From the NCBI GenBank assembly GCA_012270125.1, contig JAAXIY010000069.1, positions 1 to 36,218 on the forward strand: a DNA stretch of 36,218 bases, given 5' to 3'. Made by a program: the position numbers and the translations under genes. Shown here piece after piece: positions 1-36,218 of this stretch. Position 1 is the first letter of the stretch. Each line of letters opens with the position of its first letter. This stretch comes from Paracoccaceae bacterium (lineage in GTDB: Bacteria > Pseudomonadota > Alphaproteobacteria > Rhodobacterales > Rhodobacteraceae). The notes beneath the pieces were generated by a model that did no database searches, had not been told where the DNA came from, and worked only from the letters and a program-made list of their open reading frames with translations.

Positions 1-388
1 TAACAATATTTTCGGGTATATTCTGTATCAAATCAATGTGAAGTAGCCCATTTTCCATCATGGCTTCCCCAACTTCAACACCATCCGCAAGAACAAAAGA
101 TCTTTGAAATTGCCTTGTTGCAATTCCACGATGAAGAAAAATTTTTGTGCTTGTTTCTTGATTTTTCTTACCTTGGATAACAAGCTGGCGATCTTCCAAA
201 ACGATAGATAAGTCTCTTTCTGAAAAGCCAGCAACTGCCAAACTAATGCGGAATGATCGATCAGAAGTTTGTTCTATATTGAATGGTGGGTAACCATCAT
301 TGCTAGATTTAGCGGCTCTTTCTAATAGTTGCTCTAATTGCTCAAATCCAAGCATATGCGGATACGCACCAAATGATAATTTTGCCAT
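1..388 (-). CDS. Hsp20/IbpA-type small heat shock protein (3' end outside window)
   Basis: Small heat shock proteins are ATP-independent holdases that keep unfolding proteins soluble in the cytoplasm. The readable 129 codons begin MAKLSFGAYPHMLG and contain an alpha-crystallin domain from about residue 38. Recognisable pieces are FRISLAVAGF, the hydrophobic LVIQGKK strand, the FLHRGIATRQFQRSF segment typical of the IbpA/HspB class, and NGLLHIDL near the visible end. The reading frame is still open at base 1, so the C-terminal extension is missing. The ATG at 386-388 is the first start before the divergent ydcH region; its ribosome site is weak. The opposite strand upstream has a CTTGAA box resembling a heat-shock -35. 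The family is secure; which hsp20 paralogue this is cannot be decided. Confidence 0.88.
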   Translation of the reverse strand, partial: MAKLSFGAYPHMLGFEQLEQLLERAAKSSNDGYPPFNIEQTSDRSFRISLAVAGFSERDLSIVLEDRQLVIQGKKNQETSTKIFLHRGIATRQFQRSFVLADGVEVGEAMMENGLLHIDLIQNIPENIV

Positions 389-445
389 ATTTAAGACCCT
401 AATCTAATCAACACCTATTGAACTCCTGATTGGCAGACTCCTTAC

Positions 446-474
446 AAGTGGCTCCCTAAAATATTATTTTCAAG
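446..474 (-). promoter_or_regulatory. Possible RpoH-type promoter for the hsp20 gene
   Basis: Read on the minus strand, CTTGAA (469-474) is followed after 17 bases by CCACTT (446-451). CTTGAA is the classic sigma-32 -35 core and the gene it would serve is a heat shock gene. The -10 match is poor, so the call is tentative. Confidence 0.35.
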
Positions 475-477
475 GGG

Positions 478-506
478 TTAACAACTAAAATTTATTATCA
501 TATTAG
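478..506 (+). promoter_or_regulatory. Probable housekeeping promoter of ydcH-purE-purK
   Basis: TTAACA (478-483, five of six to TTGACA) and TATTAG (501-506, four of six to TATAAT) are separated by 17 bases. The predicted start near 513 would leave a leader of about 20 bases before the ydcH ATG. No purine-type repressor site was recognised nearby. Confidence 0.42.
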
Positions 507-532
507 ATTAAAATATTCTGTAAGGTTATAAA

Positions 533-757
533 ATGAGTGCTTCAGACAAAGTATCAATGCAAACTGAAGAAGTTTTAAGAGTTGAGTTAGAATTCTTTCG
601 CCAGGAACACCGTGATTTGGATCAGGCAATTGTGGCACTTTCTAACACGGCGACCGCAGATCGGCTTATGATACAAAGGCTAAAAAAAAAGAAATTGCAA
701 TTAAAAGATAAAATTACAAGATTAGAGGATCGACTTACTCCTGACATCATTGCCTAA
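533..757 (+). CDS. YdcH family (DUF465) small coiled-coil protein
   Basis: This 74-residue protein of unknown function belongs to the YdcH/DUF465 family. It is nearly all helix and highly charged: an N-terminal part with VELEFFRQEHRDLDQAI, then a basic stretch (RLKKKKLQLKDKI) and an acidic tail. The pattern fits a short antiparallel helical hairpin. The length is normal for the family. The ATG follows AAGG by six bases. It lies 46 bases upstream of purE in the same direction, and DUF465 genes are commonly found next to purEK in Rhodobacterales, so it is probably co-transcribed. No biochemical role should be inferred from the neighbours. Confidence 0.85.
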   Translation: MSASDKVSMQTEEVLRVELEFFRQEHRDLDQAIVALSNTATADRLMIQRLKKKKLQLKDKITRLEDRLTPDIIA

Positions 758-803
758 GTTATTTTCTTATTATATTGGGCATTTTAAAATGCGAGGTTAA
801 AAA

Positions 804-1292
804 ATGAGCAAACCCCAAGTAGGCTTAATCATGGGAAGCCAAACTGATTGGTCAACAATGAGAGAAGCGGCTGATGTTTTATCAGAGCTTAATATAGCTT
901 ACGAAAAAAAAATTGTATCCGCTCACAGAACTCCAAACCGCTTATGGACGTACGGAGAGTCAGCTGAGTCAAGGGGTTTGCAGGTCATTATTGCAGGAGC
1001 TGGTGGAGCAGCTCATCTGCCAGGAATGATAGCATCAAAAACTAACTTGCCTGTTGTAGGCGTGCCTGTAAAAACATCGAGCTTAAATGGCGTTGACAGT
1101 TTGTATTCAATTTTACAAATGCCGCGTGGCTATCCGGTTGCCACTATGGCTATTGGAGCTCAAGGTGCAAAGAACGCCGGCTTACTAGCTGCACAAATAA
1201 TTGCTCTATCCGACCCACAGGTGAAGAAAGATCTTGGAAATTGGAGGACAGCTTTGTCTGCTTCGATACCTGATGAACCTAAAGATGAGTAA
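804..1292 (+). CDS. purE: 5-(carboxyamino)imidazole ribonucleotide mutase PurE
   Basis: PurE converts N5-CAIR, made by PurK, to CAIR in de novo purine synthesis. The 162-residue length is typical of class I PurE. Signature residues are present: GSQTDW (11-16) in the phosphate-binding loop, SAHRTP (39-44) with the catalytic histidine H41, and the GAGGAAHLPGM segment. The ATG is preceded by GAGG about seven bases upstream. The last eight bases overlap the start of purK, and the two enzymes act consecutively, so coupled translation is likely. The class I assignment is supported by the adjacent purK, since class II enzymes take CO2 directly and need no PurK. Confidence 0.97.
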   Translation: MSKPQVGLIMGSQTDWSTMREAADVLSELNIAYEKKIVSAHRTPNRLWTYGESAESRGLQVIIAGAGGAAHLPGMIASKTNLPVVGVPVKTSSLNGVDSLYSILQMPRGYPVATMAIGAQGAKNAGLLAAQIIALSDPQVKKDLGNWRTALSASIPDEPKDE

Positions 1293-2352
1293 AGTATTAT
1301 CAAGCGGATCGACTATAGGTATACTGGGTGGTGGACAGCTAGGACAAATGCTGAGTATGGCGGCTGCCCGCCTGGGTTTTAAAACACATATTTTTGAGCC
1401 AAGCGCAAATCCACCGGCTTCAAATGTATCATCTGGATTTACACAAGCAGAATATGATGATTACGACAAACTTAAAAAATTTGCCTCAAGCGTTGATGTT
1501 GTTACTTACGAGTTCGAAAACATCCCGACAGGCGCATTAGACATTATTGAAAAAGAGTGTGAAATTTTTCCAAGTAGAGAAGCCCTAAAAATATCACAGG
1601 ATCGGCTTTTAGAAAAAAAATTCATCAACAAGCTTGGCTTTAAAACAGCAAGCTTCTGTGAAGTAAGTTCCCAAGAGGGTTTAATTTTTGCACTAGAAAA
1701 TCTTGGAACACCCAGCATATTGAAAACTAGACGTTTTGGATATGATGGCAAAGGGCAAGTAAAGTTAGGGGCAACTTCAAACCCTAAAGAAATTTGGGAA
1801 AGTTTAGGTGAAAAAGAATTAATACTTGAAGGGTTTGTAGATTTTTCCCATGAGATCTCAGTGATAGGTTCGCGATCCAAAGATGGTCAAATATCATGTT
1901 TTGACCCTGGTGAAAACGTGCATAAAGATGGGATATTAAGAACTACAACGGTACCTGCTAATCTTACAACTCAACAGAAAACTGACGCTGTATTAATTAC
2001 AGCAAAAATTTTAGAGTCACTAAACTACATTGGGGTAATTGGCGTTGAATTCTTTGTTGCGAACAGCACATTAATTATTAATGAGTTTGCTCCACGAGTT
2101 CACAATTCTGGTCATTGGACACAAAACGGCTGCACAGTAGATCAATTCGAACAGCACATCAGAGCAATAGCGGGTTGGAACCTCGGGAATGGTGAAAGGC
2201 ACTGTGATGTTATTATGGAAAACCTTATTGGTGACCAAATCAATAAAACTAACGACTTAATAGCAGATGGTTCTGTTTCATTACACCTTTACGGAAAAGT
2301 AGATATAAAACCCGGCCGAAAAATGGGGCACTTCAATCGAATAATAAAATAA
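1285..2352 (+). CDS. purK: N5-carboxyaminoimidazole ribonucleotide synthase PurK
   Basis: PurK uses ATP and bicarbonate to carboxylate AIR, giving N5-CAIR for PurE. From the chosen start it is 355 residues long, with an N-terminal pre-ATP-grasp Rossmann segment GILGGGQLGQML (12-23), then an ATP-grasp domain containing ILKTRRFGYDGKGQ and the metal and substrate segment NEFAPRVHNSGHWT. The frame is open further upstream to 1234, but an upstream start would add residues unlike the family and extend the overlap with purE. The ATG at 1285 gives an 8-base overlap and starts just before the Rossmann strand. It has no good ribosome site, which fits translational coupling to purE. Confidence 0.96.
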   Translation: MSKVLSSGSTIGILGGGQLGQMLSMAAARLGFKTHIFEPSANPPASNVSSGFTQAEYDDYDKLKKFASSVDVVTYEFENIPTGALDIIEKECEIFPSREALKISQDRLLEKKFINKLGFKTASFCEVSSQEGLIFALENLGTPSILKTRRFGYDGKGQVKLGATSNPKEIWESLGEKELILEGFVDFSHEISVIGSRSKDGQISCFDPGENVHKDGILRTTTVPANLTTQQKTDAVLITAKILESLNYIGVIGVEFFVANSTLIINEFAPRVHNSGHWTQNGCTVDQFEQHIRAIAGWNLGNGERHCDVIMENLIGDQINKTNDLIADGSVSLHLYGKVDIKPGRKMGHFNRIIK

Positions 2353-2359
2353 AATTAAA

Positions 2360-2385
2360 AAAACCCCAGGAAACCCCGGGGTTTT
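2360..2385. terminator. Bidirectional intrinsic terminator between purK and groEL
   Basis: AAAACCCC (2360-2367) pairs perfectly with GGGGTTTT (2378-2385) around a 10-base loop. The T-run after the stem on the plus strand and the A-run before it, which becomes a T-run on the minus strand, allow it to serve both convergent genes. Confidence 0.8.
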
Positions 2386-2406
2386 ATAATCAGTAAATTT
2401 GGGGAG

Positions 2407-4077
<1,671 letters not shown>

Positions 4078-4104
4078 CTATTTGTTAAAATTAATAATTA
4101 GCGA

Positions 4105-4392
4105 TTAAGACAAAATGCCTAAAATATCGCTTTCTTTCATTATGAGAAGTTCTTCTCCATCAATAGTCACTTCTGTTCCAGACCATTTTCCGAATAGAAT
4201 CTTATCACCTTCACTAACTGACATAGCAATTAGTTCACCGCTATCCTTACGGGCACCTTCTCCAGCGGCAACAATCATACCTTCGGCAGGCTTTTCTTTG
4301 GCGCTGTCAGGTATAATCAATCCGCCTGATGTTTTTTCGTCGCTTTCTACGCGGCGAACAAGAACACGGTCATGAAGTGGTTTTAATGCCAT
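4105..4392 (-). CDS. groES: Co-chaperonin GroES (10 kDa)
   Basis: GroES caps the GroEL cavity as a heptamer. The 95 residues are full length: [16 protein letters not shown] at the N-terminus, a mobile loop around [17 protein letters not shown] (residues 19-35) that contacts GroEL, and the C-terminal [14 protein letters not shown] strong AAGGAG sits eight bases before the ATG. It is the first gene of the groES-groEL unit; the CIRCE element lies 45 to 71 bases upstream of its start. Confidence 0.99.
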
Positions 4393-4436
4393 CTTAAGGC
4401 TCCTTCATTTAGTTACGTTATGCTCTTATTGAGCCG

Positions 4437-4463
4437 TTATCACTCAGCATGCGTGAGTGCTAA
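4437..4463 (-). promoter_or_regulatory. CIRCE element (HrcA operator) of groESL
   Basis: TTATCACTC (4437-4445), a 9-base spacer and GAGTGCTAA (4455-4463) match the CIRCE consensus TTAGCACTC-N9-GAGTGCTAA with one mismatch. The site begins seven bases downstream of the predicted -10, so bound HrcA would cover the transcription start. No hrcA gene is in the window. Confidence 0.92.
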
Positions 4464-4470
4464 CGAGCGG

Positions 4471-4499
4471 TATCTATGTACGGAACATGTGAGAGTCAA
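4471..4499 (-). promoter_or_regulatory. groESL promoter
   Basis: On the minus strand TTGACT (4494-4499) is followed after exactly 17 bases by TAGATA (4471-4476). The -35 is strong and the -10 weak. Its position directly before CIRCE supports it. Confidence 0.6.
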
Positions 4500-4542
4500 C
4501 TATCCTATCAAAAAAAATTTAAATTATATCAAATTTATTTTA

Positions 4543-6558
4543 TCAGATTAGCCCTCTACCTCTTAAAAGCGCATCTACTTTGGGTAAACTTCCGCGAAAC
4601 CGCTTATAGGCGATTTCAGGATCTAAGCTGTTCCCTTTAGACAGAATATTATCCTCCAAGCTTTTTGCTAAATTGGCATCAAAAGGATTATCCAATTCTT
4701 CGAAAGCCGAAAAGGCATCTGCATCCATCACTTCCGACCACATATAGCTGTAGTAAGCAGCGGCGTAGTAACCACCCGAAAACACATGAGCAAAGTGTGG
4801 TGTTGCATGTCTCATTTTAATAGCTTCAGGTAAACCTATTTTACTCAAAATTTCGTTTTGAAGTTCCATGACATCTTTTTCAGTATCTTCCAGATGAAAA
4901 TATAGATCGACCAATGCGCTGGATGTATACTCAACTGTTTGATAACCCATATCGTAGTTTGAAGCACCAATAAGTCTTTCCATCAATTTTTCTGAAATTG
5001 GTGATTTTGTTTTATAGTGAACCGCAAAACGCTTCAAAACTTCTGGTACTGTCAGCCAGTGTTCAAATAGTTGACTGGGCAACTCAACAAAATCCCGTGA
5101 AACAGAAGTCCCTGAAAGAGGCTCATACGTGACGTTTGATAATATCTGGTGAAGCGCGTGCCCAAACTCGTGAAACAAAGTTCGAGCGTCATCAAAAGAT
5201 AGTAGAGTTGGAGATCCTTTTGCAAAATTACATACATTTAAAACAATTGGTTTTTGAGAGACAGGAAATTTGGCTTGTGATTGGAATGCACTACACCATG
5301 CACCAGATCTTTTCGAGGATCTTGCAAAATAATCACCAATAAATAGTGCAATTTTCTCCCCATTTTTTGTTACTTCCCAAGCTTTACAGTCTTTGTGATA
5401 AAGAGGTAAACTCACGGGCTGAAATGAAAGACCAAATAACTTATTAGCACAATAAAATGCAGCCTCGACCATTTGGTCTAAAGAAAAATACGACTTCACT
5501 TCTTCTTCATTTAGTTCATGTTCTTTTTGCCTTCTTTTTTCCGAATAGTATAGCCAATCCCAAGGATAAAAATCATCACTAATACCATCATTAGCCATGT
5601 ATTCAGCTAGAATATTTTGATCTTTTTGAGCTCGTTCCTTCGCATATTTCCAAACTTGTAGTAGTAAGCTTTCAACGTTTTCAGGCTTCTTTGCCATTTC
5701 GGTTTCCAACTTAAATTCAGCAAAATTCGTATACCCAAGAAGATTAGCCATCTGTCTTCTTAACGCTAATGTCTCTCGAGCAATTGGCCTATTATCAGTT
5801 TCTTCTCCATGCTCGCCTCGGGATGCCCACGCCTCTTGGGCTTTTTTTCTAAGTTCACGATTAGGTGAAAATTGCAGAAAAGGAATAATTAATGATCTAG
5901 ACAAATTGATAATAGGTTTGCTTACTCCTTTTTCTTCTGCTGCTTTTTGAGCAGCTTTAATTAAAAAATCAGGTAAACAAGCCTCGTCTTTTTCTTCTAG
6001 TTCGAGAAACCAAGATCTTTCATCAGCCAATAAATTTTGTGAAAATTTAGTACCGAGAGTAGATAGCCGTTCCTGTATTTCCTTCATTGCCTCTTTGTTT
6101 TTATCTGAAAGTGCTGCACCCGCTCTAACAAAATCTTGGTATATTTTTTCTAAGAGCCGTTTTTCTTCAGCGCTTAAATTCAAAGAATCAATTCGATTAA
6201 ATAAATCCTGGATTCGATTAAATAGCTTCTCATTAGATGTTATTGTAGATGAGTGGACAGCTAACTTTGGAGAAAACTCCATCATCAACTTTTCGCGCTG
6301 CTCATTAGCGTCTGCACTAACTAAAGTATAAAAAACGGAAAGGACCCTATTCAGCAATTTGCCTGACTTCAAAATTGCCAGAATAGTGTTTGTGAAAGTT
6401 GCTGGGTTGGGATTATCACTTATTGCTTGAATTTCTCTAAGCTCTTCCGCAAGAGCTTTTTCTAAAGCTTCAGAAAAATGATCATCTTTAATTTCATCAA
6501 ATGGCGCAATTTTGTAAGGAGTATTCCAATTTTTTAGTAAGGGATTATCAAAAAACAT
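4543..6558 (-). CDS. dcp: M3 family metallopeptidase, peptidyl-dipeptidase Dcp-like
   Basis: M3 peptidases (thimet/neurolysin/Dcp family) are zinc enzymes that trim peptides; Dcp removes C-terminal dipeptides. The 671-residue length matches bacterial Dcp. The zinc site is intact: HEFGH at 463-467 and the third ligand E492 in DFVELPSQ, a 29-residue spacing between first and third ligands as in the family. No signal peptide is visible, so a cytoplasmic location is expected. The downstream segment GGYYAAAYYSYMWSEV is typical of the substrate-binding C-terminal domain. It starts 10 bases after moeB and is the last gene of the coaBC-dut-moeB-dcp unit. Oligopeptidase A is the main alternative within the family; the length and N-terminal PLLKNW pattern favour Dcp. 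Confidence 0.92.
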   Translation of the reverse strand: MFFDNPLLKNWNTPYKIAPFDEIKDDHFSEALEKALAEELREIQAISDNPNPATFTNTILAILKSGKLLNRVLSVFYTLVSADANEQREKLMMEFSPKLAVHSSTITSNEKLFNRIQDLFNRIDSLNLSAEEKRLLEKIYQDFVRAGAALSDKNKEAMKEIQERLSTLGTKFSQNLLADERSWFLELEEKDEACLPDFLIKAAQKAAEEKGVSKPIINLSRSLIIPFLQFSPNRELRKKAQEAWASRGEHGEETDNRPIARETLALRRQMANLLGYTNFAEFKLETEMAKKPENVESLLLQVWKYAKERAQKDQNILAEYMANDGISDDFYPWDWLYYSEKRRQKEHELNEEEVKSYFSLDQMVEAAFYCANKLFGLSFQPVSLPLYHKDCKAWEVTKNGEKIALFIGDYFARSSKRSGAWCSAFQSQAKFPVSQKPIVLNVCNFAKGSPTLLSFDDARTLFHEFGHALHQILSNVTYEPLSGTSVSRDFVELPSQLFEHWLTVPEVLKRFAVHYKTKSPISEKLMERLIGASNYDMGYQTVEYTSSALVDLYFHLEDTEKDVMELQNEILSKIGLPEAIKMRHATPHFAHVFSGGYYAAAYYSYMWSEVMDADAFSAFEELDNPFDANLAKSLEDNILSKGNSLDPEIAYKRFRGSLPKVDALLRGRGLI

Positions 6559-6568
6559 TTTAATTTCT

Positions 6569-7606
6569 TCAATCAGAGCAAACTGGACAATTTATGCTTC
6601 GGTCTGTTTTTATTTTACGCGTTTCTCCATTTAAACTGTCATATATAAACATTTGGCCCAATAAGGTGGAACCTGACTGAGTTAATATTTTTAAAGTTTC
6701 AACAGCCATAAAAGAACCAATAACACCAGGTAACGGAGAAAAAACCCCACCCTCAGCACATGTCAGCACTGCGCCTTCCTTAGGTGGTTTAGGAAAAACG
6801 CAAGCGTAGCAGGGACCGCCTTGATGGGGCGCAAATACAGAAACTTGACCTTCCCATTGGCTTAATGCTCCAGATACTAGTGGTTTATTTGTTTTTGTCG
6901 CAGCTGCATTGGCAATGTATCGTGTTTCAAAATTGTCAGTTCCATCCACAATAACATCATATTCTGAAAAAATTTCTTCAGCTATTTCTGCATTAAGGCG
7001 CCTATTATAGGGCCGTACATTAACATTACTATTCAGTTTATATATTGCTTCCGTTGCTGAAAAAACTTTTTGTTCTCCAAGTTGTTCCGTGGGATAAATA
7101 ACCTGCCTTTGTAAATTTGATAAACTAACTTTATCATCATCAATAATTCCAATTGTTCCGACTCCTGAAGCTGCCAGATACTGGATGACGGGAGATCCTA
7201 GGCCCCCTACTCCTAAAATTAAAACACTGGAGTCTTTTATTCGACGCTGTCCAAGCCCCCCAATTTCTTTCAGTATAATGTGTCTGGAATAACGCTCAAG
7301 TTCATGCTCAGAAAATTCGTCATTTTTTTCATTATCATTTGATTTATGGTCTTTGGATTTGTTTTTTAAAATTTTTATAAAAAGTTGAAATAAAAATACC
7401 AAACCCACGAGGAAAGAAATTGTTGCCCAAGGGGCCCAACCACCCATTGTAATTGAAAAGGAATTTGTTTCAGCAAGCACCAAAAGAGACAAGAGGATGC
7501 TTAAAAACATTGCAAAAACAATGCCTAGGCGGGAATTTCGGCTCATACCCAAGTACCCAGTGAGAAACCAAGCAAAGATAATAAATGAAAGAATGGCTAC
7601 TATCAT
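6569..7606 (-). CDS. moeB: MoeB/ThiF/HesA family adenylyltransferase with N-terminal membrane segments
   Basis: The C-terminal domain (about 100-345) belongs to the E1-like enzymes that adenylate the C-terminal glycine of MoaD or ThiS for sulfur transfer in molybdopterin or thiamine synthesis. It has the nucleotide loop GVGGLGS (132-138), SLSNLQRQ (161-168), DGTDNFETRY (221-230) and two zinc-binding cysteine pairs, C266/C269 and C340/C343. Unlike E. coli MoeB it begins with about 80 residues forming three hydrophobic segments (about 1-20, 27-45, 61-80) and a charged linker, so the catalytic domain is probably membrane-tethered on the cytoplasmic side. The start overlaps the dut stop as ATGA. 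MoeB, ThiF or a dual-use enzyme cannot be separated from the sequence alone. Confidence 0.88.
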   Translation of the reverse strand: MIVAILSFIIFAWFLTGYLGMSRNSRLGIVFAMFLSILLSLLVLAETNSFSITMGGWAPWATISFLVGLVFLFQLFIKILKNKSKDHKSNDNEKNDEFSEHELERYSRHIILKEIGGLGQRRIKDSSVLILGVGGLGSPVIQYLAASGVGTIGIIDDDKVSLSNLQRQVIYPTEQLGEQKVFSATEAIYKLNSNVNVRPYNRRLNAEIAEEIFSEYDVIVDGTDNFETRYIANAAATKTNKPLVSGALSQWEGQVSVFAPHQGGPCYACVFPKPPKEGAVLTCAEGGVFSPLPGVIGSFMAVETLKILTQSGSTLLGQMFIYDSLNGETRKIKTDRSINCPVCSD

Positions 7607-8067
7607 TTTGTTCCTGTTGACCCAAAACCACCAGTATTTCTGGCTGTTTGGCTCAAGTTTTTTGAAACTTGGAACTGGGCTTTCAAAGTTGGAGCAAAAA
7701 CTATTTGTGCAATTCGCATACCGTGCGTGATTAAGAATTCCGCGTCACTTATATTTACAATGATTACACCGACTGGGCCCCGATAATCACTATCAATTGT
7801 ACCGGGCGAATTTAACAAAGTCAGACCATATTTTAAAGCTAGGCCAGAACGAGGTCTTAACTGACCCTCAAAGCCACTAGGTATTTCCAGGCACAGTCCG
7901 GTAGGTACTAATACTCTTTGCATAGGAGCTAAAGACACTCCTATTGACCTATCCTCTTTGCTAAAATTAGCTCTTAAATCAGCACCAGCTGCTCCCTCGC
8001 TCTCAAAGTTTGGTAGGCCCAAATCTTGATCAGCTTCTTTTGTCCAAGTAACACCAACTTTAAGCAT
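7603..8067 (-). CDS. dut: Deoxyuridine 5'-triphosphate nucleotidohydrolase (dUTPase)
   Basis: Dut hydrolyses dUTP to dUMP and pyrophosphate, keeping uracil out of DNA and feeding dTMP synthesis. The 154-residue trimeric-type enzyme shows the motifs in order: GAAGADLRA, PRSGLALKYGLTLLNSPGTI with the uracil-binding hairpin, DSDYRGPVGVI, and the flexible C-terminal RNTGGFGSTG that closes over the phosphates. The frame is open to 8100, but the ATG at 8065-8067 is preceded by GAGGA at suitable distance and gives the usual N-terminus; it overlaps coaBC by eight bases. The gene is followed by moeB with a 4-base overlap. Confidence 0.96.
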   Translation of the reverse strand: MLKVGVTWTKEADQDLGLPNFESEGAAGADLRANFSKEDRSIGVSLAPMQRVLVPTGLCLEIPSGFEGQLRPRSGLALKYGLTLLNSPGTIDSDYRGPVGVIIVNISDAEFLITHGMRIAQIVFAPTLKAQFQVSKNLSQTARNTGGFGSTGTK

Positions 8068-9265
8068 CCATTTCCTCAAAAGATTGACTAATCTTTTCAA
8101 CTAAAGTTTCGGCCAATGCGCGCTTTGACATAGTCGGTAATTGCTCAGATATTTCTTCACTAACAAGTATGGCTGTATTTTCATCTCCCCCCATAGTTTG
8201 GGTACCTAAGGAAACATCATTAGCAACAATAAAATCACAGCCTTTTTTCTTTAACTTTGATTTTGCATTTATTAAGATATTTTCTGTTTCAGCTGCAAAA
8301 CCGATAACCATTTTTGGCCTATTTTTTTTCAGCTTTGAGACAGATGCTAAAATATCTTCGGTTTCTGATAAATCAAAAGTTGGAATCATACCATTTTGTT
8401 TTTTTAATTTCTGATTTTTGGTTTTTATAACTTTCCAATCCGCAACAGCAGCTGTAAAAAATGCTCCATCAGCAGGAAGCGCAGAATGAACGGCTTCATA
8501 CATCTGATCCGCTGTTTCTACTTTGATTACTTTTGAGCCAAATGGCGGACTTATTTCAACAGGGCCAGATACAAACGTAACCTTTGCACCCTTTTGAATA
8601 AGTGCCTCTGCTATCGCTGTTCCTTGCTTTCCGGACGATCTATTACCTATAAATCGAACTGGGTCTATTGGCTCTCTAGTAGGGCCAGACGTAACTATAA
8701 AATGCCTACCTTTTAACTTTTTATTACCAAAATGAAGTTCTATATTTTCCAGAATTTCATCAACTTCAGCCATTCTTCCGTAGCCAAATTCTCCACATGC
8801 CATATCACCTTCATTCGGACCTGCAAATTTAATTCCGATCTCATTCAAGGTGTGTATATTTTTTTGCGTTATAGCATTTTCCCACATACGGACATTCATA
8901 GCAGGTGCCATTAAAACATTCGTATCAGTGGCTAATATAAGAGTACTAGCTAGGTCATTTGCTTGGCCAGTTGCTGCTTTGGCGATAAAATCAGCACTAG
9001 CCGGAGCAACTACAATTAAATCAGCGCTACGGGACAATTCTATGTGACCCATTTCAGCTTCATCGGTCAAATCAAACAAATTATTAAAAACTTTTTCTTG
9101 GGCGAGTGCAGAAACTGCCATAGGCGTAACAAAGTTTTCAGCAGCTTTGGTCATGACTGGAATGACTTTTACGCCTTTTTGAGTCAGCTTTCGAACCAAT
9201 TCAAGAGATTTATAAGCGGCTATTCCACCAGTTATAATTACTATGACTTTTTTACCATTAAGCAT
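8060..9265 (-). CDS. coaBC: Bifunctional phosphopantothenoylcysteine decarboxylase/phosphopantothenate-cysteine ligase CoaBC
   Basis: CoaBC performs two successive steps of coenzyme A synthesis. The 401-residue product is full length. The N-terminal flavodoxin-like CoaC domain has H74, the PAMN motif (121-124) and the catalytic cysteine C157 within ACGEFGYGRM. The C-terminal CoaB domain begins about 185 with VTSGPTREPIDPVR and carries the conserved lysine K278 in AAVADWK. It heads a minus-strand unit with dut, moeB and dcp. The gap to rpoH upstream (9266-9355) holds only a weak AGAACT/AGTTCT inverted repeat (9290-9313) and no convincing promoter, so read-through from rpoH is possible. Confidence 0.97.
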   Translation of the reverse strand: MLNGKKVIVIITGGIAAYKSLELVRKLTQKGVKVIPVMTKAAENFVTPMAVSALAQEKVFNNLFDLTDEAEMGHIELSRSADLIVVAPASADFIAKAATGQANDLASTLILATDTNVLMAPAMNVRMWENAITQKNIHTLNEIGIKFAGPNEGDMACGEFGYGRMAEVDEILENIELHFGNKKLKGRHFIVTSGPTREPIDPVRFIGNRSSGKQGTAIAEALIQKGAKVTFVSGPVEISPPFGSKVIKVETADQMYEAVHSALPADGAFFTAAVADWKVIKTKNQKLKKQNGMIPTFDLSETEDILASVSKLKKNRPKMVIGFAAETENILINAKSKLKKKGCDFIVANDVSLGTQTMGGDENTAILVSEEISEQLPTMSKRALAETLVEKISQSFEEMDA

Positions 9266-9355
9266 CTAAAATCTCGTATTTATAGTACCAGAACTTTAGT
9301 GCTTTATAGTTCTAACATGCAACCCGTAGAATTAGATTGATTAAATTAGTGTGAT

Positions 9356-10228
9356 TTATAGAAAATTCCTAACTTCACCGGCATTTTTCTCTAAATATTT
9401 GCGCATCTTTCCAAACGCAGCAGCCTCTAATTGTCGTACGCGCTCTTTTGAAAGGCCTAATTCAGCGCCCAAGCTCTCCAAAGTCCTTGGACTATCAATT
9501 AATTTTCTTTCACGGACAATGAATTGTTCTCTATCGTTCAGCGCTTCCATAGCTACGCCCAACCAATTAGCCAGTCTTTTTTGATCGTGCTCTTCCTCAA
9601 CTGTTAAGTCAGCGCGTGCATTTTCATCTTCCAAAGTTTCAATCCACTCGCGTCCTTCTTCATCGCTAGCTTGTGTTGCGTTCAATGAAAAATCTGAACC
9701 CGACAAACGACCATCCATCATTTCTACATCGCTTAGTGGCACACCTACTTCAGTGGCAATCAATTGATTCAGCTGATGCTTATCTAAATTCTCGCCGGTT
9801 TGCTGGGCCTCTCGCTCAAGCTGCGCTTGCACTCTTCGCATATTGAAAAATAGTGATTTTTGACTGCTGGTGGATCCAGTTCGAACCATCGACCAATTCC
9901 GCATCACATAATCCTGAACGCTGGCTTTTATCCACCAAACAGCATATGTGGAAAACCGCACACCTCTATCAGGATCAAATTTATCTGCAGCCTTCATCAA
10001 GCCTAAGCCAGCCTCTTGAACCAAATCGTTCATTGGAGCACCGTACCGCTTAAATTTTGCCGCCATCGATATAGCCAACCGCATATAAGCAGTGATTAAA
10101 CGATGCAAGGCAGCTTCATCTCTAGAGTCTCTCCAAGCATAAGCCAACTGAAGTTCAGTTTCAGCATCAAGTAGTTCCGCCTTAACCGCTTTCCTGGTAA
10201 GTGACATATCTGAATTGTCTAAAGCCAT
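9356..10228 (-). CDS. rpoH: RNA polymerase sigma-32 factor, RpoH_II-like
   Basis: This alternative sigma factor directs RNA polymerase to heat or oxidative stress promoters. The 290-residue protein has region 2 (YMRLAISMAAKFKRYG through RFSTYAVWWIKASVQDYVMRN, split here by the core-binding helix), the RpoH box QKSLFFNMR (123-131) that marks the family, and a C-terminal region 4 helix-turn-helix (LGAELGLSKERVRQLE). Its short N-terminus and AYAWRD segment resemble RpoH_II of Rhodobacter rather than RpoH_I, which starts with a longer LNRYMQEIRKFP-type region. The frame extends to 10270, but the ATG at 10226-10228 is preceded by AGGGG and gives the family N-terminus. An RpoE/ChrR-type promoter lies 52 bases upstream, consistent with RpoH_II control in Rhodobacter sphaeroides. 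Confidence 0.92.
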   Translation of the reverse strand: MALDNSDMSLTRKAVKAELLDAETELQLAYAWRDSRDEAALHRLITAYMRLAISMAAKFKRYGAPMNDLVQEAGLGLMKAADKFDPDRGVRFSTYAVWWIKASVQDYVMRNWSMVRTGSTSSQKSLFFNMRRVQAQLEREAQQTGENLDKHQLNQLIATEVGVPLSDVEMMDGRLSGSDFSLNATQASDEEGREWIETLEDENARADLTVEEEHDQKRLANWLGVAMEALNDREQFIVRERKLIDSPRTLESLGAELGLSKERVRQLEAAAFGKMRKYLEKNAGEVRNFL

Positions 10229-10279
10229 TTTGATCACCCCTAAACATGCTGTCGAGCATAAAATACTCAAATTTATAAG

Positions 10280-10309
10280 TTGATACGCTAGTGAAGCTAT
10301 CTTGGATCA
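10280..10309 (-). promoter_or_regulatory. Putative RpoE(ChrR)-type ECF sigma promoter of rpoH
   Basis: On the minus strand TGATCC (10304-10309) is followed after 18 bases by TATCAA (10280-10285). TGATCC with a TA-starting -10 is the pattern known for the singlet-oxygen-responsive RpoE of Rhodobacter sphaeroides, which controls rpoH_II there. A second TGATCC occurs about 25 bases further upstream without a matching -10. Confidence 0.68.
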
Positions 10310-10427
10310 CTTTTGCTTTGTTGCGGTTGGATCAAAGTATTAGCTGTCGCATTAGATAATCAATTTGGGCTCCAAACGATAAATCATAACACACGAAGAA
10401 TTGTCACATAGCCTATTTGGCACTTAG

Positions 10428-11366
10428 TCAATTTTTAAATTTCTCTTCTAATGTTTGCCAAATAATTTCTGCAACATTAATTTGATTAAAACGTTCAAGT
10501 TCTTGTATGCCTGTTGGTGAAGTTACATTTATTTCGGTTAAATATTTACCTATTACATCTATACCAACAAAAATCTGTCCCTTATTTTTCAATGTAGGTC
10601 CAATCACTTTGCAGATTTCTCTATCTCGTTCAGTTAATTTTACAGGTTGAGCTTGTCCACCAACGTGCATATTTGATCTTGTTTCACCCGCTAGTGGCAC
10701 ACGATTAATCGCGCCAACCGGCTCACCATCAACCAAAATGATGCGTTTATCACCATTTTTTACATCAGGTAAAAACTCCTGAGCAATCAGCGGCTCTGAG
10801 GAAATATTAGAGAAAAGTTCATGCAACGAAACTAAATTTTTATCATTCTCTTTTAAACGAAAAACCCCTGCGCCACCATTGCCATAAAGGGGTTTTATAA
10901 TAATATCCCCGAATTCCCTTTTGAATTCTTTAATTTCCTCTAAATCGCGAGTTATTAAAGTATTGGGTATTAGTTCTGGAAATTCGAGAACTAATAATTT
11001 TTCAGGTAAATTCCTGACCCAAAAAGGATTATTAACAATCAAAGTTTCTTGGCCAACCATATCTAACAAATGTGTAGTGGTAATATATCCCATATCAAAC
11101 GGTGGATCTTGTCTTAACCAGATTACGTCGAACTCACTTAGTTCTTTAATTTCCTGATCACCAAAGGTTACGTGGTCCCCAATTTTTCTTTTCAAGGTTA
11201 TAGAGCGTACTTTGGCTACGATTTTGCCCTGATTAAAGGTCAAACTATTAGGATTGTAGACATATAAATCGTGACCCCTAGACTGTGCTTCTTCAGCCAG
11301 ACGAAACGTACTATCAGCATCAATATCGACATCTTCTATGGGGTCCATTTGAAATGCAATTTTCAT
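10428..11366 (-). CDS. gshB: Glutathione synthetase GshB
   Basis: GshB joins gamma-glutamylcysteine and glycine with ATP to make glutathione. The 312-residue protein has the N-terminal domain MKIAFQMDPIEDVDIDADS, then an ATP-grasp domain with IIKPLYGNGGAGVFRL (ATP-binding loop), a substrate segment KRIILVDGEPVGAINRVP and the metal-binding EINVTSPTGIQE near the C-terminus. The frame can be opened one codon earlier at a TTG, but ATG at 11364-11366 is the expected start. It lies between rsmI and rpoH on the same strand. In many proteobacteria a YraN (UPF0102) gene sits between rsmI and gshB; here only 72 bases separate them, with no such gene. Confidence 0.97.
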   Translation of the reverse strand: MKIAFQMDPIEDVDIDADSTFRLAEEAQSRGHDLYVYNPNSLTFNQGKIVAKVRSITLKRKIGDHVTFGDQEIKELSEFDVIWLRQDPPFDMGYITTTHLLDMVGQETLIVNNPFWVRNLPEKLLVLEFPELIPNTLITRDLEEIKEFKREFGDIIIKPLYGNGGAGVFRLKENDKNLVSLHELFSNISSEPLIAQEFLPDVKNGDKRIILVDGEPVGAINRVPLAGETRSNMHVGGQAQPVKLTERDREICKVIGPTLKNKGQIFVGIDVIGKYLTEINVTSPTGIQELERFNQINVAEIIWQTLEEKFKN

Positions 11367-11438
11367 CAAAAGATCTCGTCTCGCTTTAATTAATCAAATC
11401 ACAAACTTTTAACATTCCAACTGAAGAAGGTAAACAAA

Positions 11439-12317
11439 TTAGTCACTACTATTCTTTATTTGAAGTGCTAACTGGTAGACGTCTCTTCGAGGTAAATTCA
11501 GTGCTATTGAAACAGTTTCTGCAGAGTCTTTCACGGACATAGACCTCAGCGCTTCCTTCAAATGTGTCTCTATTTTAGTCCGGTCAAGATCAAGGCCGCC
11601 TGCAGCATCTTTCACGCCATCAATTAGAATAACAATTTCACCTTTGACTTTGTGATTTCTATAAAAGTCTGAAAGTTCCTTCAAATTTCCACGCTTGGCA
11701 TCCTCAAATTTCTTAGTGATTTCACGACAAACAACTCCGAGCCTTTTTTCACCAAAAATTTCCACCGCCATCTCTAAAGTATCTATTAATCTTTTAGGAG
11801 ATTCATAAAAGACCAAGGTCCCACTGTACCGATTTAGGTTCCGTAGTTTTAATTCCCTTTGATTTTTATTGTTTGGTAGAAAACCTTCAAAATAAAACTT
11901 GTCCGTTGAAAGCCCGCCGATCGTCAAAGCCGCAATTAATGCACACGGGCCTGGCGCACTCGTGACGTTTTTCCCCAAATTTATTACCTCTGACAGCAGT
12001 GAAAAACCGGGGTCGGCAATTAGAGGGGTTCCGGCTTCTGATGCATAAGCAATGGATTTACCTTGCTCCAAGTAATCGAGAATCTTGGGTCGGATTTTAC
12101 TACCGTTATGATCATGATAAGAAATCAACGTTCTATTTTTCAGTTGAATCCCATGAATTTCTAATAACTTTTTTAAAGTTCTAGTGTCCTCAGCAGCCAA
12201 AACATCCACACTGGCAAGTATATCCAGTGCTCTCAAAGTTATATCTCGTGCCGTTCCGATAGGTGTAGAAACAAAATATAATCCAGGCGATAACTTGATT
12301 GATTTGTAATTGACCAT
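11439..12317 (-). CDS. rsmI: 16S rRNA (cytidine(1402)-2'-O)-methyltransferase RsmI
   Basis: RsmI methylates the ribose of C1402 in the decoding centre using S-adenosylmethionine. The 292-residue protein is a tetrapyrrole-methylase-fold enzyme with LYFVSTPIGTARDITLRALD (13-32), AAEDTRTLKKLL, YHDHNGSKIRP, the SAM loop ASEAGTPLIADPGF, APGPCALIAALTIGGLSTDKFYFEGFLP (read in two parts) and the FYESPKRLIDTL segment; all family signatures are present. It is divergent from the penicillin-binding-protein activator gene, with 56 bases between the starts, an arrangement common in alphaproteobacteria. Confidence 0.96.
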   Translation of the reverse strand: MVNYKSIKLSPGLYFVSTPIGTARDITLRALDILASVDVLAAEDTRTLKKLLEIHGIQLKNRTLISYHDHNGSKIRPKILDYLEQGKSIAYASEAGTPLIADPGFSLLSEVINLGKNVTSAPGPCALIAALTIGGLSTDKFYFEGFLPNNKNQRELKLRNLNRYSGTLVFYESPKRLIDTLEMAVEIFGEKRLGVVCREITKKFEDAKRGNLKELSDFYRNHKVKGEIVILIDGVKDAAGGLDLDRTKIETHLKEALRSMSVKDSAETVSIALNLPRRDVYQLALQIKNSSD

Positions 12318-12373
12318 TAGACACTTTTTAGTTGAAAATTTTAATTAACTCAAAATTTTGAGGACGTAACATT

Positions 12374-13537
12374 ATGATTGCCAGAATAATTTCAGTAAGC
12401 AAGCAGTTAAAATTAATAAGTGTTATAATTTTAACTATTGTAATTTCATCGTGCGCTCCTCAACAACGTGAAACTTATACGGGTCTAAACATTGACGTTA
12501 AAAAACCAGTTCAGGTTGCTTTACTTTTACCAAAGTCTCATCCGAAAACACGAGCCGTATCAGCAAGCTTAGAAAATGCTACCCTCATGGCTGTTGGAGA
12601 AATGAAGCATGTCCAAATTCATCTTCGAATTTATGACACTGCAGGCAATCCAGAACAAGCTGCTATCCAAGCTCGAAAAGCCGTCGATGATGGCGCCAAG
12701 ATTATTCTAGGACCGCTATTTGCAGAGTCGGCAAATGCTGCTGGCATGGCGGTGGCTGATCAAGGAATAAACGTGTTGAGTTTTTCCAACAATACGTCTG
12801 TTGCTGGTGGGAACGTATTTATTTTAGGTAAAACATTCCAGAACACCTCGAATAGATTACTTAAATATGCCGCATCAAAAGGTAAAACGCGGGCAGTTAT
12901 TTTATATCCTGATAATATAGAAGGTAAATTTGGAAGAACTGCTCTTGAAACTTCTGCAAAAAAATCGAATGTCCAAGTTGTCAATACGCAGCCTTTTGAG
13001 TTTACACAAAAGGGCATTGTTAATGCTGTTCCTTTGGCGCGTGCATCCATCGAAGTTGAAGATGCGGATTTACTTCTTTTGACATCAAACTCAGCAGGCG
13101 CTCTACCTCTTTTAGGACAAATGCTTCCAGAAACAGGAATTAACATAGAAAAAGTTCAATTCGCTGGAATTTCTCGCTGGGATATACCCCAACAAACACT
13201 TCGCTTGAAAGGTCTTCAGGGGGGCTGGTTTACCTTACCAGATGAAACTGTTCGTAAAAATTTCTCTCGGCGGTATGAAACTCTCTATAATCAAAAACCC
13301 CATCAACTTGCTGGATTGGCCTTCGATGGTATAGCCGCTATCGGGGCATTAGTTCAAACTGGAAGGCCACATGCATTAACCTCAAAAGGTTTAACTCAGT
13401 CCGCTGGATTTGAGGGTGTGGACGGTATATTTCGATTTTTAAAGGATCGAACTAATGAACGTGGTTTAGCCATAGCAGAAGTAAGAGATAAGCAGGTATA
13501 TATAATTGACCCAGCTCCCCGATTCTTTAGATTCTGA
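12374..13537 (+). CDS. Penicillin-binding protein activator lipoprotein (LpoA/YraM-like, periplasmic-binding fold)
   Basis: The 387-residue protein starts with a lipoprotein signal peptide: basic residues, a hydrophobic core (LISVIILTIVIS) and a lipobox ending at C27 (VISSC). The mature part is a periplasmic binding type-1 fold: VQVALLLPKSH, GAKIILGPLFAESANAAG, GINVLSFSNNTSVAG and LAGLAFDGIAAIGAL. This matches the LppC/LpoA family of outer-membrane lipoproteins; in E. coli LpoA activates PBP1A, but alphaproteobacterial members such as this lack the N-terminal TPR domain of E. coli LpoA, so the partner is not established. GAGG precedes the ATG by about ten bases. The end overlaps the proposed glnD start by 32 bases. 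Confidence 0.88.
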   Translation: MIARIISVSKQLKLISVIILTIVISSCAPQQRETYTGLNIDVKKPVQVALLLPKSHPKTRAVSASLENATLMAVGEMKHVQIHLRIYDTAGNPEQAAIQARKAVDDGAKIILGPLFAESANAAGMAVADQGINVLSFSNNTSVAGGNVFILGKTFQNTSNRLLKYAASKGKTRAVILYPDNIEGKFGRTALETSAKKSNVQVVNTQPFEFTQKGIVNAVPLARASIEVEDADLLLLTSNSAGALPLLGQMLPETGINIEKVQFAGISRWDIPQQTLRLKGLQGGWFTLPDETVRKNFSRRYETLYNQKPHQLAGLAFDGIAAIGALVQTGRPHALTSKGLTQSAGFEGVDGIFRFLKDRTNERGLAIAEVRDKQVYIIDPAPRFFRF

Positions 13538-16295
13538 TCCAATTAAAAGCGGCAAAGATAAACCGGCGTATAATGATGAAGATTTGATCTGCGAATCTAG
13601 TCAAATTTTTGATCAAAGTAAGGTAAATGATTTTTTTAACTTAAAAGTCGGTGAAAGAGGGAAATTAGTAAGCTTACTAAAAGAATTAAAATCCAAGGGC
13701 TTTGATAGAATTTCATTTGAACTGCGCAAAAACCCTTTAAAAGCAAGGAAAGCCATTAGTAGCTATGCTTTTTTAACTGATTGTTTGGTAACTTCCGCAT
13801 GGAAATTTGCGACAGAAATTCAATTTCCATCACATAATCCAACAGAGGCAGAGAAACTGTCAATCATATCCGTGGGAGGATATGGAAGACGTGAAATGGC
13901 TCCATTTTCAGATGTGGATTTACTCTTTTTGACTCCATATAAAATGACTCCTTGGTCAGAAAATGTTATTGAAACTGTCCTCTATCTTCTCTGGGATCTT
14001 AAACTGAAAGTTGGACATTCCTCCCGCTCCATTAAAGATTGTTTACGCCTTGGTAGTGAAGATTATACAATTAGAACAGCTATGCTTGAGCATCGTTTTG
14101 TGTGCGGAGATATCAATCTAGCCTCTCAACTAAATGAAAAACTATGGAAAAATTTATTCAGTGGAACCGCAAAAGATTTCATTTCTGCAAAATTAAAAGA
14201 ACGTGAAAATCGACATGAAAAACATGGTCAGAGGTACATGGTCGAACCAAACGTCAAAGAAGGTAAAGGCGGGTTACGAGACCTGCAATCTCTTTATTGG
14301 ATAGCAAAGTATGTTTATCAAACCCAAAACATCAGTGATTTAGTCGACCTAAATGTTTTCAGATCAGATGAATATCTTCAATTTGAGCAGGCCGAAGAAT
14401 TTTTATGGGCAGTTCGATGCCAAATGCACCACTTGGCAGACAGAGCTATAGAACAATTAAGCTTTGATCTTCAGGTAGAGGTCGCATCAGCAATGGGTTA
14501 TCACGACTCTCGAGATCAGCGTGCTGTAGAAATATTTATGCAAGATTATTTCAGGCATGCAACACGAGTTGGAGATTTGACCAGAATTTTCTTAACCTCA
14601 CTAGAAGCGGTTCATGCAAAGGATGAACCGCTTCTAGAGCGCATTTTCAAAAGAAAGCCAAAGATAGATAACGACTATATTGTTATACACAACAGACTAG
14701 CAATTAAGTCTGAAAAAGAATTTTTGACTAATCCAATAAATTTATTGAAGCTATTTTCCGAGGCACTTCGAACAGGACTATTAATTCATCCAAACGCGAT
14801 GCGGTTAGTGTCTGCAAACTTAGCTATGGTGAACAATGAGTTTAGAGCCTCGACGGAAGCTCAGCAAATTTTTCTAGAGTTACTGCTCAAGCACGGAAAT
14901 CCAGAGAGAGCTCTTCGAAGAATGAATGAGTTAGGGTTTCTCGCAAAGTTTATTCCCGAATTTGAGCCCATAGTAGCCATGATGCAATTTAATATGTACC
15001 ACAGCTACACCGTTGATGAGCATACAATCCAATGTTTAAAGACACTAGCTCAAATTGAAAAAGGCGAGCTGGTAGAAGAGTTACCAATTGCCAGCTCTAT
15101 TTTAAAAGACGGGGTCAACCGAAAGGTTATTTATATAGCTTTATTACTGCATGATATTGGAAAAGGGCGCTCTGATGATCATTCAATCTTAGGGGCCAAA
15201 ATTGCCAAGCAAGTTTCACCGCGTTTAGGTCTTAACAAACAGGAAACAGAGACAGTAGAATGGCTTGTAAGATATCATTTGTTAATGTCTGACATGGCAC
15301 AAAAGCGAGATATATCAGACCCTCGTACAGTGCGTGATTTTGCCAAGGCAGTTCAAAGTGTCAAAAGGTTAAACCTATTAACAGTTCTAACTGTTTGCGA
15401 CGTTCGAAGTGTAGGACCAGATACCTGGAACAACTGGAAAGCCACCCTTATTCGACAATTATATGCTGAAACGAAAGCAATTTTGGAACAAGGTGCTGAA
15501 GCTTTAAACAGAGAAAACCGCATGACTGAAGCGAAAAAAGCTCTTCGAGAGAAACTGTCTGAATGGGATAATAAAGACATAAAGATTGAAACCGGAAGGC
15601 ATTATCCTCCTTATTGGCAAGGTTTCCAAGTAGATGCCCAATTTGCTTTTGCAAAATTGCTCAGAAATCTCGGAGCAGATGAAATTAAAATAGAACTTAC
15701 CCCTGATACAGACAGAGATGCTACTAGAATTTGTTTTGCTCTATCAGACCATCCTGGAATATTTTCTCGCCTAGCAGGTGCTCTCGCATTGGTAGGGGCA
15801 AACGTTGTTGATGCGAGATCATATACATCAAAGGATGGGTTTGCTACAGCTGCATTCTGGATACAAGATGGAGACGGCTCACCATATAATCAGGCCAGGT
15901 TTTCTCGACTCCGACGTATGATCGAAAAAACACTTAGTGGTGAAGTTATCACACGAGAAGCTATTAAAGAACGAGACAAATTCAAGAAAAGGGAAAAGGC
16001 TTTCAAAGTTCCAACTTCTATAACCTTCGACAATGAAGGATCAGAAATTTATACAATTATTGAAGTGGACACGAGGGATAGACCCGGTTTACTTTTTGAT
16101 CTGACCAGAACTTTAGCCAACATGAATGTGTATATAGCGTCTGCAGTTATAGCAACCTACGGCGAGCAAGTTGTAGATAGTTTTTACGTGAAAGACATGT
16201 TTGGTTTAAAATTTCACAGTGAAAGTAAACAGAAAAAACTTGAACAAAACTTACGACAGGCAATTACGCTTGGAGTGGAACGGGCAGAATCTTGA
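13506..16295 (+). CDS. glnD: Bifunctional uridylyltransferase/uridylyl-removing enzyme GlnD
   Basis: GlnD senses glutamine and adds or removes UMP on PII proteins, setting nitrogen assimilation. The 929-residue product has the usual length and order: nucleotidyltransferase domain with GGYGRREMAPFSDVDLL (124-140; metal residues D136 and D138), a PII-uridylyltransferase linker domain, an HD phosphohydrolase domain with H549-D550 in LLLHDIGKG, and two C-terminal ACT domains (about 738-815 and 845-929) that bind glutamine. No ATG exists near the N-terminus. TTG at 13506 is taken because it keeps the usual length, although it overlaps the previous gene by 32 bases; TTG at 13584 is the alternative. 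A perfect 15-bp inverted repeat lies inside the gene at 14601-14637. The stop overlaps the murJ start. Confidence 0.95.
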   Translation: MTQLPDSLDSDPIKSGKDKPAYNDEDLICESSQIFDQSKVNDFFNLKVGERGKLVSLLKELKSKGFDRISFELRKNPLKARKAISSYAFLTDCLVTSAWKFATEIQFPSHNPTEAEKLSIISVGGYGRREMAPFSDVDLLFLTPYKMTPWSENVIETVLYLLWDLKLKVGHSSRSIKDCLRLGSEDYTIRTAMLEHRFVCGDINLASQLNEKLWKNLFSGTAKDFISAKLKERENRHEKHGQRYMVEPNVKEGKGGLRDLQSLYWIAKYVYQTQNISDLVDLNVFRSDEYLQFEQAEEFLWAVRCQMHHLADRAIEQLSFDLQVEVASAMGYHDSRDQRAVEIFMQDYFRHATRVGDLTRIFLTSLEAVHAKDEPLLERIFKRKPKIDNDYIVIHNRLAIKSEKEFLTNPINLLKLFSEALRTGLLIHPNAMRLVSANLAMVNNEFRASTEAQQIFLELLLKHGNPERALRRMNELGFLAKFIPEFEPIVAMMQFNMYHSYTVDEHTIQCLKTLAQIEKGELVEELPIASSILKDGVNRKVIYIALLLHDIGKGRSDDHSILGAKIAKQVSPRLGLNKQETETVEWLVRYHLLMSDMAQKRDISDPRTVRDFAKAVQSVKRLNLLTVLTVCDVRSVGPDTWNNWKATLIRQLYAETKAILEQGAEALNRENRMTEAKKALREKLSEWDNKDIKIETGRHYPPYWQGFQVDAQFAFAKLLRNLGADEIKIELTPDTDRDATRICFALSDHPGIFSRLAGALALVGANVVDARSYTSKDGFATAAFWIQDGDGSPYNQARFSRLRRMIEKTLSGEVITREAIKERDKFKKREKAFKVPTSITFDNEGSEIYTIIEVDTRDRPGLLFDLTRTLANMNVYIASAVIATYGEQVVDSFYVKDMFGLKFHSESKQKKLEQNLRQAITLGVERAES
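14601..14637 (+). repeat. Perfect 15-bp inverted repeat inside glnD
   Basis: The arms CTAGAAGCGGTTCAT (14601-14615) and ATGAACCGCTTCTAG (14623-14637) are exact reverse complements around a 7-base loop. The repeat encodes residues 366-378, between the uridylyltransferase linker and the HD domain. The protein reads normally through it, so it is not an obvious insertion. Confidence 0.9.
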
Positions 16296-17833
16296 AACCC
16301 ATACGCGTTATATCTGGTTTTTTAACAGTTGGCTTTTGGACTTTGGTCAGCCGGGTCTTAGGCATGGTTCGGGAAATTTTATTATTTTCTTTGATAGGCG
16401 CAGGTCCACTTCTCGATGCTTTTTTTGCTGCTTTTAGACTGCCGAATATGTTTAGAAGATTCTTTGCTGAAGGCGCTTTCAACTCTGCTTTTGTACCATT
16501 AATTTCAAAAAAATATGAGAAAAACGAAAATGCTTCAGCTTTTGCAAATGAAGCCTTGGGTGGTTTGGCATTTATACTGTTAATACTCACAACTCTGGCA
16601 ATTATATTTATGCCCGCATTAATCTGGGCTATAGCCAATGGTTTTGTTGGAGACGAGCGGTTCGATCTTACTGTTGCTTTCGGCCGGATCATGTTTCCTT
16701 ATATTTTATTAATTTCACTTGCAGCTCTTCTATCCGGAGTTTTAAACGCGTTAGGCTATTTCGCAGCAGCAGCAGCAGCTCCAGTCCTGCTTAATATAAC
16801 TATCATTTTAGGATTGTGCATATCATTCTTTTTTGAATGGCCAACAATGACCATACTAATTTACTCAGTACCATTTGCTGGCATTTTACAGTTAGCACTT
16901 TTATGGAGAGCCGCCGAAAAAGCAGGTTTTAAAATAAAACCTAGCAGACCAAGGTTATCAGACGATATGCGAATATTGGTAAGAGTGGCTATCCCTAGCG
17001 CCCTTGCCAATGGAGTTTTACAAATCAATTTGCTAGTTGGCCAGTTTGTTTCGAGCCAAGAAACAGGCGCCATAAGTTGGCTGTATGGTGCTGATCGATT
17101 ATACCAGTTACCTCTGGGCGTCGTGGGAATTGCAATCGGTATAGTATTGCTTCCAGAATTATCCCGTAGGATCGCAAGTAAAGATGAGAAAGGAGCTCGC
17201 TCAGCGTTTAATAATGCATTTACGACAAGCATGGCTCTGACTATTCCAGCAACCTTAGCGTTGTTTATCATTCCTTTACCTTTGATATCAGCACTTTTTC
17301 AGCATGGCCAAACGAGTACTAATGATGCTATCGCCATGGCCCTGGCCACATCCATTTATGCTCTTGGATTACCAGCATTTGTCTTACAAAAAATCTATCA
17401 ACCTCTCTACTTTGCTCGGGGTGATACAAAAACTCCTTTTAAATTTGCGGTTTTATCAATGATAGTAAATTCGATAATTGCGATTGGTTTAATGCCTTTT
17501 TACGGATGGATTGCCGCACCTATTGCAACCACAATCTCTGCTTGGGCTATGATTATCTTATTGGTTCTTGGTACAAAGAATATTGGGGCGATTGGCCAAC
17601 TTACTAAACTTTCAAAATCAAAATTTTTGCTTATTATTTTATCCTCTTTCATCATGGGATTATTTTTATGGGGGGCAAACTTCCTTCTCAAAAATGATGT
17701 CTCTTCGATTTTAGAGAGAATAATTTTTGCTATATTTTTAATTCTGCTAGGAGTGGTAACTTACACGGCGACGGTTGTTTTCCTAGGCGGAATTAATTTA
17801 AAAGAACTTAGAGCTTCAATAAAAAAGGGTTAG
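16292..17833 (+). CDS. murJ: Lipid II flippase MurJ (MviN)
   Basis: MurJ moves lipid II across the cytoplasmic membrane for peptidoglycan synthesis. The 513-residue protein is a MOP-superfamily membrane protein with about 14 hydrophobic segments. The N-terminal block SRVLGMVREILL and the cytoplasmic-loop block FFAAFRLPNMFRRFFAEGAFNSAFVP are diagnostic (quoted here as family hallmarks at about 20-70). It starts with TTG at 16292, sharing bases with the glnD stop (TTGA). The resulting MKPIRVISGFLTVGFWTL is the expected N-terminus, so the non-ATG start is credible. The gene converges on the rhomboid-like gene with a 4-base overlap and no terminator. Confidence 0.96.
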   Translation: MKPIRVISGFLTVGFWTLVSRVLGMVREILLFSLIGAGPLLDAFFAAFRLPNMFRRFFAEGAFNSAFVPLISKKYEKNENASAFANEALGGLAFILLILTTLAIIFMPALIWAIANGFVGDERFDLTVAFGRIMFPYILLISLAALLSGVLNALGYFAAAAAAPVLLNITIILGLCISFFFEWPTMTILIYSVPFAGILQLALLWRAAEKAGFKIKPSRPRLSDDMRILVRVAIPSALANGVLQINLLVGQFVSSQETGAISWLYGADRLYQLPLGVVGIAIGIVLLPELSRRIASKDEKGARSAFNNAFTTSMALTIPATLALFIIPLPLISALFQHGQTSTNDAIAMALATSIYALGLPAFVLQKIYQPLYFARGDTKTPFKFAVLSMIVNSIIAIGLMPFYGWIAAPIATTISAWAMIILLVLGTKNIGAIGQLTKLSKSKFLLIILSSFIMGLFLWGANFLLKNDVSSILERIIFAIFLILLGVVTYTATVVFLGGINLKELRASIKKG

Positions 17834-18516
17834 TTTCTTAGAATAGAAAGTACAGTCTTTATCCCGCCTGGACTCAAAAAAAATGATAGAACAAAACCTA
17901 TCACAAATCCTGCGAAATCAGCTATCCATAGTTCTCCAGTTCCAAATAAAAAACTGAAAAGTAATTGCACACTCATTAATGTTACTATCAATGCAAAAGC
18001 CTGCGATTGATTTTTCTTTTCTGCTAATCGCAATGTAATCCAAGAAACAAAGGTATAAGCCCCGACAAAGCCATAAACTCCAGGAAAGGATCCTACCAAA
18101 ATTTGCTCATCGGTTGCTGATATAGAATAAAAAAAAGCAGCAAAAAATGTACTTAATAACCAAATTAAAATTACAGAAAATGACGAAAAAAATTCACCAA
18201 CCATTTTTCCCAAAGCCAATAACAAAACTGCAGCAAAAACAACTGAAAGACCTGATAAATTGATAAACGGATAAACTATAAATCTCGATACATAATCAAT
18301 TGAGAAATTACCTGTTTCAAACATCCAAGTCGCAAGATTAGGAGGAACGCCATAATTTTGGACTAAAGTCAGCCGTTCAATGGTGGTCTCAGTTTTTCCA
18401 AGTGGCCCACCAAAACCAAAAATAAGGAAGGCTTCAACCAGAATTATGCCAAAAAAAATCAGTAAAATAGAAGTAGGAATTGGATTAACAATTGGGGATC
18501 TGTTATAGTCTGACAA
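17830..18516 (-). CDS. Rhomboid-fold membrane protein lacking catalytic residues
   Basis: The 228-residue protein has six or so hydrophobic segments and a rhomboid layout. The L4 motif that holds the nucleophile in active rhomboids (GxSG) reads GSFPGVYGFVG (142-152). Aligned to GlpG, the serine position is F144. The catalytic histidine position in the last helix (AHxxG) is D200 in IADFAGFVIGF. The GxxxG packing pattern is kept. So the fold is probably intact but protease activity is not expected. Rhodobacterales commonly carry such a divergent rhomboid family protein; its function is unknown to me. The ATG is 78 bases from the divergent trpS start. It ends within the murJ stop region. Confidence 0.75.
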   Translation of the reverse strand: MSDYNRSPIVNPIPTSILLIFFGIILVEAFLIFGFGGPLGKTETTIERLTLVQNYGVPPNLATWMFETGNFSIDYVSRFIVYPFINLSGLSVVFAAVLLLALGKMVGEFFSSFSVILIWLLSTFFAAFFYSISATDEQILVGSFPGVYGFVGAYTFVSWITLRLAEKKNQSQAFALIVTLMSVQLLFSFLFGTGELWIADFAGFVIGFVLSFFLSPGGIKTVLSILRN

Positions 18517-18594
18517 GAAAAATTCCTTAGCTTGACCAAATTTACCGACACAGGTAAGCGATTTGAGAGAGAAAATCCAGACGGAGAATTATAA

Positions 18595-19629
18595 ATGGAT
18601 AGCGTGCTGCAAAATGATTCAGTCGGCCAATTCAAAAAGCGCGTTTTTTCAGGGGTTCAGCCTTCTGGTGGTTTGACGCTAGGAAACTATCTGGGTGCAA
18701 TCAAAAGATTTGTTCAGATGCAAGACGACGATTACGAAACGATATATTGTGTGGTTGACCTTCATGCTATTACCGTGTGGCAAAATCCAAAAGTACTACG
18801 ACAAAATACTAGAGAGTTAGCCGCATTCTTTATTGCATCTGGACTCGATCCAAGTAAGTCGACTTTATTTACTCAATCCGCTGTCCCCGAGCATGCTCAG
18901 CTCGGTTGGGTTTTTAATTGCGTAGCGCGCATGGGCTGGATGCAACGAATGACGCAATTTAAAGATAAAGCTGGAAAGAATGCTCAGAATGCATCTCTTG
19001 GACTATTTGGTTATCCTGCTCTAATGGCGGCTGATATTCTAGCTTATCATGCAACCCATGTCCCCGTAGGAGATGACCAGAAACAACATTTGGAACTGAC
19101 AAGAGATATCGCAATAAAATTCAATCATGATTATGAGGTAAATTTTTTTCCAGTAACCGAGCCTGTTATTGGCGGACCAGCAGCAAGAGTAATGAGTCTG
19201 CGCGATGGTACCAAGAAAATGTCAAAATCTGATCCTTCTGATTTGAGTCGGATAAATATGACTGACGATGCTGATATGATTGCAAATAAAATTAGGAAAG
19301 CTAAAACCGATCAGCACGCTCTGCCCTCTGAACCAGAAGGTTTAGAAGGCAGAGCGGAAGCACAGAATTTAGTGTCAATATATGCTGCACTTGCGGATGA
19401 AAGCATTGAAAGCGTCTTGAGAGACGTTGGTGGTAGGCAATTTTCCGATTTCAAACCGATGCTGGTAGAACGAGCAACCGAGGTTTTGTCACCAATTTCC
19501 AATAAAATGAATCTGATAATGAAAGATATCCCAGAGTTAGACAAAATATTAGATAATGGTGCCAGCAAAGCTAAATCTATAGCTGAACCAATACTACAGA
19601 AAACGTTTGATATTATAGGCATGAGATAA
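18595..19629 (+). CDS. trpS: Tryptophanyl-tRNA synthetase
   Basis: TrpS charges tRNA-Trp in the cytoplasm. The 344-residue class I enzyme has the HIGH-equivalent [10 protein letters not shown] (22-31), the family segment [16 protein letters not shown] (157-172) and KMSKS (208-212). The start ATG has GGAG at good distance. A 40-base hairpin lies in the coding region at 19317-19356. No tryptophan leader peptide or T-box was recognised upstream. The universal stress protein gene follows after 14 bases. Confidence 0.98.
19317..19356 (+). repeat. Long near-perfect inverted repeat inside trpS
   Basis: CGCTCTGCC (19317-19325) pairs with GGCAGAGCG (19348-19356). After one C/A mismatch, TCTGAACC (19327-19334) pairs with GGTTTAGA (19339-19346) with one G-U, closing on an AGAA loop. 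That is 17 pairs of 18. The encoded [14 protein letters not shown] is ordinary conserved TrpS sequence. Confidence 0.85.
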
Positions 19630-19643
19630 AAATTGAGTTTCAA

Positions 19644-20099
19644 ATGCGCAAATTTTTAGTTGTACTTGACGACAGTCGCGAATGTTTATGTGCAATGCGT
19701 TTCGCGGCTATGAGAGCAATGAAAACCGGTGGTGGGGTAGCAATAATTTCAATAATTCCTCCAGAAGAGTTTAATCATTGGATTGGAGTGGGCGATTTAA
19801 TGAGAGAAGAAGCTCGTGAAAGGATACAAGCCCATTTTGATGTTTTTGCAAAATGGATGCGCGATAGCAATAAAATCAATCCCGAGCTAATTATACGCGA
19901 AGGCGAACCGGTAAAAGAAATACTAAGCTATGTAAAAGATGACCCTGAGGTTGGTATTCTTGTTCTAGGTGCAGGAACTGATAATAGTGGTCCAGGTCCG
20001 CTAGTTTCTCAATTATCTAAAAGTTCAGGATCATTTCCAATACCAGTTACAATTGTTCCAGGAAATTTATCGAAAGAGCAACTGGAAGCCATAACTTAA
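19644..20099 (+). CDS. Universal stress protein (UspA family)
   Basis: The 151-residue protein has a single Usp domain: an initial beta strand KFLVVLDDSRECLCAMRFAAMRA, a central helix and the strand IIREGEPVKEILSYV, then VGILVLGAGTDNSGPGPLVSQL and PIPVTIVPG. The region after LGAG corresponds to the nucleotide-binding stretch of ATP-binding Usp proteins, but its glycine spacing is imperfect, so ATP binding is uncertain. It follows trpS closely and is probably co-transcribed. Members of this family protect cells during starvation or stress by mechanisms that differ between proteins; none can be assigned here. Confidence 0.9.
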   Translation: MRKFLVVLDDSRECLCAMRFAAMRAMKTGGGVAIISIIPPEEFNHWIGVGDLMREEARERIQAHFDVFAKWMRDSNKINPELIIREGEPVKEILSYVKDDPEVGILVLGAGTDNSGPGPLVSQLSKSSGSFPIPVTIVPGNLSKEQLEAIT

Positions 20100-20140
20100 A
20101 TAACCAGCAAACTTTTACTGTAATATAGGCAACGATAATT

Positions 20141-20157
20141 TTTAGAATGATTCTAAA
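20141..20157 (+). promoter_or_regulatory. Putative Irr (ICE) iron box upstream of nfuA
   Basis: TTTAGAATGATTCTAAA is a perfect inverted repeat (TTTAGAA-TGA-TTCTAAA) and matches the ICE pattern bound by Irr, the haem-status-responsive Fur-family regulator of alphaproteobacteria. It ends three bases before the nfuA -35. The target, an Fe-S cluster protein, fits the known Irr regulon. Confidence 0.75.
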
Positions 20158-20160
20158 CTC

Positions 20161-20189
20161 TTGACGTTTTTGAGCATAATTGGCATAAT
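20161..20189 (+). promoter_or_regulatory. nfuA promoter
   Basis: TTGACG (20161-20166) and CATAAT (20184-20189) are 17 bases apart and each matches five of six consensus positions. The leader would be about 20 bases. Confidence 0.68.
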
Positions 20190-20214
20190 ATACAGTGTAA
20201 AATAGGGGAAAACC

Positions 20215-20775
20215 ATGTTCATCCAGACAGAATCCACTCCAAACCCGGCAACGTTAAAATTTTTACCAGGACAAACAGTCCTAGAAGAGGGTACTGCTGA
20301 TTTTCCCAACTCTGAGGATGCGAGCATATCTCCGCTTGCTCAAAAACTATTTGGGGTTGATGGGGTTACTGGCGTTTTTTTAGGTCGTGATTTTGTTACT
20401 GTTACAAAAGAAGATAGCGTTGATTGGGATCATGCCAAACCAGCTTTGCTTGGCGCAATAATGGAACATTTTCAATCTGGCCAAGAAGCAATTAATGGTG
20501 CTGCAGCACCTGATCATTCCACGGAGGTATCTGAAGAAGATGCTCAGATCGTTGGCCAAATCAAAGAACTCTTAGATAGCCGCGTGAGACCTGCAGTCGC
20601 TCAAGACGGTGGTGATATCACTTTCCACGGTTTTGATCGAGGCGTAGTTTACCTCCAAATGAAAGGAGCATGTGCAGGTTGCCCTTCATCAACGATGACC
20701 CTTAAAATGGGTATTGAAAATCTTCTAAGGCATTATATTCCAGAGGTGACTGAGGTTCGCCCAGTAGATGTCTAG
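20215..20775 (+). CDS. NifU-family Fe-S cluster carrier (Nfu type)
   Basis: Nfu proteins receive and deliver [4Fe-4S] clusters to client enzymes. The 186 residues contain an N-terminal Nfu_N domain (1-87, starting MFIQTESTPNPATLKFLPG) and a C-terminal NifU-like domain (about 108-180) with the cluster ligands C153 and C156 in GACAGCPSS. The architecture resembles mitochondrial NFU1 and alphaproteobacterial homologues rather than E. coli NfuA, whose N-domain is A-type-like. The ATG follows an AGGGG site. Upstream are a good promoter and an Irr-type iron box. The last eight bases overlap tsaB. Confidence 0.95.
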   Translation: MFIQTESTPNPATLKFLPGQTVLEEGTADFPNSEDASISPLAQKLFGVDGVTGVFLGRDFVTVTKEDSVDWDHAKPALLGAIMEHFQSGQEAINGAAAPDHSTEVSEEDAQIVGQIKELLDSRVRPAVAQDGGDITFHGFDRGVVYLQMKGACAGCPSSTMTLKMGIENLLRHYIPEVTEVRPVDV

Positions 20776-21352
20776 TAAAAATGTAATTGTTTTTGATACA
20801 TCTGATAAACACATTGCCGCAGCGCTTTACCGTGGAAGAGAGAACATAAAAACTACCGTGGAGAGTATGTCCAAGGGTCAAGCAGAGCGGCTTATTCCAC
20901 TTTTGAACGAAATCTTGGACGAAGCTTTCTTAAGTTGGGAAGACATTCATCGAATAGGAGTTTGTACTGGACCTGGGAACTTTACGGGTATCCGCATTTC
21001 AGTTTCAGCAGCCCGCGGTTTGGCCTTCGGTTTAAATATCCCTGCAATAGGCATATCCAGTTTTGAAGCAACTTTATACGGAAGCAGTGAAAATGACCTT
21101 GCCATACTGCCAGCCAATAAGGGCTTTTACTATGTCGGTTCAAATCCAAAAAACGCTACATTTGCGTCAGAAGATCTTGTAGGATCAATGAATAAAACTT
21201 TTATTTACAAATCAGAGCCAGAAACTCTTTTAAAGAATATTGCTTTGCTAACGCAGGAAAAAAATCAAAATTTTAGACCACCGACACCATGTTATATAAA
21301 ACCTGCAGACGCCTCACCAAATGCAAAAAATGAACCCCAGCTGCTAAAATGA
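20768..21352 (+). CDS. tsaB: tRNA threonylcarbamoyladenosine biosynthesis protein TsaB
   Basis: TsaB partners TsaD and TsaE in forming t6A37 in ANN-decoding tRNAs. The 194-residue protein has the ASKHA-fold start IVFDTSDKHIAAALY, the interface segment GVCTGPGNFTGIRISVSAARGLAFGL, and ISSFEA. It is somewhat short and the C-terminal half is divergent, as is common for TsaB, which is not itself catalytic. It overlaps nfu by eight bases and rimI by four (ATGA), so the three are translated from one message. The tsaB-rimI pairing is common in bacteria and supports both names. Confidence 0.92.
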   Translation: MSSKNVIVFDTSDKHIAAALYRGRENIKTTVESMSKGQAERLIPLLNEILDEAFLSWEDIHRIGVCTGPGNFTGIRISVSAARGLAFGLNIPAIGISSFEATLYGSSENDLAILPANKGFYYVGSNPKNATFASEDLVGSMNKTFIYKSEPETLLKNIALLTQEKNQNFRPPTPCYIKPADASPNAKNEPQLLK

Positions 21353-21759
21353 ACCACAATGACATGGCTAACTTGCATTTGAAGTCAGGTTTAATGACTC
21401 GATCATGGACAGCTAGTGAATATAAAAAACTTTTAGAAAGCGAAACCACTAGATTTTTTTGTGTCGAAAACGGTTTTTTAATTGGTCGCATTATTGGAGA
21501 GGAAGCAGAAATCTTGAACGTCATCGTTCATCCAAATTTTCGTCGGCTGGGCAAAGCAAAATATCTAATTTGCAAGTTTGAAAAACAGGCTAAAAACGCG
21601 GGTTCTGCAAAATGCTTTCTCGAGGTAGCCGAATCAAATAATCCAGCGAATAAGTTATACTCGAATTTAGGCTATGTAATGGTAGGTAGAAGAGAAAGTT
21701 ACTACGATTTTGTTGATGGAAGTAAAGACAATGCATCAATCTTGTCCAAAGAAATCTAG
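21349..21759 (+). CDS. rimI: GNAT N-acetyltransferase, RimI-like
   Basis: RimI acetylates the N-terminal alanine of ribosomal protein S18 in E. coli; related enzymes have broader targets. The 136-residue single-domain GNAT has the acetyl-CoA signature region VIVHPNFRRLGKAKYLICKF (R/Q-x-x-G-x-A variant) and the C-terminal NPANKLYSNLGYVMVGRRESYY, which is typical of RimI. The ATG overlaps the tsaB stop as ATGA. An inverted repeat that may act as a terminator follows 41 bases downstream. Confidence 0.88.
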   Translation: MNHNDMANLHLKSGLMTRSWTASEYKKLLESETTRFFCVENGFLIGRIIGEEAEILNVIVHPNFRRLGKAKYLICKFEKQAKNAGSAKCFLEVAESNNPANKLYSNLGYVMVGRRESYYDFVDGSKDNASILSKEI

Positions 21760-21799
21760 GTCAGCTTTAAATTATTATAAAATTAAATTAATTTAAGAA

Positions 21800-21820
21800 A
21801 AAAGCTGTTGACCAGCTTTT
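21800..21820 (+). terminator. Hairpin after rimI, probable terminator
   Basis: AAAAGCTG (21800-21807) pairs perfectly with CAGCTTTT (21813-21820) around a 5-base loop. The 3' T-run is only four bases, so efficiency may be modest. Confidence 0.6.
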
Positions 21821-21843
21821 ACTGAAGCGTCTTAATGAGTGAA

Positions 21844-21885
21844 TATAATTTAACGATCCGTAAGCACTTGAACGTGAAGGGATCG
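21844..21885 (+). promoter_or_regulatory. -10 box and inverted repeat upstream of the BMP gene
   Basis: A perfect TATAAT (21844-21849) lies about 60 bases before the gene, without a clear -35. Immediately after it, CGATCC (21854-21859) and GGATCG (21880-21885) form a 6-bp inverted repeat with 20 bases between. The repeat spans the expected transcription start and early leader, so it could be an operator or a leader stem. Confidence 0.4.
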
Positions 21886-21906
21886 ATTAACAATCGGGAG
21901 ATTTAT

Positions 21907-22905
21907 ATGAATATCGTTACCAAAATGTTGTCAACCGTAGTTGGTTTGACCATGAGCGCAGGTATAGCCTTAGCCGAACCCGCTATTATTTTTGATCTTG
22001 GCGGAAAATTTGACAAATCCTTTAACGAGTCTGCTTTTACTGGTGCACAGCGCTGGGCAGATGAAACAGGTGGTTCATTTAGAGAAATTGAACTTCAAAA
22101 TGAAGCGCAGCGTGAACAGGCCTTGCGTCGATTCGCGGAAGCTGGCGCTAACCCAATTGTAATGGCTGGTTTTGCATTCGCTGACTCACTTGGAAAGGTT
22201 GCACCAGATTACCCAGATACAAAGTTTGCTGTGATTGACGTAAACTGGTTAAGCTTACCAAATGTTAGAGGCATAGGCTTCAATGAGCACGAAGGATCAT
22301 ATTTGGTTGGAATGCTTGCAGCTCAAGCCTCAAAGACAGGAACTGTTGGGTTTGTTGGGGGTATGGATATACCTCTTATTAGGCGTTTTGGATGCGGTTA
22401 CGCACAGGGTGTAAAAGCAGTAAACCCTAATGCTACTGTTATAGCAAACATGACTGGAACCACGCCTGCTGCATGGAACGATCCTGTAAAAGGGTCTGAG
22501 CTTACAAAAGCCCAAATTAGCCAAGGTGCAGATGTGGTTTATGCGGCCGCAGGCGGCACAGGTGTGGGCGTTTTACAAACAGCTGCCGACGAAGGCATTT
22601 TATCCATTGGGGTTGATGCAAATCAGAATTATCTACACCCAGGCAAAGTATTAACTTCAATGCTGAAACGAGTTGATAATGCTGTTTATGAGGCCTTTTC
22701 TGCTGGCGAAAATTTAGAAACTGGCAATTTCCAAATGGGTATAGCCAACGGCGGAGTGGGATATGCTTTAGACGAACACAACGCATCGTTAGTATCTGAC
22801 GCTATGAAATCTGCGGTTGATGCAGCAGCAGCTTCAATAGCAAATGGATCTATGGCAGTTCATAACTATACAGACGATGAAACTTGCCCAGCTATTTCAT
22901 TCTAG
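21907..22905 (+). CDS. BMP-family ABC transporter substrate-binding protein (nucleoside type)
   Basis: BMP/Med-family proteins are periplasmic receptors of importers that usually carry purine nucleosides. The 332-residue protein has a cleavable signal peptide (MNIVTKMLSTVVGLTMSAGI, then ALA before EPAII) and no lipobox cysteine. The mature part has FDLGGKFDKSFNESAF, FAVIDVN, GFNEHEGSYLVGMLAA and FVGGMDIPLIRRFGCGY, all hallmarks of the family. The frame is open to an ATG at 21835, but ATG at 21907 has GGGAG seven bases upstream and begins the signal peptide. A strong hairpin separates it from the ATPase gene, a common way of making more receptor than transporter. Nucleoside specificity is inferred from the family. 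Confidence 0.93.
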   Translation: MNIVTKMLSTVVGLTMSAGIALAEPAIIFDLGGKFDKSFNESAFTGAQRWADETGGSFREIELQNEAQREQALRRFAEAGANPIVMAGFAFADSLGKVAPDYPDTKFAVIDVNWLSLPNVRGIGFNEHEGSYLVGMLAAQASKTGTVGFVGGMDIPLIRRFGCGYAQGVKAVNPNATVIANMTGTTPAAWNDPVKGSELTKAQISQGADVVYAAAGGTGVGVLQTAADEGILSIGVDANQNYLHPGKVLTSMLKRVDNAVYEAFSAGENLETGNFQMGIANGGVGYALDEHNASLVSDAMKSAVDAAAASIANGSMAVHNYTDDETCPAISF

Positions 22906-22924
22906 TAAGTGTGAAAATATTATT

Positions 22925-22954
22925 AAAAACCGCGCCATTTTCGGTGCGGTTTTT
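22925..22954 (+). terminator. Strong hairpin between BMP receptor and ATPase genes
   Basis: A 12-bp stem (22925-22936 with 22943-22954, one G-U pair) with a 6-base loop starts with AAAAACCGC and ends GCGGTTTTT. It has the form of an intrinsic terminator but sits inside an operon, so partial termination or 3'-end protection of the receptor message is likely. Confidence 0.85.
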
Positions 22955-22973
22955 ATATTAAATTGAGAAATAA

Positions 22974-24515
22974 ATGACTAGAAACCCAGCGATCGAATTA
23001 AGACAAATCTCTAAATCCTTTGGTCCTGTTCAAGCAAACAAAGATATTAATATCAGCGTGATGCCTGGAACAATCCATGGAATAATTGGAGAAAATGGTG
23101 CTGGTAAGTCTACCCTGATGTCCATTTTGTATGGGTTCTACAAGGCCGACGCAGGGGAAATTTTTGTTGATGGTAAAAAAATTTCCATACCCGATAGCCA
23201 AGCGGCAATAGCTGCAGGAATTGGGATGGTTTTCCAACACTTTAAGTTAGTTGAAAACTTCTCTGTTCTTGAAAATATCGTTCTCGGTGCTGAGAGTGGA
23301 GCTCTCTTAGCCCCATCTCTGAGCAAGGCCAGAACCGAGCTTGCAGAATTGGCCTCCGAATACGAGCTTAATGTAGATCCTGACGCTATTATTGAGGATA
23401 TTGGAGTTGGAATGCAGCAAAGAGTAGAAATTCTTAAGGCTCTCTACCGACAAGCAAATATTTTAATTTTGGATGAACCTACAGGTGTTCTAACACCAGC
23501 TGAAGCGGACCAGCTTTTCAGAATACTCAAACGGCTAAGAGAAGAAGGTAAGACCATTATTTTAATCACCCATAAGCTCAGAGAAATAATGGATATCACA
23601 GACACGGTAAGCGTAATGCGCCAGGGCGAAATGACGGCCACTTTAAAGACTGATGATACTAGTCCTGAGGATTTAGCAGAACTTATGGTTGGGAGAAAAG
23701 TTCTACTTCGCGTTGACAAAACGACCGCAAAGCCCACAAAGCCAGTGCTTGAAGTACAAAACCTAAGTATGATCGATGATTTTGGCGTGCAAAGGTTAAA
23801 AAATATTAATCTGACTGTAAAAGCTGGAGAAATACTTGGCATTGCTGGTGTAGCAGGCAATGGTCAGTCAGAGCTTTTACAAGTCTTGGGGGGCTATAGC
23901 GCCGCCACAGGTGTTGTTAAATTAAATGGATCGGAAATAGATTTATCAACGAGTGTATCTGGCGATGGCCAAGCAAGGCGAGCAATGGGGATGGCACATG
24001 TTCCTGAAGATAGGCAACGTGAAGGCCTAATAATGGACTTCATGGCATGGGAAAATGCGGTTTTTGGTTATCACCGAGAAAAGAGCAACCAAGCGAATAA
24101 ATTTTTTATGGATAACAATGCAATCCGAAAAGAGACCGAAGAAAAAATGAAACGGTTCGACGTTCGGCCCCCTAATCCAAAACTTACCGCAAAAAATTTT
24201 TCAGGTGGGAACCAACAGAAAATAGTTTTGGCTCGTGAAATTGAACGCAATCCAGATTTACTGCTTGTGGGGCAACCAACACGCGGAGTTGATATAGGTG
24301 CCATTGAATTCATACATCAACAAATTGTTGCATTGCGTGATCAAGGAAAAGCTATTTTGCTGATATCCGTAGAATTGGATGAAATATTGTCCCTGTCAGA
24401 TAGAGTTCTTGTCATGTTTGATGGAGAGATTATGGGAGAGAGACAACCGGCCAATACAAATGAAAAAGAACTCGGGCTCTTGATGGCTGGTGTTTCTGAG
24501 AAAGCGGCTCAATGA
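22974..24515 (+). CDS. BMP-type nucleoside ABC transporter, tandem ATP-binding protein
   Basis: The 513-residue protein contains two ABC domains. The first has Walker A GENGAGKST (39-47), a degenerate signature VGMQQRV and Walker B ILILDEPTG. The second has a non-canonical Walker A GVAGNGQSE (292-300, no lysine), a canonical signature FSGGNQQ (409-415) and QPTRGVD (434-440). This asymmetry is normal for ribose/nucleoside-type tandem ATPases, where one composite site hydrolyses ATP. It powers import through the two downstream permeases. It is preceded by a hairpin terminator and followed after 28 bases by the first permease. Confidence 0.95.
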   Translation: MTRNPAIELRQISKSFGPVQANKDINISVMPGTIHGIIGENGAGKSTLMSILYGFYKADAGEIFVDGKKISIPDSQAAIAAGIGMVFQHFKLVENFSVLENIVLGAESGALLAPSLSKARTELAELASEYELNVDPDAIIEDIGVGMQQRVEILKALYRQANILILDEPTGVLTPAEADQLFRILKRLREEGKTIILITHKLREIMDITDTVSVMRQGEMTATLKTDDTSPEDLAELMVGRKVLLRVDKTTAKPTKPVLEVQNLSMIDDFGVQRLKNINLTVKAGEILGIAGVAGNGQSELLQVLGGYSAATGVVKLNGSEIDLSTSVSGDGQARRAMGMAHVPEDRQREGLIMDFMAWENAVFGYHREKSNQANKFFMDNNAIRKETEEKMKRFDVRPPNPKLTAKNFSGGNQQKIVLAREIERNPDLLLVGQPTRGVDIGAIEFIHQQIVALRDQGKAILLISVELDEILSLSDRVLVMFDGEIMGERQPANTNEKELGLLMAGVSEKAAQ

Positions 24516-24543
24516 TGTATAATGACTTTGGTGGAGCATGCAA

Positions 24544-25641
24544 ATGGATATAATGCCGAAATGGGTTGATATAATAATCGTACCCTTATTGTCTTTGTTT
24601 TTAGCAGCTTTTTTATCTGCATTGCTCATTATAGCCATTGGTGAAAGCCCAATTGCAGCTCTTAACCTCATGATTGAAGGGACATTACTCCGTTCTGCAG
24701 GCTGGGGCTATATGCTATATTATACTACAAATTTTATTTTCACTGGTCTTGCGGTTTCAGTAGCCTTTCATGCGGCACTTTTTAATATAGGGGGCGAAGG
24801 TCAAGCTATGATTGGGGGCTTGGGAGTAGCCCTGGTTTGCCTTTTTATTCCATGGCCACACTGGACCTTGGCTATCGTTGGCGCTTCAATCGGAGCAGCC
24901 GTTTTTGGTATGATTTGGGCAGGTTTACCTGCTTATCTCCAAGCAAAAAGAGGCAGCCACATTGTAATTACAACAATTATGTTTAATTTCATCGCAGCTG
25001 GCGTGCTGAATTTCTTTTTGGTTGATGTTTTAAAACCAAAGGGAAGCATGGATCCTGCATCCGCTAACTTTCCCGTAAGCACTCATCTTCCAACCTTCCA
25101 AGACATAGCAAGTTTGTTTGGTTTTGAAAAAGCGTTTAGATCTGCTCCTGCAAATGTTAGTTTTTTTATTGCACTTTTGGCCTGTGTAGCCGTTTGGTAT
25201 CTGATTTGGCGTTCTCCACTAGGATACGAAATTAGGGCTTTAGGAAAATCAGGACCAGCAGCGCGCTATGCAGGTGTAAGACCAGTTAAAATAATAATGA
25301 TAGCGATGATGATATCAGGTGCTTTATGTGGGATGATGGCAATTAATACGACACAAGGCGAAAGCGAGCGACTTATTTTGAATTTTACAGAAGGTGCAGG
25401 TTTTATTGGTATCGCAGTCGCTCTAATGGGCCGAAGTCATCCTTTAGGCGTCCTTCTAGCTGCTTTATTATTTGGCTTTCTATACCAAGGTGGTGCTGAA
25501 TTAGCCCTTTGGACCAAAATACCCCGCGAACTAATAGTGGTTATTCAAGCTTTAGTAATACTATTCACAGGAGCCCTCAGTTTAATGGTGAGAGCGCCAC
25601 TTGAAAGTTTTTTTATGTCTCTTCGGAAGGCAAAAGAATGA
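24544..25641 (+). CDS. BMP-type nucleoside ABC transporter permease 1
   Basis: This 365-residue inner-membrane permease of the BPD_transp_2 (ribose/branched-chain-type) family has about eight to ten hydrophobic helices. The cytoplasmic coupling region includes YEIRALGKSGPAARYAGV, and the GIAVALMGRSHPLGVLLAALLFGFL segment (about 300-325) is typical of nucleoside permeases. Two ATGs are close together; the second (24544) has GGAG seven bases upstream and gives MDIMPKW, the usual start, whereas the first (24538) leaves only one base of spacing. It overlaps the second permease by four bases. Confidence 0.93.
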   Translation: MDIMPKWVDIIIVPLLSLFLAAFLSALLIIAIGESPIAALNLMIEGTLLRSAGWGYMLYYTTNFIFTGLAVSVAFHAALFNIGGEGQAMIGGLGVALVCLFIPWPHWTLAIVGASIGAAVFGMIWAGLPAYLQAKRGSHIVITTIMFNFIAAGVLNFFLVDVLKPKGSMDPASANFPVSTHLPTFQDIASLFGFEKAFRSAPANVSFFIALLACVAVWYLIWRSPLGYEIRALGKSGPAARYAGVRPVKIIMIAMMISGALCGMMAINTTQGESERLILNFTEGAGFIGIAVALMGRSHPLGVLLAALLFGFLYQGGAELALWTKIPRELIVVIQALVILFTGALSLMVRAPLESFFMSLRKAKE

Positions 25642-26780
25642 TTGAATTTTTAACCCTACTTCAGGTTTTAGATAGCTCATTGCGCCTCGCGACACCTTTG
25701 TTGTTGGTATGCTTGGCAGGCTTATTTTCTGAACGTGCAGGTATTTTTGATATCGGCCTTGAAGGAAAACTTTTAGCTGCAGCCTTTGTCTCTGCAGCAT
25801 TTGCAGCAATAACAGGGTCTGTCTGGCTTGGTCTGTTAGCGGGAATTTTAGCATCAATTATGTTATCGTTACTACACGGACTAGCATCAATTACACTTCG
25901 TGGTGACCAAATCATATCAGGGGTAGCCATAAATTTTCTTGCAGCAGGATTGACCGTGGTGGTAGCACAAGATTTGTTTGGACAGGGTGGTCGGACACCA
26001 CCTTTAAAATCAGGCGGCAGGTTCGAACCAATAAATTTTCCAGGGGCTACTTCTTCAAAGGAAATGAATGAAGCAGGGCCATTAATGCAGTTTTATTCGG
26101 AACTCCTATCAGGACATTCTCTTCTTGTTTACGTCGCACTGCTTACGGTGCCTATTTCATGGTTTATACTATACAAAACGAGGTATGGACTTCGCTTACG
26201 CGCTGTTGGTGAAAACCCTGCTGCAGTCGATACTGCGGGAATATCAGTTAGAGGATTGCGATACAGTGCAGTAATTATCGGGGGTGTTTTATGTGGTATT
26301 GCAGGTGCTTATATCGCTACTTCTTTGCAAGCTAACTTTACAAAAGACATGTCTGCAGGTCGTGGTTTTATTGCATTAGCAGCACTAATTTTTGCAAAAT
26401 GGCGTCCTTGGTACGCTCTAAGCGCATGTTTATTATTTGGGTTTTTCTTTGCAGTAGACACTCGATTTCAAAATATTTTGCTACCCGCTTGGTTTCTAAG
26501 TGGATTTCTAATTCTTATAGCACTAGGGTTGCTAAGCTATGTCTGGAAGAAGGATTATTTAGATAAAGCTGTTCTTGGCGGTTTAGCCGTTGGAATTTCA
26601 ATCATTGCATTTTTGGTAATTTTCTCAGTATGGGACACCGGCACCAGTAGCCAAATTAAAATCCCAGTTGTTTTCATACAATCTCTTCCATATGTTCTGA
26701 CAGTCGTGGTTTTGGCGGGATTTGTTGGAAAAGCTATCCCTCCGCGAGCAGGCGGACAACCATACGTTAAAGAGCGTTAG
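25638..26780 (+). CDS. BMP-type nucleoside ABC transporter permease 2
   Basis: The 380-residue second permease forms the heterodimeric channel with the preceding one. It is strongly hydrophobic and has GIFDIGLEGKLLAAAF near the N-terminus, LRGDQIISGVAINFLAAGLT, and the coupling-loop sequence LRLRAVGENPAAVDTAGISV. It starts inside the previous stop (ATGA). It is longer at the C-terminus than the minimal permease, with two extra hydrophobic segments after about residue 300. No purine catabolism genes follow, unlike many related operons, so the physiological nucleoside is not fixed by context. Confidence 0.93.
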   Translation: MIEFLTLLQVLDSSLRLATPLLLVCLAGLFSERAGIFDIGLEGKLLAAAFVSAAFAAITGSVWLGLLAGILASIMLSLLHGLASITLRGDQIISGVAINFLAAGLTVVVAQDLFGQGGRTPPLKSGGRFEPINFPGATSSKEMNEAGPLMQFYSELLSGHSLLVYVALLTVPISWFILYKTRYGLRLRAVGENPAAVDTAGISVRGLRYSAVIIGGVLCGIAGAYIATSLQANFTKDMSAGRGFIALAALIFAKWRPWYALSACLLFGFFFAVDTRFQNILLPAWFLSGFLILIALGLLSYVWKKDYLDKAVLGGLAVGISIIAFLVIFSVWDTGTSSQIKIPVVFIQSLPYVLTVVVLAGFVGKAIPPRAGGQPYVKER

Positions 26781-26843
26781 CATATTATCTTTATGCTATT
26801 TCTAGATATTGCAAATACCTAATATTTCTGTCTAAAGGCAGCT

Positions 26844-27764
26844 ATGCAAATCTATCTCCCCATTGCCGAAGTTTCAGTCAACGCTTTCCTTTTACTTGGC
26901 TTGGGTGGCATTGTTGGTGTTCTTTCTGGGATGTTTGGTGTTGGTGGTGGTTTTTTAATGACCCCACTGCTTTTCTTTATTGGTATCCCTCCAGCTGTTG
27001 CAGTAGCAACAGAAGCCAACCAGATTGTTGCGTCTTCATTTTCGGGAGCGCTGGCTCATCTGAAACGGAAAACAGTCGACCTTAAAATGGGTCTAATTCT
27101 CTTGATAGGAGGCTTATTAGGCGCTGGACTAGGTTTGATTATTTTCAATTACCTCAAAAGTCTTGGACAAGTCGATTTGCTTGTTAAACTTTGCTACGTA
27201 GCTTTTTTGGGAATTATTGGAAGCCTGATGTTCATCGAAAGTTTGCGGGCACTTTTGAAAAAAGAAAATGGGTCAACACCAAAAAAAATTCGTAAGCAAA
27301 GAGGCTTTGCTCAACAATTACCTTTCAAAATGCGTTTCAGAACCTCGGGATTGTACATTTCTATAATACCTCCCATCTTTGTCGGAATCTTTGTCGGTGT
27401 CCTGTCAGCGATTATGGGCGTTGGCGGCGGTTTTATCATGGTACCAGCCATGATTTATATTTTGGGTATGCCAACAAAAGTTGTAGTGGGCACATCACTT
27501 TTCCAAATTATATTTGTTACGGGTTTTACCACATTATTGCACGCAACAACAAATTACACAGTTGACGTTGCTTTGGCTGTACTATTGCTTTTGGGCGGCG
27601 TAGTTGGAGCGCAGGTTGGAAGCCAGCTTGGAACTAGACTACGAGCAGAACAATTACGTATTCTTTTGGCACTGATGGTCATAGCAGTATGTTTGAAAAT
27701 TGCCCTAGACTTATTAATTATGCCAGGTGAGCTTTATTCAATTAGCAAAGCGAGCCTAAAATAA
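26844..27764 (+). CDS. TauE/SafE family sulfite/sulfoacetate-type exporter
   Basis: TauE/SafE proteins are inner-membrane carriers linked to export of sulfite or sulfonated products. The 306-residue protein shows the internal duplication typical of the family: GVLSGMFGVGGGFLMTPLL near residue 25 and GVLSAIMGVGGGFIMVPAM near 185, with about eight membrane segments. AAAGG precedes the ATG. The next gene starts on the last base of its stop (TAATG). The substrate cannot be read from sequence, but a predicted sulfite-releasing gene cluster lies about 4 kb downstream, so sulfite export is a reasonable guess. Confidence 0.88.
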   Translation: MQIYLPIAEVSVNAFLLLGLGGIVGVLSGMFGVGGGFLMTPLLFFIGIPPAVAVATEANQIVASSFSGALAHLKRKTVDLKMGLILLIGGLLGAGLGLIIFNYLKSLGQVDLLVKLCYVAFLGIIGSLMFIESLRALLKKENGSTPKKIRKQRGFAQQLPFKMRFRTSGLYISIIPPIFVGIFVGVLSAIMGVGGGFIMVPAMIYILGMPTKVVVGTSLFQIIFVTGFTTLLHATTNYTVDVALAVLLLLGGVVGAQVGSQLGTRLRAEQLRILLALMVIAVCLKIALDLLIMPGELYSISKASLK

Positions 27765-28519
27765 TGATTAGGCTTATCCTATTATTTTTGATATCAACTT
27801 CTTCCGCATTTGCAGAAAGTGTTGTGATTGGGATGGACAAAGAAAAAGTAGCCATAACGGCAACTTTTGATGGATCCCAAATTCTATTATTTGGAGCTGT
27901 TAAAAGAGATAAGCCGGCACCCATCGGCGATCTTCAAGTAATCGTTACGGTAGCTGGTCCTTCAGAGAGGATTTCTGTTCACAGAAAATCAAAAGTTTTA
28001 GGGATTTGGATGAATACAGAAACTGTAGAAGTAGACGCTGCACCCAGTTTTTATGCTGTCGCGACAAGCTCTAATTTTCTATCAACTATAAGTGATACAG
28101 AAGATCTTAGGTATAAAGTTTCTATACCCAGAGCAATTCGCTCCGTTGGTGCGCCTATGAATGTATTGGATGCTGTTTCGTTTTCAGAGGCCGTTATAAG
28201 GATTAGAAAAGAGCAAGGATTGTATAAATTGCTAGAGAATACGGTAGAGATCGACGAGCAAACCTTATTTCGAACCTCAATTGGCATGCCTGCGGATATA
28301 TCTGAAGGTGATTATACCGCGCGCATTCTCCTGACCAGAAATGGAAATGTAATTGATGAATTCTCTACTGTCATTGATGTAAGAAAAGTTGGTCTAGAGC
28401 GTCTGTTATTTAATATGTCTAGAGAAAACCCACTAGCGTATGGTCTTATGTCACTTGCGATTGCTATATTCGCTGGATGGGCAGCCTCGCTATTATTCAG
28501 ATTTTTCAGAACTACCTAG
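27764..28519 (+). CDS. TIGR02186 family protein, predicted membrane-anchored periplasmic partner of TauE
   Basis: The 251-residue protein has an N-terminal signal sequence (MIRLILLFLISTSSAFAES), a periplasmic domain of about 200 residues rich in predicted beta strands, and a C-terminal membrane helix (about 226-245: YGLMSLAIAIFAGWAASLLF) with a short cytoplasmic tail. It resembles the TIGR02186 family of conserved hypothetical proteins found beside TauE-like genes in Rhodobacterales and Rhizobiales. The one-base overlap with the exporter gene implies coupled synthesis, so an accessory role in the same process is likely. No catalytic motif is apparent. It converges on the SDR gene with a 4-base overlap. 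Confidence 0.78.
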   Translation: MIRLILLFLISTSSAFAESVVIGMDKEKVAITATFDGSQILLFGAVKRDKPAPIGDLQVIVTVAGPSERISVHRKSKVLGIWMNTETVEVDAAPSFYAVATSSNFLSTISDTEDLRYKVSIPRAIRSVGAPMNVLDAVSFSEAVIRIRKEQGLYKLLENTVEIDEQTLFRTSIGMPADISEGDYTARILLTRNGNVIDEFSTVIDVRKVGLERLLFNMSRENPLAYGLMSLAIAIFAGWAASLLFRFFRTT

Positions 28520-29283
28520 CGAGGAGCCATTCTTATTGCTCCATCAAGACGAATTACCTCTCCGTTTAACATATCGTTCTCAATGATATGACACACTAAC
28601 TGGGCAAATTCCTTTGGTTTTCCCAATCGTGATGGGAATGGTACCTGCCCTCCCAAAGACTCTTGAACTTCATTAGGCAGACTTTCCAAAAGTGGTGTCA
28701 GAAATAATCCCGGTGCAATTGAACAAACACGAACACCTTTATCAGAAAGATCTCTTGCCATTGGAAGTGTCAGTCCAACGACCCCACCTTTTGAAGCTGA
28801 GTAAGCAGCCTGACCTACCTGCCCATCATAAGCCGCAACAGATGCTGTATTTATTATTACGCCCCTTAAGCCATCCTCTGAGCACTTATCATTTTTTACC
28901 ATCTGAGCCGCACAGACAGAAGCCACATTAAAGGTACCAATTAAATTAATATTAATAACTTTGGCAAAAAGTTCACTTGAATGGGCCTCCCCTCGTGAAA
29001 CAGTTTTTGCTGCGGGACCTATACCAGCACAATTTACCGCGACCTGAATTCCTTCATTTTGCTTTGAAAAATCCAAGACTGCTTGGTTTACAGAATTAAC
29101 ATCCGATACATCAACTTCATAAAAGTCTGAATTTAATTCTTTTGCAATAGTTGAACCCTTATCAATATCTAGATCAAAAATAGCCACCTTTGCACCCATG
29201 GATGATAACATGCGCGCTGTTGCTTCACCTAAGCCAGAGGCGCCACCAGTAACTATCGCAGACAGTGTTCCATTTATTTCCAT
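28516..29283 (-). CDS. Short-chain dehydrogenase, HSD17B10-like 3-hydroxyacyl-CoA dehydrogenase
   Basis: The 255-residue classical SDR has the NAD loop TGGASGLG (12-19), aspartates after beta-2 (FDLDID) that favour NAD over NADP, NCAGIG, and the active-site SASVAAYDGQVGQAAYSASK type arrangement with YSASK. The C-terminal APGLFLTPLLESLP and PFPSRLGKP segments resemble type II 3-hydroxyacyl-CoA dehydrogenase (HSD10). It would oxidise short or branched 3-hydroxyacyl-CoA in fatty acid or isoleucine breakdown. The gene is divergent from a thioesterase gene. Substrate is inferred from similarity of pattern only; many SDRs share these motifs. Confidence 0.82.
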   Translation of the reverse strand: MEINGTLSAIVTGGASGLGEATARMLSSMGAKVAIFDLDIDKGSTIAKELNSDFYEVDVSDVNSVNQAVLDFSKQNEGIQVAVNCAGIGPAAKTVSRGEAHSSELFAKVININLIGTFNVASVCAAQMVKNDKCSEDGLRGVIINTASVAAYDGQVGQAAYSASKGGVVGLTLPMARDLSDKGVRVCSIAPGLFLTPLLESLPNEVQESLGGQVPFPSRLGKPKEFAQLVCHIIENDMLNGEVIRLDGAIRMAPR

Positions 29284-29328
29284 TGATCATCCTACAAAAT
29301 ATTTTTTATTAACAATATAAATCACTTT

Positions 29329-29357
29329 TTGATCTCAAGTTTAAATCCAATTGTAAT
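29329..29357 (+). promoter_or_regulatory. Possible promoter of the thioesterase gene
   Basis: TTGATC (29329-29334) and TGTAAT (29352-29357) are 17 bases apart, matching four and five of six consensus bases. The start would fall about 20 bases before the ATG at 29385. Confidence 0.42.
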
Positions 29358-29384
29358 TTGATATATTTGCACCAGGATACAGAA

Positions 29385-29819
29385 ATGACAAATGACACAC
29401 AACTTTGCCGAGTAGAATTTCCTACCTTTGTTCAGATGCCTACTAGATGGATGGATAATGATGCTTACGGTCACATGAACAATATTGTTCACTATGCTTT
29501 AATAGACACAGCCGTCACTGACTGGCAAAGAGACCACGGCTTCTTTAATAAAGAACATGCCGGATTTGAGTTTATGGTTGTCGAAAGTGGTTGCCGCTAC
29601 TTTTCAGAGGCGGCCTATCCAGACAAAATATCAGTTGGCTTAAAAATAAATAAAATTGGTAATACATCATGGATATATCAAGCAGGGCTTTTTCGAGAAG
29701 AGGATGATCCATGTTTCGCACTAGGGTTTTTTGCACAGGTTCTAGTAGACAGTGAAAATCGAAGACCCACACCAATTCCCAGCGAAATGCGTGATGCTCT
29801 AAAGTTATTAGAAACTTAG
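29385..29819 (+). CDS. Hot-dog fold acyl-CoA thioesterase (4HBT family)
   Basis: The 144-residue single hot-dog domain belongs to the 4-hydroxybenzoyl-CoA thioesterase/YbgC family. The active-site region TRWMDNDAYGHMNNIVHYALID contains the usual aspartate and the GHMNN turn; the C-terminal FAQVLVD and RRPTPIP segments are also typical. An upstream TTG at 29358 keeps the frame open, but ATG at 29385 is preceded by AGGA at good spacing and gives a normal N-terminus. It is divergent from the SDR gene, so a shared role in acyl-CoA metabolism is possible. The acyl substrate is unknown. Confidence 0.85.
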   Translation: MTNDTQLCRVEFPTFVQMPTRWMDNDAYGHMNNIVHYALIDTAVTDWQRDHGFFNKEHAGFEFMVVESGCRYFSEAAYPDKISVGLKINKIGNTSWIYQAGLFREEDDPCFALGFFAQVLVDSENRRPTPIPSEMRDALKLLET

Positions 29820-29863
29820 TTATTTAACTTTGAATTGGAGGACATTATTCCAAATGGATAGCC

Positions 29864-30949
29864 CTAGAAATTAACCACTTTTCCGGTTTCAGCAGAAACT
29901 TGTGCGGCATTACCCATTCTTACAGCCCAGATACCATCATTCAAAGTCACCTCTGGTGATTGATGTCCGTCTACAACACGCATAAATTTTTGATGTTGAT
30001 AAAACGTAGAGCCATTGTGATCACCTGCTTCTAATATCATTTCGTCTACGGGCACATCAAATTCTCTTAAACCAGACTTGTCTCTTGGACTAACAACTAT
30101 TTTTGGTATCGGAGGAGCACCAAGTTTCTTGGGCCAAAATCTAGCGGGGCCTGGAACAAAAGCTTCTATTTTACCTGTATCTCCAGTAATTGATATCTCT
30201 TCTTGATACTTTGCACCCTCTGCAAACATACACAATTCAAGCATGGCCCTCATATTATTTTCAAACTCAACAATTACATATCCATGATCCCAAATATCTG
30301 GCACCAAACCAGAGTAATTTTCTTTAAGATGATTAACGGCCTGCCCTCCACTAGCCATTATCTTGGTTGGGTTAGACCCGGTTATCAGCCTCATTAAATC
30401 AAAAAAATGGCAACATTTTTCCACAAATGTGCCACCACTGTTTTTGTTAAATCTATTCCAGTCATCGACTTTTGGAAGAAAAGGAAATCTATGTTCACGG
30501 ATAGAAAGCATTTTAATACCACCAGTCACATTATTTTGCCTTTTAATAAGTTCTGCTATGGGCGGCATATATCGATATTCCATAGCTACCCAAACAGGCG
30601 CACTATATTTGATTGAGAAGTTTTTTATTCTCTCCAAGTGTTTAATTTCAGTGAATAAGGGCTTTTCTACCAGTATGGGTCTATGAGGAATACCGGCCAA
30701 TTGTTCCAACTGATCCATATGGAGATGGTTTGGCGACACTATTAACCAACAATCAATATTTTCATCACTCAAAATTTTATCTAGGGAGTCATAAAACTTG
30801 GCGTTTGGAGCAAGTTTTTTTGCCATTTTCTGCATATTTATATTAGGTTCATAAATCGCATAAGCTATAGCGTCATTGATTAAATTTATGTTGCGAAGAT
30901 GCTCCTGTCCCATCATTCCACAACCTATAATTCCGTATCTTTTTATCAT
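29864..30949 (-). CDS. Gfo/Idh/MocA family protein; candidate NAD+-dependent sulfoquinovosidase
   Basis: The 361-residue protein has an N-terminal Rossmann domain with GIIGCGMMGQEH (7-18), the EKP motif (95-97) and a C-terminal alpha/beta domain with GGTFVEKCCHFFDLMRLITG (172-191), which includes the putative active-site K178 and H181. It has no signal peptide. Such proteins are usually sugar or inositol dehydrogenases, but families GH109 and GH188 use this fold and a tightly bound NAD+ to cleave glycosides. GH188 enzymes release sulfoquinovose and occur in Roseobacter clusters lacking GH31, which fits this context. The frame extends to 31075, but ATG at 30947-30949 has a perfect AGGAG and lies seven bases after the regulator gene. 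Dehydrogenase function remains possible. Confidence 0.8.
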   Translation of the reverse strand: MIKRYGIIGCGMMGQEHLRNINLINDAIAYAIYEPNINMQKMAKKLAPNAKFYDSLDKILSDENIDCWLIVSPNHLHMDQLEQLAGIPHRPILVEKPLFTEIKHLERIKNFSIKYSAPVWVAMEYRYMPPIAELIKRQNNVTGGIKMLSIREHRFPFLPKVDDWNRFNKNSGGTFVEKCCHFFDLMRLITGSNPTKIMASGGQAVNHLKENYSGLVPDIWDHGYVIVEFENNMRAMLELCMFAEGAKYQEEISITGDTGKIEAFVPGPARFWPKKLGAPPIPKIVVSPRDKSGLREFDVPVDEMILEAGDHNGSTFYQHQKFMRVVDGHQSPEVTLNDGIWAVRMGNAAQVSAETGKVVNF

Positions 30950-30956
30950 AATGCTC

Positions 30957-31658
30957 CTAACTGATACGCGCAGTATAGCGTGCAACCTTTGTATCGATCC
31001 AACTACGTGAAAACTCAACAGGCGCTCCAAATTGATCGTTCGCCAAACGCTCAATACAAACCGTCTCATTATCATGCGCTAATTTAAATTCCTCGGGTGC
31101 CCAAGAAGGAACTGGCAGTAAAGTCGCACTATCTTTAGCTGACATAATGCGCAAATTTAAAGTATCTTTATAAAAAAGATAAACTGACTGTGAAATTTGA
31201 TCAAATTTATGCCCATTAGTTTTCATAGAATCTAAGTGTATTTCTTCCAATACGCAGGGTTGGTCGTCGAGGAAACGTAATCGTCTAATCCGCAGGCACT
31301 TATTTGATTCTCCAAAAAACGGTGCAGTTTTTGGCTTCTGAACCAAATTGATATCTAAATTTTTTGCAGAAGGCAAACCTCCGCCATCAATTAATTCAAC
31401 TCTAAAAAACGAGTAAATAGAGTCAAACTTTGTATTGAATTTTACATAATTACCTGAACCATGCTTGCGAAATAGCGCACCTTTTTGTTCAAGGTCTTTT
31501 AAAGCTTTTCGCAATGTTCCAACAGAAATATTGAGTGACTTAGCTAAATTTCTTTCGGGCAAAAGACGTTCTCCATCCAATAAACGACCAGCTATAATTT
31601 CTCGCATAAGCATTTCGCTAATTTGGATGTATATTGGTAAAGAAGTAGCTTCAGACAT
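30957..31658 (-). CDS. GntR family (HutC/UTRA) transcriptional regulator
   Basis: The 233-residue regulator has an N-terminal winged helix-turn-helix (about 8-75: IYIQISEMLMREIIAGRLLDG, ERLLPERNLAKSLNISVGTL, and the wing GALFRKHGSGNYV) and a C-terminal UTRA ligand domain (about 85-230) of chorismate-lyase fold. Such proteins usually repress adjacent genes until a metabolite binds. Possible starts include GTG at 31694 and ATG at 31682; ATG at 31658 is preferred because it places MSEATSLPIYIQI directly before the first helix and leaves a GTGTA/TACAC repeat upstream. It is followed by the Gfo/Idh/MocA gene and divergent from the monooxygenase gene, so it probably controls both directions. Confidence 0.87.
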   Translation of the reverse strand: MSEATSLPIYIQISEMLMREIIAGRLLDGERLLPERNLAKSLNISVGTLRKALKDLEQKGALFRKHGSGNYVKFNTKFDSIYSFFRVELIDGGGLPSAKNLDINLVQKPKTAPFFGESNKCLRIRRLRFLDDQPCVLEEIHLDSMKTNGHKFDQISQSVYLFYKDTLNLRIMSAKDSATLLPVPSWAPEEFKLAHDNETVCIERLANDQFGAPVEFSRSWIDTKVARYTARIS

Positions 31659-31671
31659 GTTTAAACAACGT

Positions 31672-31694
31672 GTGTAATTCATAAATTGATACAC
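31672..31694. promoter_or_regulatory. Possible GntR operator between regulator and monooxygenase genes
   Basis: GTGTA (31672-31676) and TACAC (31690-31694) are exact inverted arms separated by 13 bases. GntR-family sites are typically built on GT...AC half-sites, and this one lies 14 bases before the regulator start and 53 before the divergent gene. The arms are short, so chance is not excluded. Confidence 0.35.
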
Positions 31695-31747
31695 TATTGA
31701 TTTACATAAGTTGGAATGCTACGCAAGATGTAAGATTAGGGGGAAGT

Positions 31748-32902
31748 ATGACCGTAGTACCAATTACATCTTCTGACTTAATGGCCGCGGAAGTTTCTTG
31801 GTTTTCAGCCTTGTGTTCGGACGATTACCAATTTTTAGGAATACCCGACGGTAACCTTCGTAGTTCGTGGGAGCATTGTAGTTCAATCGTCAAAGAAGCA
31901 GAAAACTATGGCTTTCGAAATATACTGTGCCCTTCTTCTTATCAGGTTGGACAAGACACATTAAGCTTTGTTGCTGGCTGCGCACCAATAACAGAAAAAA
32001 TTAACATGCTCGCAGCGGTAAGATGCGGAGAAATGCAACCCATAATGCTTGCTCGCACTATCGCCACTCTAGATCATATGATGAACGGTCGGTTAACCAT
32101 CAATATTATTAGTTCTGATTTTCCAGGAGAAAAGGCTGAAAGTGGGTATCGATATCAGCGCTCACGAGAAGTAGTGGAAATCTTGAAGCAAGCTTGGACC
32201 CAGGATGAGATTGATTATGAAGGTGAGATTTACAAGTTCTCAGGCCTTACAACAGAACCTTCAAAACCATTTCAAGTAGGAGGGCCATTACTTTATTTTG
32301 GTGGATATTCTCCACCAGCCCTTGAATTGTGCGGACAGCATTGTGACGTCTATCTGATGTGGCCAGAACCTAAAGAACAGATAATTGGAAGAATGAAATC
32401 TGTTAATGAAGTGGCTGAAAAATATGAAAGAACCCTCGATTATGGGCTGCGCGTCCATATGATTGTTAGAGATACCGAAGCAGAAGCAAAAGAGTATGCT
32501 GAATATATAGTATCAAAGCTTGAGGATGACTTTGGAAAAAAAATAAGAGAACGCGCTCAGGATAGCTCGTCATTGGGAGTCTCACACCAAGCAAAAAATA
32601 GAAAAATTGCTGATGAATTCGGTTACGTCGAACCTCATCTTTGGACTGGAGTTGGTAGAGCAAGATCTGGGTGTGGCGCTGCTATTGTGGGATCCACCGA
32701 TCAAGTGATGAGTGAATTAGAACAGTATCAAAAATTGGGAATCCGTTCTTTTATCCTGTCTGGGTATCCTCACCTTGATGAATGCAAACATTTTGGCTCA
32801 AAGGTCTTGCCAAATATAAAAACTTGCTCTTTACCGCATGAATATGGACGAGTTCCAGAAAGTACACCTTCAACTCCACTCGGGCTAGGAGAGCGCCACT
32901 AA
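31748..32902 (+). CDS. smoC: SsuD-like FMNH2-dependent sulfonate monooxygenase; probable sulfoquinovose monooxygenase
   Basis: This 384-residue luciferase-like monooxygenase closely follows the SsuD pattern: AAVRCGEMQPIMLARTIATLDHMMNGR in the TIM-barrel core (part quoted), INIISSDFPGEK, YFGGYSPPALELCGQHCDVYLMW, and the C-terminal TGVGRARSGCGAAIVG (mobile-loop region) and FILSGYPHLDE. SsuD cleaves the C-S bond of alkanesulfonates, giving an aldehyde and sulfite. Next to a YdhF-like reductase, a flavin reductase and a sugar importer, the closest known arrangement is SmoC of Agrobacterium, which turns sulfoquinovose into 6-oxo-glucose. The ATG at 31748 has AGGGGGA upstream; an earlier TTG-type opening is less likely. 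The next gene starts on its stop (TAATG). Simple alkanesulfonates remain alternative substrates. Confidence 0.82.
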   Translation: MTVVPITSSDLMAAEVSWFSALCSDDYQFLGIPDGNLRSSWEHCSSIVKEAENYGFRNILCPSSYQVGQDTLSFVAGCAPITEKINMLAAVRCGEMQPIMLARTIATLDHMMNGRLTINIISSDFPGEKAESGYRYQRSREVVEILKQAWTQDEIDYEGEIYKFSGLTTEPSKPFQVGGPLLYFGGYSPPALELCGQHCDVYLMWPEPKEQIIGRMKSVNEVAEKYERTLDYGLRVHMIVRDTEAEAKEYAEYIVSKLEDDFGKKIRERAQDSSSLGVSHQAKNRKIADEFGYVEPHLWTGVGRARSGCGAAIVGSTDQVMSELEQYQKLGIRSFILSGYPHLDECKHFGSKVLPNIKTCSLPHEYGRVPESTPSTPLGLGERH

Positions 32903-33792
32903 TGCAACGAACTAAAATCAGCTCATCGCTTACAATGTCACGTTTGGTCTATGGAATGTGGAGATTGGGTGATGACCAGGACACATCGCCTGAGCACGTG
33001 CGCAATAAAATATCAAGTTGTTTACATCAAGGAATAACCTCTTTTGATCAGGCTGATATATATGGTGGCTATGAAGCTGAAGAAATTTTAGGAAATGCAC
33101 TCAAAGGATCACATCTCCGTAAAGAAATGGAGATTGTTACTAAGTGCGATATTGTAGCACCAGTAGGCAGGTATAAGAGTGCTCGAGTAAAATACTATGA
33201 CACTTCAAGAGATCATATTTTAAAATCAGTAGACGCATCATTGAAGCTCATGGGCATCGACTATATCGACTTGCTTCTACTCCATAGGCCAGACCCGCTG
33301 ATGGATCACTTTGAAACTGGTGCAGCTCTTGATGAAATAATTGCATCTGGCAAAGTAAGAAATGTGGGTGTTTCCAACTTTAAGCCTTGGGATTGGAACT
33401 TATTGCAAGCTGCAATGAAGAATAAACTTGTTACCAATCAAATTGAATTAAGTGTGCTAGCACACGAGGGCTTTACAAATGGCGATGTAGCATTTCACCA
33501 AACTCATAATACTCCTATTATGGCTTGGTCTCCTTTAGCTGGAGGGGACTTATTTTTAAAATCAAATGAAAAGCTTTTAAATAGTCTGAGTAATATCGCA
33601 GATACATTTGGTGTCGAACCAAGTACAGTAGCAGTAGCCTGGCTTCTCGCACACCCTGCCAATATTCTACCCGTTCTAGGAACAAATTCTTTGTCACGAA
33701 TAGAAACAATTTCTCAGGCTTTAGATATCAAATTGGATAGACAAACCTGGTTTGAAATTTATACAACCGCGCTTGGACGCGAAGTTGCTTAG
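32902..33792 (+). CDS. smoB: YdhF-like aldo/keto reductase; probable 6-oxo-glucose reductase
   Basis: The 296-residue AKR has the catalytic tetrad D49, Y54, K81 and H128 (in FDQADIYGG, IVTKCD and LLLLHRPDPLMD). The C-terminal end shows the cofactor-binding pattern PVLGTNSLSRIETI. The overall sequence resembles E. coli YdhF. In the Agrobacterium sulfo-SMO pathway, SmoB is an NADPH-dependent AKR that reduces the 6-oxo-glucose released by SmoC to glucose. The start codon shares a base with the stop of the monooxygenase gene, so the two are translated together, which supports the paired role. The substrate assignment rests on this context. Confidence 0.82.
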   Translation: MQRTKISSSLTMSRLVYGMWRLGDDQDTSPEHVRNKISSCLHQGITSFDQADIYGGYEAEEILGNALKGSHLRKEMEIVTKCDIVAPVGRYKSARVKYYDTSRDHILKSVDASLKLMGIDYIDLLLLHRPDPLMDHFETGAALDEIIASGKVRNVGVSNFKPWDWNLLQAAMKNKLVTNQIELSVLAHEGFTNGDVAFHQTHNTPIMAWSPLAGGDLFLKSNEKLLNSLSNIADTFGVEPSTVAVAWLLAHPANILPVLGTNSLSRIETISQALDIKLDRQTWFEIYTTALGREVA

Positions 33793-33813
33793 TGACTGTG
33801 GAAGTAGAGTTAA

Positions 33814-34275
33814 ATGATTAATCAGGATGACTTCAGATCTGCTTTAGGAAAATACGTAACAGGTATTACAATTGTTACCTGTAATAGCAAAAACGGTCCA
33901 ATAGGCATTACGGCTAATAGCTTTTCAAGCTTATCTTTATCACCTCCATTAGTTTTATGGTCTCCTGCAAAGGCTTCCAAAAGGCATGATACCTTTTTAG
34001 AGGCTGAAAAATTTATAATTCATATTGCTAACGAAGACCAAATTGAGCTCTGCAAAAGCTTTTCAAAGAGTGCTGATGGCGGAGATGGAGTAAATTGGGA
34101 GTTCAATAATGAAGGTGAAGCTTTCATCAAAAATTGTTCCGCGCGCTTTGAATGCATAAAGTATAATCACTTCGATGGAGGAGATCATTCAATCATCGTA
34201 GGGGAAGTGAAAAAGTTTGAAACAACGGACCATAAGCCGTTAGCCTATTGGGGGGGTGCTTACACAAAACTTTAA
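33814..34275 (+). CDS. smoA: Flavin reductase family protein; probable FMN reductase partner of the monooxygenase
   Basis: The 153-residue protein is a single flavin-reductase-like split-barrel domain: FRSALGKYVTGITIVTC, the FMN-contact stretch GITANSFSSLSLSPPLVLW, FIIHIANEDQIELCKSFS and the C-terminal HSIIVGEVKKFE with PLAYWGGAY. Such enzymes use NAD(P)H to make free FMNH2 for two-component monooxygenases. It lies 21 bases after the aldo/keto reductase, with GGAAG before the ATG, completing the SmoC-SmoB-SmoA set. It is not related to the flavodoxin-like SsuE reductase. The pyridine nucleotide preference cannot be read. Confidence 0.85.
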   Translation: MINQDDFRSALGKYVTGITIVTCNSKNGPIGITANSFSSLSLSPPLVLWSPAKASKRHDTFLEAEKFIIHIANEDQIELCKSFSKSADGGDGVNWEFNNEGEAFIKNCSARFECIKYNHFDGGDHSIIVGEVKKFETTDHKPLAYWGGAYTKL

Positions 34276-34360
34276 TTTTCTATTTAATTCCGAAATATGA
34301 AGACAAAAAAATTTAAATAGATTTTACTTTTTTTGTTTTTATATCGCCAAACTTTTATAA

Positions 34361-34374
34361 TTGACCTTGGTCAA
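34361..34374. promoter_or_regulatory. 14-bp perfect palindromic site upstream of the sugar-binding protein gene
   Basis: TTGACC-TT-GGTCAA has exact 6-base arms around two bases. It lies in the 220-base gap 34276-34495, about 12 bases upstream of the first AGCGCT-centred site, and may bind a GntR-type or other dimeric regulator. Confidence 0.4.
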
Positions 34375-34385
34375 CTTTTAGAGTT

Positions 34386-34420
34386 TGGTAGCGCTATCAA
34401 CAGTGTAAATTTTAGCGCTT
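34386..34420. promoter_or_regulatory. Tandem AGCGCT-centred operators, LacI-family type
   Basis: TTGGTAGCGCTATCAA (16 bases within 34385-34400) is a palindrome with one mismatch per arm and has the CG-centred form of LacI/GalR operators. A second AGCGCT core lies at 34414-34419, centred 24 bases downstream, in a weaker palindrome. No LacI-family gene is in the window. Confidence 0.55.
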
Positions 34421-34432
34421 AAACTTTACAAA

Positions 34433-34460
34433 TTGGGTCTTCTTATGACTTGATTTTAAT
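34433..34460 (+). promoter_or_regulatory. Tentative promoter of the sugar-binding protein gene
   Basis: TTGGGT (34433-34438) and TTTAAT (34455-34460) are 16 bases apart, giving a start about 30 bases before the ATG. The -35 is weak. The LacI-type sites lie just upstream. Confidence 0.3.
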
Positions 34461-34495
34461 GTAACTGAAATGTTTCAACTCTTGGGAGGAAAAGA

Positions 34496-35839
34496 ATGAA
34501 ACTTAATACTAAAACTTTAAGCATCACAGCTGCTCTATCCTTGGGCTTCGGTTCAATGGGTATCGCGGGCTCTCACGATGTTTGCAATACACCTTCTAAA
34601 TTAGGCGATATGGGAAGCTTTCCCGGTGAAGTCATAACTATGCAAGGATCAATGCTAGGCACTGACCAAGAAATGTTAGAAAACACCATTAGTTGCTTTG
34701 AAAAAGCAACTGGTGCGAAAGTTCAATATTCTGGCTCTCGTGACTTTGCAGCGCTCGTAGTTGCTGATATGCGTTCAAACAACCCACCTAACATTGCCAT
34801 CTTTCCACAGCCTGGTCTTGCAGCCGATATGGCAGCAGAAGGCCATTTAGTGCCTATTGGGGACGACGCAGCCGCATGGATGAAAGACAATTACGGTGCA
34901 GGCTCTTCTTGGGTAGACCTCGGAACCTATGCAGACCCTAATGGTAACGACCAATTCTATGGTTTTGCCTTTAAAATGGATTTAAAATCATTGGTCTGGT
35001 ATTCACCCGAACAGTTTGAAGACAACGGTTATGAAATTCCATCCACTATGGAAGAACTCATTGCTTTATCCGATCAGATGGTAGCTGATGGAAATACACC
35101 TTGGTGTATTGGTGTTGAGTCTGGAAACGCTACAGGTTGGACCGCAACCGACTGGATGGAAGACATCATGCTTCGTACTACTTCAGCTGAAAACTACGAT
35201 CGTTGGGTTTCAAACGATTTAGCATTTAACAGCCCTGAAGTGATCAATGCTATGGAACTTTATGGTCAATTCTCTCGAAACGATGATTACGTTGCGGGTG
35301 GAGCAGCTTCAGTAGCGACGACTTCATTTGGTGATGCACCAAAAGGTTTATTCACATCGCCTCCAAGTTGTATGATGCACCGTCAAGCTTCCTTCATCAC
35401 TGGATTCTTTCCTGACAAAGGTGAGGAAGTTGCCCGCGGTGAAGCAGATGCATTTTATTTTCCACCTTTTGCATCTGGAAACCTAGGAAACCCAGTTCTT
35501 GGTGCTGGAACATTGTATACTATGGCAAAAGACTCTCCAGCGACCCGTGCATTCTTTAAGTATTTACAAGAAGCTTCAGCACATGAGGCGTGGATGCAGC
35601 AAGGTGTATTCCTTACAGCTCATAAGGGTGCTGACTTAAATGCTTACGCAACACCTCTATTAAGAAAGCAAGGCGAGATCCTAGCAAATGCTACTACGTT
35701 TCGCTTTGATGCATCAGACTTGATGCCTGGTGCTATCGGTGCTGGCGCTTTCTGGAGTGAAATGACCGCGTTCGCAAACGGCCAGGATGCAAAAACAACT
35801 GCTGACAATATTCAAGCAGCTTGGGATGCTATAAAGTAA
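34496..35839 (+). CDS. aglE: AglE-type alpha-glucoside ABC transporter substrate-binding protein
   Basis: The 447-residue periplasmic receptor belongs to the family 1 extracellular solute-binding proteins and closely follows the AglE pattern of Rhodobacterales: FEKATGAKVQYSGSRDF, NPPNIAIFPQPGLAADMA, WMKDNYGAGSSWVDLGTY, TPWCIGVESGNATGWTATDW, GAGTLYTMAKDSPA and TTFRFDASDLMPGAIGAGAF. An export signal occupies about residues 1-26 with cleavage near AGS. A strong GGGAGG precedes the ATG. AglE proteins bind alpha-glucosides such as trehalose or sucrose. Sulfoquinovosyl glycerol is an alpha-glucoside too, so with the upstream smo-type genes it may be the ligand, but an ordinary alpha-glucoside operon beginning here cannot be excluded. 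A hairpin follows the gene. Confidence 0.9.
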   Translation: MKLNTKTLSITAALSLGFGSMGIAGSHDVCNTPSKLGDMGSFPGEVITMQGSMLGTDQEMLENTISCFEKATGAKVQYSGSRDFAALVVADMRSNNPPNIAIFPQPGLAADMAAEGHLVPIGDDAAAWMKDNYGAGSSWVDLGTYADPNGNDQFYGFAFKMDLKSLVWYSPEQFEDNGYEIPSTMEELIALSDQMVADGNTPWCIGVESGNATGWTATDWMEDIMLRTTSAENYDRWVSNDLAFNSPEVINAMELYGQFSRNDDYVAGGAASVATTSFGDAPKGLFTSPPSCMMHRQASFITGFFPDKGEEVARGEADAFYFPPFASGNLGNPVLGAGTLYTMAKDSPATRAFFKYLQEASAHEAWMQQGVFLTAHKGADLNAYATPLLRKQGEILANATTFRFDASDLMPGAIGAGAFWSEMTAFANGQDAKTTADNIQAAWDAIK

Positions 35840-35859
35840 TATAGCTAAACGAGTATGGT

Positions 35860-35887
35860 AAGAGCACAGGAAAAAACCTGTGCTCTT
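35860..35887 (+). terminator. Strong hairpin after the sugar-binding protein gene
   Basis: AAGAGCACAGG (35860-35870) pairs perfectly with CCTGTGCTCTT (35877-35887), 11 bp, with an AAAAAA loop and a T-rich tail. As in the BMP operon, it sits between receptor and membrane-protein genes and would raise receptor output relative to the rest. Confidence 0.82.
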
Positions 35888-35914
35888 ATTCTTTAATTTG
35901 GGGCAAAAAATTTA

Positions 35915-36218
35915 ATGCGTTCTGTTCAATCAATAATTTTTAGTAACAGCTTAGCCATCGTTCTCACGATAGTTTGCGTATTACCAATTACTGCTGTCTT
36001 TGTATTTTCTCTAACTGCTCCCATAGATGACGCTTTTGCAAATTTTGGCCTTTGGCTTCACAACAAATATGAATGGTCTGTAGCAACTTTTGTGACAGAA
36101 TTGAGATTTGCGAAAGTTGGTTTTGCTTTACGTTCTGTTTTGATAGCTTTGTTCATCTCATTTTTATATTACTGGATCACAAATTGGCTTAACTTTGGGC
36201 TAGCTAATTTCAGATCGA
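35915..36218 (+). CDS. Membrane protein, probable ABC sugar transporter permease (N-terminal part only)
   Basis: An open frame starts at ATG 35915 and runs off the window without a stop, giving 101 codons. It begins MRSVQSIIFSNSLAIVLTIV, with a first hydrophobic helix at about 9-35, a soluble stretch, and a second helix at about 76-92 (SVLIALFISFLYYWITNWL). Its place after an AglE-type receptor predicts the AglF permease. The second helix resembles the N-terminal helix of AglF proteins, but the preceding 70 residues are not what I expect at an AglF start. The frame may therefore use a later start, carry an N-terminal extension, or be another membrane protein. No alternative ATG is present in the visible part. 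Confidence 0.5.
   Translation, partial: MRSVQSIIFSNSLAIVLTIVCVLPITAVFVFSLTAPIDDAFANFGLWLHNKYEWSVATFVTELRFAKVGFALRSVLIALFISFLYYWITNWLNFGLANFRS

What the first reader, a model, noticed from the sequence alone, without database searches (positions are those of the whole stretch)
29864..36218. Probable sulfoquinovose monooxygenase (sulfo-SMO) gene cluster in a Roseobacter-like genome
Seen: a GntR regulator, a Gfo/Idh/MocA protein, an SsuD-like monooxygenase, a YdhF-like aldo/keto reductase, a short flavin reductase, an alpha-glucoside-type ABC receptor and a membrane protein. The three enzymes are packed with 1-base and 21-base junctions. Known: Agrobacterium uses SmoC (SsuD-like), SmoB (AKR) and SmoA (flavin reductase) with a sugar-type ABC importer to convert sulfoquinovose to glucose and sulfite. 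Inferred: this cluster does the same in a marine, AT-rich Rhodobacterales cell, tying it to breakdown of algal and cyanobacterial sulfolipid. The order, the divergent regulator and the AglE-type receptor differ from the Agrobacterium arrangement.
Basis: partly seen in the sequence, partly recalled or inferred. Interest (0 to 1): 0.86.

Follow-up and report, generated by a model that had tools for sequence, protein, structure and literature searches.

The report
Marine sulfolipid-sugar cluster, swapped importer
A small-genome marine bacterium carries the known gene set for breaking the plant and algal sulfolipid sugar sulfoquinovose down to glucose and sulfite, but where most close relatives have a dedicated importer it has an alpha-glucoside transport operon that may do the importing instead.

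Summary
The core is a complete sulfoquinovose (SQ) monooxygenase cluster: SmoC is 75% identical to solved 7olf and 7oh2 and falls in their clade, away from SsuD. SmoB matches 7bby/7bbz; SmoA is a flavin reductase. This core is already in print as near-universal in Roseobacter-clade sulfo-SMO clusters, so it is ordinary.

The unexpected part is the importer. The "AglE receptor" opens an aglEFGAK alpha-glucoside operon. In 295 family genomes SmoC occurs in 123. A smo-type TRAP receptor or a second ABC receptor occurs in 109 of 113 SmoC genomes without the window's AglE type, but in 1 of 10 with it. That AglE type is a supported clade and always co-occurs with SmoC; canonical AglE shows no such exclusion. 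So AglEFGK may have replaced the usual importer (inferred, about 0.5). Against this, agl has its own operator candidates, keeps its glucosidase, lies on other contigs than smo in 4 of 10 genomes, and relatedness was not corrected for. No activity was tested.

The parts
29864..30949 (-). sqgA: Gfo/Idh/MocA-fold protein of the GH188 NAD+-dependent sulfoquinovosidase family
   Evidence: phmmer: 8zn9 E 3.5e-150, 8qc2 E 3.6e-102, 8qc3 E 1.9e-100; residues corresponding to those named in PMC10755693 present
30957..31658 (-). GntR/UTRA regulator, divergent from smoC
   Evidence: Pfam PF00392, PF07702; same place and orientation in 76 of 80 loci
31659..31747 (.). intergenic stretch between gntR and smoC, presumed divergent promoter/operator region
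   Evidence: position only; no consensus promoter found; inverted repeats weak
31748..32902 (+). smoC: FMNH2-dependent sulfoquinovose monooxygenase
   Evidence: 75% identity to 7olf and 7oh2 over 384 aa; tree
32902..33792 (+). smoB: aldo/keto reductase, 6-dehydroglucose reductase
   Evidence: 7bby E 4.2e-118 over the full length
33814..34275 (+). smoA: short flavin reductase
   Evidence: PF01613; 38-84% identical to flavin reductases at the same place in the 80 loci
34387..34422 (.). two near-palindromes GGTAGCGCTATC (34387-34398) and TTTAGCGCTTAA (34411-34422), LacI-type operator candidates of the agl operon
   Evidence: the TAGCGCTA core of the first is kept 109-111 bases before aglE in 8 of 8 subclade-A rows examined; WAGCGCTW is not enriched over chance in the window
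34496..35839 (+). aglE-type ABC sugar receptor (candidate SQ/SQ-glycerol receptor)
   Evidence: PF01547; supported clade apart from canonical AglE; pattern of occurrence
35915..36218 (+). aglF-type permease, N-terminal part; continues past an N gap outside the window
   Evidence: full-length counterparts in relatives

Best explanation
The cluster encodes oxidative desulfurisation of sulfoquinovose. SqgA (GH188) releases SQ from SQ-glycerol with NAD+ as catalytic cofactor. SmoC, fed FMNH2 by SmoA, cleaves the C-S bond with O2 to give sulfite and 6-dehydroglucose. SmoB reduces that to glucose. GntR controls the divergent units. These steps are inferred from homology to characterised enzymes. The importer is most likely the adjacent AglEFGK alpha-glucoside ABC system, which in this lineage stands in for the TRAP or ABC importer of relatives. 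That step is inferred from the pattern of occurrence only and I give it about 0.5. The confidence below is for the SqgA-SmoABC pathway.
For: SmoC, SmoB and SqgA match solved proteins over nearly their full length. SmoC groups with 7olf/7oh2 and not SsuD. The eight GH188 residues named in PMC10755693 are present, in frame, in the window and in 77 of 77 relatives that have the gene (placed by sequence alignment and motif). GH31 was not found in the window's genome, as reported for Roseobacters. Gene order is conserved. Importer: the smo-type TRAP receptor or the L074-type ABC receptor is found in 109 of 113 SmoC genomes without the window's AglE type, but in 1 of 10 with it (Fisher p 5e-10; post hoc, relatedness not corrected). 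Canonical AglE shows no exclusion: TRAP in 61 of 97 against 13 of 26, L074-type in 38 of 97 against 3 of 26. The window's AglE type is in 10 of 295 genomes, all 10 with SmoC. agl follows smoA in 9 of 9 genus genomes whose SmoC is 93-100% identical.
Against: No activity data. For the importer: agl keeps its alpha-amylase family gene in relatives L003 and L008, and the window's contig shows its start. It has its own palindromic operator candidates, and the core motif does not occur before smoC. Of the 10 genomes, agl is beside smo in 5 (G000, G005, G190, G130, G060), on other contigs in 4 (G238, G285, G301, G154), and undecided in G212 on short contigs. G154 also has TRAP. G285 has a branched-chain-type ABC importer downstream of smoA. 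Canonical AglE also co-occurs with SmoC (97 of 173 against 26 of 122), so co-occurrence alone says little. The AglE label needs 3 changes on the rpoB tree and the well-supported branches force only 1, so the 10 genomes are not 10 independent cases.
Confidence: 0.92

Rival explanations
1. The agl genes are an ordinary alpha-glucoside operon that happens to lie beside smo; SQ enters through another importer not recognised here.
For: agl keeps the GH13 gene and ATPase in L003 and L008. A conserved palindrome lies before aglE. aglR (LacI) separates smo and agl in L010 and L185. AglE of this type is on other contigs than smoC in 4 of 10 genomes. Canonical agl operons also lie near smo in Tateyamaria beside a TRAP importer. 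Genus subclade B has another ABC importer next to sqgA (L141), and G285 a branched-chain-type one near smoA.
Against: In the 295 genomes this AglE type is found only with SmoC (10 of 10) and in 1 of 10 with either of the two other smo-associated receptors. Canonical AglE shows no such exclusion. In G238 four and in G301's cluster (L078, the same locus) two neighbouring genes were identified and none is a transporter; the other neighbours were not scanned.
Confidence: 0.45
2. The monooxygenase is an alkanesulfonate-specific SsuD and the cluster scavenges sulfur from simple sulfonates.
For: Same luciferase-like superfamily; TIGR03565 (SsuD) is the best NCBIfam model, but at 239.5 bits against a cut-off of 518.2.
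Against: 75% identity to 7olf and 7oh2 against 36-37% to two SsuD proteins; tree. It lies with SmoB- and GH188-type genes.
Confidence: 0.03
3. The Gfo/Idh protein is a sugar dehydrogenase or epimerase and not a sulfoquinovosidase.
For: Pfam and NCBIfam see only the Gfo/Idh fold.
Against: Near full-length match to 8qc2/8qc3 and the GH188 residues, including the sulfonate-binding R, L and K.
Confidence: 0.05

Closest known systems
Roseobacter-clade sulfo-SMO cluster with GH188 sulfoquinovosidase (Kaur et al. 2023, PMC10755693, parts 1-3 of 4 read)
   Same: sulfo-SMO genes with a GH188 gene; in the relatives examined here the same order sqgA, gntR, smoC, smoB, smoA
   Different: 56 of 80 related loci have TRAP genes after the smo genes; here aglEFGAK stands there
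Agrobacterium sulfo-SMO cluster (Sharma et al. 2022; the paper was not held; details recalled or from passages of PMC9594981)
   Same: SmoC, SmoB and SmoA chemistry
   Different: GH188 in place of the GH31 sulfoquinovosidase; GntR; different importer; different gene order (recalled)
aglEFGAK alpha-glucoside operon of Alphaproteobacteria (name and substrates recalled)
   Same: Receptor, two permeases, GH13 enzyme and ATPase in the same order
   Different: AglE belongs to a separate clade; no AglR gene and no CAAAGCGCTTTG site at this place
SsuD/SsuE alkanesulfonate monooxygenase
   Same: Two-component flavin monooxygenase logic
   Different: SmoC is in a separate clade

Membership tests
Sulfo-SMO pathway | SmoC monooxygenase of the SQ clade, not SsuD | tested here: met
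Sulfo-SMO pathway | SmoB aldo/keto reductase in the same cluster | tested here: met
Sulfo-SMO pathway | Flavin reductase in the cluster | tested here: met
Sulfo-SMO pathway | SQ to glucose and sulfite in vitro or in vivo | not testable with these tools
   needs an assay
GH188 sulfoquinovosidase | Sequence match to FlSqgA/ArSqgA | tested here: met
GH188 sulfoquinovosidase | Lys, Tyr, Glu, His, His around SQ and sulfonate Arg/Leu/Lys (placed by sequence, not by structure) | tested here: met
GH188 sulfoquinovosidase | NAD+-dependent cleavage of SQ-glycerol | not testable with these tools
   needs an assay
SmoF-type SQ-glycerol ABC receptor | Sequence similarity to solved SmoF | tested here: inconclusive
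   18 phmmer matches at E up to 10, none named as SmoF; SmoF was not used as a query and its presence in the copy was not checked
Smo-type TRAP importer (DctP) | DctP like that of TRAP-type smo clusters in the window's genome | tested here: not met
   best match in the window's genome 25% identity, E 9.2e-14
aglEFGAK operon | Receptor, two permeases, GH13, ATPase in order | tested here: met
   in relatives L003 and L008; in the window's own contig only up to the first 56 codons of the GH13 gene
aglEFGAK operon | AglR regulator in the window's genome | tested here: not met
   best LacI-type match 27% identity

The most novel reading that the evidence does not exclude
A distinct AglE clade with its AglFGK partners is a third importer type for sulfoquinovose or sulfoquinovosyl glycerol, not seen in the papers searched here. 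It replaced the TRAP and ABC importers in several lineages of marine Rhodobacteraceae, partly by horizontal transfer, and may take in alpha-glucosides and the chemically similar sulfo-glucoside through one transporter.
Probability: 0.45. Interest if true: 0.55.

Novelty: new variant of a known kind. Interest (0 to 1): 0.38.

Why it matters
The core adds one more marine lineage with a known route for sulfolipid sugar breakdown, including the enzyme family that frees SQ from its glycerol glycoside. If AglEFGK is the importer, SQ users cannot be recognised by their importer alone, and small-genome ocean bacteria may share one importer between alpha-glucosides and the sulfolipid head group. That can be tested in the cultured strain HIMB11, which has the same smo-agl arrangement (L008).

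Tried and rejected
SsuD reading: rejected by identity and tree. TauE (26844-27764) as part of the cluster: not adopted, because at the equivalent place it was seen only in L006, L148, L153 and L154 (L006 and L153 are the same genome region), while the SDR and thioesterase genes beside it are in all genus subclade-A loci. Shared operator between the smo and agl promoters: not found; WAGCGCTW occurs twice in the window, both before aglE, against 2.62 expected by chance, so only its conservation speaks for it. No terminator or convincing promoter between smoA and aglE. AlphaFold model of AglE with six rows: mean pLDDT 40.1, unusable, no fold search made. The first rpoB tree took wrong ORFs for some rows and was redone; G005, G013, G130 and G212 gave no rpoB match, and G047 gave a partial one and was left out, so 25 of 30 genomes are in the tree. 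A look for residues that set the AglE clade apart found several, for example R82 and G279 in place of D and R, but without a model they cannot be placed in the binding site and carry no weight. Own-genome search with the L074 receptor was empty, and the tool warns that an empty answer alone shows nothing; the later family search with the same query rang in 49 of 295.

Weak points of the importer test: the AglE identity limit (77%) and the L074 query were chosen after seeing earlier results. The L074-type marker is soft: of the 36 SmoC genomes that have it and lack TRAP and the window's AglE type, it lies within 15 kb of smoC in 15, against 70 of 74 for TRAP. Counting only linked L074 matches would weaken the exclusion. 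A first count of GH188 motifs searched three frames; it was redone in frame.

Literature: PMC10755693 read in parts 1-3 of 4; PMC11465081 part 1 of 2; passages only of PMC13372026, PMC12890257, PMC9594981 and PMC13219744. PMC12661815, PMC11837527 and PMC4148974 were searched for terms and none occurred. Liu 2023 (PMC9938184), Sharma 2022 and Ma 2025 (PMC12780224) are not held and were not read; they may describe importers. Searches for an agl-type or TRAP SQ importer in print: 0 papers; 26 papers, 15 listed; 8 listed; nothing of the kind in the titles and abstract starts listed.

Full report
What is there. Family scans give GntR/UTRA, Gfo/Idh/MocA, luciferase-like monooxygenase, aldo/keto reductase, flavin reductase and an extracellular solute-binding protein. 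The window is the first 36218 bases of a 38377-base contig of a 2.16 Mb, 85-contig genome. It stops where a 100-N gap begins; beyond lie the rest of an AglF-type permease, an AglG-type permease and the first 56 codons of a GH13-type gene.

Core enzymes. SmoC matches 7olf at E 9.5e-209 and 7oh2 at E 1.6e-205 and is 75% identical to each over 384 residues. It is 36-37% identical to two SsuD proteins, and three SsuD proteins fall outside with 100/100 support in a 38-row tree; a group of Novosphingobium and Rhizobium proteins of about 50% identity, of untested function, lies between. SmoB matches 7bby/7bbz from end to end at E 4e-118 to 5e-118, far ahead of YdhF at 2e-56. SmoA is a short flavin reductase. 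That 7olf, 7oh2, 7bby and 7bbz are the Rhizobiaceae Smo proteins is recalled; the PDB copy calls them methanesulfonate sulfonatase, alkanesulfonate monooxygenase and aryl-alcohol dehydrogenase.

The Gfo/Idh protein matches 8zn9 (E 3.5e-150, named only 'oxidoreductase, putative'), 8qc2 (E 3.6e-102) and 8qc3 (E 1.9e-100). PMC10755693 gives 8QC2 and 8QC3 as the NAD+-dependent sulfoquinovosidases FlSqgA and ArSqgA, family GH188. The paper names Lys107, Tyr136, Glu189, His193, His321 and the sulfonate-binding Arg166, Leu170 and Lys172. The corresponding residues (K95, Y124, E176, H180, H310, R153, L157, K159 as counted) are in the window protein and in 77 of 77 relatives with the gene; they were placed by sequence, not by structure. 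No GH31 gene was found in the window's genome, while the same search rang in 6 of 14 control genomes. The paper reports near-universal GH188 genes in Roseobacter sulfo-SMO clusters. The core is therefore known.

Conservation.

Importer. In 56 of the 80 loci TRAP genes (DctQ, DctM or DctP) follow within 7 kb of smoC, 8 of 80 have the window's AglE type, and 16 show neither in the stretch held. Annotated examples are Ruegeria sp. TM1040 and Rhizobium sp. SL42, both with a 'putative sulfate exporter' nearby. In the window's genus and in HIMB11 the place is taken by aglE-aglF-aglG-aglA(GH13)-aglK. Across 295 genomes of the family: SmoC in 123, smo-type DctP in 101, the L074-type ABC receptor in 49, AglE of any type in 183, of which 10 are of the window's type (77% identity or more; the next is 63%). 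All 10 have SmoC. In SmoC genomes a DctP or L074-type receptor is present in 109 of 113 without the window's AglE type and in 1 of 10 with it (Fisher p 5e-10; post hoc, relatedness not corrected). Canonical AglE shows no exclusion: DctP in 61 of 97 against 13 of 26, L074-type in 38 of 97 against 3 of 26 (the 26 include the 10). Four SmoC genomes have none of the three (G105, G175, G237, G258). In the genus, a SmoC of 75% identity or more is found in 13 of 16 genomes, the window's AglE type in 14 of 16, and the best DctP match in any of the 16 is E 1.1e-27 at 29% identity.

Linkage is mixed. Of the 10 genomes with the window's AglE type, agl is beside smo in 5 (G000, G005, G190, G130, G060), on other contigs in 4 (G238, G285, G301, G154) and undecided in G212. 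G285 has a branched-chain-type ABC importer downstream of smoA, which could be a rival importer there.

History. The window's AglE type is one clade (100/99, 22 rows against 33). Its branching differs from rpoB: in the AglE tree G238 lies among the rows of the window's genus (100/100) and G060 next to them (98/93), while in rpoB G238 is outside the group of G000, G001 and G190 (85/90) and G060 pairs with G064 (89/78). The rpoB support is modest, so transfer is likely but not proved. The rpoB tree needs 3 changes of the label, and its starred branches force only 1.

A split arrangement. In genus subclade B (G001, G002, G003, G011, G013) a SmoA-like flavin reductase, 46-48% identical, still heads the agl genes in 5 of 5 loci, but smoC and smoB are not next to it. 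In G001, G002, G013 and G015 a 75-76% identical smoC with smoB, gntR and sqgA sits elsewhere, with no smoA match in the stretch fetched (L139-L142, some near contig ends). L141 has another ABC importer near sqgA, which could be an SQ importer too.

Regulation. Canonical agl operons carry the exact palindrome CAAAGCGCTTTG before aglE in 11 of 14 loci, as do the window-type operons that keep AglR in L185 and L191. In the window's genus (subclade A) a TAGCGCTA-centred site stands 109-111 bases before aglE in 8 of 8 rows examined; it is absent in the 5 subclade-B rows and in HIMB11. No close AglR was found in the window's genome (best LacI-type match 27%). This suggests that agl has its own LacI-type control and is not driven by the smo GntR, which speaks against a pure SQ role. 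The short motif is not enriched in the window.

Conclusion. The finding is a sound call of a known pathway. The new element is the pattern that makes AglEFGK the likely stand-in importer. It is correlative and rests on few independent events, about three on the rpoB tree.

Noticed in passing
L143-L147 (five genomes of the window's genus): A SmoA-like flavin reductase (46-48% identical) heads the agl genes although smoC and smoB are not there; in some of these genomes a divergent smoC-smoB cluster lies elsewhere, with no smoA in the stretch fetched.
   Followed up: partly
L275 (rpoB of the window's genome, contig 34): The rpoB gene carries one in-frame TGA, splitting it into open pieces of 1163 and 221 codons; probably an assembly or sequencing error.
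   Followed up: no
L074:11617-16485: A second ABC importer type follows smoA in some relatives; its receptor type is in 36 of 40 SmoC genomes that lack both the TRAP receptor and the window's AglE type, and phmmer matches it only weakly to solved sugar receptors.
   Followed up: partly
window 26844-28519: TauE/SafE exporter and TIGR02186 pair upstream of the cluster, seen at this place in only some genus members; could export sulfite.
   Followed up: partly
aglE upstream regions in L025, L034, L036, L039, L185, L191-L195, L197, L198, L200: Exact palindrome CAAAGCGCTTTG before aglE, a likely AglR operator.
   Followed up: yes
L025, L034, L035, L036, L039, L067: Genes of a canonical agl operon (in L067 only its GH1 and AglR genes were seen) lie near the smo cluster in several Roseobacters, in five of these six beside a retained TRAP importer, so agl and smo are recurrent neighbours.
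   Followed up: partly
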